The notes beneath the pieces are model-generated. The model saw nothing but the letters and a program-made list of their open reading frames with translations, had not been told where the DNA came from and did no database searches. Shown here piece by piece: positions 1 through 64,000 of a DNA stretch of 64,000 nucleotides. The stretch comes from Fimbriiglobus ruber (GTDB lineage Bacteria; Planctomycetota; Planctomycetia; Gemmatales; Gemmataceae): the NCBI RefSeq assembly GCF_002197845.1, contig NZ_NIDE01000008.1, positions 1 to 64,000 of the forward strand, read 5' to 3'. Made by a program: the position numbers and the translations under genes. Numbering within the stretch: the first letter of the stretch is position 1; each line of letters starts with the position of its first letter.

Positions 1-530
1 GTGCGACCTGCCCGGGCTGGCCACCCTGGCCCAGGAGGAACTCGACGGGCGACCGAGGCCCGCAGCGGGGCCGACGTCACCCGGGTGATTCAGAAGTTGT
101 TCGACCGGCACGCCGACCTGTTCCCGGTCCGGCCCCAGGGCGGGTGCTACTTCGCCCCGCACCGGCACGCCGGGTTCGTCGACAAGGTCCAGGTGATGCT
201 CGGGCGGCTGAACGGGCAGATCCTGCGGTTCCCGGTCCGGCCGGGACGGGCGAGGGGGACCGGAGCGTCAAGGAGGCGGTGGCCGCCGGGCTGGCCGCCC
301 TGATCGACGACCACCGGGCGGCGGTCGCCGCGTTCGGGGCGGACACCCGGGACGACACCCTGAAGCGGGCGGCCGACAAGATCCGAACCACCCGGCTGAA
401 GGTCGAGGGGTACGCCGAACTGTTGGCCGACCAGAAGGTCCGGCTGGACCGAGAACTCGAGGCCGCCCGGGACGACCTCCGGCGGACGGTCGAGCGGCTG
501 GCCGTCGCCCCCGCGGGAGGACGCCCGTGA
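1..530 (+). pseudogene. Accessory-cassette gene, frameshifted, 5' end outside window
   Basis: Coding signal runs through three frames in turn: frame 2 at about 7-50 (DLPGLATLAQEELDG), frame 1 at about 60-240 (IQKLFDRHADLFPVR, then GGCYFAPHRHAGFVD), and frame 3 from about 250 to the TGA at 528-530 (RAADKIRTTRLKVEGYAELL). Both switches are -1, as expected from single-base deletions. The last part looks helical and charged, like a coiled coil. The QGGCYFAPxxH stretch faintly recalls phage-type DUF6744 proteins; that is an untested memory. The gene overlaps the next start by 4 bases (GTGA at 527-530), so the cassette was probably an operon. No product can be made as read. Confidence 0.5.
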
Positions 531-824
531 CCGTGCTACCGTCCGCGTCGCCGGGCGACCTCGCCCGGCACGTGTTGTTCGTGACCACCCCGGCCCTGTG
601 GCCGGGGTGGCCGTTCCTGCCGGTCGTTCGCCGGGACCGCGGGGCCGAGGACCTCGGGGTGCTGTTCGACGCCCGCGGGTGTGCGGCCGGACCGGGTTCT
701 CGGCGACGGTGTTCCGGACCAATCTGTTCGACCTGCCGCCGACCGTCGACCGGCTGTTCGCTCTCCCCGGGAGGTGTTCGACTCCGGGGAGGACTTGGTC
801 CGCGCGGGCTGGCGGGTGGACTGA
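527..824 (+). pseudogene. Small accessory-cassette gene with two frameshifts
   Basis: The GTG at 527 opens MTVLPSASPGDLARHVLFVT and continues through WPFLPVVRR and EDLGVLFDARG in frame 2. The signal moves to frame 1 near 680 (TGFSATVFRTNLFDLPP) and to frame 3 near 768 (REVFDSGEDLVRAGWRVD), ending at TGA 822-824. Joined, the protein would be about 98 residues, soluble and without a signal peptide. Both shifts are -1. The same order of motifs recurs, as far as I remember, in unnamed Gemmataceae proteins. Function unknown; it belongs to the same cassette as its neighbours. Confidence 0.5.
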
Positions 825-849
825 CCGGGTCACCGAGGAGGGCGCAACC

Positions 850-2235
850 GTGATCGTGTTCCCCCGCGAGCGGGCCCGGTCGGTCCGGGCTCTGGCCCGC
901 AAGTGCGTCGCCGGTCGGCCCCGCGGCCCGGCCCCGCCGGTCGTGCTCGAGAGCCGGGCCGGCACCCTGAGCGTGTGGGTCCACACCGCGGACGCGGTCC
1001 TGACACATACGGCCCGACCGCAGGCGGCGACGGGGTACTCGTTGTTCCGATGGACGTGTTGACGGCGGTCGAGGGGACCGGGGACGAGGCGGTCGAGCTG
1101 GTCGTCGGGGAGGGGCTTCGGGGAGAAGCCCGGTGGTCCGCCCGGGGCGTCTCCCACACGCACCCGTTCGACCGGATCGAGCCCGGGAAACCGCACCGCC
1201 CGCCGCCCCCTCCGGACGACTGGCACCCGGTCCCGCCCGCATTTCTGACCGCCCTGCACGAGTGCGGGCGGACGGCCGGCCGGGAGGCGGGCGGTTCGCA
1301 TTGACCCGCGTGCAGGTGGCCGGGTCGGCCGGGCGGGTGGCCGGGACGGACGGACGCGGACCGCCCTGATCTGGGACGGGTTCGCGCTACCGTTCGACCA
1401 GGACCTGCTCGTCCCGGCCGTGCCGGTGTTCGGCGACCAGACGCTGGCCGCCGGTCCCGCGGTCCGGGTCGGGCGGACGGCCGAGCACCTGGTGGTCGAG
1501 GTCGGGCCGTGGCGGGTGTTCCTGCCCGTGGACGCCACCGGCCGGTACCCGGACGTCGCCGGGGCCGTCCCGAAGCACGCCCCGACCGTCATCACCCTCG
1601 ACGCCCCGATGCCGCCGCCCTGCTCGCCGCCTGGCCCCGCCGGCCGGGGGCCGACGCCGCGTGTCACCCGGTCACCCTGGCCGTCGACGGCGGGGTCGTC
1701 GTCCGCGGGCGGGACGAGGCCACGGGTGCGGTCGAGACGGTCCGGCTGGCCCGCCCGGCGGTCACCGGGCCGACCGCCCGGATCGCGGTCGACCGGCAGG
1801 TGCTGGCCCGCGCGCTGGCCCTCGGGTGCACCACCGTCCGGGTCGCCGCCGGGCGGCCGGTCGTGTTCGCGGGGGGCGGCCGGACGCTCGTGACCATGGC
1901 CCTCGACCCGGACCCGGCCGCGGAAGTCGAGCCCGCGACCACCGGTATCGCCGCCGCCGACCTCGTCCGGATCCCCGATCCCGCACCCGAAAGGAGAATC
2001 GCCGTGAGGCTCGAATCGAACGGCCCGCCGCGCCCGACCGGCCCGACCTGCCGCCTACCGATCCGGTCGACCCGGTGGTCGTCGCCGAGGACCTGCGGGC
2101 GGCCCTGGCCGATGCCGCCGCGAAAGCCGGGCGATTGGTCGCCGCCTGAAGTCCCGCCGGAAGGAGCAGAAGGCCCTGACCCAGGTCTGGTCGAGCCTCA
2201 AGGCCCTCCACCTCGGGCCGGGCGGATCGCCGTGA
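850..2235 (+). pseudogene. Sliding-clamp-like protein, six frameshifts
   Basis: Starts at GTG 850 (VIVFPRERARSVRALARKC). The signal steps through frames 1, 3, 2, 1, 3, 2, 1 with switches near 1015, 1303, 1362, 1606, 2000-2060 and 2145, and stops at TGA 2233-2235. Every switch is -1. Joined, it is about 460 residues. The middle part (GRYPDVAGAVPKHAPTVITL, VTLAVDGGVVVRGRDEATG, IAVDRQVLARALALG, RPVVFAGGGRTLV) follows the strand-helix order of the last domain of the DNA polymerase III beta clamp: an RYPDV-like hinge, then NRxYLLDAL-like and final P-x-x-F strands. The tail (LRAALADAAAKAGRLVAA, LKSRRKEQKALTQVWSSLKA) looks helical. Clamp similarity is an inference from pattern only. Confidence 0.42.
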
Positions 2236-2315
2236 CCGGCCGGTTGACCCCGAACACGACTCTCGTGACCGTGAGACCATCGCAGGAACCCGAATTTCCC
2301 TTCCCGAGGGCCCGC

Positions 2316-2818
2316 ATGCCCACGTCCATTCTCCCGACCGCGGCCGCCGACTCGCGCAACTGACCGACACCCTCGCCACCCTCCGGGACCGCGTCCGCGA
2401 GGCCGTGGCCGGGGAACTCGGGCGGGCCGTGGCCGACGCCGTCCGCGACCTGCTGACGGCCGTCCTCCGGGGCCACCCGGCCCCGGTCCCGCCGCCCGTC
2501 CGGCGCGACCGCTGGGACGACGACCCCGACGACTGGGACCGCCAGCCCCGCGACCGCTGGGACGCCCCGGACGACCCGGACGAGCCCCGGCCCGCGGCGG
2601 GCGGGTGGAGGCCCGAGTGGGCGGGCGCGGTGGCCGCGGCCGCGGCGGTCGGCCGGTGGCTGTTCGCCCGCCGGCTCCCGCTCTGGGCCGCGACCGGGGT
2701 CGGGGTCGTCGTCGGGGCCACCGCCCTGGCCGGTGGCCCGGCCGCCCGCGCCGTCGCCGGGGCCCTGGCCGCGGCGATCGATCTGGCCCGGCTGACCGAC
2801 CCGCCCGCGGCCTTCTGA
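2316..2818 (+). pseudogene. Membrane protein of the accessory cassette, one frameshift
   Basis: The ATG at 2316 gives MPTSILPTAAADS in frame 3. Coding then continues in frame 2 from about 2350 (RLAQLTDTLATLRDRVREAV) to TGA 2816-2818. Frame 2 itself has no ATG or GTG between the stop at 2147 and 2405, which supports a -1 frameshift near 2350 in a gene that began at 2316. The product has a helical N-terminus, an acidic Arg/Asp/Trp linker (DDDPDDWDRQPRDRWD) and one or two hydrophobic Ala/Gly/Val helices near the C-terminus. The layout matches the next gene, so the two may be distant relatives or partners. Function unknown. A shorter intact product from GTG 2405 is possible. Confidence 0.45.
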
Positions 2819-2950
2819 TCACGACCACCGCCCGCCCGTCGCAGCCCCGGGGCCACGGCCCGCAGGTCCCGCCGGAGTGCGAGTGCGTCCGGACCGGACA
2901 TCGTTTGTTCCCATTTACCGAACGCAACCCTGACACCACGGAGATCGACC

Positions 2951-3562
2951 ATGTCTGCGACTATCGCCAACGGGAAACCGCCGCGCAAACAACTCAGCGA
3001 CCAGCTCGACCGGTTGGACGGGGTCATCGACGCCCTGGCCGACGCCCTCCCGGCGGCGGTCGCCGACGCCACCCGGGACGGGACCCGGCAGGCCTTCCGG
3101 GACGTGCTGACCGAACTGCTCGCCGACCCCGCCGTCCTGACCACGCTTCGCGCGGTGATCCTCGGGCCGGGCCCCCAGATGACGCCCGCCGCCCCGGTCC
3201 CCGCCGGCCCCGCGGCCCCGCCGGCCGGTCCCGGACCGTTCGCGCGGCTCACCGCGGCCGCCCGCGGACTGGCCGGCGACGCGGCGACCGCGGCGCGGAC
3301 CGCCGCCACCGCCGTCCGGGCCCAGCTGTCCGCGGCCGCGACCGCGGTCGGGACGACCGTCCGGGCCGTCGCCGGGGTGATGCCGCTCCGGCGGATCGTC
3401 CTGGTCGGGGCCGGGGTCGGGGTGGTCACCGCGGCCGTCGGGTACGCGGCCCCGCGGGAGGTGTCGGCCGCCCTGGCCGGGGCCGGCGGGGTCGCGACCG
3501 CGATCGGCGTCCAGGTCGGGGTGTGGGCCCGCCGGGCCGCGCAGCGGTTCGGGCTCGCGTAG
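2951..3562 (+). CDS. Hypothetical membrane protein of the accessory cassette
   Basis: Intact 203-residue frame starting MSATIANGKPPRKQLSDQLD. Residues 1-70 look amphipathic and helical (coiled-coil-like). A Pro/Ala-rich linker follows at about 75-100, an Ala-rich helical stretch at 100-140, and two hydrophobic segments at about 145-185 (IVLVGAGVGVVTAAVGY and an Ala/Gly-rich helix), ending in basic residues. It resembles the preceding gene in layout: soluble coiled coil, linker, membrane hairpin. Very high GC, like the rest of 1-3.6 kb. It may anchor the clamp-like cassette to a membrane, but that is a guess. No known family recognised. Confidence 0.6.
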   Translation: MSATIANGKPPRKQLSDQLDRLDGVIDALADALPAAVADATRDGTRQAFRDVLTELLADPAVLTTLRAVILGPGPQMTPAAPVPAGPAAPPAGPGPFARLTAAARGLAGDAATAARTAATAVRAQLSAAATAVGTTVRAVAGVMPLRRIVLVGAGVGVVTAAVGYAAPREVSAALAGAGGVATAIGVQVGVWARRAAQRFGLA

Positions 3563-3688
3563 GCCCCCCGAGTCGAAGTCGGAGTGATTGAGTCGACCGA
3601 AGGTCATCCGGCCGGTCCCCGCGCCTCACGCGGCAGCCCGTGCGGACGATCTCCGGTCCGGCTGCCTCCAGATCTCCCGGAGCTTGCC

Positions 3689-3895
3689 ATGCCGCCCTCG
3701 TCCCCTGATCGGGTTGTGTTCGACGAACTCCACGTGACTCTCCTGGTCCCGCGGACCCTGCCAATTGCCGCCGCCAAACGAGTCCGGCAGGTCGTCGACG
3801 GCCGACCGTTCGTCGCCCGCTTGCGGCGGGCGATCGTTACCGTCGTGGCTCGCCACACGGCTCTTCGCGCAGTCACCGTGACCGTCGCACGATAG
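3689..3895 (+). CDS. Small hypothetical protein, 68 aa
   Basis: ATG 3689 to TAG 3893-3895 encodes MPPSSPDRVVFDELHVTLLV and ends VARHTALRAVTVTVAR. The pattern is a beta strand (ELHVTLLVP), a basic helix (AAAKRVRQVVDGRPFVARLRRA) and a closing strand (AVTVTVAR), a compact alpha/beta fold. I remember similar 65-70 residue proteins beside such cassettes in Gemmataceae, but no name. An upstream GTG/ATG would only add low-complexity sequence, so the short start is preferred. Confidence 0.5.
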   Translation: MPPSSPDRVVFDELHVTLLVPRTLPIAAAKRVRQVVDGRPFVARLRRAIVTVVARHTALRAVTVTVAR

Positions 3896-4230
3896 TCGCT
3901 CCCGCCCTCCCGTTACGATCAAACCCGCCACCACACTCGGGATGCGAAGGATATCCACGGGCGTGGCGGCGGACGGACGACGAACGCCGGGGACCAGGTG
4001 TGACTCGCGTCCGGTGTTGTGAGTGGGCGATCGGCCCCGACCCCGAGGTCGCCGCCCGCCGCCGCTCGCCTCGTCGTCGGGGTGAAGGCAACCCGCTCCG
4101 ACGTCGGCGTCCGGGTAACAACCCGTTCACTTGACCGACACCTTTTCTTAACAGGGCCGAATTTGAGAGGTGGGTGCGAGCCGCCGCCGATCACACGCAG
4201 GGGCGGGCCAGGACCGATCGCAGCTGGATT

Positions 4231-4786
4231 TCATTCCACGCGCATGACGGCCCGCCGGAGGCGGACCGTAGGGGTCATCATTTTCTTTAGCATTTGGTCG
4301 TTGTGCGGCCGACAGGCGGATGAATGGACCAGTTCGGGATGACGAGTTGGTGTCAAGCGAACAACCCTGTCCCCAGTCCCGACCGGCAGACAATCCAACC
4401 CGGTGAGGACACTCCGGACGCCGCTCCAACGTCGCGGTGTGCAGGACGAAGAAATCGGGTGCAAGACACTGGTTCGTCTGGACGAACACCGGCGCGGCCG
4501 CTACCCGCTGGAACACGGCAGTTTCGTCGCCGATCGTTTCGGAACCCGGGACCGAAGGGCGAAAGGTCGTGTGTGTCGTCCGGGGAAGTCGGGGTGGGGG
4601 AAAAAGACGGCGAAGAAGGCGGCGTGCGCGGCGAATGTAAAGCTCCCCGGTTTGTCTTCGTTCCCACCCCTTGGGCGAACGGACGGCGTTCAAACACGGC
4701 GTATGACCGGCCGCATACAACCGGGCGGCAACATCAGACCTCAAAGTATCGAGGGTTACAATAAGGACATCGGAACTTCCGGCCAA
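4231..4786 (-). pseudogene. Sulfatase-fold (alkaline phosphatase superfamily) remnant
   Basis: From ATG 4786 the minus strand reads MAGSSDVLIVTLDTLRSDV and then HTPCLNAV and GWERRQT. The VLIVTLDTLRxD motif with a following TPxLxxL is the metal-binding start of sulfatase/phosphodiesterase-type enzymes. The homologous signal then moves to another frame near 4635 (SFTFAAHAAFF) and returns near 4560 (PGSETIGDETAVFQ). Downstream frames have no stable coding signal. The gene appears to have lost both frame and most of its C-terminal part. A 212-residue frame is technically open but not credible as a functional protein beyond residue 45. Confidence 0.45.
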
Positions 4787-5226
4787 GTGTTTGTGTCGAG
4801 CATCACGGGATCGCTGCCGGACAGAGATTCGAAATACATTTTACTTCAAATTCCGAATAAGAGCGGAAGGAATGAACCTTTGGAACGGTTCATAAGTGGC
4901 GCTCTTCCTGACACGCCATAGGAGATCCCGCATCTCGTTCGGATCTCACCCGGGGTCCGAGACGAACAAGGGTGTTAACTCGAATACTACCGGGCCCCAG
5001 AGTCTCCGAAACTTTTTGCCTAGAAAAGGGCGATTTCAGGGTTCGAAGGGGTAAATGAGCCGGCATCAAACGCGTCTCAATAGAGCCCGTGACACCGCTC
5101 ACGATCGTCGCTGCGTGCGTAAACGCTTGTTGAATTAAGGAGAGAAATGCGACAACCCCTGACGTGTCTCGCCCGGTGCGTGCCTGGTTAACTGGCCGGG
5201 CGGACGTGTACGTAGCGGGAAAACTC
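4787..5226. other. Gene-free stretch
   Basis: No frame here shows convincing coding structure. The only point of note is GTTAACTGGC at 5187-5196, which is the inverse of GCCAGTTAAC at 5259-5268 inside the tRNA fragment. Confidence 0.4.
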
Positions 5227-5275
5227 GGCTCCCCCGGTAGGATTCGAACCTACGACCCGCCAGTTAACAATCGAC
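5227..5275 (-). tRNA. tRNA-Asn(GTT)-like 3' half, not a complete tRNA
   Basis: On the minus strand there is a good T-arm (GTAGG-TTCGAAT-CCTAC, complement of 5237-5253), an acceptor 3' strand CGGGGGA (5236-5230), discriminator G (5229) and CC. Upstream lies an anticodon-loop-like TTGTTAA (5270-5264) with anticodon GTT at 5268-5266. The discriminator G fits bacterial tRNA-Asn. No matching 5' acceptor strand (TCCCCCG) or D-arm is found at the right distance, so only the 3' half is present. Such fragments are typical of attachment sites left by elements that integrate into tRNA genes. Confidence 0.5.
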
Positions 5276-5523
5276 AATGCCCGGATTGATGGAATGACAT
5301 GTACCAGGGGATAGTAGACAAAACGTCTTTCCTCGCAAGAGGAAGAAAGACAAGGCGTGAGCCTGTGGGAAGGGCGAGTTGACAAAATAGGACCACACTC
5401 GGCGATACCGTCAGAGGTGCCGTTGTGCCACAAGACATCCTGTCTGTATTCTGTTCGAGTTGGCGGCCCATCGAATCGCGCGAAACGTCAGTCGTTTTTA
5501 TTTGCTGATAGGAGCCGGAAGGC

Positions 5524-6387
5524 ATGCTGTTACCGACAATTTTTCTATTGCTCGTGGCAGACGACCCGAACGCGACCCTGGCGACGAAACTGCTCCCCCT
5601 CTACCTCAAAGAGGCCCGGGAGTACTCGCTGGCAGTCGAGTCCGCCCCGACACGGCCGTTAGAACTCAAAGCCGAGCCGGTTTTGGAGTGGTCCAACCCA
5701 ACCCGCGGACCCGGGGGCGGACAGCAGGGAGCCGTCTTCCTGTGGCTGCGTGCGGGACGCCCGGCCGCCCTCGGGTGCTTCTTCTCCGTCCAACATCAAA
5801 CCCTACCCGGCCGACTCATCCGGCACGAACTTCACGCCTTGGACACCGAGAAATTGATCGTCACCAGGGATGCCGACAACCAATGGAAGCCGCAGGGCGG
5901 ACTCGTCCGTACCGCGATCACGGACGCCACGCCACCGGCCGCGCTACCCGAGACGCGGCTCGTGCAGATGCGGCGGCTGGCCAAGGAATTTACCGCGCAT
6001 TCCGTTGACCGAGAGGAAAAGCAATGGGAACTGCGTTTGCTCCCGACCCCGTTGTACCGGTACGCGCAGGCGAATAGCGGAGTCATTGACGGGGCCTTGT
6101 TCGCGATGGTGTCGAACGCCGGAACTGATCCAGAAGTATTGCTGCTACTGGAGGCCCGGGAGCTTGAAGGGAAACGGATTTGGGAGTTCGCCTGCGGTCG
6201 ATTCTCGGACTGGGAACTCCATGTCCAGCGTAAGGAAAAGGAAGTTTTTACCTCCATCCGCGGCCCCGACCCAACGCATCTCTACAGAATCTACCCCGAC
6301 AAGATCATCACACTGGAAGGGAAGTTACTTGCCCGGGTGCGCCAAACTCCGAGTGGTCCGGAGATCACGCAGGTCAGGGACAAGTGA
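5524..6387 (+). CDS. Lineage-specific secreted protein, five-copy family, copy 1 (intact)
   Basis: 287 residues. A hydrophobic start (MLLPTIFLLLVA) suggests a short signal peptide or anchor. Family blocks are PLELKAEPVLEWSNPTR, GAVFLWLRAGRPAALGC, RLAKEFTAHSVDREEKQWEL, LRLLPTPLYRY, DGALFAMVSNAGTDPEVLLL and CGRFSDWELHVQRKEKEVF. The same blocks appear at 44064-44939, 48866-49753 and 25747-27981, so this is a paralogue family. Total length is normal for the set. The role is unknown; the RLLPxPLYRY and GTDPEVLL blocks are the most constant. No catalytic motif is recognised. Confidence 0.65.
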   Translation: MLLPTIFLLLVADDPNATLATKLLPLYLKEAREYSLAVESAPTRPLELKAEPVLEWSNPTRGPGGGQQGAVFLWLRAGRPAALGCFFSVQHQTLPGRLIRHELHALDTEKLIVTRDADNQWKPQGGLVRTAITDATPPAALPETRLVQMRRLAKEFTAHSVDREEKQWELRLLPTPLYRYAQANSGVIDGALFAMVSNAGTDPEVLLLLEARELEGKRIWEFACGRFSDWELHVQRKEKEVFTSIRGPDPTHLYRIYPDKIITLEGKLLARVRQTPSGPEITQVRDK

Positions 6388-6538
6388 CCCGACGTAGATA
6401 ACGAAGTAGGAACCGGCGGGAGATGAGTATTCAAAAATTCGATAGATCTAGTTGGTTACTGCAAGCGATAGAGAGTGGCTGTCATCGCTCATCGGCCGAC
6501 ACAATAACGTCTAATATTGTTATAGCGGAGGCAGGTTT

Positions 6539-7216
6539 ATGAAATGCCGAGCTTGGGCAATCGCTCTGGTTTTCATCCTTGCGGTTTGCGGCGAGATCTC
6601 TGCCGACGAGCCAGAAGACCGGGCAGTGATGGCGGTGAAAAAACTCGGTGGCAAAGTCAGCCGGGACGAGGGTAAACCCGACAAACCCTTCAATGGGGTT
6701 TACCTCCAAAACGCGAAAGTCACGGACGCCGATATCAGAGAAATCGCCATATTTAAAGAACTGACAACGCTCGTCCTTAGCGGCACCCAGGTAACTGATG
6801 ACGGTTTAAAAGAACTCAAATCATTGGCCAAGCTAAAAACGCTTTACCTGAACAACACTCGCGTGACGGATTCCGGTCTCAAAGAACTGGCCCCGTTGAC
6901 CGCCCTAACGGCTCTATACTTGGGCGAAACTCGAGTGACGGACGACGGAATCAAAGAGCTCAAACCTTTGAAAGGTTTGACCGCGCTGGGCTTGAGGGAT
7001 ACTGCGATAACGGACGCGGGAGTGAAGGAACTCGTGCCTTTCAAAGAGTTGTCGATTCTCTATCTCGGAGGGACCAAAGTCACGGACGCTGGGGTAAAAG
7101 ATATCGCCAAGATTAAAGGACTAACGTCTGTTGGTCTCCGAAAGACCAAGGTAACCAATGAGGGGCTGTCGGAACTCAAGAAAGCCCTTCCGGATTGCAA
7201 GCTTAACCTCAATTAA
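6539..7216 (+). CDS. Secreted leucine-rich-repeat protein
   Basis: 225 residues with a clear signal peptide (MKCRAWAIALVFILAVCGEI, cleavage near residue 22). About seven repeats of 23-24 residues follow from residue 55, each of the form LxxLxxLxLxxTxVTDxGLKEL, with a constant Thr-Asp-x-Gly turn (TQVTDDGLKEL, TRVTDSGLKEL, TKVTDAGVKDI). This is the short LRR type common in planctomycetes and is likely a periplasmic or exported binding scaffold. GC is lower than in neighbours and the repeats are rich in AAA/GAA codons. Ligand unknown. Confidence 0.75.
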   Translation: MKCRAWAIALVFILAVCGEISADEPEDRAVMAVKKLGGKVSRDEGKPDKPFNGVYLQNAKVTDADIREIAIFKELTTLVLSGTQVTDDGLKELKSLAKLKTLYLNNTRVTDSGLKELAPLTALTALYLGETRVTDDGIKELKPLKGLTALGLRDTAITDAGVKELVPFKELSILYLGGTKVTDAGVKDIAKIKGLTSVGLRKTKVTNEGLSELKKALPDCKLNLN

Positions 7217-7281
7217 CCTTCCGGACCTGAATGGGGAAAGCACTTCGTGGACGAGGTGAAGCGCGAGGTCGACTGACTATT

Positions 7282-7310
7282 GGGCCGGGGCGTAATTGTC
7301 GCGGCCCTTT
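7282..7310. terminator. Possible bidirectional terminator
   Basis: GGGCCG at 7282-7287 pairs with CGGCCC at 7302-7307 and is followed by TTT. It lies between two convergent genes. The stem is only 6 bp and the T tract short. Confidence 0.25.
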
Positions 7311-7393
7311 CTGTAGGAACGTATTTTCACCGCCGATTTCGACTTCGCACCTGACACAGTGGACGAAACGTTTCGGTGGAAGGAGCACATCGG

Positions 7394-8296
7394 TTACTTC
7401 CCGCGGTATTTCTCGCCGGCTTCCACGCGTATCTTCAAAATATTTTGCTTCGGCGGGAGCGGGCATGTGGTGAACTCGGAGAACGCGCACGGTGGGTTGT
7501 ATGCCCTGTTGAAGTCCAGGGTAAACTTCGCATCCGGCTTTGGCATTTTCTCGACGGTGAGGAATCGCGACGCCTTGTAACTGGTCTCCCCCGCAGTTCT
7601 ATCCCGGAAGACGATGAACAGCCCTTCGCCCTCGGCGATTGCGTCTAACGTCTGCGTCTCGCCGTCGAGTTTGAACTCCACGTACCCGGGGCACGGCTGG
7701 TCGGACGGCTCGCCGAGAACGTTTACGATCCGGACCGTCTTACCGGCTGGACTGGCCCGAAATGTTGCCTCGACCTTGAACCGCTCGTTTGCCGGATACC
7801 ACACCCGCCCCGCGAAGTTCTTCCGCACCGCCGACTCGTTGTCGGCCAGGCGGACGATGTAGCGACCGCCCCGAACGATGATATGCATGCGGAGCCGGCC
7901 GATCCCGACCCAGTCCCGCTTGTCGGTGTCAATGTCTGTGCCGAGGACGCGCTCTCCGGTGAACTCCTTGCCGCCGGCAACCATCGTGACGCCTGCAGCC
8001 AACTTCAGCGCGACCCGTTTCGATACAGCGTCGACGTGTAGCGTCCCCAACCGATCCGGGCCGACGCCCTGGAGTTCGGGCGGAAACACGACATCGTTGT
8101 CACTCCCGGTGCCGAACGTGTTGGCTCCCACCTTCAATGGGAAGCGCCCGGCCAGGGTCAGCCAGCCGTTGTCGGCGCGGAGGCTCTTCTCCTGAGCATC
8201 CCGCCACGCCTGGAGATCCCGCGTGTACTCCGGGTCGGCGGCGGTCGCGGGAAGCCCTGTGCAGAGGACACACGCCGTCACAAGTAAGCGATTCAT
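7394..8296 (-). CDS. DUF1684 family secreted protein
   Basis: Starting at ATG 8296 the product has a signal peptide (MNRLLVTACVLCTGLPATAA) and then the DUF1684 pattern: WRDAQEKSLRADNGWLTLAG near residue 30, FPLKVGANTFGTGSDNDVV, and later RVWYPANERFKVEATFR, PCPGYVEFKL, GEGLFIVFRD, TSYKASRFL and DFNRAYNPPCAFSEFTTCPL. The last block (N-RAYNPPCAF-x-x-x-x-TCPLPP) is the family's usual C-terminus. DUF1684 proteins are about 250-300 residues, so this is full length. The longer frame from 8344 adds 16 residues before the signal peptide and is unlikely. Function of the family is unknown. Confidence 0.8.
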   Translation of the reverse strand: MNRLLVTACVLCTGLPATAADPEYTRDLQAWRDAQEKSLRADNGWLTLAGRFPLKVGANTFGTGSDNDVVFPPELQGVGPDRLGTLHVDAVSKRVALKLAAGVTMVAGGKEFTGERVLGTDIDTDKRDWVGIGRLRMHIIVRGGRYIVRLADNESAVRKNFAGRVWYPANERFKVEATFRASPAGKTVRIVNVLGEPSDQPCPGYVEFKLDGETQTLDAIAEGEGLFIVFRDRTAGETSYKASRFLTVEKMPKPDAKFTLDFNRAYNPPCAFSEFTTCPLPPKQNILKIRVEAGEKYRGK

Positions 8297-8746
8297 GTGC
8301 AGCCCCGGGAGTTGTCGGAATGGCCAGTCGGCGTTGGCCGTCAATTATATGGCGAACTTCCCGCCGCCCAGCGAGATCTTAACTGAGATCAGCCAGTAAG
8401 TCATTGTCGATGCGAATTGGATCATGCACTCTCGGAGTGTGCCGTCAAGCGTGCACGGACATGACAAAGTCGACTATAAGCATAATATTAGTAGTAAATA
8501 CGACTTGCCCTGACGCGGGTCGCCTGGCAAACTGATCACATCCACAAGGAAAACGTACTGGCCTGATAAGGGCTGGTCATATCCCTTGGGCAAGCATCCC
8601 GTCGTTGTGAACGACAAGTTTTCGGGTAAGAGAATGGCCGCATAGGGGCAAATGGATTCATGGTACGGCGGCTTGGCCCGACCTCCGCTCATGAATCAAG
8701 TATCACGGTTATCGTATCCTTGTAGCTCTTCTGAGGAGGCCCGCAC
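8297..8746. other. Intergenic region
   Basis: No convincing gene in these 450 bases. The last part carries GAGGAGG at 8732-8738, a strong ribosome-binding site for the DUF1559 start at 8747. Confidence 0.4.
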
Positions 8747-9141
8747 ATGTTTATTGAGCAACCCACTCGTTCGCGTCAGCCAGACCGATATCGAAGTGCC
8801 TTTACATTGATCGAGTTGTTGGTCGTCATCGCCATCATCGCCATTCTGATCGGCCTGCTGTTACCAGCGGTGCAAAAGGTCCGCGAAGCGGCGGCGCGGG
8901 CTAAGTGCCAGAACAATCTCAAACAAATCGTGCTGGGTGCGCACGGTCTTCACGATGCCTTACAGAAATTCCCGGCAACGGAAGGGGGGCTTCCAGGCAT
9001 GAAGGCAAGTGGGACTGGCAACACAACGAACTTCGGATCGTTCTTCGTCTGGCTTCTCCCCTACATCGAGCAGGGAGCGCTTTACCAACAGGCGTTTGAC
9101 GCCCAGGGCGCCATTAACATAGGCAACGGCAATAGCGTTGA

Positions 9142-10092
9142 GAGCCTGTCCGGGAAGACTATTTTGATGCAACTCTATATTTAAACGGGGGATAACGCTC
9201 TTGTGGATCCATGCGATTGAGGATCAGCTGGATTGACCGCACACGAATCATGGATTCGCTGGAACTATTCAGTCGCTCATAATTACGACTTAACCGCCGG
9301 GCCCGCCCGAGCCACCCGAACGTCCGCTCGACGACCCACCGCTTGGGTAACAGGGTGAACCCCTTTACCCCGTCCGGTCGGCGGACGATGACGAGTTCCC
9401 ATCCGAGTTCCGGGTGGCCGTCTTTCCACCCGTTCAGGGCATGGTTGTGGTACTTCCCGTCGGCCCACACGACCTTCAATCGCGGGTACGCGTCACGGTC
9501 CAACCCTTCGAGTACGGTCGGGGCCGCGGCCGCGTCGTCGACGTGCCCGGCGGTCACCGCCACGACCATCAGCAGGCCCAGCGTATCGACCACGATCGAC
9601 CGCTTCCGGCCCTGGATTTTCTTGCCCGCATCGTACCCGTTCCCGCCCGCGTGTTCGGTCCCTTTGACCGACTGGCTGTCGATGCTCGCGGCACTCGGGG
9701 TCCGCTCGTGACTCGGGGCGTGGACTTCCCGATACCCCTCCCGGAGGACATCCAGGAGTTCTTGCCAGGTGCCATCGTCCCGCCACTGGGCGAAGTATTC
9801 GTACACCGTACTCTTGGCCGGGAAGTCGTGCGGGAGCATCGACCACTGACACCCCGACCGGTTCACGTACACGATCGCGTTCAGCACCTCCCGGAGGTCC
9901 ACCGACCGGGGGCGTCCTCCGGGTCGGGCGGCCGGCAGGACGACCTGGATGATCTCCCATTGGAGGTCGGTCAAATCGGTCGGATACGGTTTGCGAACGG
10001 TCGCATCCATGACTTCGCTCCTCGAGTACGAAGGAGCGACTAACTTACAAGAGACGCACAACTTACAGCAAGGTCACTTTTCGGACAGCCTC
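9142..10092 (-). mobile_element. IS5-family insertion sequence, TSD TGA
   Basis: The left end GAGCCTGTCCGGGAAG (9142-9157) matches the inverse of the right end, GAGGCTGTCCGAAAAG (complement of 10092-10077), at 13 of 16 positions. Flanking TGA is duplicated at 9139-9141 and 10093-10095, which fits the TNA target of the IS1031 group of IS5. Length is 951 bp with one transposase gene. The insertion interrupts a DUF1559 gene. Confidence 0.85.
9159..10010 (-). CDS. IS5-family transposase
   Basis: Begins at ATG 10010 ([20 protein letters not shown]). The first domain ([31 protein letters not shown]) is the DUF4096-type helix region. The DDE catalytic domain follows, with ASIDSQSVK (first Asp), [10 protein letters not shown] (second Asp) and [13 protein letters not shown] (Glu). 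283 residues, intact. The stop lies 17 bases from the IS left end. The longer frame to 10061 runs into the terminal repeat region and is not preferred. Confidence 0.88.
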
Positions 10093-10765
10093 TGAGTCCG
10101 TTCCTGTCAAAACCTATGTTTGCTCGTCCGACCCGAGCTACGCCGCCTTGAATGGCATGTAGCCGGGAAACTGGGCGTTGGGGACTTACGCCAGCAATGC
10201 CTTGGCGTTCAGCCAATACACTTACGACACGCCCGGGAATGGTCTGACGGCCTACGTTCACGGCCCGTCACCCACCAGTGGCACCTTTTACAGCACCACG
10301 ACCGCTTTCCCGATTATGGTTGGCGGGAAGTCGATGCCCGCTTCCTATCCGGATGGATTGAGCAATACGATCTTCTTCGTCGAGAAATATGCGATCTGCT
10401 CGCCGGACGGCAACGCCAACGACGGGGGCACTCAGTGGGCCGACCGCTACGAGACCCAAACCGCTCCCTTCATTGGTGTCCAGGCGTACAGTTCGGCTGC
10501 CACTCTCTCTTACGGTTCCAATCAGGTTGGCGTGCAAGGCCCCGTATATGGCGCGGCGGGCAAGTTCCAGGTCCAGCCCTACCCCTATCTCGGCACGGGC
10601 ACGAACGCTTGCATCCCAGGCATTGCTGGTACGTCGCACATCGGCGGCATTCAGGTCGCTTTGGGCGATGGCAGCGTCCGAAGTGTGAATGCATCGGTGA
10701 GCGCCACTACCTGGTGGCTCGCCATTGTTCCCGACGACGGCGGGGTGCTGGGAAGCGATTGGTAA

Positions 10766-11588
10766 CGGTTAATTCTTCGCGTCCTCGGCCGGCGACCAGT
10801 TTTCGACGCTCAGGCCGGGGATGCGAAAGACTCGTCGGGAACGTACTTCGGCCGCGCTTTTCGGGAACGTCTCGTTCGATCGATCCGAGCGCACGACCGC
10901 GCAAAAACCCGCCCGGCCCGCGCGTGCAAGTCGATGCCCGTCAGCGAAACGCGGTCCACGGAGCCGACATTTTTACCGGCAGTGATATCGTTGTCCGTCC
11001 ACTATCAGAAAACACGTTGCAAGGCGCAAAAAGCGCATAAACTCCCTCGGGCCCAGGTTTCGAGGCCCGCCGGTCCCCTCCCCGTCACGACGGGCGGTCG
11101 GCCCTGGGTTCCGTCCCACCGGTGCCCGGGGTTAGTCTGAGGTCGCAGGGGCGGTTCGATCCGCTCGTGGACCCGCGGGTCCGGACCGCGTCGGCTGGTC
11201 ACGGCCCTGGTCCGGACGGGAGAGAACGATCCCGAATGTTCTCCGACCGCGATTTCCGGGAACTTATCTTTCGGCCGATCCTAAATACGGTTGCCAAGAA
11301 CGCCCACGCTTCCGCCTTGGATCCGCCGCGCCGGGACACCGATCCGTACGCCGCCAGGAAGGCGTGACCGTCCTGTCCGCGACCGGCGAGGGGTTTCTTC
11401 TCGTCTGCAGATATCGAGACAACGGCGACCGCGAGGCGAGCAGCAAACGGTTCAACCCCTTCATTAACTGCTCTCAAATCAGGTGGGAGTGAAGAATGGC
11501 AGACCTGATTCGGGAATGTCTTCCTGGAAATGGAGGGATGCAAGTTGACGAAGTGGGACCACGCCAGAATTCCGTGTAGCGCAAACTA
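10766..11588. other. Gene-poor stretch
   Basis: No complete gene. On the minus strand a stop at 10769-10771 closes a frame with a plausible C-terminus (RVFRIPGLSVENWSPAEDAK) that extends to about 10965 without a start; it may be a gene fragment. The rest shows nothing convincing. Confidence 0.3.
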
Positions 11589-11618
11589 TTGACACCCAGC
11601 CGTAAAATAGTTCATTAT
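11589..11618 (+). promoter_or_regulatory. Candidate sigma-70-type promoter of the sulfonate operon
   Basis: TTGACA at 11589-11594 is a perfect -35 box. CATTAT at 11613-11618 matches TATAAT at 4 of 6 positions, with an 18-base spacer. Transcription would start near 11625, about 50 bases before the first gene. Confidence 0.35.
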
Positions 11619-11674
11619 GTTCATCACGTTAGTCGTCTACTCGCCCGATCGGATACGGTCGGCGATACATCGCC

Positions 11675-12268
11675 GTGTCTGAAGATCGAGAAGATGGCTT
11701 CGTCAAGTACGCTGCCGGTCTGATTCGGAGCCTGGTTTTGGCACATATCCCTCCGCTAAAGCATGAAGAAACTGGTCCGCGCGCTCGCGAGTTGCTGGAC
11801 GAACAGATCGCCCGACACGGACACGCAACGAACATGAAGAGGACGCTCGCGCACTCGCCGCAGGCACTGTTTGCGCTCATGCGATGGTACGACCTTCACG
11901 CGGAAGTCGTCGAGTTCCTCGGACCTCGTGCGACGACCCTCTTCGCGTTCGCCATCTCCACCCAGACCGATTGTCTCATCTGCTCCACGTTCTTTCGCCG
12001 GTGGTTGATCGAGGGCGGCGAGAACCCGGATGATCTGCAACTCGATGACCGGGAGCGGGCGCTTATCGCGCTCGGACGGCACCTCGTCCGTGACGCGAAC
12101 GCGATCCCTGACACGGTGTTCGACCACGCCACACGAGGGCTCACCGCCGCGCAGGTCGTCGCGCTGACCGCCTTCGGCGGCCTGATGATCGCCACCAACG
12201 TATTCAACAACGCGCTCAAGGTCGATCTGGACGAATACCTGTTCCCGTTTCGTAGGGAGTTAACTTGA
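11675..12268 (+). CDS. Carboxymuconolactone decarboxylase/AhpD-like protein
   Basis: 197 residues, GTG start. The TDCLICSTFF segment holds the C-x-x-C of the AhpD/CMD fold. The His that follows by four residues in true AhpD is a Phe here, so peroxidase-type proton relay may be absent. Helical blocks before (LHAEVVEFLGPRATTLFAFA) and after (DDRERALIALGRHLV, LTAAQVVALTAFGGLMIATN) fit the all-helical CMD fold. It is the first gene of the sulfonate operon; its stop overlaps the next start (TTGA, 12265-12268). It could handle a reactive aldehyde or peroxide produced during desulfonation, which is inference. The start is not well fixed by a ribosome-binding site. Confidence 0.65.
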   Translation: MSEDREDGFVKYAAGLIRSLVLAHIPPLKHEETGPRARELLDEQIARHGHATNMKRTLAHSPQALFALMRWYDLHAEVVEFLGPRATTLFAFAISTQTDCLICSTFFRRWLIEGGENPDDLQLDDRERALIALGRHLVRDANAIPDTVFDHATRGLTAAQVVALTAFGGLMIATNVFNNALKVDLDEYLFPFRRELT

Positions 12269-13071
12269 TCACCGGCCTAAAAGGGCGGGCCGCGTTCGTG
12301 ACCGGCGCGGCGCATGGTCAGGGCCGCGCGACGGCCCTTGCGCTGGCGAAGGAAGGCGTTCACGTCGCAGCCCTCGACGTGGCGAAGCCGCTGGCGTATC
12401 CCGGTTACGACCTGGGGACGCCACACGATCTCGATTCTCTCGCGGAAGAGTGCCGCGAGCTCGGCGTGAGTTGCCAGGCGTTTGCCGCCGACGTGCGAGA
12501 CGGCACGGCGGTCAGCGCGGCGGTCGAGGAGACGGTCCGGCGGTTCGGCCGGATCGACGTGCTGTTCAACAACGCTGGCATCTGCGGGTACGGCTTGGCT
12601 CACGAACTGACGGAAGCGGCGTGGGACGCGATGCTCGACATCAACTTAAAGGGCGCGTGGCTGGTCGCTCGCCGGGTGATCCCGCACATGATCGCGCAAA
12701 AGTCCGGCGTCATCATCAACAACTCGTCCGTGATGGGTCTTCGCGGCGGCGCCCGGCTGTCGCACTACGTGGCATCCAAGTGGGGCCTGGTCGGGCTGAC
12801 CAAATCCTGGGCGATCGAGCTAGCGCCGCACAACATCCGGGTGGTGTCGATCCACCCCACCGGCGTGAACACGCCCATGAACGACGGCCTCGCGGCCCTG
12901 GAAGGGTTAACGCCCATCGAGGTCGCCGAGCGGTCCGCCGGGAACCTTCTCCCGGTGCCGTGGGTGGAACCGGACGACGTGGCCGCGGCGGTAGTATTCC
13001 TCGCGTCCGATCGGGCCCGATTTGTGACCGGGTCACAGTTCGTCCTGGACGCCGGGCTCTTGAGCCGCTGA
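12265..13071 (+). CDS. Mycofactocin-type short-chain dehydrogenase/reductase
   Basis: 268 residues, TTG start preceded by TAGGGAG (12253-12259). Rossmann motif TGAAHGQG at residues 13-20, NNAG near 96, catalytic Ser in NNSSVMG, and YVASK (Tyr-x-x-x-Lys). A stretch after the second strand (YPGYDLGTPHDLDSLAEEC) is the insertion typical of SDRs coupled to the redox cofactor mycofactocin, where NAD is held tightly. No mycofactocin genes lie in this window. Likely substrate is an alcohol or aldehyde from sulfonate breakdown. Translationally coupled to the gene before it. Confidence 0.75.
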   Translation: MITGLKGRAAFVTGAAHGQGRATALALAKEGVHVAALDVAKPLAYPGYDLGTPHDLDSLAEECRELGVSCQAFAADVRDGTAVSAAVEETVRRFGRIDVLFNNAGICGYGLAHELTEAAWDAMLDINLKGAWLVARRVIPHMIAQKSGVIINNSSVMGLRGGARLSHYVASKWGLVGLTKSWAIELAPHNIRVVSIHPTGVNTPMNDGLAALEGLTPIEVAERSAGNLLPVPWVEPDDVAAAVVFLASDRARFVTGSQFVLDAGLLSR

Positions 13072-13087
13072 CACCCGAGGAACGGCG

Positions 13088-14053
13088 ATGACCGGTCGAT
13101 TGGTCTTGTTACTGCTCGTGGGCACGCTTGCGGCTCCAGCGGGCTGTAGTCCGTCCGGTGACGGCGCGAACGGCACGGCGCTCCGAATCGGGTACCAGAA
13201 GTGGGGCACGTACTCGCTGCTGAAGGCGTCCGGCGCGCTGGAGCCGAAGATGCGCGAACACGGGCTGACGGTCGAGTGGGTCGAGTTCCCGGCCGGGCCG
13301 CCGCTCCTCGAAGCACTGAACGCCGGGAGCCTTGACCTCGGCCACGCGGGTGACTCGCCGCCGCTGTTCGCGCAGGCAGCCGGGGTGCCCTTCGCCTACA
13401 TCGCGGCGTCGTCTGCCAGCCCGGAAAGTTCGGCCGTGGTCGTCCGCAACGACTCTACGATCCTCGGACCCCGCGACCTGAAAGGCAAGCGAATCGGATT
13501 TGTGAAAGGGTCGAGTGCGCACACGCTGGTGGTGCGCGTGTTGGAGAAGGCCAGTCTTGCGGTAGGTGATATCACGCCGGTGTACCTCAGCCCCGCGGAC
13601 GCTCGTGCGGCGCTGGAAGGCGGCAGCGTCGACGCGTGGAGCATCTGGGACCCGTACCTCGCGGCGGCGGAAGTGGGCGGCGGGGTGCGTCGCGTGGCAA
13701 GTGGTCGCGAGTACGTCACTGGTCGCGAGTACTACTTCGCGTCGAGGGTGTTCGCCGATCGGCGGCCCGAAGTCGTGCGCGATTTCCTCACCGAGCTGAC
13801 GCGGGTCAAGGACTGGGCGAAGGTGCGGACTGCCGAGGTGAACCGGATGCTCGCGGACCAGACGGGCATCGCCCTGGGCGCGGTCGAAAAGGCCGAGAGC
13901 CGCCGCAACCGTTACGACACCGGCCCGATCACCGACGAGCTGGTCACCGAGCAACAGCTTCTCGCGGACCGATACGTCGAACTCGGGTTGCTCCCACACA
14001 AGATCGACGTGAAGACCGCGGTCGTGCGCATCCCGTTCGGCGGAAAGGAGTGA
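13088..14053 (+). CDS. ssuA: Aliphatic sulfonate ABC transporter, substrate-binding lipoprotein (SsuA-like)
   Basis: 321 residues. A lipoprotein signal peptide ends in LAAPAGC. The mature part follows the SsuA/NMT1 pattern: [74 protein letters not shown] and [15 protein letters not shown]. The Trp-Asp-Pro block is a family hallmark. The protein captures alkanesulfonates outside the membrane and delivers them to SsuBC. GAGGAA (13076-13081) lies upstream of the ATG. The order A-D-C-B matches classic ssu operons. Confidence 0.85.
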
Positions 14054-14057
14054 TCAC

Positions 14058-15197
14058 TTGGACGTATTCTGGTTCATCCCGACACACGGCGACGGCCGCC
14101 ACCTCGGCACCACGGTCGGCGCGCGACCGACGACGTTCGAGTACTTCGCGCAGGTCGCGCGGGCCGTCGACCACCTCGGCTACGCCGGGGCACTTCTGCC
14201 CACGGGACGAGGCTGCGAGGACGCGTGGGTCACGGCCGCGGCGCTGTCATCGCTCACCACACGTATGAAGTTCTTGGTCGCGGTGCGGCCCGGTCTCGTG
14301 AGCCCGACGCTCGCGTACCGCATGGCGGCCACCTTCGACCGGCTCACCAACGGCCGCGTGTGCATCAACGTCGTCACCGGCGGCGACCCGGAAGAGTTGG
14401 AAGGCGACGGCCTCCACCTCGCACACGACGAGCGGTACGAGCAGACCGACGAATTTCTCACCGTGTGGCGGGCGTTGGCCCGGCACGAGACGGTGAACTT
14501 CACCGGCAAGCATCTCCGCATCACCGGTGGGAAGATTCTCATGCCGGCTGTGCAGGAGCCGCACATTCCCCTCTACTTCGGCGGGTCCTCCGACCCGGCC
14601 CTGGGTATCGCCGCGAAGCACGTGGACGTGTACCTAACGTGGGGCGAACCGCCGGAGCAAGTGGCCGAGAAGATTCGCCGCGTGCGAGAACTCGCCACCC
14701 GCGAGGGGCGCTCCGTGCGGTTCGGCATCCGGTTACACGTCATCGTTCGCGAAACCGACGCCGCCGCACGTGCGGACGCGGACGCGCTAATTCGCCACAT
14801 TTCCGCCGACACGGCGGCCGCCGCCCAGAAAGCGTTCGCGAAGTATGATTCCGTGGGCCAGAAGCGGATGCGCGAGTTGCACCAGGGCGACCGCGACGCG
14901 CTCTGGCTGCGGCCCGACCTGTGGGCCGGCGTCGGGCTGGTCCGCGGCGGGGCGGGGACCGCGATGGTGGGCGACCCGCACACGGTCGCAGCCCTGATGA
15001 CGGAGTACGCCGCCCTCGGGATCGATACGTTCATCCTGTCCGGCTACCCGCACCTCGAAGAGGCGTACCGGTTCGCCGAACTCGTGTTCCCACTCTTGCC
15101 GGTCCGTCGCGACACTTCGATCCGAAAAGGCGGCGCGATCGTCGGCGAACTTGTCGCGAGCGGGGCTCTGCTCGTCGCCGAGGGGAGCCGGACGTGA
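14058..15197 (+). CDS. ssuD: FMNH2-dependent alkanesulfonate monooxygenase
   Basis: 379 residues; TTG start at 14058 with GGAAAGGAG just upstream (14042-14050). It is close to E. coli SsuD throughout: [116 protein letters not shown] and [19 protein letters not shown]. It cleaves the C-S bond of alkanesulfonates, giving sulfite and an aldehyde, and needs reduced FMN from a flavin reductase. No ssuE or other reductase gene is in this operon, so a remote one must serve. Confidence 0.93.
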
Positions 15198-16003
15198 GAG
15201 CGGCCCGTGTGATCGTCCCGTGGGCGGTGCCGGTGGCGTTGCTCGTACTGTGGCAACTGGCCGGCGACGCGGGCTGGTTTACCCGGCGCGTGATGCCGAC
15301 ACCGGTAGAGGTCGCCCGCGCCGGTGTGCGGCTGGCGGGGTCGGGCGAACTGTGGCGGCACCTCGGGGTCAGTTCGCAGCGCGCCGCGATCGGCTTCCTG
15401 ATCGGCGCGTCGGTCGGGTTCGTTTTGGGACTGCTCACCGGCGCGTCGCGGGTCGCCGAGAGCGTCCTGGATAGTTCCGTGCAAATGCTCCGCACCGTTC
15501 CGCACCTGGCCCTCGTGCCGCTCGTGATCCTGTGGTTCGGGATCGGCGAGGGCGGGAAGGTGTTCCTCGTCGCGCTCGGGGTGCTGTTCCCGATCTATCT
15601 GAACACATACCACGGCATCCGCTCGGTCGATCCCGGTCTCGTCGAGATGGGTCGGGTGTACGGGCTCGGCCGCTGGGAGCTGTTCCGCTCCGTTCTGTTG
15701 CCCGGCGCGCTGCCGTCGATCCTCGTGGGCGTGCGCTACGCGCTGGGCGTGATGTGGCTGACGCTGATCGTGGCGGAAACGATCGCGGCCAACAGCGGCA
15801 TCGGGTACATGGCGATGAACGCCCGCGAGTTCCTGCTCACCGACGTGGTGGTCCTCAGCATTCTCCTGTACGCGGTTCTCGGCAAGCTCGCGGACCTGTC
15901 CGCCCGGGCCCTGGAGTGGGGCCTGCTCCCGTGGCACCCGGCACACGCCCGCACGACGGCCGCCGCGGCGCTCCCGGACGACCCGACCGGGGGTGACGCG
16001 TGA
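15194..16003 (+). CDS. ssuC: Sulfonate ABC transporter permease
   Basis: GTG 15194 overlaps the ssuD stop (GTGA). 269 residues, like E. coli SsuC (263). Six hydrophobic segments; the N-terminal helix is [17 protein letters not shown]. The permease family motif for the ATPase contact is [20 protein letters not shown] (EAA-type loop). Also [19 protein letters not shown] and [20 protein letters not shown], both typical of the taurine/sulfonate/nitrate subfamily. Inner-membrane partner of the ATPase that follows. Confidence 0.9.
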
Positions 16004-16737
16004 ACCCCGGCGTCGCGGTCGAAGTCGCGGACGTGCGCCGCGCGTTCGGGTCGAACGTCGTGCTGGCCGGGTTCGATTTGAACGCCAGGCCCGGTGAGTT
16101 CGTCGCGGTCGTGGGACGGAGCGGGAGTGGAAAGAGTACGCTGTTACGATTGCTCGCCGGGCTGGACCGTCCCGACGGCGGCCGGGTTCACATCGACGGC
16201 GCGCCTCTCCGCGGGGTGTGCCCGGTCGCCCGGGTCGTCTTCCAGGACGGCCGGCTCTTGCCGTGGTTCCGCGTCGGGCCGAACGTGGCCCTCGGGCTCT
16301 CGGGCGACGCCCGCGGGCGGGCGAACGAAATGCTCGCGCGGGTCGGCCTTGCGGACCGCGCCTCCGACTGGCCCGCGGTACTGTCTGGTGGGCAACGGCA
16401 GCGCGTCGCCCTGGCCCGTGCGTTGGCCGGCGAGCCGCGGTTGTTGCTCCTCGACGAACCGCTCGGCAGCCTCGACGCGCTCACCCGCATCGAAATGCAG
16501 CGACTAATCGAAGACCTCTGGCTCGCGGGCCGTTTCACGACCGTGCTGATCACGCACGACGTGGACGAGGCCGTGACGCTCGCCGACCGCGTCGTTCTGA
16601 TCGCCGCCGGCCGCGTCGCGGGCGAGTGGCCGGTCGAGATTCCGCGCCCGCGGCGCCGCGATCATCCGGACTTCGGCCGGCTCGCCCGCACGATCCTCGA
16701 CGCCGTGATGACACCCACCCGGCCGCCCAAGGAGTAG
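16000..16737 (+). CDS. ssuB: Sulfonate ABC transporter ATP-binding protein
   Basis: GTG 16000 overlaps the ssuC stop (GTGA). 245 residues. Walker A GRSGSGKST, Q-loop VFQDGRLLPW, signature LSGGQRQRVALARAL, Walker B LLLLDEPLG with D-loop LDALTR, and switch His in LITHDVDEA. All catalytic residues are present. It powers SsuC, and pairs of ATPases act together. Length and motifs match SsuB of other bacteria. Confidence 0.92.
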   Translation: MNPGVAVEVADVRRAFGSNVVLAGFDLNARPGEFVAVVGRSGSGKSTLLRLLAGLDRPDGGRVHIDGAPLRGVCPVARVVFQDGRLLPWFRVGPNVALGLSGDARGRANEMLARVGLADRASDWPAVLSGGQRQRVALARALAGEPRLLLLDEPLGSLDALTRIEMQRLIEDLWLAGRFTTVLITHDVDEAVTLADRVVLIAAGRVAGEWPVEIPRPRRRDHPDFGRLARTILDAVMTPTRPPKE

Positions 16738-16743
16738 CACTCG

Positions 16744-18387
16744 ATGCCGACGATGATCGACCGCCGCGGGTTCCTGACTACCACCGCGTGCGCCCTCGGT
16801 GCCGGGTTGTTGCCGCTCGACGGTCGCGCGACCGGTTCCCCTCTGGATGCCGCCCAGAAGGGGCTGGTAACCGGACAGGCCGAGGGCGCGGAAGCGGGTC
16901 GGGCGGTCCTCGCGGCCGGCGGTAACGCTGTCGACGCAATCGTGACCGCGGCACTCGTCGCGGGTGTGGTCGCGGTGCCGGGAACGGGGATCGCCGGCTA
17001 CGGAGGGCATCTCGTCATCGCAAAACCGGACGGCCAGACGATAGCCATCGACTTCAACTCGACAGCCCCCGCCGCGATTACGCCGAATACGTTCACGGTG
17101 GACGAAAACGGCAACGTGAAGGGCGAAGTGAACACCTACGGCTGGCTCGCGGTTGGCGTACCGGGCGTCCTCGCGGGTTTGCAGCGGGCACTCGACCGGT
17201 TCGGAACCAGGTCGTTCGCGGAGGTGGTGAAGCCCGCGATTCGGTTCGCGAAAGACGGCTTCCCGGTCGGAAAGAACTTCGCCTCGGCGATCAAAGCCGC
17301 GAGCGGCCGGCTCGCCAAAGACCCCGGTTCCGCAAAGTTGTTTTTCGCGAAGGCGGAACCGCTCCGAGAAGGAGCAACGTACAAGAACCCGGACCTCGGC
17401 GACCTGTTGCAAACGCTCGCGAACCGCGGCAACGTGAACACGTTTTACAAGGGCGACATCGCGGACGCGGTCGCCGCCGCGTTCAGGAAGAACGGCGGCT
17501 TGGTCACGACCAGCGACCTCGCCGCTTACGAGGCGCGCGAGGTGAAGCCCCTCGCTGTGGCGTTCGCGGGGCACACCATTTACACACCGCCGCCGAGTTC
17601 CGGTGGGCTAACGGTATTGCAAACTCTGGCGGCGCTCGACGCCCTTGGCTGGTCGAAATGGGACGCGGCCGACCCGGCGACCACGCACGCGAAAGTCGAG
17701 GCGCTCCGAGTCGCCTGGCACGACCGGCTCACGTGGCTCGGCGATCCGGACTACGCGCACGTGCCGGTTGCGAAACTCCTCTCCGAAAAGTACGCGAAAG
17801 CGACGGCCGACCGCGTGCGGGCCACGGTGAAGGCCAAGAAGCCACTCGACGGCACGTCCGACGGGCGCCCGTCCGGCGGCACCGTCCACTTGAACGCGAT
17901 CGATGCCGCCGGGCTAACGGTCGCGCTCACGTTTACCCACGGTGGGTACTTCGGCGCGAACGTGACCATCGACGGTCTCGGCCTCGTCCTCGGTCACGGG
18001 GTATCGCGGTTCGACCCACGGCCGGGCCGCGCCAACTCGCCGGAGCCCGGCAAGCGCCCGCTGCACAACATGTGCCCCACGGTCGTGACGAAGGACGGCA
18101 AACCGGTATTCGCCCTCGGCGCTACCGGCGGGCGGCGGATCGTGAACGCGGTGTTCGACGTACTCGCGTACCGATTCGGGCAGTCGTTGCCGCTCGCGGA
18201 AGCCGTCCGGGCGCCGCGGGTTCACACGGAAGGTGATACCACGCTTTCGCTGGAAGCGGGCTGGCCGGCCCGCGTCACCGAATACCTAAAAAACACGGGT
18301 TACGAGGTAAAGACCAATCCCGGCGCGGTCTTGAACGCGATCGAGCGCGACCCGACGTCCGGCGCCCTCAGCACCGCTGCGCGATGA
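16744..18387 (+). CDS. ggt: Gamma-glutamyltransferase, Tat-type signal
   Basis: 547 residues. The N-terminus (MIDRRGFLTTTACALGAG) is a twin-arginine signal, so it is exported folded. GGT blocks: GLVTGQAEGAEAGRAVLAAGGNAVDA, GTGIAGYGGHLVI, the autocleavage site before the nucleophile Thr in SGGTVHLNAID, and GKRPLHNMCPTVV with FALGATGGRRI for substrate binding. The enzyme takes the gamma-glutamyl group from glutathione and related peptides outside the cytoplasm, freeing Cys-Gly. AAGGAG lies 10 bases before ATG 16744. It is the last gene of the operon, 6 bases after ssuB, consistent with a joint sulfur-scavenging role. Confidence 0.88.
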   Translation: MPTMIDRRGFLTTTACALGAGLLPLDGRATGSPLDAAQKGLVTGQAEGAEAGRAVLAAGGNAVDAIVTAALVAGVVAVPGTGIAGYGGHLVIAKPDGQTIAIDFNSTAPAAITPNTFTVDENGNVKGEVNTYGWLAVGVPGVLAGLQRALDRFGTRSFAEVVKPAIRFAKDGFPVGKNFASAIKAASGRLAKDPGSAKLFFAKAEPLREGATYKNPDLGDLLQTLANRGNVNTFYKGDIADAVAAAFRKNGGLVTTSDLAAYEAREVKPLAVAFAGHTIYTPPPSSGGLTVLQTLAALDALGWSKWDAADPATTHAKVEALRVAWHDRLTWLGDPDYAHVPVAKLLSEKYAKATADRVRATVKAKKPLDGTSDGRPSGGTVHLNAIDAAGLTVALTFTHGGYFGANVTIDGLGLVLGHGVSRFDPRPGRANSPEPGKRPLHNMCPTVVTKDGKPVFALGATGGRRIVNAVFDVLAYRFGQSLPLAEAVRAPRVHTEGDTTLSLEAGWPARVTEYLKNTGYEVKTNPGAVLNAIERDPTSGALSTAAR

Positions 18388-18419
18388 GCGCGATCTCCAA
18401 TCAAAGCATAACGAGAAAC

Positions 18420-18887
18420 GAGATGGTTCTGCCCGCATCACCGTATTCTACTCGCGCTTGCTCGCCGCGCTCGTCTTGTTCGTGTGGCTCGTACCAGTGT
18501 CCGAGCAGGCCGCGACCACCCGCGCAAGCCCAATGTACTGCTCGTTTTTGCCGGCATCCTCGAGTACGATGACCTCGGCTGCTACGGTTCCAGAGACATT
18601 CGCAAAACGCACCTGCACAGCCTTCCAAATCTTTGCCAGAAAGAAGCTCCCGCGCGAGCGGACGTCCTTCTGGAGGCTGCACGACCGGGCGAGGTGGGCG
18701 GGCAAAAGGTCGCCCGACGTGTAAGTGAAAGTACGTTCTCCACCGCGGCATCGAATTGATCTTCGACCTGGAAGCCGACCCCGGCGAACGGCGGACGCTG
18801 GCGTCCAAGTACCCCGAAACGGTCAAGGATCTGCGACAGGCCGTCGCCGATTGGCAAGCGACGTTACCGGTTGCCGGGAAGAAATGA
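18420..18887 (+). pseudogene. Sulfatase remnant (N- and C-terminal ends only)
   Basis: Frame 2 near 18450 encodes a signal peptide (RLLAALVLFVWLVPVSEQA). Frame 1 then gives RKPNVLLVFAGILEYDDLG, the altered metal-binding start of a sulfatase (normally VxFIxxDDLGxxDLG), and CYGSRDIR. Coding signal reappears near 18756 as LIFDLEADPGERRTLASKYP, the usual sulfatase C-terminus, ending at TGA 18885-18887. The catalytic Cys/Ser-x-Pro-x-Arg and about 350 residues between are missing. A large internal deletion plus frameshifts explains this best. Confidence 0.65.
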
Positions 18888-18905
18888 CCACGCCAGTGAT
18901 CATTA

Positions 18906-19014
18906 GGTGGTGTCCGGCGATCATTGCACGCGTGGATTTCGAGCCATTTCCACGAGTCGTAACTACCATTTTCGAGGCGATTTCACATCTGTGCAATGAT
19001 CGCCGGACACCACC
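18906..19014. repeat. MITE-like element with 24-bp perfect inverted repeats
   Basis: The 24 bases at 18906-18929 (start GGTGGTGTCCGG, end ATTGCAC) are exactly the inverse of 18991-19014. About 61 bases of non-coding sequence lie between. Outside the repeats, GATCATTA and GATCATTAC also show symmetry. It has the shape of a small non-autonomous IS derivative or a strong transcription-blocking stem. It sits just upstream of the creatininase-like gene. Confidence 0.6.
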
Positions 19015-19093
19015 GATCATTACCGTTTCTGTGGAAACACGATCGAGAGCATCCTGAGCGCAATCACACTCCACCTGTTTCGACGAGGTCATC

Positions 19094-19957
19094 ATGTTGG
19101 TCCCACGCCGGTCGTCCACGTTTCTTTTCCTCGCGATCGCCGTCTGCACGGGAGTTCTCGCAACGACCGTGTTTTCGACGCAGACTCCGAAGGACGTTCC
19201 GGACGCGCGACCTATTGAGGGACACGACACGGTATTCGTCGAAGAGATGACCTGGATGGAGGTCCGCGATGCGATAAAAGCGGGCAAGTCGACGGTCATC
19301 ATTCCGACGGGTGGAATCGAAGAGAACGGACCGTACGTTGTCACCGGTAAGCACAACTATATCGCCCGAGCCGCGGCAAACGCCGTCGCGCGAAAATTGG
19401 GCGACGCGCTGATCGCTCCGGTCGTCGCGTTTGTGTCGGAGGGGCGCATCGACCCGCCGACCAGCCACATGAAGTATCCCGGTACGATCAGCCTGACCGA
19501 AGACACCTACACCCGCCTCCTGACCGATATCTGCGCGAGTTTCCAGGCACACGGGTTCCGCGACATCGTACTCATCGGCGACAGTGGCGGGAACCAGAAG
19601 GGCATGAAGGCGGTGGCGACTGATCTCAACAAAAAGTGGGCCGCGGGCAAGACCCGCGTTCACTTCGTCCCCGAATACTACGACCACGAATCCGTCAACG
19701 TGTGGCTCGCGGGCCAGGGGATCAAGGAGGTTGACGAGGGGTTTCACGACAATTTCTCCGTGAGCGCGTCACTGACCGCGGTCGATCCCGTGTTGATCCG
19801 GGCCAAACAACGGCAGGCGGCCAAGAAGTTCTCGATCAACGGCGTCGATCTGGCCCCGATTGAGAAAACCGCCGAGTGGGGCAAGAAGATCATCGACTTC
19901 CGGGCGGACTTGACCGTGAAGGCAATCCGCAAGACCGTAGCCCACCCTCGACCATGA
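19094..19957 (+). CDS. Creatininase-family secreted protein with altered metal ligands
   Basis: 287 residues, signal-anchor at residues 8-28 (STFLFLAIAVCTGVLATTVF). The creatininase (amidohydrolase) pattern is visible: VIIPTGGIEENGPYVVTGKH, LIAPVVAFVSEGRIDPPTSH, PGTISLTEDTY and HGFRDIVLIGDSGGNQ. In creatinine amidohydrolases the first block reads roughly GSxEQHGPHLPLGTD; here the ligand His is Asn and the ligand Asp is His, while the Glu is kept. The later Glu and His (SEGRIDPPTSH) remain. Substrate is therefore unlikely to be creatinine; a different metal site or lost activity is possible. The start at 19094 follows GAGGTCATC. Confidence 0.75.
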   Translation: MLVPRRSSTFLFLAIAVCTGVLATTVFSTQTPKDVPDARPIEGHDTVFVEEMTWMEVRDAIKAGKSTVIIPTGGIEENGPYVVTGKHNYIARAAANAVARKLGDALIAPVVAFVSEGRIDPPTSHMKYPGTISLTEDTYTRLLTDICASFQAHGFRDIVLIGDSGGNQKGMKAVATDLNKKWAAGKTRVHFVPEYYDHESVNVWLAGQGIKEVDEGFHDNFSVSASLTAVDPVLIRAKQRQAAKKFSINGVDLAPIEKTAEWGKKIIDFRADLTVKAIRKTVAHPRP

Positions 19958-20128
19958 ATTCGGTGGCGATAATGTCCGAATCTGTTCCGAGGCCTTACTT
20001 GCCGATTTCAGAAATCCGACACAATGCCATATGCAAGATAAACTTTGCGATGTCTGAAAATTGTTGCATTGCTGAGCTTGCGTGGATTAATGACAAGGGT
20101 CAAGATAGTGGCTCTTCGACCTGAGGCA

Positions 20129-20195
20129 GTCCAAGTTGCTGAGTGGCATAGACTTGGGACGAAGGCCTTTACCATAGCGCTGACCGTAGAGCCAT
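20129..20195 (+). repeat. Dispersed repeat, copy 1
   Basis: GTCCAAGTTGCTGAGTGGC opens a 65-base block that recurs at 21850-21914 with roughly three quarters identity. Both copies translate to VQVAEWxRLGxxxFTIA, with most changes at third codon positions, so the block was once coding. The open frame at 20045-20284 that contains it has no other recognisable part. Confidence 0.45.
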
Positions 20196-20219
20196 CACAA
20201 GGCTCAGATTGGGAAGAAT

Positions 20220-20684
20220 TTATTGATACTTTGGACTCACCGGGTGCCCAAAAGCGGTCTCAAACTCTCGCTGCAATCGAGTAATAACACGTATCCTCTC
20301 AGCTGGCGGGAATGGTCGAAATGAAATGTATTCAAATGCCATATTTGCTTCACGCTCTTGGTCGCTATTTCCGGGGTATCGAGTCCGGATCAAATTCGTG
20401 TACGACGGCGCGATCTGATCAAGCCGCACAAATTCATCTGCCACTTGCGCGAGCGTCTGGTCACCTGCGGCAAGATCATCAAGGAGTGCATTTTTGCGAG
20501 CAATCCGCAGATTTATTTTTTCAAAATACTGTTCTCGTATAATTCGGGTCTGCCTTGCCTTGGCGTCTTCGCATATGTCGTCAGGGCCGAAAACAGACCA
20601 ATCGTTGAGTTCAATAGACCACACACCGATCAAGATACTAATGGCGACAGAAACGATAAATATGCAAATCGAAGTATGAGACAT
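20220..20684 (-). CDS. Hypothetical membrane-anchored protein
   Basis: 154 residues. The N-terminus is a single hydrophobic segment (ICIFIVSVAISILIGVWSI), likely an uncleaved anchor. The rest is soluble and helical, with the block LLDDLAAGDQTLAQVADEFV and RTRYPGNSDQEREANMAFEY. I remember similar blocks (LxxLxAGxxTLxEAAxxF and RYPGxSDxExxAxNVIxYV) in many unnamed Gemmataceae proteins, so this looks like a member of a lineage-expanded family. GC is clearly lower than the genome average here. Function unknown. Confidence 0.6.
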   Translation of the reverse strand: MSHTSICIFIVSVAISILIGVWSIELNDWSVFGPDDICEDAKARQTRIIREQYFEKINLRIARKNALLDDLAAGDQTLAQVADEFVRLDQIAPSYTNLIRTRYPGNSDQEREANMAFEYISFRPFPPAERIRVITRLQREFETAFGHPVSPKYQ

Positions 20685-20932
20685 ATCAAAATCTACTCAG
20701 GCAGCCAATTGATCATCAAAATCCACAAGCCGAGGATTCGAGACTGTATTTCCACGCAGTTAATTTATCTATGCTAGCAATGCTATTGCAAATATGCATG
20801 TCGGCATGATCCGATCGCGAATTGAAGTAGGCTAACCACCTTGCAATTTTATTGTTATTGATAGGTCGACTATTAATTCGCACTTAATGCCAGAGTGCGC
20901 AACTCGGCACACTCAGTTCAAAAATTAACTTG

Positions 20933-21709
20933 TCAGCCTTTCTCCAAGATTACGTCGACAACAAAACACCCTTTCGTGTGAGGGCCAGATCCCCGGCAGT
21001 GTCTGAGTACATTTTCGTCTGTACAGCCAGCCTCCTGCAATGCGTCGGCTAAAAGCGGCATTGGTGAGAAATCCTTGGTACTGTACATCTGGCGAGCAAA
21101 GCTGCTAACAGCCGAGGTAAGGTTGGCACGGTCTAAATTAAAAGGACTGAAAGGATTGCCGAAAATGCAGCGAACCAAGCCTACCAAATATCGATTTCCC
21201 GTTGTCGAAGATTGACTCGTCTCCTCTGGCGATTTATAGATGTCGCTACATTGTTGCGATATCACTTCTGAGACAAAATTTAAGGGGATATAGTCTGCGC
21301 CTTCGATATTTCCGTAATGCCGACTGATTTCGGCCCACAAAGTGTTTAAAATCATTGCCAGTGAAAGAGTCATCGGGCTTGATGGCTCGGATTCATTCAA
21401 AACAGTTGCAAACGTTTGTTCGGCAAATTCGTGCATATCAATTAGCGATTCCATCGTTTCCTGTCCGTCCACATAGCGTTCTGCCATATCCACTGCATCG
21501 CGGGCATATGGAATAGCCAGAAACGGTGATAATTGACGGCAACAAGCAATTGCAAAGAGACGGAATTTTCGGGCCGGTGTAAAAAATCTGCGACAAATAG
21601 CTAGCTGTCCTTTTGAAGGAGGGTATTCTCCTGATGCGACCGCTAGTTCGCTAAAAATGGCCAATAAACGACTTGCGTCATTGCATTCGTCCCATTCCTC
21701 CTTCGTCAC
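20933..21709 (-). CDS. Gemmataceae expanded-family hypothetical protein
   Basis: Starts at GTG 21709 (MTKEEWDECNDASRLLAIFS). Blocks: RKFRLFAIACCRQLSPFL near residue 55, YARDAVDMAERYVDGQETME, ARQMYSTKDFSPMPLLADAL, and the C-terminal hallmark NVLRHCRGSGPHTKGCFVVD. Proteins of this kind (E-W-x-x-C start, KLRLFACACCR, HCRxPGPHVRGCWVVD end) occur in dozens of copies in Gemmata relatives as I remember. The conserved Cys and His suggest metal binding or structure. AT-rich for this genome. The frame open to 21763 adds a hydrophobic stretch and is not preferred. Confidence 0.65.
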   Translation of the reverse strand: MTKEEWDECNDASRLLAIFSELAVASGEYPPSKGQLAICRRFFTPARKFRLFAIACCRQLSPFLAIPYARDAVDMAERYVDGQETMESLIDMHEFAEQTFATVLNESEPSSPMTLSLAMILNTLWAEISRHYGNIEGADYIPLNFVSEVISQQCSDIYKSPEETSQSSTTGNRYLVGLVRCIFGNPFSPFNLDRANLTSAVSSFARQMYSTKDFSPMPLLADALQEAGCTDENVLRHCRGSGPHTKGCFVVDVILEKG

Positions 21710-21849
21710 AATTTGAAGCCCTTCTAAGAAGAATGAGAACGGAAAGAATCCACGGACTATCAACGTCTATATTGAATAGTCGCGGAGAAATAACTCTGCG
21801 TTCCTATTCACGACGGTAGTGACTTTGCGGCTGGCGTGGTCAGCCGGCG

Positions 21850-21914
21850 ATGGTGTCCAAGTTGCTGAATGGCAGAGACTTGGAATGGAGGTTTTCACCA
21901 TTGCGCCGGTCGCA
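21850..21914 (+). repeat. Dispersed repeat, copy 2
   Basis: GTCCAAGTTGCTGAATGGC begins the second copy of the 65-base block at 20129. The two copies are direct repeats and flank the AT-rich pair of genes between them. Confidence 0.45.
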
Positions 21915-22005
21915 GAGCAATTACCCGATTTACGACCCGATGGCACCTCGCCACGCACAATCAGATGCTTTCAAAAACACATTTATGGCTTTGACGAAGA
22001 TCGCC

Positions 22006-22455
22006 TTACTTCAAGTTAATCGGGGCTAGTTCGGTCGCTTCGTCCTTGACCGTAACTTCGTAAGTCGAGCGCTCCGGGTTGAGGTATCGCCCGCCGAGTT
22101 TGTCGACGGGGGGCTTCCCGGTCGGGTTGGGATCAACCGGGTCCCCCGGTCGCTTCGAGGGGAGCCAGGACAGGATGACCTTGTATTTCCCCGGCGGCGC
22201 GCCTTTGATCGGGGTTCGGGTGGCGGCGTTGTAGGTCGACAGCTTGTACGTTCCGTCGGCGGCTACGACGCCACTCGGCCTAGAACTCGGGTCGTCTTTG
22301 CCGTTCTCCGGAACGAGCGTTACGAGCAATCCTTCGGGCGCTTTATTGCTGACCTTGAGACTACCGGTGACGGGAACGCACTTCACGCTGGAACCCGAGC
22401 ACCCCACGGATGCCGGAAGAATCAGACAGAGAGCACATAATCCCATTCGTCGCAT
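22006..22455 (-). CDS. Secreted lipoprotein, carboxypeptidase-regulatory-like
   Basis: From ATG 22455, MRRMGLCALCLILPASVGC is a lipoprotein signal with the lipid Cys at residue 19. The mature part has a beta-sandwich pattern: VTGSLKVSNKAPEGLLVTLV, GVVAADGTYKLSTY, GAPPGKYKVILSWLP, GGRYLNPERSTYEVTVKD. Such small lipoproteins commonly follow DUF1559 genes in planctomycetes. The DUF1559 gene ends at 22521, so the pair forms an operon. A decayed copy of the same pair is at 42118-43883. Confidence 0.75.
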   Translation of the reverse strand: MRRMGLCALCLILPASVGCSGSSVKCVPVTGSLKVSNKAPEGLLVTLVPENGKDDPSSRPSGVVAADGTYKLSTYNAATRTPIKGAPPGKYKVILSWLPSKRPGDPVDPNPTGKPPVDKLGGRYLNPERSTYEVTVKDEATELAPINLK

Positions 22456-22520
22456 CGAAACCCTCCGAAAAGCGGTGAACCGAATGCACGCCGGGCTCGC
22501 CCGAAAAAACCTATTTCGCG

Positions 22521-23492
22521 TCATTGGTTGAGCGTTACGACTTCCCCACCACTTCGCGTGAAGAGGGCTGCAACAGTGTTAACATCCGTGCTTGCGGAGA
22601 GGAAGCGCACGGAACCGTCGCCCATTAGGACGTTCGCGCCGCCTGTGTGGAAAGAGTAAATGTCGCCTCCGTTATCGCCGTTCACTGCAATCGGGCCACC
22701 ATAGGTCTCGGCTGCAGAGTTCCAAAAGTGGAGGTAATCGAAACTCCCGCCCAAGCAGCAATTTCCCCACGCACCACCTTCATCGAGAGTCGAAGTGATA
22801 GCAGTCGCGGCGACATTCTTGCCTTGGACCCAAAGGCCATTGCGACCGGCGTCCTCGGCAATCAACAGAGTGTTTGATGTGCCGTCGGTAATCTCCTCCA
22901 CGCGACGGTTGACACTCCGCCCGAGAAAGCCACTGCCGGTGTTGGCGTCGCTGGTACCGGCGGCATAATTCGCTACGTTGCCCTGATTCCAGGCGCTGGA
23001 ATCGAGATTGAAGAACGGCATATAGTCCAGTGCGCCGCGACCGTTACTCAGCAAGCCGAGGCTGGTTCTTCCACTGCTCGTAGCAGTTGAAGGGCACACG
23101 TAGGTTGACACTGCCGTTTGGATGACCGTGGCATTTACGGCGTTGTCCCACGTCTGGTTAAGATTGTATTGAATATACAAATTATTTTGTTCTATATAAG
23201 GCAACAGTTGCACGCACCAACCGTTTGGCTGCGAGTACGGTTTACTAGTTAACCACGCAAAACTCGGGTTATACGGCATCATCGTAAAGCCACCGATGGC
23301 ACTCGCGTGATTGTGTTCGGCGAGCCCGATCTGTTTCAGGTTGTTCTGGCACCGAGCTCTTGACGCAGCCTCGCGAACCTTCTGAACCGCCGGGAGCAGC
23401 AATCCGATCAGGATGGCAATAATGGCGATCACCACCAGCAACTCAATCAATGTAAACGCCGGGCGACTGGACGTACGAATCGTAAGCTTCAT
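22521..23492 (-). CDS. DUF1559 domain protein (intact)
   Basis: 323 residues. The N-terminal type IV pilin-like segment ([20 protein letters not shown]) has the cleavage-type Phe and Glu five after it. Then [67 protein letters not shown] and, at the C-terminus, [20 protein letters not shown]. This is a full-length DUF1559 protein. Likely an envelope-exposed pseudopilin-like protein; real function unknown. Followed by the lipoprotein gene at 22455. Confidence 0.9.
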
Positions 23493-23575
23493 TTTTAGCT
23501 TTCCCGTAAAACTCGAAGATTTAGCTCGAAGCCAGATCAGTCGGCCTACAAGCTAAAGCAACAAATCAATTTGAC

Positions 23576-23616
23576 TCATGAGGTGGCAAAGGGGCAATAT
23601 TGCCGTGGCGCCTCAT
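23576..23616. promoter_or_regulatory. Nested palindrome upstream of the DUF1559 gene
   Basis: CATGAGG (23576-23582) pairs with CCTCATG (23610-23616), and the perfect palindrome GGCAATATTGCC sits at 23592-23603. It lies about 85 bases before the minus-strand start at 23492, so it could be an operator or a leader hairpin. The rest of 23493-23914 shows no gene. Confidence 0.3.
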
Positions 23617-23914
23617 GTGTCGCTAATTCTCAGAATTGTGACAAACGAAGTCGTGATTTCAAGACAACTAACCGGAAAAGTGGAGAAAGCATACCTGCTT
23701 TGTCAAGTGTCGATTTGTGCCATTTCAAAATAACGCCATAAACCGTTGTTTATAAACAGTTTGCTCCAAATTTTCTACTCTGTCAGCTTCCTAAGATTTT
23801 CGATTGTTTACTCATTTATAGACGCTTGGCTCCAGTTCTCGGAATTTGTCGTTTGCGATTTTCCTCGGCGTGCATCGCAGAATGTCGAACCACACTCACA
23901 GCGGCGTTATTCGC

Positions 23915-25660
23915 CGGTCCGGGTGGGATCTCTCCCCTGCGCATAATCCAGTCGCTTTTTCACCGCTTTCAACCGCAACGGGTTCTGGGTTGGCTTTGAC
24001 GACTTGAAAACGTGTGGCGTCCTTGGTTCAACGAGCTGTTACCACACAATTTCGCCGGCCAGGACGCCACACATGACGTACTCTATGCACTTGCTCGCCG
24101 TCGCGGCTACCCTCGGGGTTCCCCGCTCGGCCGGCTCCCACTCGCCCGACCTCGACGCCGAGGACGCACTCGCCCCGGCGTGGACGGCCCTGGTCCAACT
24201 CCTCCGCGACTTCGCCGCTGCCCCCGCCTCACCCTCGGCGACGTTCGCCCTCGAGCAACAACTGCGGGAGCGGATGCGAGAACTCGGCCGCCTCGGGCTG
24301 GAATGGGCGTACAACCATGTCGAACCCCGGGAGGTCGAGGCATTGCCGTCCCACGTCGAGTTCGAGGCCACCCCGTACACCCGGCTCGGCCGCCCGACGC
24401 CGCAGGTCGTCGCCACCCTATTCGGCAACGTCCGGTTGTGGCGGGTCGGGTATCGCCCGACGCACCGGACCGGTGAGTCGACCCTCTTCCCCGTGGCCGT
24501 GCAACTGGGCCTCGCGGCCGGGGCGACCCCGGCCGTCGCCGAACGGGCCGCGTACTACCAGTCCGAGGCCGGGGCCACCCAGCGTCGGACCCGGCAACGG
24601 CTGCGGGATGACCACGGCCTGCGATGGGGGATCAAGAAGTTGCGGGCGGTGGTCGCCCGGGTGGCCGATGGGATGGCGGCCGCCCGACACGACGTGCAGG
24701 TGCAGAACGTGCTGCGGCTCCTGGAACAGGCGTGGCTCGGGACGGGTCCACACAAGCCGGTCCTGAGCGTCGGCCGGGACGGCATCTCGTTCGGCCTCCC
24801 GGTTCGCGGGGGCACCGTGTTCGAGGTCGCGACCGCGGGTACGGTGACCGTGATCGACCGCCGGGGGCGGCGCCTGGGAACAGTGTACCTGGCCCACACG
24901 CCCGAGTCGAAGCAGGGGACCATGAGTCGGAACTTGACCCGCCTGGTGACGGCCGTGTTGCAGGCGTGGGAGCGACCGCTCCCGCGGTTGTGCTACGTGA
25001 CCGATGCGGGGGACAACGAGGCGGCGTATTACGCCACGGTCCTGCGACCGATGCGGCACCCGCGAACCGGGGACCGGCTCGACTGGGTGCGGGTGGTCGA
25101 CTACTACCACGCGAGCGAGCGACTGTGGGCGATGGCCGGGGCGTTGTTCGGTCCGGGACGGCAGGCCCACGCCTGGGTGCGTCGGATGCAGACGCTGTTG
25201 AAACGGCCGAACGGCATCCGCCGGGTCCTCAACTCGGCGTCGGTGCATCGCAGCCGTCAGATGTTGAAGAGGAAGAGGCGAGCCGCGTTCGACAAGGCGT
25301 ACAACTACTTGCGGAAGCGGACGCCGTTCCTGCGGTATGCCGCGTACCAGCGGGTGGGCATCCCGTGCGGCAGCGGAGTCACCGAGGCCGCGTGCAAGAC
25401 GATCGTCACACAGCGGCTGAAGTTGTCGGGGATGCGGTGGACCAAGGGCGGGGCGCAGACGATTCTCGACCTGCGGGTGCTGAACCTCAGTGGTGTGTGG
25501 ACGGAGGCGTATCAACGGCTGCTCCGCGCGTTCCCGAGCGTGACCGTGCCAACCTACGCCACCTGCGGGCGAAACGAGCTCACAATCGCCGCGTGATCAA
25601 GCCGCCAGAGAGACCGCACCCGCCGGTCCAACTTAAAAGGAGGTGTTCCATTCCGATCTG
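23915..25660 (+). mobile_element. ISKra4-family insertion sequence (ends approximate)
   Basis: One intact transposase gene of ISKra4 type. Imperfect ends may be GGTGGGATCTCTCCCC (near 23928) and the inverse of AGGAGGTGTTCCATTCC (near 25640-25656); the match is partial and no target duplication was recognised. Ends are therefore tentative. The element lies between a DUF1559 gene and the 3' end of a disrupted paralogue. Confidence 0.55.
24073..25596 (+). CDS. ISKra4-family transposase
   Basis: 507 residues from ATG 24073 (MTYSMHLLAVAATLGVPRSA). Catalytic blocks: SVGRDGISFGLPV (first Asp), LCYVTDAGDNEAAYY (second Asp) and GIPCGSGVTEAACKTIV (Glu), with the ISKra4 tail QRLKLSGMRWTKGGAQTIL. RVVDYYHASERLW lies between. 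Full length, no frameshift. The frame is open upstream to 24004, but the ATG inside the consensus start is preferred. Confidence 0.88.
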   Translation: MTYSMHLLAVAATLGVPRSAGSHSPDLDAEDALAPAWTALVQLLRDFAAAPASPSATFALEQQLRERMRELGRLGLEWAYNHVEPREVEALPSHVEFEATPYTRLGRPTPQVVATLFGNVRLWRVGYRPTHRTGESTLFPVAVQLGLAAGATPAVAERAAYYQSEAGATQRRTRQRLRDDHGLRWGIKKLRAVVARVADGMAAARHDVQVQNVLRLLEQAWLGTGPHKPVLSVGRDGISFGLPVRGGTVFEVATAGTVTVIDRRGRRLGTVYLAHTPESKQGTMSRNLTRLVTAVLQAWERPLPRLCYVTDAGDNEAAYYATVLRPMRHPRTGDRLDWVRVVDYYHASERLWAMAGALFGPGRQAHAWVRRMQTLLKRPNGIRRVLNSASVHRSRQMLKRKRRAAFDKAYNYLRKRTPFLRYAAYQRVGIPCGSGVTEAACKTIVTQRLKLSGMRWTKGGAQTILDLRVLNLSGVWTEAYQRLLRAFPSVTVPTYATCGRNELTIAA

Positions 25661-25713
25661 AGACTCAAGGCCAATCAACGCAATTGATTAAAGAATATAT
25701 GTCAAGAATATTC

Positions 25714-25757
25714 AATTATTAATTATTAATTATTAATTATTAATTATTAATTATTAA
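25714..25757. repeat. AATTATT tandem repeat, about 6 copies
   Basis: A 7-base unit AATTATT is repeated about 6.3 times. It overlaps the stop codon and last residues (FININN) of the minus-strand paralogue at 25747, so copy number can alter its C-terminus. Confidence 0.8.
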
Positions 25758-26289
25758 TATTAATGAAGCTCAGCCAATAAGGCTTTCCCGGGCCAGACAG
25801 TCGATTCGCGCGCGGTACCATGAAAACCTCCTTGCCTTCATACTCCAAATGCAATTCCGCGTGCGCTAGACGGCCAACCTGAAATTTCCATGTGGCTTTC
25901 GTGCCGCTTTCGGGATCTATTCGTGCTTCGATGAACAACATGATCTCCGGGTTTGTTCCATTGGCCAGAGTATATAGCGCGCCGATTTGTATTCTATCTT
26001 TGTCTTTATATGTATGTAGAGGTCGTTCAAGTCGGCGAAGATCATAGCGTGAGTTATTGGGATCCCAAAACTCGTGCCCGGTAAATTTCCGGGCAATTTG
26101 CTTGATCTGTTGTTGCGCATCAGTTGATGGCGTGGGGGCACCAGGAATGTCCTTGAATTCGGAGACGGGCTCATTTTCCAGCCACCATTTAGCGTTGTCG
26201 CGGTTAGCCCGAAGTTTCCCACCGGATGTATTGGTGATGCTAATTTTCCATCTCGATCGTTCATCAACTTGCTGACAAAGCTTGACTAG

Positions 26290-27659
26290 CAGTACAGCGC
26301 AGTAATTTAATAGGATGGGAGGGAAGGATTTAGGAGGAATCACATGACCGAGCAGGAAATCGTGGGCGTCGGCCCGGCGTTCGCCCGGTATCTGGGCCGG
26401 TATCGGGACGTGTTCCGGCAGGACCGCACGGCCGCCCACTTCGACACGTATTGTCGGGGCCTGTTATCCGACCTGCCGCGGAAATCGATCGAACCGATCG
26501 CGTTGGCGAGCGGGACGACGGTCCGTACCCTCCAGTTGTTCGTGACGACCTCGGTGTGGTCGTACGACGAGGCCCGGACGCGGTTGCACCGATTCGTGGC
26601 CGATACGCTGGCCGATCTCCCGACCGATCCCGTCGGAACGGTCGGGGTGATCGACGAGACGAGCAGCCGGAAGTGGGGGGATCACACTCCGGGCGTCCAA
26701 CGGCAGTACCTGGGGTGTGTGGGCAAGGTCGACAATGGGATCGTGACCGTCCACGTGGGGGTCACCAAGGGCACCTTTCGTACCCTGTTGGACGCCGACC
26801 TGTTCCTACCCGAGTCGTGGGACGTGGACCGCGCGCGGTGTCAGGCGGCCGGCATCCCGGACACCGTCCGGCACCACCCGAAGTGGCGGCTGGCCCTCGA
26901 CCAACTCCTCCGGGCGAACACGAACGGGATCACGTTCGACTGGCCGACGTTCGACGAAGGGTACGGGGCAGCCGTCCCGCTCCTGACCGTGTTGGGCGTG
27001 ATGGGACAGCGGTTCGTGGGTGAAATCCCGACGAATTTCGCCGTCCGGGACGCGGCCGGGGGCCCCTCCCGGCGGGCCGACGAGCGGTTGACCGGGGGTC
27101 ACGCCGAGCGGGGGCGAGTGTACCGGTTGACCCGCCAGACGACCCGCCCGTCGGTCTGGCGGGTGGCCACCGCCATCGTCTGGGTGGCCGACCGCAAGCA
27201 CACCCTGATGGTCGCCCGCAACGACGCGACCGGGGAGATCAAGTACTTCCTGACGAACGCCACGGCCGAGCCGGTGGCTCGGATTCTCGCCGTCGCCTTC
27301 CGCCGGTGGACGGTCGAGCATCTATTCCGGGTCGCCAAACAGGAAGTCGGACTGATGCACTACGAGGGGCGGGATTACACGGGGCTGATGCGGCACCGGA
27401 CCCTGGCCGTGGTCGTCCTCGGATTCGTCGCCGCCCACACGGAGCGGCTCCGGGGGGAAAAACCCAGACGTGACGATGGAGCAGGTGTGCCGGGCGCTCA
27501 ACGTCCGGTGCGCGATCCTGTTCCGGCGGCGACGGGGAACCGGGGCCACCCAACATACCAGCGACGTAATTCAATACCACCAGCGGCGAAACAAGCAAGC
27601 CACCCGATCTCATAAGAAGCAGCGGCACAAACGTGTTACGTAAAATACGCGCTGTACTG
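26290..27659 (+). mobile_element. IS701-family insertion sequence, TSD CTAG
   Basis: The ends are CAGTACAGCGC (26290-26300) and its exact inverse GCGCTGTACTG (27649-27659). CTAG is duplicated at 26286-26289 and 27660-27663, matching the YTAR target preference of IS701. Length 1370 bp. It sits inside a minus-strand paralogue whose frame is restored by clean removal. Confidence 0.9.
26344..27643 (+). pseudogene. IS701-family transposase, C-terminal frameshift
   Basis: Starts MTEQEIVGVGPAFARYLGRY. DDE residues: TVGVIDETSSRKWG, ITFDWPTFDEGYG and RRWTVEHLFRVAKQE, the DDE_5 (IS701) arrangement. Near 27455, at a run of six G and five A, the coding signal moves +1. The true tail then reads NPDVTMEQVCRALNVRCAIL and ends KKQRHKRVT at TAA 27641-27643, just before the IS end. 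Read straight on, the frame closes at 27615 with an unrelated tail. All catalytic residues come before the shift, so activity is not excluded. It could be an indel, slippage or a base-calling error. Confidence 0.8.
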
Positions 27660-28162
27660 CTAGTGCGACGGGACGGCCTACATCGCCCCAAGCCCACACG
27701 CTTCCTCTGTCGTGATTGCGTGTGGGTTCACTGTAATAAAGAAGTGGCTTCTCGATCCGCTTGACCTTCGCCCAATTCTCATCTACCCACTTTTCCATCT
27801 CGATCGCGTTCACGATCTTCTCGGCCTCCTTGTGCCATTCATCATCGACGCTCGGATCCTTCCTGGCTTTGTCCTTTTTTTCTTCAGGAGCCTCCTTAGC
27901 TGGGAGTGGTGCGGTTAACCCACTTACTAGGGCGAAAAGGAGAAAAAAGACGGAAACTGGAGTCATACTTGGCTGATTCATTGCTACCTCGTATTTGGCA
28001 CGTTCCAACCATGCACAGTTGACAAATGTTTAACTGTTATTTAAAAACAGATTATCATTTAGTTATTATGCCGGTGCTGGCAGTGCAGCAGTCGGACGCT
28101 CGAACGCAGAGCAAACCCGCAACCCCTACCATCAAGACCGCGAAAGGGATGGAGGCCCAATT

Positions 28163-29317
28163 TTACTGGAGGGCGGCGAGTAGATCGGCTCGAAGGTCGT
28201 CAACGTCTTCGATGCCGACACTCAGCCTGATCAAACCATCGTCCACGCCCCGGGCCTCCCGGATCGCCTTTGGGATGCTGGCGTGTGTCATTGTCGCCGG
28301 GTGATTCACCAGGGACTCGACACCACCGAGGCTCTCGGCGAGGCTGAACAGACGTGTTCGCGTGAGGAATCGGCGGGCCGCTTCCGCCCCGCCGTGGAGT
28401 TGGAGCGAGATCATTCCACCGAACGATTTCATCTGGCGGGCCGCGATGGCCCGGCCCCGATGACTCGGCAACCCCGGATAGTACACTTTCGCCACCTGCG
28501 GCTGTGCGGTCAGCCATTCGGCCAAGTCGCCCGCGTTCGAACAGTGCCTGTCCATCCGCACGGCCATCGTCTTGATACCCCGTAGAGTCAGGTAACAGTC
28601 GAACGGTCCCGGCACGGCCCCGCCCGCGTTCTGGAAGAACTTGACCGGGTCGAGCAGCACCTTTCCGCCGACGACAGCCCCGCCGACGACGTCCGAGTGG
28701 CCACCCAGGTACTTGGTGGTGCTGTGGACGACTATGTCGGCCCCGAGTGCGATCGGTTGCTGGAGGTATGGCGAAGCGAACGTGTTATCCACCGCCAACA
28801 AGGCGCCCGCCTTCTTGGCCACGTCGGCTATCGCGGCGATGTCGAGGATTTGCAACAGCGGGTTCGTCGGCGTCTCGATCCAGACGAGTTTCGTCTTGGG
28901 CGTGACGAGTGCGGCGAAACCTGCGTATGACGAGTCGTCGGTGTACTTTGCCTTCAGTCCCCACGGCTTGAACACCCGCTCCAACAGGCGGAACGTGCCG
29001 CCGTAGAGGTCGGCCGCCGCAATGACTTCGTCGCCTGGTTCCAGCAGGGCTTGAAACACGGCCGTCGTGGCCGCGAGACCCGAAGCGAACGCGAGGCCGC
29101 GTTCCCCGCCTTCGATGGCCGCGAGACACGTTTCCAGTGCGGCACGGGTGGGGTTTCCGCTGCGGGCGTATTCGTACCCCTTGTGATCGCCGGGGGCGGC
29201 CTGTGTGAACGTGGAACTGACGGAAATCGGAATCACCGTCGCCCCGGTACTCGGGTCGGCCGGTTGCCCGGCGTGGATGGCGCGGGTGCTGAACCCGTGC
29301 GTGGAATCGTGGCTCAT
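28163..29317 (-). CDS. Cystathionine gamma-lyase/synthase (PLP, MetB-MccB type)
   Basis: 384 residues. Cys/Met-metabolism PLP enzyme: STRAIHAGQPADPSTGAT, ISVSSTFTQ, YEYARSGNPTRAALE, ASGLAATTAVFQALLEPGD, YGGTFRLLERVF, IETPTNPLLQILDI, AVDNTFASPYLQQPIALGAD, and PLP Lys in VVHSTTKYLGGHSDV. The C-terminus has SLGGVESLVNHPATMTHASI. It sits 27 bases after the cystathionine beta-synthase gene, which favours the reverse transsulfuration role: cystathionine to cysteine. Whether it is lyase or synthase cannot be told from sequence alone. Confidence 0.88.
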   Translation of the reverse strand: MSHDSTHGFSTRAIHAGQPADPSTGATVIPISVSSTFTQAAPGDHKGYEYARSGNPTRAALETCLAAIEGGERGLAFASGLAATTAVFQALLEPGDEVIAAADLYGGTFRLLERVFKPWGLKAKYTDDSSYAGFAALVTPKTKLVWIETPTNPLLQILDIAAIADVAKKAGALLAVDNTFASPYLQQPIALGADIVVHSTTKYLGGHSDVVGGAVVGGKVLLDPVKFFQNAGGAVPGPFDCYLTLRGIKTMAVRMDRHCSNAGDLAEWLTAQPQVAKVYYPGLPSHRGRAIAARQMKSFGGMISLQLHGGAEAARRFLTRTRLFSLAESLGGVESLVNHPATMTHASIPKAIREARGVDDGLIRLSVGIEDVDDLRADLLAALQ

Positions 29318-29344
29318 CTCGTTGCCCCTATGGAATGGAAGCGA

Positions 29345-30706
29345 TCAACTTTCCGGCGACACTTTTCTCACCGGCGACCAGTAATCGATCAAGTCGATGC
29401 GGGTGACGATGCCCAAGACGTCGCCGGCATGGGTGGCGAGTACACCGGTGTTGCCGGACAGCAGCAATCGGTACGCCTCGTCCAGATGCGTGCCGACATC
29501 GAGTTGAGGGAGCGGGCGGGCCATGATCTCGCCGACCGGCACCGTCGCCGGGTCGCGATGGTCGTGCAGGATGCGGGCGAGCGTCACTTCCTGCACGCTG
29601 CCGACCGGCACGCTTTTATCCAGTACCGGTAGTTGTGAGATACCGGACGTTCGCATCATGCCGATGGCGTCCGCGGCCGTACCGTTTGGTCCGATAGTGT
29701 AGAGGGGTCGCTCGCCCCTCTTTTTGAGAAGATCCCCGACGGTGTGAGGCACGTCGGGCAACCAGAGCAGTTTGTTTGAAGCCAGCCAAGCGTCGTCGTA
29801 CATCTTGCTCAGATAGTTGCGGCCGGTGTCCGGGCAGATGATGACCATGTAATCGTTCGGAGTTAGCCGCCGGGCGTAACGGAGACCGGCTGCCAGGGCG
29901 GTCCCGCACGATCCGCCGACCAGAATCCCTTCGCGCCGCGCCGTTTCGCGGGCGGTGTGAAAACTCTCGGCGTCGCTCACCCGGACCCAATCGTCGACAT
30001 ACCGGCTGTCGAAAGTTTTCGGAACGAAATCCTCGCCGATGCCTTCCACCTTCCAACTCGCGGGCGTTCCGCCCGATAGCACCGATCCTTCGGGATCCGC
30101 GCCCACGACTTTCACGTCGGGGTTGCGCTCCTTGAGGTACTTGCCGACCCCCGAGAGGGTGCCGCCGGTGCCGACCCCGCCAACAAGGACCGTGACCTTG
30201 CCGTCGGATTGCTCCCAGATTTCCGGCCCCGTGCTGAGGTAGTGGGCCTCGGGATTCGACAAATTCGTGAACTGGTTGGGCCGCCACGCCCCGGGAATCT
30301 CTCGGCTCAGTCGGTCAGCAACGCCGTTGTAACTCTCCGGGCTGTCCGGCGGCACGTTCGTCGGGGTGATGACGACTTCCGCCCCGTAGGCTTTCAGGAG
30401 CGAAATCTTCTCGCTACTCATCTTGTCAGGAAGGACGAATAGGCACCGGTAGCCCTTCACGGCCGCCACCATCGCCAGGCCGACTCCCGTGTTGCCGGCC
30501 GTCGCTTCGATAATCGTGCCGCCCGGCCGGAGCCATCCCCGCCGTTCGGCGTCGGCGACCATGGCGACGGCGACGCGGTCCTTGATACTCCCACCCGGAT
30601 TGCCGGATTCGATCTTCGCGGCGATGATCGGCGACAACCCTTCGCTGACGCGGCGAAGGCGCACGAGAGGCGTCCGCCCGATCGATTGGAGAATGGTGTC
30701 GTGCAT
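29345..30706 (-). CDS. Cystathionine beta-synthase with C-terminal CBS pair
   Basis: From ATG 30706, MHDTILQSIGRTPLVRLRRV. PLP Lys lies in ESGNPGGSIKDRVA, the Asn/Ser loop in IIEATAGNTGVGLAM, and the phosphate cup in LVGGVGTGGTLSGVGKYL. The last 120 residues hold two CBS motifs (RPLYTIGPNGTAADAIGMMR and PLPQLDVGTHLDEAYRLLL), as in the regulated cystathionine beta-synthases. It joins homocysteine and serine. The partner lyase follows on the same strand. No SAM-type riboswitch was recognised upstream. Confidence 0.88.
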   Translation of the reverse strand: MHDTILQSIGRTPLVRLRRVSEGLSPIIAAKIESGNPGGSIKDRVAVAMVADAERRGWLRPGGTIIEATAGNTGVGLAMVAAVKGYRCLFVLPDKMSSEKISLLKAYGAEVVITPTNVPPDSPESYNGVADRLSREIPGAWRPNQFTNLSNPEAHYLSTGPEIWEQSDGKVTVLVGGVGTGGTLSGVGKYLKERNPDVKVVGADPEGSVLSGGTPASWKVEGIGEDFVPKTFDSRYVDDWVRVSDAESFHTARETARREGILVGGSCGTALAAGLRYARRLTPNDYMVIICPDTGRNYLSKMYDDAWLASNKLLWLPDVPHTVGDLLKKRGERPLYTIGPNGTAADAIGMMRTSGISQLPVLDKSVPVGSVQEVTLARILHDHRDPATVPVGEIMARPLPQLDVGTHLDEAYRLLLSGNTGVLATHAGDVLGIVTRIDLIDYWSPVRKVSPES

Positions 30707-31202
30707 GGTTTCATCCTGAAAGTGCTGACCACTCGCCGGTGGAATCACTTCACGCTACCCGTTCCCCACGGCTGCTGTCACCGTCAATCCCCGAGGAGAT
30801 CTGCCGTAACCCGCGGTTGAGATTTGTGGTAATCATCGGGCGAGCGACCCGGCGCCGAGGACGAACTGCGAGCCGGTCACAAACCTCGCACGGGAGATGG
30901 CCGGCGCATCGTGGACGCGGTCGCCAATGTCCTCGCGCATAAACTCGGCGACAAACAGGCACGCGATGCGGGGGTCAAAGCCCCCGGCCCATCTCGAAGG
31001 CGGTCAAATTTTCACAGTCGATGCCGGTTATCCCGGCGTCGGTGTACTCAAGGCCGCGGGATACACGGTCACGACCGGGCAGGAGGGCGCCCCACACGGC
31101 CGGGCGGTAAGCAAGACGGGCGAGGCGAAGTCCGCGCCCCGATGATTTCTAACAATCCTTTATGGTCTTGATCCCACCGTACGATCAGGCCACCGTGTGG
31201 CA
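30707..31202. other. Gene-poor stretch
   Basis: A plus-strand piece near 30900-31140 looks coding in parts (DAVANVLAHKLGDKQARDAG, then GGQIFTVDAGYPGVGVLKAA) but changes frame and has no clear start, so it may be a gene remnant. Nothing else was recognised. Confidence 0.3.
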
Positions 31203-34200
31203 TTACCCCACGAAGACGCCGCCGGTGAATCCGGGCAGCGCGTCGAAGTCGTACAGCGAGGTCGGGTCGGACGGGTTGGCCAGGATGCTCTGACCGGTGT
31301 ACGCCGTCACCCGGCTACCGTCGCCCGTGCCGGACCCGACCACGAGGTCGGCGTCCGCGTCGCCGTCCAGATTCTTGACCGCGACGCGTACCCCGCCTCG
31401 ATCGCTTGTGTCGCCGGCGAAGAAGTCGGCGATCGTCGTCTGCGTGCCGCCGAGCAAGGAACTCCCACTGAACACCGTAACCCGGGGGGCACCGCCGGGA
31501 CCGCCACCGACGACGATGTCCGCCTTTCCGTCCCCGTTCACGTCGCCGACCGCCACGTACGTCCCGTTCGTGAGCGATGAGTCGAACGCGAAGAAGTCGG
31601 CGAACAGTTTGGTCGGGTCGGCTGAACCGGAAGCGACCGACTTGCCGTCGAACCCGGCGATCCGCGGCCCGCCGCCGAACCCGGCCGACACGACGATGTC
31701 GGCCACCCCGTCGCCGTTCACGTCGCCGACGGCCGCCCGGGCTCCACCCCGGAAGTTCGGATCCTGGATGCCGAAGAACCGGTCGATCTGGGCCGGTTGG
31801 CCGTTGGGTTGACCGGACGCCAGTCCCTGGACGAGTTTGGCCCCGTCGTACACGGCCACGACCGGCCCGCCGGTTTGGTCGGGGGTGACGACCAGGTCCG
31901 GGACGCCGTCGCCGGTGATGTCCCCGACGGCCACAAATACGCCGCCGGTGAACGACGCCTCGAACGGCTGGAAGGTGGTGATCACGGTCCCCGTCTTACC
32001 GTCCAGGATGACGACCTCGTTCGGCGTTCCCGGCCCGGACCCGACCACGATGTCCGCCACCCCGTCACCGTTGAAGTCCCCGGTCGCAACCCGGACGCCA
32101 CCGGTGAACGAGGCGTTGAGGGCGAGCGTGGCCGCGAGTTGCGGCGACCCGTTGGCCCCGAACGATTCCACCACCGGCCCGCCGCCGGCGTCGGCCCCGA
32201 CGGCGATCGTGCCGTTACCGAGCAAGAGGGTCGACGAACCCCCGCCAGCCGACGTCGACCCGGCCGTTGTCGATTGCGGGGTCGACGTCGACGCGGTCGT
32301 GTTCGCGTCCCCGTTGTACTGGGCGACGATCGTCTGGGCGGTCGCCGGGACGCCGGTCCAGTGGAAGGTCGCCGTCCCGTTCGTCGTCGGCACCGTGGCG
32401 ATCACGGCGCCGGTGGTCTGGTCCGTGAACGTCACGGTGCCGGTCGGGGCCGCCGCCCCGGAAGTGGTGGTCGTCACCACGGCCGTCAGGGTCACCGGTG
32501 ACCCCGAAGCCGACGTATCCGGGGTGATCGCGAGTGCTGTCGTGGTGCCGGCGGGCGAGACCGTTTCGGCCGGCGCGAGCGTGCCGGAACTGGTCAGGTA
32601 ACTGCCGGTCGCCTGGAAGGTCGACGTGACCGTGTGCGACCCGACCGATAGACCGGGGACAATGAGGGTCGCCGTCACGCCGCCCAAGGCGACGGGCGTC
32701 GGCGCGCCCCCGTCGATCGAGAACAAGACGGACCCGGTCGGAGTACCGGCGGCCGCCGTCACGGTCGCGGTGAAAGTGGCCGACTGGCCGGCGGACACGG
32801 GGTCGGCGGCCGCCGTCACGGCCGTCGTCGTCGTGGTCGGTGTCACGGTGACCGACACGTTTCCGCTGCTCGTGGCGAGTTGGAAACCGGTCGGCGTGAA
32901 AACCGCGCGGATCGAATGGGGGCCGCCGGTCAACTGGGTCGACGTGGACGTCAGGGTCCAGACGGCGGTGTCCGCGGTCGTGTTCTGGAGTACCCCGGCG
33001 CCGAGGTCGGTTTGCGTGGTGTCGTCGAAGAACTCCACCTGCCCGGTCGGAGCCTCGCCGCCCGCTTGCACGGTTGCCGCGAACGTGACCGGCGAGCCGA
33101 ACGCGACGGTCGGGGCGGAACTCGTCACGGTCGTCGTCGTGAACGTGGACGGCGTGATGGTCCCGCTCGGCTCGGGTACGAAGGTGAACGTGTAGTTGGC
33201 GCCGCCGTTCCCGTCGTTAACGGTGCCGGACGGCGTCATCTGCTTACCGATACCGACGCCCGGGTTGTCGTAGACTTCGGTGAAGGCTGCCGTGTCGCCG
33301 GCCCCGAGGCCGGTGCCGCCGACCGTCGGCACCGCCGTCGAGGAAGTCGTGCCGTCGTAGACCTTGGTGCTCGGCGCCGCCGTCACGATCACGGGCCGGG
33401 GCATGATGGACGCGATCGATGTCGGGAAGGTGAGTGTGTAATCCGCGCCCTGGGCTCCCCCGAGGGCGAACCCGGCCGTCGTCACGGGAATCCCGCTCCC
33501 GACGTTGCGGCCCGCAAACGTGCCGACCGCGTTAGTCGTGATGAGGCCCACGGAATCGCCGGGCAGCAAACCGACGAGACCGGCCGCCGACGCGTCCAGG
33601 GTGTCGTTGGTCGTCCCGTCGTAAACCTTATCGAGGGTCCGAACACCGGTGATCGAGAGGGCCCGCGGCGTGATGTTTGCGGCCGTCGTCCCGCTAACGG
33701 TGTAATCACCGGCTTGAGCGCCCGAGAGGGTCAGGCCGGTGACGGTAACGGGGACGTTTGAACCGGCGTTAACGGAGAGGAACGCCCCGACTGCCCCACT
33801 CGTGTTCAGGGTAACATCGTCTCCGGTGAACACGCCGACCAGTGAGGCCCCGCCAGCGTTCAAAGTCGCGACCGGCGTGCGGTCGTACACCTTGTCGCTC
33901 GCCGTGATCCCGGCGACAGTCAAAGCAGCCGGGGTGATGTTGGCGGCGGTCGTCGGCTGGGTCAGGATGTAATCGCCCGCCTGGGCACCGTCGAGACCGA
34001 AACCGGATGTCGTGACGTTGATCCCGGTATCCACGTCCTTCGACGCAAACGTCCCGACTGCCTCATTGGTGGTCGGGGTCACGGCGTCACCCGGGAACAC
34101 GCCGACTAACGCGATCGAGCCGGTATTCAAGATGGCAGTCGTGGTGGCGTCATACACCTTGTTGGTCGCGGTCACGCCGGTCAGTGAGATGATGCGCGGG

Positions 34201-37200
34201 CTGATGTTCGCGGTGGTCGTCGGCTGGGTCAGGGTGTAGTCAACGGCCTGGTTCCCGGTCAGGGTGAACCCGGAGGTGGTGACGAGGATGCCGGTGTTCA
34301 CGTCCTTGTCAACGAACGTCCCGACCGCCGCGCTGGAATTGAGGTGGACGTCGTCGGCCCCGTAGACGGTGCCGGTCAGCCCCGCCGCCCCGGTGTTGAG
34401 GGTGGCGTCGGTGGTGCCGTCGTACACCTTGTTGCCGGCGATCACGCCGGTGACGGTGAGGGTGGCCGGGGCGATGTTCGCGGTGGTCGTCGGCTGGGTC
34501 AGGGTGTAGTCCACGGCTTGGTTCCCGGTCAGGGCGAACCCGGACGTCGTGACGAGGATGCTGGTGTTCACATCCTTGGACGCGAACGTGGCGGTCGCTC
34601 CGGTCGAGACCAAGTGGACGTCGTCGGTCCCGAACACGATACCGGTCAGGGTCGCCGCCCCGGTATTCAGTGTGGCGTCGGTGGCGCCGTCGTATGGGCG
34701 GTTATTCGCGGTCACGCCGGCGACGGTGAGGGTGGCCGGGGTGATACTGGCGGTGGTCGTCGACTGGATCAGGGTGTAGTCAACGGCCTGGTTCCCGGTC
34801 AGGGCGAACCCGGACGTCGTGACGCCGATCCCGGTGTTCACGTCCTTGGACGCGAACGTGCCGGTCGCCCCGGTCGAGGTCAGGTGGACGTCGTCGGTCC
34901 CGTAGATGGTGCCGGTTAGGGTCGCCCCGCCGGTGTTGAGGGTGGCGTCGGTGGCGCCGTCGTACGGGCGGTCGTTCGCGGTCACGCCGGTGACGGTGAG
35001 GGTGGCCGGGGTGATGCTGGCGGTGGCCGTCGGCTGGGTCAGGGTATAGTCCACGGCCTGGTTCCCGGTCAGGGCGAACCCGGACGTCGTGACGCCGATC
35101 CCGGTGTTCACGTCCTTGGACGCGAACGTGCCGGTCGCCCCAGTCGAGATCAGGTGGACGTCGTCGGACCCGTAGATGGTGCCGGTCAGGGTCGCCCCGC
35201 CGGTGTTGAGGGTGGCGGTCGTGGTCCCGTCGTACACCTTGTTGCCGGCGGTCACGCCGGTGACGGTGAGGGTAGCCGGAGTGATGCTGGCGGTGGTCGT
35301 CGGCTGGGTCAGAGTGTAGTCCACGGCCTGGTTCCCGGTGAGGGTGAACCCGGAGGTAGTAACGGTGATCCCGGTGTTCACATCTTTGGACGCGAACGTG
35401 CCGGTTGCCCCGGTCGAGATCAGGTGGACGTCGTCGGTCCCGAACACGGTGCCGGCCAGGGCCGCCGCCCGGCGTTCAGGGTGGCGTCGGTGGCACCGTC
35501 GTACGGGCGGTCGTTCGCGGTCACGCCGGTGACGGTGAGGGTGGCCGGGGCAATGCTGGCGGTGGTCGTCGGCTGGATCAGGGTGTAGTCCACGGCCTGG
35601 TTCCCGATCAGGGCGAACCCGGACGTCGTGACGCCGATCCCGGTGTTCACGTCCTTGGACGCGAACGTGCCGGTCGCCCCGGTCGAGATCAGGTGGACAT
35701 CGTCGGTCCCGAACACGGCGCCGGCCAGAGCCACCGCCCCGGTGTTGAGGGTGGCGGTCGTGGTCCCGTCGTACACCTTGTTGCCGGCGGTCACGCCGGT
35801 GACGGTGAGGGTAGCCGGGGTGATGCTGGCGGTGGCCGTCGGCTGGGTCAGGGTGTAGTCCACGGCCTGGTTCCCGGTCAGGGCGAACCCGGACGTCGTG
35901 ACAGTGATCCCTGCGTTCACGTCTTTGGATGTGAACGCCCCGACCGCCCCGCCGACCGCGAGGTGGACGTCGTCGGACCCGTAGATGGTGCCGGTCAGGG
36001 TCGCCCCGCTGGTGTTCACGGTGGCAGTCGTGGTCCCGTCGTATACCTTGTTGCCGGCGGTCACGCTGGTGACGGCGAGGGTGGCCGGCGTGATATTCGC
36101 GGTGGTCGTCGGCTGGGTTAGAGTGTAGTCCACGGCCTGGTTCCCGGTCAGGGCGAACCCGGACGTCGTGACGGCGATCCCTGCGTTCACGTCTTTGGAT
36201 GTGAACGCCCCGACCGCCCCGCCGACCGCGAGGTGGACGTCGTCGGACCCGTAGATGGTGCCGGTCAGGGTCGCCCCGCCGGTGTTGAGGGTGGCGTCGG
36301 TGGCGCCGTCGTACGAGCGGTTGTTGGCGGTCGCCCCGGTGACGGTGAGGGTGGCCGGGGTGATGCTCGCGGTGGTCGTCGGCTGGGTCACCGTGTAGTC
36401 GCTCGCCTGGTTGCCGGTGAGGGCGAACCCGGATGTCGTGACGAGGATGCCGGTGTTCACGTCCTTGCTCGCGAACGCCCCGACCGCCCCGCCGGCCGCG
36501 AGGTGGACGTCGTCGGACCCGTAGATAGCGCCGCTCAGGGCCGCCCCGCCGGTGTTCACGGTGGCGGTCGTAGTCCCGTCGTACACCTTGTTGCCCGCGG
36601 TCACCCCAGTAACGGTGAGGGTGGCCGGAGTGATGTTCGCGGTGGTCGTTGGCTGGGTCAGAATTACGTAATCCCCGGCCTGGGCCCCCGCCAAGGCGAA
36701 CCCGGACGCCGTGACGGTGATCCCGGTGTTCACGTCCTTGCTCGCGAACGCCCCGACCGCGACGGTGGAATTGGGTATCACGACGTCGGACCCGTAGACG
36801 GTCCCAACCAATTCCGCCCGCGCGGTGCCCAGGGTGGCGGCGGTCCCTCCGTCGTACACCTTATTGTTGGCGGTCACGCCGGTGACGGTGAGGGGAGCCG
36901 GGGTGATGCTGGCGGTGGTCGTCGGCTGGGTCACCGTGTAGTCGCTCGCCTGGTTGCCGGTGAGGGCGAACCCGGATGTCGTGACGAGAATGCCGGTGTT
37001 CACGTCCTTGGACGCGAACGCCCCGGCCGCACCGCCGGCCGCGAGGTGGACATCGTCGGTCCCAAAGACGGTGCCGTTCAACACCGCCGACCCGGTGTTC
37101 AGGGTGACATCGGTCAGGCCGTCGTACTGGCGGTCGGACGCGGTCACCCCGGTGACGGTCAGGGTGGCCGGAGTAATGTTGGCCGAGGTCGTCAGCGGGG

Positions 37201-40200
37201 CTACCACGTAATCCCCGGCCTGAGCCCCGGTAAGGGTAAACCCGGTGATCGCGACGAGGATGCCTGTGTTCACATCTTTGTTCGCGAACGTCCCGACCGC
37301 CCCGGTCGACACAGGTGTGACGGCATCCCCGGCGTACAAGCCGACCAGGGTCGGCGTCCCGGTCAACGGGGCGGTAGTGGCCCCGTCGTACACCTTGTTG
37401 GCAGCGGCCACGCCGGCGATCGTCAGGGTGGCCGGGGTAATGTTGGCCGAGGCCGTCGGCTGGGTCAGAGTGTAATCCCCGGCCTGGGTTCCGGTCAGGG
37501 CAAACCCGGCGGTAGTGACACCAATCCCGTTATTCACGTCTTTGCTGACAAAACTCCCGACAACCCCGGTCGACACCAATCGCGCGTCGTCCGTACCCAG
37601 CACACCGTCCAACGCCGCGCCAGTAGTATCCAGGGTCGCGGCAACATTATCGTCGTACACTTTGCCGAACGCGGTTACTCCCGTGACCGTGAGAGCAAGC
37701 GGGGCGACGGTTTCGCCGTTGGAGAGCGTTCCCGCGCTGGAACCGTACGAACCCGTCGGCGAGAAGACCGCGCGGATCGCGTGGTTTGAGCCCGCGATGA
37801 CATCCAGCTGGGTCGGCGTCGTGGTGTAAGTCCACGTCGATTGGCCGTCGCCCGAAGAGAGTAGGGTGCCGGTGCCCAGAGAGGCCCCGGTGCTGTCGTC
37901 GTAGAACGTCACGCTTCCCGTCGGCGTCCCACTCGCCGACGTAACGACGGCGGTCAACGTGAAGCCGGTCCCGTACGTCACGGTTTGCCGGGACGTGGCG
38001 ACCGACGTCGTCGTGACGACGGCGTTCTCGATGACGCCGGTGTTAACCGAAACAAACGTGTACGTGTAATCGTTGCCGCCGTCGCCGTCGACGACCGTAC
38101 CGGAGGGCGTTAGGGTCTTGCCGGTCCCGACGGCCGGGGTGTCGTACGTCTCGATGAAGTCGGCCGTATCGCCTGGCTGAATGGTCCCCGACGTGATCGT
38201 CGGGACGGCGGCGGCCGAGGTTGTGTTGTCGAAGAACTTGGCGTTGGTGACGGCCGTGATGACCAACGCGACAGGACTGATGTTCGCGGTGAGAGTGGGC
38301 TGGGTCAGGAGGACGTAATCCCCGGCCGCGGCCTGGGCTCCCGCGAGGGCGAATCCGGTTGTCGTGACGGTGATCCCGGTGTTCACGTCCTTGGACGCGA
38401 ACGTCCCGACCGCCGCGCTGGAATCGAGGTGGACATCGTCGGACCCGTAGACGGTGCCGCCCAGCCCCGCCGACCCGGTGTTCAGGAGGGCATCGGTCCC
38501 GCCGTCGTATTGGCGGTTGGCCGCGGTCACGCCGACGACCGTGAGGGTGGCCGGGGTGATCTTCGCTGTGGCCGTCGGCTGGGTCAGGATTACGTAATCC
38601 CCGGCCTGAGCTCCCGCGAGAGCGAATCCGGACGTCGTGACGGTGATCCCGGTGTTCACGTCCTTGGACGCGAACGTCCCGACCGCCGCGCTGGAATCGA
38701 GGTGGACATCGTCGGTCCCGTAGACGGTGCCGGCCAACCCCGCCGCCCCGGTGTTCAGGGGGGCGTCGGTCCCGCCGTCGTATTGGCGGTTGGCCGCGGT
38801 CACGCCGGTGACCGTCAGCGGGTCCGGGGTGATCGTTTCCGACTCGTCGCCGGCGCCCGAACTCGTGCTGTTGCCGAAGCCGGGGCCAGCAGTAAAGACG
38901 GCCGAGATGTCGTGGGCGGCCCCGCCGTTCACCTGGAGTTGGGTGGCGGTAGTGGTGTACGTGTAGGTGGCGAACCCGTTCCCGATCGTCGCTGCGGTGG
39001 TCGCGGTCCCCAGGCTGTTGCCGTTGTCGTAGAACGTGACGCTGCCGGTGGGGGCGGCAGTTCCGCTGGCCGCGGTCACCGTCGCGGTGAACGTAACGGC
39101 CGTCCCGTAGGCCACCGTGGTACTCGGGCTGGCCGCGCTCACTGCCGTCGTTGTGGCGATTCGGGTAAGCGTTAGGACCACATCGTTCCCGTCCCCGCCG
39201 ATGTAGCTGATCGTGAACGTCAGGGCACCGACGACGATCGCGCTCCCCTCCGGGTAACCGGAGAAGGTTCCCGTGACCGCGCTGGTGCCGTTGTTCGCGA
39301 TCAGGACGAACTGTGTGCCGACCACGGGCGAGAGCCCCGCCCCCGTCGTCAGGTTCAAGGTCGAGCCGGTGAGGTTGACCGTCCCGGTCACGGTGACCTG
39401 GTCGTACCCGGAACCGGGCGAAGTGCCGTTCACTTCGGCCGAGAAGGCTTGCGACCCCGGAGTCGCAAACGACAGGTTTCCGGTGTTAAGCAAAGCCGTG
39501 CCGCCCGGCGCCACGGTGCCGCTGACGACGACGGCGCCGGTGACCGTCCCGGTCCCGCCAAGGGTCGCCCCGCTCGCCACCGTCACCGTGTTCGTCCCGG
39601 TCGCCGACCCGGTCGTGTTGTCGGCCAGCAACGCCCCGGCGGACACGGTGGTCGCCCCGGTGTAGCTGTTCGCCCCGGTCAAGGTCAGTGTGCCGGCTCC
39701 GGTTTTGACGAGCGTCGCGCCGGATCCGGAAATGGGTCCGGCGATACTACCGGCCCCGCTGTCATTAATCGTCACCCCGCCGGTGCTCGCAATCGCGCCG
39801 GCGGTCAGCGTCCCGGTCGAGAGACTCGTACTCGTCCCGACGGTGACGGCCCCGGTGTAGGTCTGGTTTCCGGTCGTCGAGACGCCGGCCGCGTTAATCC
39901 CGCTCGTCCCGGACACGGACAGGCTGCCCAGGGGAGTGGCGCCACCGACCACCCCGCCGAACGTCGCGTTGCCCGCCACGGCTAGCGTGTCCGTACCGGC
40001 CGTCGCGTCATCTACGGTGGTTCCGAACGTGACCAGCCCAGCCGTCAAAGTCGTGGACGCTCCGATACTGACGGCCCCGGTGTACGTCTGGTTGCCGGTC
40101 GTCGAGACGCCGGCCGCGTTAATCCCGCTCGTCCCGGACACGGACAGGCCGCTCAGAGGGGCGGTCCCGCCGACCACCCCGGCGAACGTCGCGTTGCCCG

Positions 40201-41698
40201 CCACGGTCAGCGTGTCGGTGCCGGCCGCCGTGTCATTCACGGCCTTTTGGAACGTTACCAGACCGCCCGTCGTCAGAGTCGTGGGCGCCCCGACGGTGAC
40301 GGCCCCACTATACGTCTGGTTGCCGGTCGTCGTGATGCCGGTCGTGTTAACCACACTCGCTCCGGATACCGACAGGCTACCCAAAGAAGCGGCGCCACCG
40401 ACCACGCCAGTGAACGTTGCTTTGCCCGTATTCGTCAACGTAAGCGCGTGCTTGCCGGCTGTCGCATCGTCCACGGTGCTTGAAAACGCGATGGCCGTCC
40501 CGGTCAACGTCGTATTGGCCCCAAGCGTAACGGCGCCGGAGTACGTCTGGCCTGCCGTCGTCGTAATCCCCACACTGGTACCGGTGACCGCCGTCGTCCC
40601 GGATACCGAGAGACTTTTCGGAGCACCGGTGCCGGCGACCGCGCCGGAGCCGACCGCACCGGCGAACGTCGCGTTGCCCGTCAAGGCCAGCGCGTTCACA
40701 CCCGCCGAGCCGTCGTCCACGGTGCTACCAAAAGTGATAATGGGAGACGTAATGGCGCCGCTCCCACCCCCGAGTATGACGGGACCGTTGAACGTCAAGA
40801 AGTTGATGGTCTGCACCGTCGAGTCGATCGTGGACGTCCCGTTCACCGTCAAGGCGAGCATCGCGGTACCGCCAACCGCTACCGAAAACGTGGCGTTGCC
40901 GTTCACAGTCCAATTAAACGCACCGGAAATTTTCCCGTCGAACGTGACGGTCGAGCCGGTAAAGACGGTGCCGAACTTCAGTGTTACGGCCCCGGCGCTT
41001 GTGGCGTAGGTCTGGTTGCCGGTGGTCGAGAGGGCGGTGGCGGCCGCGGCGTACGTCGTGGCACCCACGACGGAAATGCTCGCGAGCGGTGTCGTGCCGC
41101 CGACGATCGCACCAAACGTGGTCAAACCGGTCGCGTTATCGACCAGGTTGTAGCCGCCGTTGAGGGTGCCGGAAAAGGTGACGGCGCCAGCACCATTGTT
41201 GAGCGTCACCGTGCCGCCGGCGGGCGCCGTCAGATTGGCCGCCGCGGCGTCCGTGACGATGCTGGTCGTTCCCGTCGTCGTGGTGTTGACAGTGATGGCG
41301 CCCGAGGAAATGGTGCCCGAGGTAAACGTGACGTTGTTCGCACCAGCCGCCGCCGAGTTGTTGTCGATTGCGAGCGAGCTGGCAAGGTCGGCGTTCGTGT
41401 TGAACGAGAGAACGGCGGCCGAGGCCCCGCCGTCGGCGGTATTACCGGTCGCGGTCCAGGTGTCGGTGCCGCCGGAGAGCGTGAACTTGTAGGCCGGGCT
41501 CGTCGACCCCGTGTTGACGATGGCCAGGCTCTCACCCGTGGCTAACGAGATCGAAAGCGCGTTCGACCCGTTCCAGTTGTACGTAGCCGGCACCAGTCGA
41601 TCTTCAAATTCTTCAACCCGGAGGCCGACAGGCCGTGCCGTCTTACGAACCGGACCAGTCTTACGCCCACGCAGGAACATCGTCATCATACGGCGCAT
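31203..41698 (-). CDS. Giant secreted repeat protein (YDG/MBG, Ig-like, FG-GAP), with one frameshift
   Basis: About 3,500 residues from ATG 41698 if the frame is repaired near 35468. Domains in order: N-terminal EEFEDRLVPATYNW sorting-type motif; beta-helix repeats with autotransporter pattern (GAGTLTLTGANSYTGATTV); Ig-like segment; then about 20 YDG/MBG units of 80-90 residues (KVYDGTTTATLNTGG, GSDDVHL, GTFASKDVNTGI, DYTLTQPTTTASITPATL); more Ig-like domains; and C-terminal FG-GAP repeats with Ca-binding type D-x-NGDGxxDIVVG motifs (GDFNGDGVADIVVGSG, GDVNGDGKADIVVGGG). Likely an exported adhesin or surface protein. Compared with sister repeats, one C is missing in the run at 35467-35470, which splits it into two frames. 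ATG 41743 is an alternative start. Confidence 0.85.
33150..38825 (-). repeat. Tandem array of about 20 YDG/MBG-coding units
   Basis: Units of roughly 255-270 bases; the copies at about 34.2-36.6 kb are nearly identical, the outer ones more diverged. The array is interrupted by an Ig-like segment at about 37.7-38.0 kb. Two units (near 33.3 and 38.2 kb) belong to a different MBG subtype (DTADFIETYDTPAVGTGKTL). Near-identity in the centre points to recent unequal exchange. Confidence 0.8.
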
Positions 41699-41743
41699 AT
41701 TATTTCCAGGCGGCACGAGTACTCCATGTCTAATGTTTGTCAA

Positions 41744-42117
41744 AATTACTTGGTATTTATATATATATTGTTCTATTTAAATAATAATCAAAAGCGGCCG
41801 CTTACGACGGCCGCAGGCTCCACCGAACTGAATCCAATTCGAGTTTGTTCTGCCGATCGTTCCGGCAGCCACGGCCACTTGGCAAGACAAGTCGCTGGCC
41901 GCAACGGGAGCAAGGAAGGGAGGCTCGCCTACAGCATTAGTGGCTATCGCGGGAGCTTAACAGGCGATGGCCACTTGCTCCGCCTGTGCGGTACATATTC
42001 TCGCTATTTGCTCAGGCAATCTGAAGACTCGCAATTCGTATGATTACCAATTTTATCGACATAGGGTGATTTGTCAACCGTACCTGAAGAATTCGATCCC
42101 AGTCGGAGTCTACTCTG
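41744..42117. other. Intergenic region
   Basis: No gene recognised. AT-rich near 41750-41795, just upstream of the giant gene, where its promoter would be expected. Confidence 0.35.
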
Positions 42118-42286
42118 TCACTTTGAACCAAATCGCGGCCCGGTCCAGACGGTCCCTATACCTATCAACACCTACGCCTGCGCCCTCAACGACCACGGAC
42201 GCCAACCGGCCCACCACCGGCAACCTGAGGAACGGCATCGGGGCTTTGGATGACGTTGGGTCCTTCAACCTTGATTCCAGCGATTG

Positions 42287-43205
42287 GAAATTATCTCAAA
42301 ACGAGAATCTGGCTTCGGGTCTGAGCCCTCTAACCGGGTGCCCTTTCACCGGACGCGAGATCGTATGCCATGACGGCCCCTCAACTAGCGACCATCTTGG
42401 AGATTCCAGACGCCCTGTGGGAACAACTCGAACCGATCCTGTTGGCGGATGCCCCGCCGAAGCCGACCGGCCTTCCCCGGGCGCCGTGGCGGCCGATCCT
42501 GAACGGCATCATGTTCCGCCTCCGGAGCGGGTGCCAGTGGAATCACCTGCCCGACCAGTTCGGGGATGACAGCACCATTCACCGGTGGTGCCGGCGGGGC
42601 GTGTTCGCCAAACTGTGGGCCGTGCTGGTCGACCACTGCGGCGAGTTGGGCGGTGTCCACTGGGACTGGCAGAGCGCCGACGGGCGACTGGGGAAAGCCC
42701 GGTTCGGGGGGAAAAAAGGTGGGCCCGAATCCGACCGATCGGGCCAAGCCGGGGACCAAGCAGAGCGTCGTCGTCGACCGGGACGGGGGACCGTTGGGGG
42801 TGGTGATTGCGGCCGCCAACGTCAACGACCACCTGCTCCTGAAGGATACCCTCGATGCCATCGTGGTCGACCGGCCGGGCCCGACCGCGGACCGACCGCA
42901 ACACCTGTGTCTGGACGCCTGGTATGACAACGCGGCCAGCCGGGAGGTCGCCGCCAAGTACCAGTACGTCCCCCACATCCGCCCGTCCCGGGAGTCGGTT
43001 CCGCCGCCCCGCCATCGGGCTGCCAAGCCACGGCGGTGGGTGGTCGAGCGGACCCTGGCATGGTTGTCGAAGTGCCGGGCCGTGCTGATTCGGTACGACG
43101 TCCACGGCCACAACTACCTCGGATTGATTCAACTCGCGTGTGCCATGCTGTGGTACCGTAGGCTTCATCGATTAAAGAGCCGAAAGCGGGTTTTAAGATA
43201 GTTTC
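42287..43205 (+). mobile_element. IS5-family (IS427-like) insertion sequence, TSD TTG
   Basis: The left end GAAATTATCTCAAAAC (42287-42302) matches the inverse of the right end, GAAACTATCTTAAAAC (43205-43190), at 14 of 16 positions. TTG is duplicated at 42284-42286 and 43206-43208. Length 919 bp. It interrupts a DUF1559 pseudogene. Confidence 0.82.
42370..43201 (+). pseudogene. IS5-family transposase in two frames
   Basis: First frame: MTAPQLATILEIPDALWEQL, LRSGCQWNHLPDQFG, VHWDWQSADGRLGKARFGGK. At a run of six G and six A (about 42706-42717) the signal moves +1 to the second frame: KVGPNPTDRAKPGTKQSVVV, LCLDAWYDNAAS (Asp), RRWVVERTLAWLSKCR (Glu) and ends KSRKRVLR. Two-frame transposases with recoding are known in the IS427 group, so this may be programmed rather than broken. 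A plain indel is the alternative. Confidence 0.75.
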
Positions 43206-43745
43206 TTGGAATCAAGCCACCGTGGCCAACTGTTCTGCCGCCACCCAGGATGGAAACACCGGCAGTGGTTTCATGGGTCGGGGCGTCGCGTCAACCGCTG
43301 TGTAGAAGACATCACCGACGGCACCTCGAACACCCTGCTACTCGCCGAAGACGCCGGGCGCAACGCCACGTGGATTATGGGGAAGAACGCAGGTCCAAGG
43401 GGCCGACAGTATCGCATCGCCCGCCGGCGCTTGGGGGAACTTCAGTTTGGGGGCGAGTTTCGATTACCTCCACTTCTGGAACCCTTCCACCATGCTTTAC
43501 GGCGGCCCGGTCGCGGTGAACGACGACAACGCCGGAGACTTTTACTCCTTCCACAGTGGCGGAGCGAACATCCTGTTGGGCGATGGCTCGGTGCGGTTCC
43601 TGTCCCAGTCCGTGGATGTCAATACTATTGCGGCCCTCTTCACGCGAAGCGGTGGGGAAGCAGTGTCGATAAACCAGTAATGCGAATGGGTTTTTCCTTG
43701 GCGAACCGGACATGCGTCCGGTTCACTGCCGTTCGGAGAATTTCG

Positions 43746-43883
43746 ATGCGACGAGTGGGATTGTTGGCACTCTGGCTGATACTTCCGGCGTCTGTGGGTT
43801 GGTTGCTCGGCGCACGCACTGGAAACATTGTTTGGATGATGCCGGCCACAATTACAATTGATCTGCCAAGGGGGAGTAAGTGA
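43746..43883 (+). pseudogene. Truncated copy of the DUF1559-linked lipoprotein
   Basis: MRRVGLLALWLILPASVGW is nearly the same as the signal peptide of the lipoprotein at 22455 (MRRMGLCALCLILPASVGC), but the lipid Cys is Trp and the mature domain is missing after 46 residues. It follows the DUF1559 pseudogene as the intact lipoprotein follows its DUF1559 gene, so the whole pair was duplicated and then decayed. Confidence 0.7.
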
Positions 43884-44063
43884 CGATGTGTCTGACGCGT
43901 CTGAGCCAGAAACCCAAACCTTTTGGAAATTAGGCGATCAGGCCAGTGGCACCGACTGCGCTAGGTTTAGCTTAGCGGGTCGCCCGGCGAACCGCCCTCA
44001 TAGCCCAACGCCCTGAGAAAACACGAACCCCTGCGCACGACCGTAGAGAGAGAAGGTCTCATC

Positions 44064-44939
44064 ATGCTGCCATTCTGCTTGAGTTTACTGCTTGCTGGAG
44101 CCGACGTAGACGACGGGCTGGCGAGAAAAATGCTCCCGCTTTACGTGAAAGAGGCGGAGGGCTACTCGATCTCGGTCGAATCGGACCCGAAGAAGTCCCT
44201 CGAACTGAAGAAGGAGCCCGTGTTGGCGTGGTCGAATCCCGTCCGGAGTACGACACAGGGGGCCGTCTTCGTGTGGCTGCGGGAGGGGCGGCCGGCCGCC
44301 CTGGGCTGTATCTATTCCCACCCGCATCAGAAGCTCCCTGGCCGAGTCATCCGGCATGAACTGCACGCACTCGATCCGGAGAAACTTCTGGTGACCCGCG
44401 ACTCGCCGAACCTGTGGCAACCCGAGGCCGGGCTGGTCCGGGTGGAGCTGCCCGGCGCCCCCGGCCCGGTTGCCACCCCGGGCGGCCGTCTGGTTCAACT
44501 CCGGAAGCTCGCCCAGGAATTCGTCGGGCACAGCGTCGATCGGGACATGCAGAAGTGGGATCTGCGTCTCTTACCGACCCCGCTCTATCGTTATCCGATC
44601 GCCGAGACGGGAGTGGTGGACGGAGCGGTCTTCGCGCTGATGTCTGGCGGCGGAACCGATCCGGAGGTCTTATTGGTCATTGAGGCTCGGGCGGTGAACG
44701 GGAAACTGCGGTGGGAGTACACCTGTGGCCGCTTCTCCGATTGGGACTTACACGTCCGACACAAGGACACGGAGGTCTTTACATACGTCGCGCGCGAGGC
44801 CGAGCGCCCCGACAAGCCTCGCTTGCAACTGTATCGTATTTACCCGGAAAAAGTAGTAACTCCAGAAGGCAAGCTACTCGCCCGGTTCCGCCCGACGCCG
44901 GGTGGTATGCTTCAACTCATCCCATTTGAGGACAAGTGA
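44064..44939 (+). CDS. Lineage-specific secreted protein, five-copy family, copy 3 (intact)
   Basis: 291 residues, closest to copy 1 at 5524: MLPLYVKEAEGYSISVESDP, LELKKEPVLAWSNPVR, GAVFVWLREGRPAALGC, PGRVIRHELHALDPEKLLVT, LRLLPTPLYRYP, GGGTDPEVLLVIEAR, CGRFSDWDLHVRHKDTEVF, LYRIYPEKVVTPEGKLLARF. Short hydrophobic start (MLPFCLSLLLAGA). AGAAGG lies upstream of the ATG. The constant acidic and basic residues suggest a folded extracytoplasmic domain; no known catalytic motif. High GC, unlike copy 2. Confidence 0.65.
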   Translation: MLPFCLSLLLAGADVDDGLARKMLPLYVKEAEGYSISVESDPKKSLELKKEPVLAWSNPVRSTTQGAVFVWLREGRPAALGCIYSHPHQKLPGRVIRHELHALDPEKLLVTRDSPNLWQPEAGLVRVELPGAPGPVATPGGRLVQLRKLAQEFVGHSVDRDMQKWDLRLLPTPLYRYPIAETGVVDGAVFALMSGGGTDPEVLLVIEARAVNGKLRWEYTCGRFSDWDLHVRHKDTEVFTYVAREAERPDKPRLQLYRIYPEKVVTPEGKLLARFRPTPGGMLQLIPFEDK

Positions 44940-45031
44940 TGCACTCATGACCACCCCGTTGGTTTTGCTCATTTATTGCCAGGGGCAAATTTATTATCTC
45001 TATATTTAGTCTAATAACATCTGACGTTATA

Positions 45032-45162
45032 TATAGTAGTTACGCAGTCGATTCCATAAGCCATTATCCAGTATCGACTTGTAGCAAAAACAATCTCGGA
45101 GGCCAAATGATACAAATCTCGACACAGTAACGACTTGCGGAATCGACTGCGTAACTCCTATA
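45032..45162. repeat. MITE-like element with 24-bp inverted repeats
   Basis: 45032-45055 (with core AGTTACGCAGTCGATTCC) is the inverse of 45139-45162 with one mismatch. The 83 bases between are non-coding. It lies between two convergent genes, so it may also act as a terminator. Confidence 0.6.
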
Positions 45163-45203
45163 GTCAATATTTTCTGCCAATAGCTTGCCTCTGTGGTTCG
45201 CCG

Positions 45204-46709
45204 TCACCTCCGGATTTCGTTCGTACGCGATGCGTTCTCACCTGGCCGCGCCGCCGGAGGTGGTCCCTTCACTGGAAGGTTCTTCTCGTCCCAGAGTTTC
45301 CAGTCGGCGGTCAGGCGTTGGACGACATCCGGGTGTTTCGCGGACAAGTCATTTTTCTCATCCACGTCTTTCGAGAGGTCGAACAGTTGCAGGTTCTCTC
45401 CTCGTTCGGGTAACACGAGCTTCCAGTCACCCGAACGGATTGCCCAGAACTGGTTGTACCGCCAGTAGAGAGATCGACCTTTCAGGGCGTCGACCGAACC
45501 ACCCTGCAACGCTGGCGATAGGTTCAACCCGTCCAGTTGTTTGCCCTTCGGGACGTCTAGCCCTGTCGCTCCGAGTAGAGTGGGGAACACATCAAGGCTC
45601 GACACAGGAGCATCGAACATCTGTTTCGCCGCGATTTTCCCTTTCCAATTGATGATTGACGGGACGCGGATACCGCCCTCCCAGAGCGAGAACTTCGCAC
45701 CGCTGAGGGGGAAGTTATTTGCCGCGATGTCATCGATCGGGCCGCCGTTGTCGTTAATGAAGTAGACGATCGTGTCTTCCTCCAAGCCGTGAGCCCGCAC
45801 CTTCGCGAGGACCGCGCCGACGGCGTCGTCCAGCGCCGAGGTGGTCGCAGCGTACGCCTTACGCTTCCCCTTCAGCGTGGGGAACCGGTCTAGGTACTTC
45901 TTAGTCGGTTGGAGTGGGGAGTGGCTGGCGTTAAACGCGAGGTACAGGAAGAACGGGTCACTGCGGTTGCGGTCGATGAACGCGACCGCCTCGCGGGCGA
46001 AAGCCTCGGTCAGATATTCCTTCTCCTCGACCTCGACATTTGGTTTGTCGAGTGTACCGCGGACCAACTTGTTCGGAGAGGTTCCGGCGTCGCCGTTCGG
46101 TTCCTTGGGCACTGTGAGCGGGCTTTTCGGCGGATTTTTGGCGACCGCGTCGCGCTCCTTCCGGGTCTTCTCAAACACCATTCGGGCGGACGCTTCGACC
46201 GGGCCGGGGACGTAGCGGTGCATGGCTTCGTAAAAGCCGAAGAACTCATCGAACCCCCGCTTCCACGGGCGATACTCGGGCCCGCTGCCGAGATGCCATT
46301 TGCCGAACGCGGCGGTTTTGTAGCCGCCGCTCTTGAACGCGTCCGCCAGGGTCGCCTCTTTGAGGTTCAGCCCGGTGTTCGGACCGGGGTTGCTGTCATA
46401 GCTGTGCCGCTGCTGGTAACGCCCGGACATGAGTCCCGCCCGGGTGGGTCCACAGATCGGACCCGTAACGTAAGCGTTGGTGAATCGAACCCCGCTCGCC
46501 GCAAGGGCGTCCAGGTTCGGAGTGGGGATGTCTTTGCATCCCTGGAATCCCAGATCGCCATAGCCGAGGTCGTCAGAAATGATGAACACGACGTTCGGCT
46601 TTCGCGAGCCGGTCGCGACCTCTTTCTTCGGAATGGGTTGCGCCAAGGCCGCCCCACTACCGAGCCCTACACACACGCAAGCGAGGTGAAAGGTAAGTCC
46701 CATTCTCAT
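45204..46709 (-). CDS. Secreted arylsulfatase
   Basis: 501 residues with a signal peptide (MRMGLTFHLACVCVGLGSGA, cleaved near AQP). Metal-binding start VVFIISDDLGYGDLGFQG, formylglycine site ICGPTRAGLMSGRY (Cys-x-Pro-x-Arg), GKWHLGSG, HSPLQP and DNGGP, SLWEGGIRVPSI, and a C-terminal FDLSKDVDEKNDLSAKHPDV. All catalytic residues are present; the enzyme needs an activating sulfatase-modifying factor. The periplasmic target is probably a sulfated polysaccharide. The downstream direction is toward the 45.1-kb MITE. Confidence 0.9.
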   Translation of the reverse strand: MRMGLTFHLACVCVGLGSGAALAQPIPKKEVATGSRKPNVVFIISDDLGYGDLGFQGCKDIPTPNLDALAASGVRFTNAYVTGPICGPTRAGLMSGRYQQRHSYDSNPGPNTGLNLKEATLADAFKSGGYKTAAFGKWHLGSGPEYRPWKRGFDEFFGFYEAMHRYVPGPVEASARMVFEKTRKERDAVAKNPPKSPLTVPKEPNGDAGTSPNKLVRGTLDKPNVEVEEKEYLTEAFAREAVAFIDRNRSDPFFLYLAFNASHSPLQPTKKYLDRFPTLKGKRKAYAATTSALDDAVGAVLAKVRAHGLEEDTIVYFINDNGGPIDDIAANNFPLSGAKFSLWEGGIRVPSIINWKGKIAAKQMFDAPVSSLDVFPTLLGATGLDVPKGKQLDGLNLSPALQGGSVDALKGRSLYWRYNQFWAIRSGDWKLVLPERGENLQLFDLSKDVDEKNDLSAKHPDVVQRLTADWKLWDEKNLPVKGPPPAARPGENASRTNEIRR

Positions 46710-46863
46710 AGATAATCTCAGCGATCAATGTTGGGATTGCAGATGCCGCACAAATTCGCCGCACGTGCGGTGCTCGCCGAAAGTTTCCGTGATTTGATAG
46801 TCAGTTTTTCTTAGCTTTGAACTTGATATTAGTCACGGCCTTTACAGTTTAATAAATCGTGAC

Positions 46864-46956
46864 GCGAACCCGACCACCGTCGCCGTCTCTCCCCAAAGCA
46901 GCGTTTGGCGGTCGGGTTCGCTCCCGCCACCTTGATCTTTGAGCGATAGATCAAGG
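46864..46956. repeat. Two adjacent hairpins upstream of the sulfatase
   Basis: GCGAACCCGACC (46864-46875) pairs exactly with GGTCGGGTTCGC (46910-46921). CCTTGATCT (46930-46938) pairs exactly with AGATCAAGG (46948-46956). They fall in the gene-free region 46710-47341 upstream of the sulfatase start; nothing else was found there except a small palindrome near 47112-47130 (CTTTGTCA-AG-TGACAAAG). Confidence 0.4.
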
Positions 46957-47341
46957 CTGCGAAACAAGGCCCGACATCGTGATATTCTGTCTTTCCCACC
47001 AGAATTCCACTAAGTCGAACTTGGCCACACGACTAATATTACAAAGGACGTAATCTTAGTCAACATTACCTGGATGACAAAGTTATTGTCTTTCGCAAGG
47101 TGGTGTGCCACTTTGTCAAGTGACAAAGGATCATCAGATTTCTCAATTATCTCAGCGACCTATTCCTCTCCGCAATCATAGGTTAATCTACTTCTTCTCC
47201 ATCGATGCAAGAAGGGGCGAGTGAAGACACGTAAAAGACTGTCCGTCGGGAGTTATCAAAGGCGAGTGCAGATAGTAGCGATAACGCGAATGGCCTGATA
47301 CGTTTGGTAGGGTGAATGAGATTTTCACGACCAGAAGTATC

Positions 47342-48834
47342 GTATCCCTTCACACCCCTTGTGGGATCAACGACGGCGATTTACCCCCCGTCCTGGCCGC
47401 TTGAATCGCCTCGGTCAAAAATGCCAGCACGTTCCGCTCTTGCTGGCGACACGACGCGACCACTGTCAAAATCCGCTCGACGAACCGACTCCCGTTCTCA
47501 CTCGCGGTGCCGTGACTCGTCTTCCGCCAGCACACGGCATGACGCAACGCCCGCTCGGCCGCGTTGTTCGTCGGCTCGACCCCGGCCACCCGGGTAAACG
47601 TCCACAGGGACGTCTCGACCGTCATCAACTCCCGGCAGGTGGCGGCCGTCTTGGCGCAGCCGCACGCCACCCCGCGGGCCAGCAGGCGTAGGATCTCCGG
47701 CCGCACGAGCGGTTCGTACCGGGCCCGATAGCGATCCCGCGTCAACGTCCCATCCCGCACCCGCTGCCAATGCTCGAACAGGATGTCCGCATGGCACAAC
47801 AACTCCCGGCCGATCTCCGACCCGGCGTTCTGCCGGTCGATCATGGCCTGGAAATCCCGGCGGAGATGGGCCCAGCAAATCTGTCGCCGGCGGCCGCCCA
47901 GGTGGTTGTACACCGAATACCGATCGGTCGTCAGGACGGGCGGGGCGCGACCCATGAGGTCGTCGAAGGAGGCCCGGTTCCGCTTCCGGCGGATCAGGAA
48001 GGCGGTCACCAGGGCGGTCACGGCCACCCACAAGTAAGCCTTGGCCCCAGCTTCCTTCCACCCCGTCTCGTCGACGTTGGCCGGTTGGCCGCGGGTGTAC
48101 ACGAGAGCCTCGTCGGCGATCGGACGGAGGGCGGCGGCCGTGTGCTGTTCGAGCTTGCAGACCATGGCCGGACTGAGTTCCAATCCGAACACGTCGCGGC
48201 ACAAGTGGCTGATCGGCTGCTTGCCCACTCGGAACGCTCCGCTGAGCATGGCCGTGATGGCCTGGGCACGGGGGCCGTACCCGCACACCGCGTCGTCCGG
48301 GAGCGGCGGGCAGGTGGTGGTCCCGCACTGGGTACACGTGAGCCGGTGCTGGTGGTACTCGGTCACGTGCGGCTGGACGACGGGGATTTCGTGGACTTGG
48401 TGGACGAGTGGTTGCGGGTCGTCACCGCCCAACGTGTGCCGGCACTTCTTGCAGTGGGTCGGCTTGAGGGGCACGATACAGTCGGGTGGGAGCAGAGTCC
48501 GTGCCGTGGCTTTGGGGTGCCCGGGTTGTCCGCCCCGCTTCCGACCGGACGGGAGCTTGGGTGGTGCGGGTTTGACGTGGGGCGGGTTGGCCGACGGCGG
48601 GAGGGACGAATTCGAGGAGTTCTGGCGGAGCCGGGCTTCGAGTTCGGCGACCCGTGCGTCCAGTGTTCGGATCTGTTGCTGGAGTGTGGCGAACACGGCG
48701 AGGAGGGCCGCTTGAGCGGCGGGCGGGACGGTCGCCCACAACTCCTCAGGGATCGGCGGTTCGGCACCCATACCCGAGAATGGGCTGATAAGCCCGAGAA
48801 ATCAAGGCCAGCCGCAAGGGGTGTGAACGGATAC
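47342..48834 (-). mobile_element. IS66-family insertion sequence, TSD GAAGTATC
   Basis: The ends GTATCCCTTCACACCCCTTG (47342-47361) and the inverse of 48815-48834 match at 19 of 20 positions. The 8-base GAAGTATC is duplicated at 47334-47341 and 48835-48842, as expected for IS66. Length 1493 bp. It carries only the transposase (tnpC type) and no tnpA or tnpB, like the ISBst12 subgroup. It landed 23 bases upstream of the ORF at 48851, splitting that gene from its promoter region. Confidence 0.9.
47350..48771 (-). CDS. IS66-family transposase (TnpC-type)
   Basis: 473 residues. Coiled-coil N-terminus (LLAVFATLQQQIRTLDARVA), basic linker (KRGGQPGHPKATARTLLP), Zn-ribbon (CKKCRHTLG and CTQCGTTTCPPLP), then the DDE domain: GQPANVDETGWKEAGAKAYL, VLTTDRYSVYNHLGGR, CWAHLRRDFQAMIDR and VEPTNNAAERALRHAV. 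All catalytic residues present and no frameshift. Matches IS66 throughout. Confidence 0.92.
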   Translation of the reverse strand: MGAEPPIPEELWATVPPAAQAALLAVFATLQQQIRTLDARVAELEARLRQNSSNSSLPPSANPPHVKPAPPKLPSGRKRGGQPGHPKATARTLLPPDCIVPLKPTHCKKCRHTLGGDDPQPLVHQVHEIPVVQPHVTEYHQHRLTCTQCGTTTCPPLPDDAVCGYGPRAQAITAMLSGAFRVGKQPISHLCRDVFGLELSPAMVCKLEQHTAAALRPIADEALVYTRGQPANVDETGWKEAGAKAYLWVAVTALVTAFLIRRKRNRASFDDLMGRAPPVLTTDRYSVYNHLGGRRRQICWAHLRRDFQAMIDRQNAGSEIGRELLCHADILFEHWQRVRDGTLTRDRYRARYEPLVRPEILRLLARGVACGCAKTAATCRELMTVETSLWTFTRVAGVEPTNNAAERALRHAVCWRKTSHGTASENGSRFVERILTVVASCRQQERNVLAFLTEAIQAARTGGKSPSLIPQGV

Positions 48835-48865
48835 GAAGTATCTACTCCTCATGAGAGAAGATTCG

Positions 48866-49753
48866 ATGAGCCGACACAGATTGCTATTTGTTCTCCTCCC
48901 GATCGGGATGCTCGCCTCGGCTGCAGTTGGCCGGACACAGAAACCGGTCGACTCCCCTGCCACCCGCGAGGACATCGAAGCCGCGTCTAAGCTCATGCTC
49001 GCCTCGGCTGCTGAGTACGAGATCCATGTCGGCCAGGAGGAGAATGGAAGACCGCTAGAACTACTACGAGAGCCCAAGTTAAAGTGGTCGAATCCTGCAG
49101 CGAGCGACATTCAGGGAAGTATCTTCCTGTGGGTACGTGACGGGCGCCCGCTGGTAATCGGGAGCCTATACAAATGGTTCACGCCCACATCGCGGATGGA
49201 ACACGAATTCCATTCGCTCGCGGACGAACCACTCGCCGCCAAGTTTCACGGAAAGCCGGTCTGGAAGACGGGTGAGGTAGGAGCGAAATTCGCCGATGTC
49301 CCCAACGCACCGGCCCCAACCTCCGCCGAGGCCCAGAGGCAATTACAGATCAAACAACTGGCGAAGGAATTTTCCGCGAGCGGAAAGTACCGGAAGGATC
49401 CGAACGATACCGAACTGCGACTACTACCCCGTCCGGTCCACAGCTATACTTCTCCAAAACAGAATATCCTGAGCGGGGGGCTGTTTGCATTCGTTCGCGG
49501 GACCGATCCGGAGGTGTTTCTGCTGATCGAGGCCCGCGGTAAGGACGCGGACAATGCATGATGGCAGTTTGCGGCCGCTCGGATGACGAACATTGCGGTG
49601 TTGCAACTGCGACACCAGAACAAGGTGGTTTGGGGGACGGAATTCATCCCATGGGCCGACATCTTCGGCCAACACAAACTGGCATATACCGCATTCGCCT
49701 TCAACGAAATCCCGGATTTCTTGATAGAAGCGATAGCCAAGCCTAAGCCATGA
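48866..49753 (+). pseudogene. Five-copy secreted family, copy 4, in-frame TGA
   Basis: ATG 48866 follows GAGAGAAG and gives a signal peptide (MSRHRLLFVLLPIGMLASAA). Family blocks: ELLREPKLKWSNPAASD, GSIFLWVRDGRPLVIGS, IKQLAKEFSASGKYRKD, LRLLPRPVHSYTS, GGLFAFVRGTDPEVFLLIEA. A TGA at 49559-49561 stops it, but the same frame then continues WQFAAARMTNIAVLQLRHQN and EIPDFLIEAIAKPKP to TGA 49751-49753, matching the end region of the family. It is thus a nonsense mutation with nothing else wrong. IS66 sits immediately upstream. Confidence 0.8.
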
Positions 49754-49963
49754 CCCGTCCAGGGTCTGTGGGTAAATCTCTTCAGGGGTAGCCTGTATCT
49801 CCCAGACACTGGCGCACCCGGAGGTTCCCACGACAAAAAGCGACAGGGATCGGAGGAGCTTGGTCCAAAGAATTGACCTCTGCAAGCTTACGCGGAAACG
49901 CCGCCCATCACCTCGGAGCATTGATTACAGGCTGAGTCAGCCCTTCTTCCCAGCGGGGCACTA

Positions 49964-50985
49964 GAGCAGATCTCAAGTATTCGTAGCGGCCGGCCGATAT
50001 TCGAGTAGTGATCCGATTTTCCATGCCAAGGAGGGCATGATGGCCGCGTTTTCGATGGATCTCCGCGTCCGGATCTTTGAGGCGCGTGACGCTGGGGAAT
50101 CCACCAGCGAAATCGCCGAGCGATTCGACGTCAGCCCGGCCTTCGTTCGCCGCCTCCTTCAACGCCATCGCGAGAGCGGGTCGCTCGCCCCAAAATCCGG
50201 GCCCCGCGGCCCCCAACCGAAGCTACGTCCGCAGTACGAGGCCATTCGCACGAAGATCGCGGAGTACCCCGATCTCACGGCGGCCGAGGTTCGGGACCAG
50301 CTCCAACTCCGCGCGTCCACCCAGACCGTTTGGCGCGCCCTCGTCGCCCTCGGACTGACGTTTAAAAAAAGACACTCCAAGCGACCGAACGCGAACGCGA
50401 CGATGTCAAAGCCGCCCGCGAACAGTGGCCAGCGACCGTTCGCGAGCAGGCCGCTGAGCGCCTGATTTTTCTGGACGAGACCGGATTCTCGACCCACATG
50501 GCTCGCCTCTACGGTTATGCCCCATCTGGTCAGCGTCTGTATGCCGCCATCCCCACGGCCACTGGAAAATGACGACCTTCGTGGGCGGACTTACCGCCCA
50601 CGGGTTCCTTGCCCCAATGGTGCTCGATGGCGCCATGACGGCGGCCACCTTTACCGCTTACGTCACCCAAGTGCTCGCGAAGGAGACACGTCCGGGCGAC
50701 GTGTTGATCCTCGACAACCTCTCCGCACACAAAACCGCCGGGGTTCAGGCGACCCTGAAAGCGTGTCACATCTCCTATCTCTACCTGCCCCCGTATAGCC
50801 CGGACTTCAATCCCATCGAAAATGCGTTCTCGAAACTGAAGCGATTGGTGCGAACCGCCGCCGAACGAACCGTCGAAGGCCTGTGGAAAGCGATCGGCAA
50901 ATTACTCGACCGCTTTCCCGCAGACGAGTGTATGAGATACCTGCGACATTGCGGATACCCCGCTACGATTACTTGAGGTTGGCTC
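49964..50985 (+). mobile_element. IS630-family insertion sequence, TA target
   Basis: Left GAGCAGATCTCAAGTATTCG (from 49964) and the inverse of the right end (GAGCCAACCTCAAGTAATCG, ending 50985) match at 16 of 20 positions. TA flanks at 49962-49963 and 50986-50987 fit the IS630/Tc1 target. Length 1022 bp. One transposase gene in broken frames. Confidence 0.78.
50037..50976 (+). pseudogene. IS630-family transposase with two frameshifts
   Basis: The N-terminal helix-turn-helix (MDLRVRIFEARDAGESTSEI, FDVSPAFVRRLLQRHRE) runs to a run of seven A at 50364-50370, where the signal moves -1 (TLQATERERDDVKAAREQWP, LIFLDETGFSTHMARLYGYA). A second -1 move near 50550 leads to GHWKMTTFVGGLTAHGFL, VLILDNLSAHKT and YSPDFNPIENAFSKLKRL. 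DDE residues are thus spread over all frames. The A run may allow recoding; the second shift makes inactivity likely. Confidence 0.78.
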
Positions 50986-51390
50986 TAACCCGGAAGGTGT
51001 GGCCGTCCGAGTGGCGAAGGTGAAATTCGCGGACGCCCCGCGACTAATCGGTCGGCGACCTGGTGACAGTCATCCCGTGTTGCAGAACCAGAACATGCGC
51101 GGCGTAAACCGCGGCCGTGGAATCAACCTACCAGCTCATCCAAGCACCGCCGGTCTTGGTGTCCCCCATATATTACGGCGCTGGTCTCCCACGCGACCCC
51201 TGGCTGTTAAAGCAAAAAAAAATATCGCTTCTCAGCACTCGACATCCCCGAAGGTCGGCGGCTCACCCCAATCCCGGGCTTTCCTATAGCCGAGCTTTTC
51301 AAACCAAGTAAAACTCACAGCCATATTAGAAACATTCAAGATTATCGTAAATTCAGTCGTCCATACGACCAATTCTGGATTAATGATTTG
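50986..51390. other. Gene-free stretch
   Basis: Between IS630 and the truncated DUF1552 gene no coding signal was recognised. It marks where the 5' part of the DUF1552 gene has been lost. Confidence 0.35.
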
Positions 51391-52280
51391 AAAGGTGGCA
51401 TCAGCATCGACCAGGTGCTGGCCAACCATCTCGGGAAGGAGACCGTGTAACCGAGTTTGGTTCTCGGTTGCGAACAGCCGACCACGGGCTACCACGAGTC
51501 GAACTTCTCGCTGGCCTATAGCTCTCACATTTCCTGGCAGAACGCCACGTCGCCGGTGCCGATGGAAGTATACCCGTCGCTCGCGTTCGACGCCCTGTTC
51601 GATAACCGGGGTAGCCAGCGGACCAAAAGCATTCTCGATCGCGTCCGGGGCGAGGCGGAGACCCTGAGCCGGCAGGTCAGTTCGACCGACAAAACCAAAC
51701 CCGACGAGTACTTGACCAGCGTGCGCGAGGTCGAGAAGCGGCTCGACTCGCCCCGCAAAGCCAAGGCAGCCGCGGATGGTACTACGAAAGATCGCGGCCC
51801 TTCGACTGCCACGTTGAAACGGCCGGAGAACGGCTTGCCGGAAGACTTGCGCGACCACATGCGACTCATGTGCGATATCGCCGCTCTCGGCTTCCAAACC
51901 GACCGGACGCGCGTGGCCACGTTACTCATGTGCCGCGATCTCTCGGGGCTGACGTACCCATTCCTGAACATCCGTGATGCCCACCACCCCGCGTCGCACG
52001 ACGACCTGTCCGACGAGTACGAGCGGATCACGACGTATTACGTGAGCCAACTCGCGTACCTCGCGACCCGCCTCTCGGAAATGAAAGAAGGCGATTCCAC
52101 GGTCCTGGACAACTCCTGCCTGATGTTCGTCTCGAACATGTGGGCCGGCAGCAAGCACGATTCCACGAAAGTCCCGGTGCTGCTCGTCGGAGGGCTAGGA
52201 GGAACCTTGCAAACCGGTAGGGCGCTGGATTACCTCGACAAAGGAAACGACACTCGCAAACTTTGCAGCCTCTACTTATC

Positions 52281-53071
52281 GGTAGTGGCTCGATAAGCGG
52301 CGCCGTGCGTAGAATACGGCATGGACACTCCTCCCCCTGAACGCCCTCTCATTCCGGCGTGCCCCCGTTGCGGTTCGTTCCGCGTCACCCGCGCCGGGGT
52401 GACCCCCAATCAGGTTCCCAGCTTCCGCTGCCCGGACTGCGGGCGGCGATTCGTCGCCCATCCGCGGAAGGGCCCGGTGACCGATGAGCGGAAGGAACTC
52501 ATCCTCCGGTTGCTGGCCGAACGGCTGAGCCTGCGGGCCATCGCCCGTGTCACCGGGGTGTCCCGGTCGTGGCTCCAAGCGTTCGTTAACACCGTGTACC
52601 AGGACGAGACCCCGTGGGAGCCGGGGCCGGTCAACACGCAGGAGGGCGAAATCGTCGTTGAGGCCGACGAGCTCTGGAGTTACGTCGGTAACAAGAGGGA
52701 GCCCTGGTGGATCTGGGTGGCTCTGAATGCCCGCACCCGACAGGTCGTCGGGATGGCCGCCGGGGACCGCTCGGAACAGACCGCCCAGTGCTTGTGGGAC
52801 GCTCTCCCGCAAGCGTACCGCGATCGGGCGATTGTCGCCACCGACTTCCACGCCCCGTACCGAGCGGTCATTCCCGAGGACCGGCATGCGGCGGCCGGCA
52901 AGGACGCCGGGTTGACCGCCCACATCGAGCGGTTCTGGTGTACCCTCCGCCAGCGGTGCGGGCGACTCGTCCGCAAAACGCTCTCGTTCTCGAAGAAGTG
53001 GGAGAACCACATCGGGGCCCTCTGGTACTTCATTCGCCTGTACAACAAAAGCCGCTCATAGAGCCACTACC
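52281..53071 (+). mobile_element. IS1-family insertion sequence, TSD TACTTATC
   Basis: GGTAGTGGCTCGATAAGCGG (52281-52300) matches the inverse of the right end (GGTAGTGGCTCTATGAGCGG, ending 53071) at 18 of 20 positions. TACTTATC is duplicated at 52273-52280 and 53072-53079. Length 791 bp. It lies inside the DUF1552 pseudogene. Confidence 0.9.
52321..53061 (+). CDS. IS1-family transposase, single frame
   Basis: 246 residues. Zn-finger CPRCGSFRVTRAG and FRCPDCGRRFVAHPRK, helix-turn-helix LSLRAIARVTGVSRSWLQAF, then the InsB-type catalytic part: VVEADELWSYVGNK (first Asp), ATDFHAPYRAVIP (second Asp), HIERFWCTLRQRCGRLVRKT (Glu) and LSFSKKWENHIGALWYFIRL. Classical IS1 makes InsA-InsB by frameshifting; here both parts lie in one frame. 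Intact. Confidence 0.9.
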   Translation: MDTPPPERPLIPACPRCGSFRVTRAGVTPNQVPSFRCPDCGRRFVAHPRKGPVTDERKELILRLLAERLSLRAIARVTGVSRSWLQAFVNTVYQDETPWEPGPVNTQEGEIVVEADELWSYVGNKREPWWIWVALNARTRQVVGMAAGDRSEQTAQCLWDALPQAYRDRAIVATDFHAPYRAVIPEDRHAAAGKDAGLTAHIERFWCTLRQRCGRLVRKTLSFSKKWENHIGALWYFIRLYNKSRS

Positions 53072-53149
53072 TACTTATCTCTGCCGGACCGGATGGGCGT
53101 CCCGCTGGAACGATTTGGGGACGCCGACAAACGGCTCGCAGGCCTTTAG

Positions 53150-54846
53150 CCCGGATTATTCACTTGGGATGACAAAAAGAGCCTCGGCGAGCGTCTAAAA
53201 GGTTAGCAAACAAGACCTTAAAGGACACCGCCGAGGCCCTCATGCGTGCACACTCTGCACGCCCACGGGCGTTCGATTTTTTCGACCCGATACCGATTCA
53301 GGTCGAGATCTCCGATGCCCCCTCTGACGTCCGATGCCGGGTTGCTCCCGGTCCGGCCGTTCGATGAGCGGATCGGCTGGACGACCCGATTCGCCGACGC
53401 CCTGGACGACCCCCGTAACCCGGCCCGCATCGATCACTCGTTCCGGGACATGATCCGTGTGCGGGTGTACGGCATTCTGGCCGGGTATTTCGACCAGAAC
53501 GACCACGACACACTGCGGACCGACCCCGTCTTCAAACTCCTCGCCGACCGCTCGCCCGACGCCGACGACTTGGCCAGCCAACCGACCCTATCGCGGTTCG
53601 AGAACCCGATCCGCATTCCATCCCTGATCCGACTGCGGGACGTCTTCGTGGATCAGTTCATCGCGTCGTTTGCCGAACCCCCCGTCACCTTGACGTTCGA
53701 TCTCGATGCGGTCGATGACCCGACCCACGGAAACCAACAACGGACCCTCTTCCACGGATACTACGAGCAGTACCAGTACCTCCCGTTGGTCGTCACGTGC
53801 GCGAATACGGACGACCTCGTGATGCTCAATTTTGCGGCCCGGGACAGCGGCCGCGTTCCTCGGCGCTGACGACGACCTCACGGATTGGGTCACCCGCCTA
53901 CGGGCGGTCTAGCCAAACGTCCGGATTCGTGTCCGCGGGGACTGCGGTTCGGGAATCCCGTCATGCACGAGGCGTGCGACGGGTCGGACGTGATGTGGAC
54001 GTTCGGCCAATCGGCGAATGCGGTGTTGCAGCGGGCGACCGACGGGTTGCTGGCTGACGCGGTCCGCCGGTGGGACGAGACGCGGGTACCCCAGCGGTTG
54101 TTCACCGGGTTCTGGTATCAGGCCGGGACGTGGGCCGTCCCCCGGTGGGTCGTCGCCAAGGTCGAAGCTCACGCCCAGGGAACGAATCGCCGGTTCGTGG
54201 CCACCAATCGGGCCGGCGCGGGGATGTACCCGGAGGCGACCTACGACGCGTACGCGATGCGGGGTGAGAGCGAGAACCGGAACAAGGAGTTCAAGTGCGG
54301 GATGGGAATGGACGCGCTGAGTGACCACCGGTTCCGGGCCAACTACTTCCGTCTCTACCTCCACGCGGCCGCCCTGAACTTGCTAGCCCGCCTCCGCCGG
54401 GAGGTCGCTGACCCGCCGCCCGCACCGGCGGGCGAGGTCCCGGTCGCCGCGCTCCCTGAACTCGACCGGAAGGCGTACCAGAATGCCCGTCGGCGGGCCG
54501 ACCCGCTGGGCGAAGGTCAGCCCGCGACCTGGCGGTTGTTACTGATCAAGGTCGCGGCGGCGGTGGTCGTGAGTTGCCGTCGGATCGTGATCCGACTAAC
54601 CGGGAGTTGACCCCATCAGGCGTACTTCGAGCGGGTCTGTGACCACGTCTGCCAGCGGCCACCGGTCGCCCACGTCTGGACCGGGTAACGACCTCCCCAT
54701 CTCAGGATCTCGCGCGAGCCCCAGAAATCCGGTCGGGGGTAAGGGGGCGGTGTACCTCGGTGGGATGCCCGCGGTCATTCTCGGGTCGAGAACCGTTACC
54801 TAACGAGTTCCTGGACCTCATGGTCGCGGCTGATGAATAATCCCGG
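53150..54846 (+). mobile_element. IS1380-family insertion sequence, TSD TTAG
   Basis: CCCGGATTATTCA (from 53150) matches the inverse of the right end (CCGGGATTATTCA, ending 54846) at 12 of 13 positions. TTAG is duplicated at 53146-53149 and 54847-54850. The left TTAG contains the TAG stop of the DUF1552 pseudogene. Length 1697 bp; 78 bases separate it from the IS1 element. Confidence 0.85.
53315..54688 (+). pseudogene. IS1380-family transposase, several lesions
   Basis: From ATG 53315, the frame encodes LLPVRPFDERIGWTTRFADA, RVRVYGILAGYFDQNDHDTL, TFDLDAVDDPTHGNQQ (first Asp) and YYEQYQYLPLVVTCANTDD. At TTTT 53830-53833 the signal moves +1 (LRPGTAAAFLGADDDLTDWV), meets TAG after RLRAV, and moves again near 53945 (FGNPVMHEACDGSDVMWTFG, RGESENRNKEFKCGMGMDAL). 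A further in-frame TGA follows LTGS; the true tail HQAYFERVCDHVCQ ends at TAA 54686-54688. The element can no longer move by itself. Confidence 0.82.
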
Positions 54847-54850
54847 TTAG

Positions 54851-55386
54851 ACACCGGCGGGTTCCGTGGCCTGTGGATGGTGTACAACTTGGGTAATGGC
54901 CCGCAGAGCGGTACGGTATGGCAAAAGATCCGCAGAAGTATTTACAGATTCAGAATTTGTTGACGTTCTAACAAAGAATATTACTGTCAGTGTCTTATTG
55001 CAAATTATTGTTGTATTAATTATTGCAATATAAAATTAGTAATATAATAGTTTTACACTTTTAAATGCGTAGTGTAAGCTGTATTATTGCACTAATTTGG
55101 CTCTTGAATTTTTAGCAGCGATTCGACGCAGGTCGGAATTTATATCTTCCTCTTACGCTTCGCTCGTGTTTGGACATGTTTTGAGAAATCGGCTGCTTCC
55201 CATTTTGCCCAGGCCATTCTAATGAATGAGTGCCCAGCGACGAGAACATATGTCGCTCGTTGACACAGCCTAAAGTGTTCGATGATAAAGCGATCGTAAA
55301 TGGTCCCACGATACCGAAACGGCGTGCTATCAGAATTTACAAAAAGCCCCTCAAACAAGAGCGAGCCGCCAGATAAAACATGATTT
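54851..55386. other. Gene-poor, AT-rich stretch
   Basis: Positions 54940-55110 are strongly AT-rich. A minus-strand frame of 102 residues (55140-55448) is open but overlaps the next gene and has no recognisable motif, so it is not called. Confidence 0.35.
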
Positions 55387-56988
55387 GTGTTTTCCCGAAT
55401 GGAATTCAGCGGTATTCGCGTAATGAACCAAGGGTCTATTGCCTCCATAGTGGTCGCGGGGGATTGTCTTCGGCCCAGATCCGACGGTTCACTGGGAATT
55501 TACAACGATCAGATCAAATGGCTGCACCGGTTGATCGGGCGGCAGGTGTACTTGGCCTGCGGCCTGAAACCGAGGGTATTGCTACTCGATTGCGACACGG
55601 GAATCGACGCGGCGCGGTTTTACTTGCGGCACGATTTGGCGGACCGCGTGGCGGGATGGACGAAGATTTACGAAGGCACTCACCTCTTCCAGGAACTCGT
55701 CGATGCGTACGAACCATTCGTGCGGAAGTCGCTGGTGGTGGGATTCGAACTCCCTCTCTACCTGCAAAAAATCCTTGAACATCTAGGAGTTCCTTACCTC
55801 GATCTGTGGATCCATCCGGTTCGTTTCTTAAGCGATCTGATCTTTGGATTGCGCGCCTCGGACGGATCCATGAACGAGACCGTGGGCCGATACGCCATCT
55901 CCGAGGACGACGTCTGGATGACGGCGGGCCTGCGGCGGGCGGGGGCCGCGTGCGGTCCGCGCTGCCAGCTTGAGCCGAATACCACGCTGGTTCTGGGCCA
56001 GGAGCGATTCGACAAGAGCCAGATTCGCGACGGCGGGTTCATCGATGCGCGAAGTTATACCGCGGAAGTTTCCCGAATGGTGGACTCGTCGCGTGGGCCG
56101 TGGCTTATCAAGCCGCATCCGGTCACGGACGACCACGGGTTGATGACGCTCGTGCGCGAGCTCGTCCCCGGCGCGCGGACCATTCGCGATAACGTCTATT
56201 ACCTTCTGTCTCAGGATGAAATTACCCGGGCAGTGGCGATCAACTCCAGTTCGGCGATCGAGGCACGCTATTTCGACAAGGAATCTATCCTACTCGCACC
56301 ACCGGTCATCGATGCCACCTTTCGGGGCGACCGTCCGCGCGAACGCGGCTACTGGAGCGTGGATCATCGGATCCTGGAAGTCGACTTTTGGCGAAACGTT
56401 CTCTCTGCTTTGCTGCCGACAACTCCGCTCGACGGGCATACTCATACTCCTCGCCCGAATCAGTTTCGCATCTCGCTCCGCGCCTTTTGGGGCTTCCAGC
56501 AGATCGATACCGATATCTACGTCAACCTGGCGCAAACGAGGAATTTCGAGAGCAACCGGGTTGCGACGATTCAAACCGTCGGGCAGAGCGCCAACATCCT
56601 CCCGAACCTGAGCTTGCTATTTCCGGACGAAGCGATTCGCGAGAATCAGCGAGTCCTGATACGGCGGCGAGAAGTGGTGCGAACCGAACTCTACGGCCCC
56701 TATCTCAATCTGTCCGCGGGTCATTATCAACTGGCGATCCATTATTCCGTCATTTCGCCGATCGTCGGCCATTACGTGCCATTCAGCGTGGATATTTGCT
56801 ACGAAACCGGTAAAGCGCACCTCGTCCACCTCAAGGGTTGCGTTGAACCCATGGTCCGCGATCGCGGCGAATTTCAGTTCGAGATCGAGTTCCACCTTGA
56901 TCGCGAAATCGACGGCGTGGAGACGCGCATCTGGAGCGGCGACTCGGATGTCATGTTTCACCGCGTCGTGCTCGCGTACGTGCGATGA
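55387..56988 (+). CDS. Capsule/glycosyltransferase-like protein
   Basis: 533 residues (GTG 55387; ATG 55399 or 55423 also possible). The centre resembles capsule polysaccharide synthesis or KDO-transferase type GT-B proteins: GPWLIKPHPVTDDHGLM, VPGARTIRDNVYYLLSQ, INSSSAIEARYFDKESILLA, where the Lys-Pro-His and Ser-Ser-x-x-Glu-Ala blocks bind nucleotide sugar. The first 150 residues hold an alpha/beta domain (PRVLLLDCDTGIDAARFYLR). The last 150 are beta-rich (LNLSAGHYQLAIHYSVI, FQFEIEFHLDREIDGVETRI). No transmembrane segment. It stands alone, with no other capsule genes, next to an IS1380 element. Confidence 0.55.
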   Translation: MFSRMEFSGIRVMNQGSIASIVVAGDCLRPRSDGSLGIYNDQIKWLHRLIGRQVYLACGLKPRVLLLDCDTGIDAARFYLRHDLADRVAGWTKIYEGTHLFQELVDAYEPFVRKSLVVGFELPLYLQKILEHLGVPYLDLWIHPVRFLSDLIFGLRASDGSMNETVGRYAISEDDVWMTAGLRRAGAACGPRCQLEPNTTLVLGQERFDKSQIRDGGFIDARSYTAEVSRMVDSSRGPWLIKPHPVTDDHGLMTLVRELVPGARTIRDNVYYLLSQDEITRAVAINSSSAIEARYFDKESILLAPPVIDATFRGDRPRERGYWSVDHRILEVDFWRNVLSALLPTTPLDGHTHTPRPNQFRISLRAFWGFQQIDTDIYVNLAQTRNFESNRVATIQTVGQSANILPNLSLLFPDEAIRENQRVLIRRREVVRTELYGPYLNLSAGHYQLAIHYSVISPIVGHYVPFSVDICYETGKAHLVHLKGCVEPMVRDRGEFQFEIEFHLDREIDGVETRIWSGDSDVMFHRVVLAYVR

Positions 56989-57171
56989 TTTCGATCAGCG
57001 GAACGTAGGTACTCCGACCGCGCTTGGCCAGTTGCGGACGACGTACCCGTAAAAACAGTCCGAGCAGATCGGGGAGCAACCAGGATATATACACTAGTAT
57101 ACTATTCTGCCGCGCAGCGTTTCACTACTCATCCGGGGGGAGCGAACACCCCGAACTAGAAGAACGGGTTC

Positions 57172-57250
57172 ATCCGTGGGCATTCGACCCGATTGGTTAC
57201 TGTAAGCGGAACCGGGTCGAACGGTTGATTGGGGAGAGGAAGCAGAAGAC
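57172..57250 (+). pseudogene. Transposase remnant (IS5/IS4-like C-terminus)
   Basis: HPWAFDPIGYCKRNRVERLI then GERKQKTGAP recalls the YxxRxxVERxxGRLK end of an IS5-type DDE domain, holding the catalytic Glu. It is only about 26 residues long in the gap between two convergent genes. No ends were seen. Confidence 0.35.
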
Positions 57251-57268
57251 CGGCGCCCCGGTGTCCAC

Positions 57269-58996
57269 CTACCTCATGTCAGCCTGTTCTCTCAGCTGGC
57301 GGACGTTCCGGACAAATACGGCCGTTTCGGTGGCTAACGGTTGTCGTTCTGCGGCCGGGGGCATCGATTTCGCTTCGACGTGCCTGAGTACGTCGTCCCA
57401 CACCGACCGGTCGTTCAGAATCGACGCGGCGTCCTGGTACCCGGTCAGTGTTCGCTCTGCCCGCGGCGCGGCGTCGTTGTGGCAAGAAACGCAGTGCTTT
57501 TTCAGGAACGGATAGACGTCCGTCATGACCGATACCGGTTGGCCGCCCTCCGGCCGTTTCGACTCGGCCGGAGGTGATGTCGGTACGGCGGCCTTCCAGC
57601 CGTCGGTCAGCCGCTTCTTCAACTCCTTGACCGTCCCCGCGTGTTTCGGGTCGTCGGCCAGGTTGAAGAACTCCTTCGGGTCCGAATCGTGGTCGTAGAG
57701 TTCGGCCCCGTGGCCATCCCATTCGGTGTACCGGTATCGTTCCGTGCGGACGCTACGGCCGAACGTGGGCTCCCCTCCGCGCACGGCGGGCGGGCGGGTG
57801 ACGGTCGTGAACGCGGCCGATTTCCACGCCCTTTTGGGATCTCCCAGGAGTGGTTTAAAGCTGGTCCCCTCCAATCCAACAGGCGGCGTGAGCCCCGCCA
57901 GGTCCGCGAGCGTCGGGTACAGGTCCACCAGTTCGACCAACCGCGGCGAGACGCCGGTCGCCCTGCCGGGCACCCGGACGATCAGCGGTACCCGGGCCGA
58001 TTCCTCGAACAGACTCTGCTTGCGGAACAACCCGCCGTGCTCGCCGAGGTGAAACCCGTGGTCGCCGAAGAACACTACGATCGTGTCGTCGGTCAACTTC
58101 AACTCCTCAAGGGCGGCCAGCAACCGACCCACCTGGGCGTCCATGAACGAGACCGACGCCAGGTACGCAAGGATTGCCTCCCGCTTCTGATCTTCCGAAT
58201 ACCGAGCATCGTTCGGGTTGTAAACGAGGGCCGGCTTCGGAACTTCAGTCAGATGGCCGGCCGGTTCGGCGGGGAGCCGGATTTTATCTAGTGCGTACAA
58301 GTCGAAGTACTTTTTCGGGGCGACGAACGGCAGGTGCGGGCGGTAGAAGCCGGCCGCCAGGAAGAACGGCTTGCCGTCCTTTTTCGCTTGCCGCAGCAGT
58401 TCGATGACGCGGGTGGCGACCACCCCGTCCGGTTCGTCCTCGTCCCTCGTCTGGGTGGCCTTCCAGCCGAGGGTAAACTCGCCGATCCCGGTCCCCTCGA
58501 CGGCCGCGTACGCCTTTTCCATCAGGTTCACGCCGTTCGGCCCGCGTGGGTGTTCGGACACGTCCCACGTAACCTGGTCCTCGTGGGCGTGGTGGGCGAT
58601 CTTGCCGACCCGGGCGGTAAAGTACCCGTTCGCCCGGAACAACTCCGGCAGGAATACCGCGTCCTTCCCGACGTGGGCTCTGGCCAGGGTGCCGTTGTTA
58701 AACACCTTCGTCGTGTCCGGCCGCCGCCCGCTCAGAATGGACGACCGACTCGGGTTACAGAGCGGGTACTGACAGTAGGCCCGGTCAAACCTCACGCCGC
58801 CGGCCGCGAGCTTGTCGAGGTGCGGGGTTTTCGCCAGCGCGTCCCCGTAACACCCGAGCCGGGTGTTGAGGTCGTCGGCTGCAATGTACAAGACGTTCGG
58901 CCGCTTCGCCGCCTTGGGCGGGTCAGCGGCGGCCGCCGGCAGTACCGCAAAGGTGAGTACGAGCAACGCGCGGGTCACGGGGTTAATTCTCCTCAA
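57269..58996 (-). CDS. Sulfatase fused to a PSCyt1-type cytochrome domain
   Basis: 575 residues. Signal peptide ALLVLTFAVLPAAAADPPK. Residues 30-480 form an iduronate-2-sulfatase-type enzyme: VLYIAADDLNTRLGCYG, formylglycine site LCNPSRSSILSGRRPDT, GKIAHHAHEDQ, FYRPHLPFVAP, FFGDHGFHLGEHGGLFRK, ELYDHDSDPKEFFNLADDP. After a linker, residues 490-575 read FLKKHCVSCHNDAAPRAERT, LTGYQDAASILNDR, WDDVLRHVEAKSMPP: a C-x-x-C-H haem site and the Met-Pro-Pro ending of planctomycete cytochrome domain PSCyt1. Its start overlaps the PQQ gene end by 14 bases. Confidence 0.82.
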   Translation of the reverse strand: MRRINPVTRALLVLTFAVLPAAAADPPKAAKRPNVLYIAADDLNTRLGCYGDALAKTPHLDKLAAGGVRFDRAYCQYPLCNPSRSSILSGRRPDTTKVFNNGTLARAHVGKDAVFLPELFRANGYFTARVGKIAHHAHEDQVTWDVSEHPRGPNGVNLMEKAYAAVEGTGIGEFTLGWKATQTRDEDEPDGVVATRVIELLRQAKKDGKPFFLAAGFYRPHLPFVAPKKYFDLYALDKIRLPAEPAGHLTEVPKPALVYNPNDARYSEDQKREAILAYLASVSFMDAQVGRLLAALEELKLTDDTIVVFFGDHGFHLGEHGGLFRKQSLFEESARVPLIVRVPGRATGVSPRLVELVDLYPTLADLAGLTPPVGLEGTSFKPLLGDPKRAWKSAAFTTVTRPPAVRGGEPTFGRSVRTERYRYTEWDGHGAELYDHDSDPKEFFNLADDPKHAGTVKELKKRLTDGWKAAVPTSPPAESKRPEGGQPVSVMTDVYPFLKKHCVSCHNDAAPRAERTLTGYQDAASILNDRSVWDDVLRHVEAKSMPPAAERQPLATETAVFVRNVRQLREQADMR

Positions 58997-60302
58997 TGGC
59001 GTACAGGTGTTTGTGGCCGCGGAGAAAGAGCGTCTTTCCGGCCACCACCGGCGAGGCGTCGATCGGCTCGCCCAGCTTGTTGGTCGCCAATACCTCCGGC
59101 TGGTCGCCGGCCTTGAGTACGACTGTCGTCCCTTGTCGGTCCACGAAGTACAACCGGCCGGCGACCGCGACCGGGGAGGAATAGAACTGGGTGACGGCGG
59201 GTAACCGCTCGTCGGTCAGGAGCGGCTTGCCGGTCTTCGCGTCGAGAACCGTCAGCGTGCCGGTGTTTCCCTGGGTGAAGTACAGACGGCCGTCGTACAA
59301 TATCGGCGACGGCACGTAAGGCGTCCCCTTGGCGTACCGCCAGGCGATCGAGCCGGATTTGTCCAGGTCGCCGGTCGCGTCGAGTGGCACGGCTAGCGCG
59401 GCCGCCCCGCGGTAGCCGCTGACCACGTACGCGACCCCGCCCGACGCCAGCGGTGACGGGATGGCGTTCGTCGTCATTCCACTGACCTCCCAGATCACCT
59501 TCCCGTCGGCCAGGTCGTAGCTCCGCACCCGGGTGGTGCCGTTCACGATGACTTGTACCCGCCCGGCGTGTTCGACCACCAACGGCGTGTTCCAGCTCGT
59601 CTTTTCATCCCGGGAGGCTTCCCACCGGGTTTTGCCGGTGGCGGCGTCGAGGACGATCAGTTTTGAATCGCCGGCACCCTCCTGATCCCAGTTGAGGATT
59701 AGCGATTCGCCGTGGACGACCGGGGTCACGGCTTCGCCCCAACCCAGCCGGGAGTTAATCCGGCCGAGGTCCCGCTTCCACAGCCGGTTCCCGTCGAGGT
59801 CGTAGGCGTAGACGCCGAACGACCCGAACGACGCGTACACCCGCTTTCCGTCCGTGGTCGGCGAGCCGCCGGCGTAGGAGTGTGTCTCGTGGTGCCCCTC
59901 GTGTGGCACGGCTTCGACCGCCACCCGGCTCCACCGCGGTCTGCCGGTATCGCGATGGAAGCTGTGTACCTCGAACCGGTAGAAATCTTTCGGCGGCTCG
60001 GTCTTGGTCTGAAACCGGGGGTCGGGCTTCGGCCGGTCCTCTGGATTCGCTTCCCGCCCGGTCTTGACGGCGGTGAGTACGAACACCTGATCGCCCCATA
60101 CGACCGGCGTGGCGCTGCCGCGGCCGGGGAGTTCGGTCTTCCACTTGATGTTGGTGGTCGCGTCCCACTTGACCGGTGGGTTGGCGCCCGGAGGGGCAAC
60201 GCCGTTCGCCGTCGGGCCGCGCCAGGCCGGCCAGTTGTCGCCCGCGGCAGTGGAAACGGCCGCCAGTCCGAAGACGGCGGCCAGGGTGAATGTCCGGTAC
60301 AC
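58983..60302 (-). CDS. PQQ-type beta-propeller secreted protein
   Basis: 439 residues, signal peptide YRTFTLAAVFGLAAVSTAAG. Starts DNWPAWRGPTANGVAP, the normal opening of planctomycete PQQ-like propellers. Repeats with the AxDxxTGKxxW pattern: VLDAATGKTRWEASR, YDLADGKVIWEVSG, VLDAKTGKPLLTDE, and GKTLFLRGHKHLYAIEE at the end. No PQQ-dependent dehydrogenase catalytic residues were noticed, so a binding or scaffold role is more likely. Placed 9 bases after the WD40 gene and overlapping the sulfatase start, so these three are co-transcribed. Confidence 0.85.
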   Translation of the reverse strand: MYRTFTLAAVFGLAAVSTAAGDNWPAWRGPTANGVAPPGANPPVKWDATTNIKWKTELPGRGSATPVVWGDQVFVLTAVKTGREANPEDRPKPDPRFQTKTEPPKDFYRFEVHSFHRDTGRPRWSRVAVEAVPHEGHHETHSYAGGSPTTDGKRVYASFGSFGVYAYDLDGNRLWKRDLGRINSRLGWGEAVTPVVHGESLILNWDQEGAGDSKLIVLDAATGKTRWEASRDEKTSWNTPLVVEHAGRVQVIVNGTTRVRSYDLADGKVIWEVSGMTTNAIPSPLASGGVAYVVSGYRGAAALAVPLDATGDLDKSGSIAWRYAKGTPYVPSPILYDGRLYFTQGNTGTLTVLDAKTGKPLLTDERLPAVTQFYSSPVAVAGRLYFVDRQGTTVVLKAGDQPEVLATNKLGEPIDASPVVAGKTLFLRGHKHLYAIEEN

Positions 60303-60311
60303 GGGTCGGCC

Positions 60312-62375
60312 TCAGTTGTTGTTAGCGGAAGCGGTTGCGGTCGGGGCTTCGGACAGGTCCGGGAGTTTGATCACGGTCACGGTGCCGTTGCCGTTCACCG
60401 TCGCCACCCGGTCCCCCTTCGGGTGGAACACCACCTGACTGATGGTCCCGCGGGGCCTCCGCAGGATCAGTGCCTGGAGCGATTTTCCGGTGGTCGGGTT
60501 CCACAACCGAAGGGTGCCGTCCGCGGCGACGGTGGCCAGCACCTGGCTGTTGGCCCGGTAGGCCGCGGCCAGCGGACGGTCGAGGTGGCCGGGGAGGGTC
60601 CGTTGGGTGGCCCCGGTGGCCGGGTCCCACAATTTCACGGTGGGCGGCACGTCCCGGTTCCCGACGGACGCGAGTTGTTTGCCGTCGGGGCGGATCGCCA
60701 CGGCGAGTGGGTCGTCGTCCTCGTCGGGGTCGAGGGTCCGGACGAGCCGGCCGTCGGCCACGTCCCACACCTTGATGCCGCGGTCGTCGGCCGTCGACAC
60801 GACCGACTTGCCGTCCGGGGTAAAGACGACCGATGTGACCACCCCGTCGTGACCGGACAGGGTCCGGAGTAGTTTGCCGGCTTCCGCGTCCCACAGGATG
60901 ATCGTCTTGTCCGCGCTGCCGCTGGCGGCGAGCGAGCCGTCCGGGCTGAGGGCGACCGCCCGCACCGCGTCCTTGTGTCCGGCGAGGGATACCGGCTTGT
61001 CATCGCCGGACAGCGGGAGCAGCGTCACTTTGCCGTCGGCCCCGCCCGCGATCACGCGGCGGCCGGCGGCCACGGCCGTAACGGCCTTTGCCCCCACAGA
61101 CTCGGCCCGGAGTTCCCGACCCGTGTCCGCGTCCCACACCCGGACGGCTCCGGCGTCGTCGCCGGTGGTCAGGAACTTGCCGTCAGGTGAATAAGCCGCC
61201 GCAATGAGGTTGCCTGCCGTTACGCTACCCGTCGGCCGCGGATCGACCGGGGTGAACCGGACGGCCGCGTCGGAGCCGCCGGACGCCACACGTCCGGCGT
61301 CGGCCGAGAACGCCACGCTGAGGGCCGCCCCGGTATGTGTGGCCGCCGTGCGGACTGGCTTTCCGTCGCCCGCGGACCAGAGCCGGACCGTCCCGTCGTG
61401 CCCGGCCGTCGCCACGATCGCACCGTCGTGACCTACGGCGACGGCGAACACCGGACCCGCGTGCCCGGAGAGTGTGGGGCCGGCCTTGCCGTCGGCTACG
61501 GTCCAGGTGCGCACAATAGGCTCCAACGCCGAGGAAACCAGCGTCCGCGAATCGGGTGTAAACGCCAGACTGCTGATCCGGGCGGTGTGCCCCTTCAACA
61601 CGTGCTTTGTTACCCCGGACTCGGCGTCCCAGAGTTGCACCGTTTGATCCCACAGCCCGACCGCGACCCACTTGCCGTCGGGCGACCAGGCGACGGCGGC
61701 CGCGAAGTCACCGATCTGATCGATGACTTTTAATTCCTTGATTGGTGGCTCTGTGACCCCGGGGATACCGGCCCGGGGGACTGGGTCTGGAGTCGGTTTC
61801 TCCACGTCCCAGAACCGGACGGTGCGGTCGTCGCTGGCCGTGGCTAACACCTTGCCGTCCGGGCGAAAGGCGATCCCGGCGACCGCGTCCCGGTGGCCGG
61901 CCAGGGTCACTTTGAGGGCGCCCGTGGCCACGTCCCACAGGCGGATGGTCTTGTCCGCGCTGGCCGCGGCCAGGGTTTTCGAGTCCGGGCTAAAAGCGAC
62001 CGCGTAGAATGCGGCCGACAAGAGCCGGTTGGCGTTGGCTGCAAACACATGGGCTTCTTTTCCGGTGGCCGCGTCCTTGAGTTTGACCGAGCCGTCGTCA
62101 CTGGCCGAGGCGAACCACTTCCCGTCCGGGCTGAACGCCACCGCCCGGACAACGTCCCAGTGCTTCAGTGGGTCGCCGAGGGTCAGTAGAACGGTCGCCG
62201 GTTCCGCCCGCGGCCCGCGGCGACCCTGCTGCCTCTGTTGCTGGAGTTGCTGCTGCTGGGTTCCGGCGGCTTGAGGCACGGTCGGCTTGCCCGGCGGCGG
62301 TTGGGCCGAAGACGGAGTGGCGAGCGACACGCCGGCGGCAACGACCACGGCGCGGAAGGCGGGGAATTTGGTCAC
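60312..62375 (-). CDS. Secreted WD40-repeat protein
   Basis: 687 residues. Signal peptide PAFRAVVVAAGVSLATPSSA, then a Gln-rich linker (QQQQLQQQRQQGRRG). About 12-13 WD40 repeats follow: VRAVAFSPDGKWFASASDDG, IRLWDVATGALKVTLAGH, VRFWDVEKP, VQLWDAESGVTKHVLKGH, VRLWSAGDGKP, VRVWDADTGRELR, IILWDAEAGKLLRTLSGH, IKVWDVADGRLVRTL and LRLWNPTTGKSLQ. This gives two seven-bladed or one split propeller. Probably a protein-binding platform. Part of the DUF1553-esterase-WD40-PQQ-sulfatase run. Confidence 0.88.
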   Translation of the reverse strand: MTKFPAFRAVVVAAGVSLATPSSAQPPPGKPTVPQAAGTQQQQLQQQRQQGRRGPRAEPATVLLTLGDPLKHWDVVRAVAFSPDGKWFASASDDGSVKLKDAATGKEAHVFAANANRLLSAAFYAVAFSPDSKTLAAASADKTIRLWDVATGALKVTLAGHRDAVAGIAFRPDGKVLATASDDRTVRFWDVEKPTPDPVPRAGIPGVTEPPIKELKVIDQIGDFAAAVAWSPDGKWVAVGLWDQTVQLWDAESGVTKHVLKGHTARISSLAFTPDSRTLVSSALEPIVRTWTVADGKAGPTLSGHAGPVFAVAVGHDGAIVATAGHDGTVRLWSAGDGKPVRTAATHTGAALSVAFSADAGRVASGGSDAAVRFTPVDPRPTGSVTAGNLIAAAYSPDGKFLTTGDDAGAVRVWDADTGRELRAESVGAKAVTAVAAGRRVIAGGADGKVTLLPLSGDDKPVSLAGHKDAVRAVALSPDGSLAASGSADKTIILWDAEAGKLLRTLSGHDGVVTSVVFTPDGKSVVSTADDRGIKVWDVADGRLVRTLDPDEDDDPLAVAIRPDGKQLASVGNRDVPPTVKLWDPATGATQRTLPGHLDRPLAAAYRANSQVLATVAADGTLRLWNPTTGKSLQALILRRPRGTISQVVFHPKGDRVATVNGNGTVTVIKLPDLSEAPTATASANNN

Positions 62376-62435
62376 GAGACACCTCGGGGACGAAAGCGGC
62401 CGGGCCGCACGCGGCCCGACCGGGGTGGTTTGGGA

Positions 62436-63245
62436 TTACTTCTTCGCCGCGACCTTGCGGATGAACGCCAGAACCGCTTCGCCGGTCGGATCGCCGTCGG
62501 CGATCTTCGTGAGCAGGGTGCCGTGTTCGCGGCCCTTGGCCTCGTACACAGTCGCGATCACCTTGTTGGCCTTCAGGGCGTCGGCGAACTCGGCCGTCTG
62601 CTTGTCCTTGCCGGGGTTGTCCTTGTCGGCGTAGGCCAGGAAGAAGGCCGGCAGCCCGGCGCGGACGTGGGTGAGCGGGGACGCCTGCCGGGCCGGCTCC
62701 TCGCCGCCGTACTGGCTGACCCGGTCCGGGCCGATCTTGTAGCCACCGCTGAGCGAGACCACTCCGCGGATGTCGCCACCGTTCAGCTTCGGGTCGGTGG
62801 CCAGGACGGACGCCAGGTGCCCCCCCGCCGAGTGCCCCCCGACGAACAACTTGTCGGCCGCAAGCCCGTACTTCGAGGCGTTCGCCTTCACCCACGCGAC
62901 CGCCTTGGCGCCGTCCTCGACCGGAGCGGGGTACTTGTTGGCCGGTAGCAGCCGGTAGCCGGCGGCGGCCACCGCGACGCCGTGCTTGGCGAGCGTCCGG
63001 CCGAATTGAGCCGCGTCTTTGCGATCGCCCTTCGTGTACCCGCCGCCGTGGAAGAACACGAGTACCGGCGCGCCTGTCTGACCCTCGGGCAAGTACAGAT
63101 CGAGTTTGTTCCGGTCGGGGTCGCCGCCGTCGGCGTAAGGCACGTCCGCGATCAGCTTGACGGCCGTCTCGTTGTCGGCCGCCGGCGCCACCCCGGCGGT
63201 CATCGCCACCACGGCCACCGTCATCAGTCGAACGATCCACTTCAT
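62436..63245 (-). CDS. Secreted alpha/beta-hydrolase (esterase/lipase, HSL-type)
   Basis: 269 residues from ATG 63245. Signal peptide KWIVRLMTVAVVAMTAGVAP ends at ADN. Oxyanion block VLVFFHGGGYTKGDRKD, nucleophile elbow FVGGHSAGGHLASVLATDP, later FFLAYADKDNPGKDKQTAE (acid) and VYEAKGREHGTLL (His). The DLYLPEG opening is typical of BD-FAE/HSL-type esterases acting on acetylated sugars or plant esters. The longer frame to 63593 runs outside the signal peptide and is not used. It lies between the DUF1553 gene and the WD40 gene. Confidence 0.85.
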   Translation of the reverse strand: MKWIVRLMTVAVVAMTAGVAPAADNETAVKLIADVPYADGGDPDRNKLDLYLPEGQTGAPVLVFFHGGGYTKGDRKDAAQFGRTLAKHGVAVAAAGYRLLPANKYPAPVEDGAKAVAWVKANASKYGLAADKLFVGGHSAGGHLASVLATDPKLNGGDIRGVVSLSGGYKIGPDRVSQYGGEEPARQASPLTHVRAGLPAFFLAYADKDNPGKDKQTAEFADALKANKVIATVYEAKGREHGTLLTKIADGDPTGEAVLAFIRKVAAKK

Positions 63246-63298
63246 CTCATTACCTCGGTCGGTTGAGGCGGTCCGAAGACCGCCGTCGGTGTGCGGCA

Positions 63299-64000
63299 TC
63301 AATGCCGGAACAGGAATTCCTTCGAGTTCAGTAGCGCCCAGTGGACGTCCTCCCACGCCTGCCGGCGGTCGGGAGCGGACGCCAGGTGGAGCAACGCCGC
63401 CCGCTCCTCGACCGCGGTCGGCGGGCGGGTCAGCGTCGCCAGGTACAGTTCGCGGAGGGCCGCGTCGGCCGGCTTCCCCTCCTTGAGCAGCCGGCCGACG
63501 CGATTGTCCGGGGCGATCAACTTGACTTTCAGTGTCGGGCCGTTGATCAGTTGAAGGGCGTGGCCGAGGCTGGAGTCCGCTTGCCGCTCGCACTCACACG
63601 CCGTTTCCCGCGCCGGCTGGCCGAACGCCTTCAGGAACGGGTGGTGGAACACGTCTCCGTCCGGCAGTTGCGTCGCCCGGGTCCCCGGTTTTGTCCCCTC
63701 GAATATCTCCGGCACGCCGGTCGCGTCCGACAGGGCGTCGAGCAGCACCTCGGCCGAAAGCAGTTTGGTCACCGCGTGGGAGAAGAACCGCTCGTCCGGG
63801 GCGTTCGCTTCGGTCGACGCCGCCGAGAGTTGGTACGTCCGGGACCGCATGACCGTCCGGACGAGGTGCCGTAGGTCGAAGTTGTGGTCCGCGAAGTCCT
63901 TCGCCAGGGCATCGAGCAGTTCGTCGCTGGCCGCCGGGTTGGAGTCCCGGAAGTCGTCCACCGGGTCGACCAGCCCGCGGCCGAGAAGGTGATACCAGAC
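63299..64000 (-). CDS. DUF1553 domain protein, C-terminal part (5' end outside window)
   Basis: The frame is open to the window end; the visible part begins WYHLLGRGLVDPVDDFRDSN. DUF1553 blocks follow: NPAASDELLDALAKDFADHN, LVRTVMRSRTYQLSA, VTKLLSAEVLLDALSDATGV, FLKAFGQPARETACECERQ, LGHALQLINGPTL, LRELYLATLTRPPTAVE and WALLNSKEFLFRH at the C-terminus. These are the usual planctomycete DUF1553 signatures. Such proteins normally carry PSCyt1 and DUF1549 domains before DUF1553. First gene of the minus-strand cluster. Confidence 0.9.
   Translation of the reverse strand, partial: VWYHLLGRGLVDPVDDFRDSNPAASDELLDALAKDFADHNFDLRHLVRTVMRSRTYQLSAASTEANAPDERFFSHAVTKLLSAEVLLDALSDATGVPEIFEGTKPGTRATQLPDGDVFHHPFLKAFGQPARETACECERQADSSLGHALQLINGPTLKVKLIAPDNRVGRLLKEGKPADAALRELYLATLTRPPTAVEERAALLHLASAPDRRQAWEDVHWALLNSKEFLFRH

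Follow-up and report, generated by a model that had tools for sequence, protein, structure and literature searches.

Sliding clamps are normally single-copy core proteins of replication, served by one kind of loader. The locus described here raises the question of what a clamp-like gene is doing in an accessory block of a planctomycete genome, and with which partners it acts. The window is a stretch of 64,000 nucleotides from Fimbriiglobus ruber (family Gemmataceae). The original prediction held that the first 3895 of these form a decaying cassette of six genes, possibly an undescribed replication-linked plasmid, phage or defence module.

The six-gene block and its copies

Positions 1–3895 of the window hold the 3′ part of gene A, followed by gene B, the clamp gene C, and genes D, E and F, all running in a single direction on the forward strand. 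The G+C content is 0.70–0.82 over this block and drops abruptly beyond 3.9 kb, to 0.50–0.65 downstream. To this extent the block is as it was first described, but the statement that its genes belong to no named family does not hold for gene A, which encodes a DUF6744 protein (PF20529). Position 1 of the window is also base 1 of contig C8; the cassette is thus severed by the contig end, and the 5′ part of gene A and everything upstream of it lie beyond that end. Positions 1–3895 are the 3′ half of a larger mobile cassette.

The cassette is present at about six places in the 12.4 Mb genome. The block is duplicated on contig C9 (97–99% identical over window positions 1–5234); this copy is listed at 97% identity alongside further copies on C17, C18, C20 (two) and C6 (about 73%). 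Since C6 and C18 share an overlap of 6 kb that is 99.6% identical and could represent a single locus, six is the safe count. Short cassette remnants are found on C5, and a blastn search of the window segment against plasmids gave no match.

The reading frame is broken near 45 and 236 in gene A (1–530), near 606, 676 and 764 in gene B (527–823), near 1012, 1291, 1354, 1605, 2025 and 2145 in gene C (850–2235) and near 2346 in gene D (2232–2818); genes E (2951–3562) and F (3689–3895) are open. Compared with the copy on C9, the window differs by 92 substitutions and by indels that all lie between 45 and 2821: ten deletions of one base, one deletion of two bases, and three insertions (2, 8 and 3 bases long). 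Decay is uncertain, since the ten one-base deletions near the contig end may be assembly error. Many of the deletions sit in single-base runs and the block lies at the contig end, which makes sequencing error as likely a cause as decay. Contigs C6, C8, C9, C18 and C20 each start or stop in or near cassette repeats. Insertion elements have also entered the copy on C9, at 608 and at about 5070 in window coordinates, and other copies are likewise damaged, by frameshifts, stops, introns or insertion sequences, so that damage in this genome is plausible, although for the window copy it is no more than a possibility. A programmed frameshift in gene A was considered, given that the window, C17 and one of the C20 copies (C20a) break at a similar site, and was rejected because C9, C18, C6 and the second C20 copy (C20b) are open there.

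Gene C encodes a divergent DnaN-like clamp

Gene C encodes a divergent three-domain paralogue of DnaN with an added C-terminal helix. Its copy on C9 is intact, at 459 amino acids. When a family profile built from 30 relatives was compared with the PDB, DnaN clamps were the sole matches above noise (best E=8.9e-11), one alignment spanning residues 25–337 of the clamp and 24–343 of DnaN. From the same alignment, AlphaFold predicts a three-domain clamp with high confidence (mean pLDDT 87, above 90 in the core), and the top 50 Foldseek matches in the PDB are all DnaN clamps, with E-values down to 6.5e-21 and target TM-scores of up to 0.76. The likeness to a clamp that was suspected at the outset is therefore confirmed, but it is not restricted to the last domain, as all three domains of DnaN are covered. 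In the model, the core is followed by a loose linker and a basic helix at 406–450, and both the linker and the long helix are kept in nearly all members of the family.

The ordinary DnaN of F. ruber is a separate gene on C2, and a profile comparison aligns residues 27–358 of the clamp with residues 23–369 of this protein (E=3.5e-8). Clamp and DnaN share the three-domain fold and a profile likeness over the full core; they differ in that identity is only about 13–19% in structural alignment, that the clamp carries the additional linker and basic helix, and that it clusters with AAA+ genes and exists beside the ordinary DnaN. The likeness escapes annotation because Pfam finds nothing on single clamp proteins. 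The Pfam DnaN models match one of the 30 members, by the central domain and at E=0.03; since these curated models are not reached, gene C is filed as DnaN-like and not as DnaN. PHROG 947, a processivity factor, matches the clamp homologue of genome G034 (E=1e-14). No relatives were confirmed in IMG/VR, and none were found in phages by tblastn. Matches to Thiol_cytolysin and eIF3 (E about 0.03–0.07) were discarded as chance.

It should be noted that encirclement of DNA is not assured, because only the first helix of the clamp is strongly basic and several others are neutral or acidic. The mean net charge of the predicted ring-lining helices is +4.1 for helix 1 and +1.9 for helix 6, and lies between −1.8 and +0.5 for the others. 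Pattern scans were made on a closer alignment (A2), the full-depth one (A1) being too divergent for them.

The accompanying genes

Gene A scores 31.2 bits against DUF6744, and on C9 its frame is uninterrupted for 294 amino acids (E=1.4e-7); the proteins tested (31.2, 38.2 and 40.2 bits) pass the curated cut-off of 27. The structure model of the DUF6744 protein has a pLDDT of 86. Although searches of the PDB gave no convincing match by sequence or by solved fold, the model does resemble four proteins of viruses (E<1e-10), among them one from HVTV-1. Gene B encodes approximately 100 amino acids of no family; its alignment (A5) comprises 11 homologues that are 49–60% identical, and the gene, where present, lies between DUF6744 and the clamp. 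The products of genes D (184 amino acids in the open copy on C9, with one hydrophobic stretch) and E (203 amino acids) both have a coiled N-terminus and a hydrophobic C-terminus. The layout of coiled coil and membrane hairpin that had been proposed for this pair is plausible, but the hairpins are borderline by hydropathy. Gene F (approximately 68 amino acids) belongs to no family.

The motor side of the cassette is conserved, whereas the clamp and E evolve faster: dN/dS is 0.14–0.39 for DUF6744, 0.31 for the von Willebrand (vWA) protein encoded upstream, 0.17–0.58 for the clamp and 0.66–0.88 for E.

Gene order and partner sets in relatives

Of the 149 genomes in the relatives set, 43 contain the clamp family. 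A sample taken across the phylum gave matches in 12 of 294 genomes; ten of the matches are strong, and those ten all lie within the same class. As the original prediction required, relatives of the clamp do occur together with the other cassette genes in other Gemmataceae, where three further genes are added upstream. The intact order is a RavA-like MoxR AAA+ protein, a ViaA-like vWA protein, DUF6744, B, the clamp, D, E and F. This order, termed type I, recurs in G002, G034, G039, G065, G077, G084, G088 and G089, with some genes missing or cut by contig ends. In genome G003 the series MoxR, vWA, DUF6744 and clamp occurs three times, and B, D and E were not detected there. Across the relatives set and the F. 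ruber genome, the clamp lies within 7 kb of 28 of the 43 matches to DUF6744. The other 15 have no detected clamp, which indicates that the trio of MoxR, vWA and DUF6744 can work without one; such trios are found in G047, G058, G073 and at one locus of G089.

The clamp family is paired with three different AAA+ sets, of which the RavA/ViaA-like MoxR–vWA pair with DUF6744 is the first. In type II (G012, G035, G039 and G051), an AAA_5 ATPase is accompanied by a remote DUF6744 protein and a DUF2201 metallopeptidase/vWA-like protein; the clamp follows, with D and E after it in most loci. Type III, known from G005 and from further planctomycete families, comprises a DUF1257-like protein, an IetA/Ycf46-like AAA protein, a 320-residue protein, the small proteins P82 and P101, the clamp and a ‘GSRGAS’ protein; many of its loci have a PD-(D/E)XK nuclease, and D and E are absent. 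In the clamp tree the family is separate from DnaN (support 98/99), and type II is basal to type I of Gemmataceae; in the DUF6744 tree a very long branch lies between types I and II. The basal position of the type II clamps, together with the great distance of their DUF6744 proteins, indicates that the clamp switched AAA+ partners. A tree also suggested that the link between clamp and trio arose twice independently, in G003 and in the other Gemmataceae; this was not upheld, as a single clade of types I and II is not rejected (p-AU 0.39).

Signs of mobility

The idea of a replication-linked module of a plasmid or phage gains partial support from the neighbours of several cassettes, which include serine recombinases, an integrase, a Prim-Pol and a DnaQ/ExoX-type exonuclease, and from the occurrence of the trio on plasmids and in a phage (see below). 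A large serine recombinase lies near the cassette in six loci (by Pfam in two of them), and a DnaQ/ExoX-type exonuclease in six loci that overlap with these; Pfam confirmed Recombinase, Exonuclease/ExoX_C and GP88 among the neighbours, and Prim-Pol and Phage_integrase at one G088 locus. On contig 22 of G088, the recombinase directly follows pabA. The left edge here is sharp, since homology to three relatives ends within 80 bases of each other after pabA, where G089 instead has a dihydrolipoyl dehydrogenase-like gene. Among the relatives compared, a search for the empty integration site behind pabA yielded the left edge only, the right end not being aligned. Integration into a tRNA gene was considered on account of a tRNA-Ser beside integrases in G077 and in F. 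ruber, and was rejected as there is no matching repeat on the other side.

Outside the planctomycetes, a DUF6744–AAA–vWA trio is carried by two Brevibacillus plasmids and by the Moorella phage MTATph1. The same three families lie close together as in the cassette, but DUF6744 precedes the AAA gene, and of the three records just one, a Brevibacillus plasmid, has a dnaN, about 5 kb from the trio.

Comparison with known AAA+ systems

The best likeness of the cassette MoxR and vWA proteins is to RavA–ViaA (NF010054, E=2.8e-48, and NF008230, E=8.4e-17). Their scores of 165 against 681 bits and 61.5 against 500 bits are far below the NCBIfam equivalog cut-offs, so that they can be called RavA-like and ViaA-like only; the cassette pair also differs in its linkage to DUF6744 and a clamp. 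The MoxR protein in addition matches bpMoxR (PF20030; 164.7 bits, cut-off 27, E=1.9e-48), a family that takes its name from the MoxR–vWA ternary conflict systems. Such systems occur often in planctomycetes (Kaur et al. 2020, PMC7159879). Common to these systems and the cassette are a MoxR with a bpMoxR domain, a vWA protein, a third component and the planctomycete host. By Pfam, however, the cassette has no beta-propeller, VMAP, iSTAND or FtsH component, and its 463-residue vWA protein has a weak VWA_2 match at 297–342 and no propeller family. MoxR–vWA pairs grip a client peptide and remodel client proteins, and those of known function are not known as clamp loaders (PMC7159879); the words clamp and DnaN are absent from that paper. 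The CobS–CobT clusters of tailed viruses (PMC8651126) likewise combine a MoxR-like AAA+ protein with vWA in virus genomes, and are read there as cobalamin genes. HVTV-1 carries an AAA protein, a vWA protein and a protein of the DUF6744 fold, but the three genes are not adjacent.

A possible function and its alternatives

The explanation that we tentatively prefer, while rating it at a little under an even chance, is that the cassette is an AAA+ machine of a mobile element, built around its own sliding clamp, which it loads or remodels. A MoxR hexamer with its vWA adaptor, coupled through DUF6744, would act on the clamp ring by opening, loading, unloading or remodelling it. Given that MoxR–vWA pairs grip a client peptide, the linker and basic C-terminal helix would be suited to act as a handle, and it is perhaps this helix that is gripped. 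The clamp might then tether an enzyme of the element to DNA in the service of element maintenance or transfer; the candidates are Prim-Pol or a DnaQ/ExoX-type exonuclease for type I and a PD-(D/E)XK nuclease for type III. The complex may be anchored at the membrane through D and E. With rather less confidence, it is conceivable that the cassette represents a new class of DNA machine, in which an element-encoded clamp is handled by MoxR–vWA AAA+ chaperones instead of a DnaX/RFC-type loader and has been moved between unrelated sets of AAA+ partners.

The main alternative is that the cassette is a defence or conflict system of the ternary kind, with the clamp-like protein as a sensor of foreign replicating DNA, a MoxR–vWA relay, and D and E damaging the membrane. 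The bpMoxR match fits this proposal, as do the hydrophobic C-termini of possible membrane effectors, the rapid evolution of E and of the clamp relative to DUF6744, and the many copies per genome. We nevertheless consider it the less likely of the two: PADLOC 2023 gave no convincing match for the type I proteins and an IetA-like AAA match in type III only, the putative effectors D and E are missing from type III and were not detected at the type I loci of G003, and the genes that accompany the cassette, namely recombinases, a nuclease and a primase-polymerase, are not recognised effectors. Less probable again is that the clamp fold no longer encircles DNA and has been reused as a protein scaffold, or as a chaperone client of the RavA/ViaA-like pair. 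The family does score far below the DnaN models, its inner helices are not uniformly basic, and the known clients of RavA–ViaA are membrane or respiratory enzymes; set against this, none of the three domains has been lost, the first basic helix persists, and DNA enzymes are among the neighbours in types I and III. That the genes are a chance assembly or dead debris is very improbable. It would account for the one-base deletions of the window copy and for the stops, introns or insertion sequences of the others, but for the family it is refuted, since several other genomes have copies that are open and in order, and the dN/dS of DUF6744 and the clamp, 0.14–0.58, also argues against it.

Significance

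The suggestion that the clamp and its accessory genes form an undescribed module is supported. No description of a clamp/AAA+ pairing was found in the literature searched, which covered few subscription journals; it yielded no paper that links a sliding clamp with MoxR and von Willebrand proteins, and none that mentions DUF6744. A family of additional clamps that reaches about six copies in a genome and is tied to three AAA+ sets would mean that mobile elements have privatised the clamp function. If this is true, the so-far-unexplained trio of DUF6744, MoxR and vWA gains a testable client, and the targets of the MoxR–vWA pairs of phages and plasmids become directly testable.

Insertions in the cassette and nearby contig ends

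The vWA gene of the cassette copy on contig C17 of this genome has a group II intron (Rfam RF00029) inserted in it (L022:7290-9676). The intron, with which a 690-aa reverse transcriptase is encoded, is also recorded for the copies on C9, C18, C6 and C20, and it occupies a single insertion site, ~15 codons upstream of the MIDAS motif. Judged against the C20 copy that lacks the intron, the vWA exons would be joined in frame at this site after splicing. Gene B of the C9 copy is likewise interrupted (L021:13650-17140): it is split by another group II intron, which carries its own reverse transcriptase, as well as by an IS630-like transposase. Where a transposase has inserted into the C9 copy, the 12 bases at window 5062-5073 are found on either flank of it; this flanking repeat resembles a target-site duplication. 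Five contigs of the assembly (C6, C8, C9, C18 and C20) break off at or close to the cassette, the intron that it carries or its insertion sequences, and the copy number and reading frames of the cassette are therefore provisional.

Related loci

Two MoxR-vWA-DUF6744-B loci without the clamp (L165 and L168) are followed by a common ~125-aa protein (L165:12422-12829 and L168:7133-7507). This may be the counterpart of the DUF6573 gene that comes after vWA on Brevibacillus plasmids. The type III set, found at L082, L083, L085, L173 and similar loci, comprises a DUF1257-like protein, an IetA/Ycf46-like AAA protein, a 320-aa protein, the clamp and a PD-(D/E)XK nuclease; its AAA protein matches the phage family phrog_8638 (E=2e-89).
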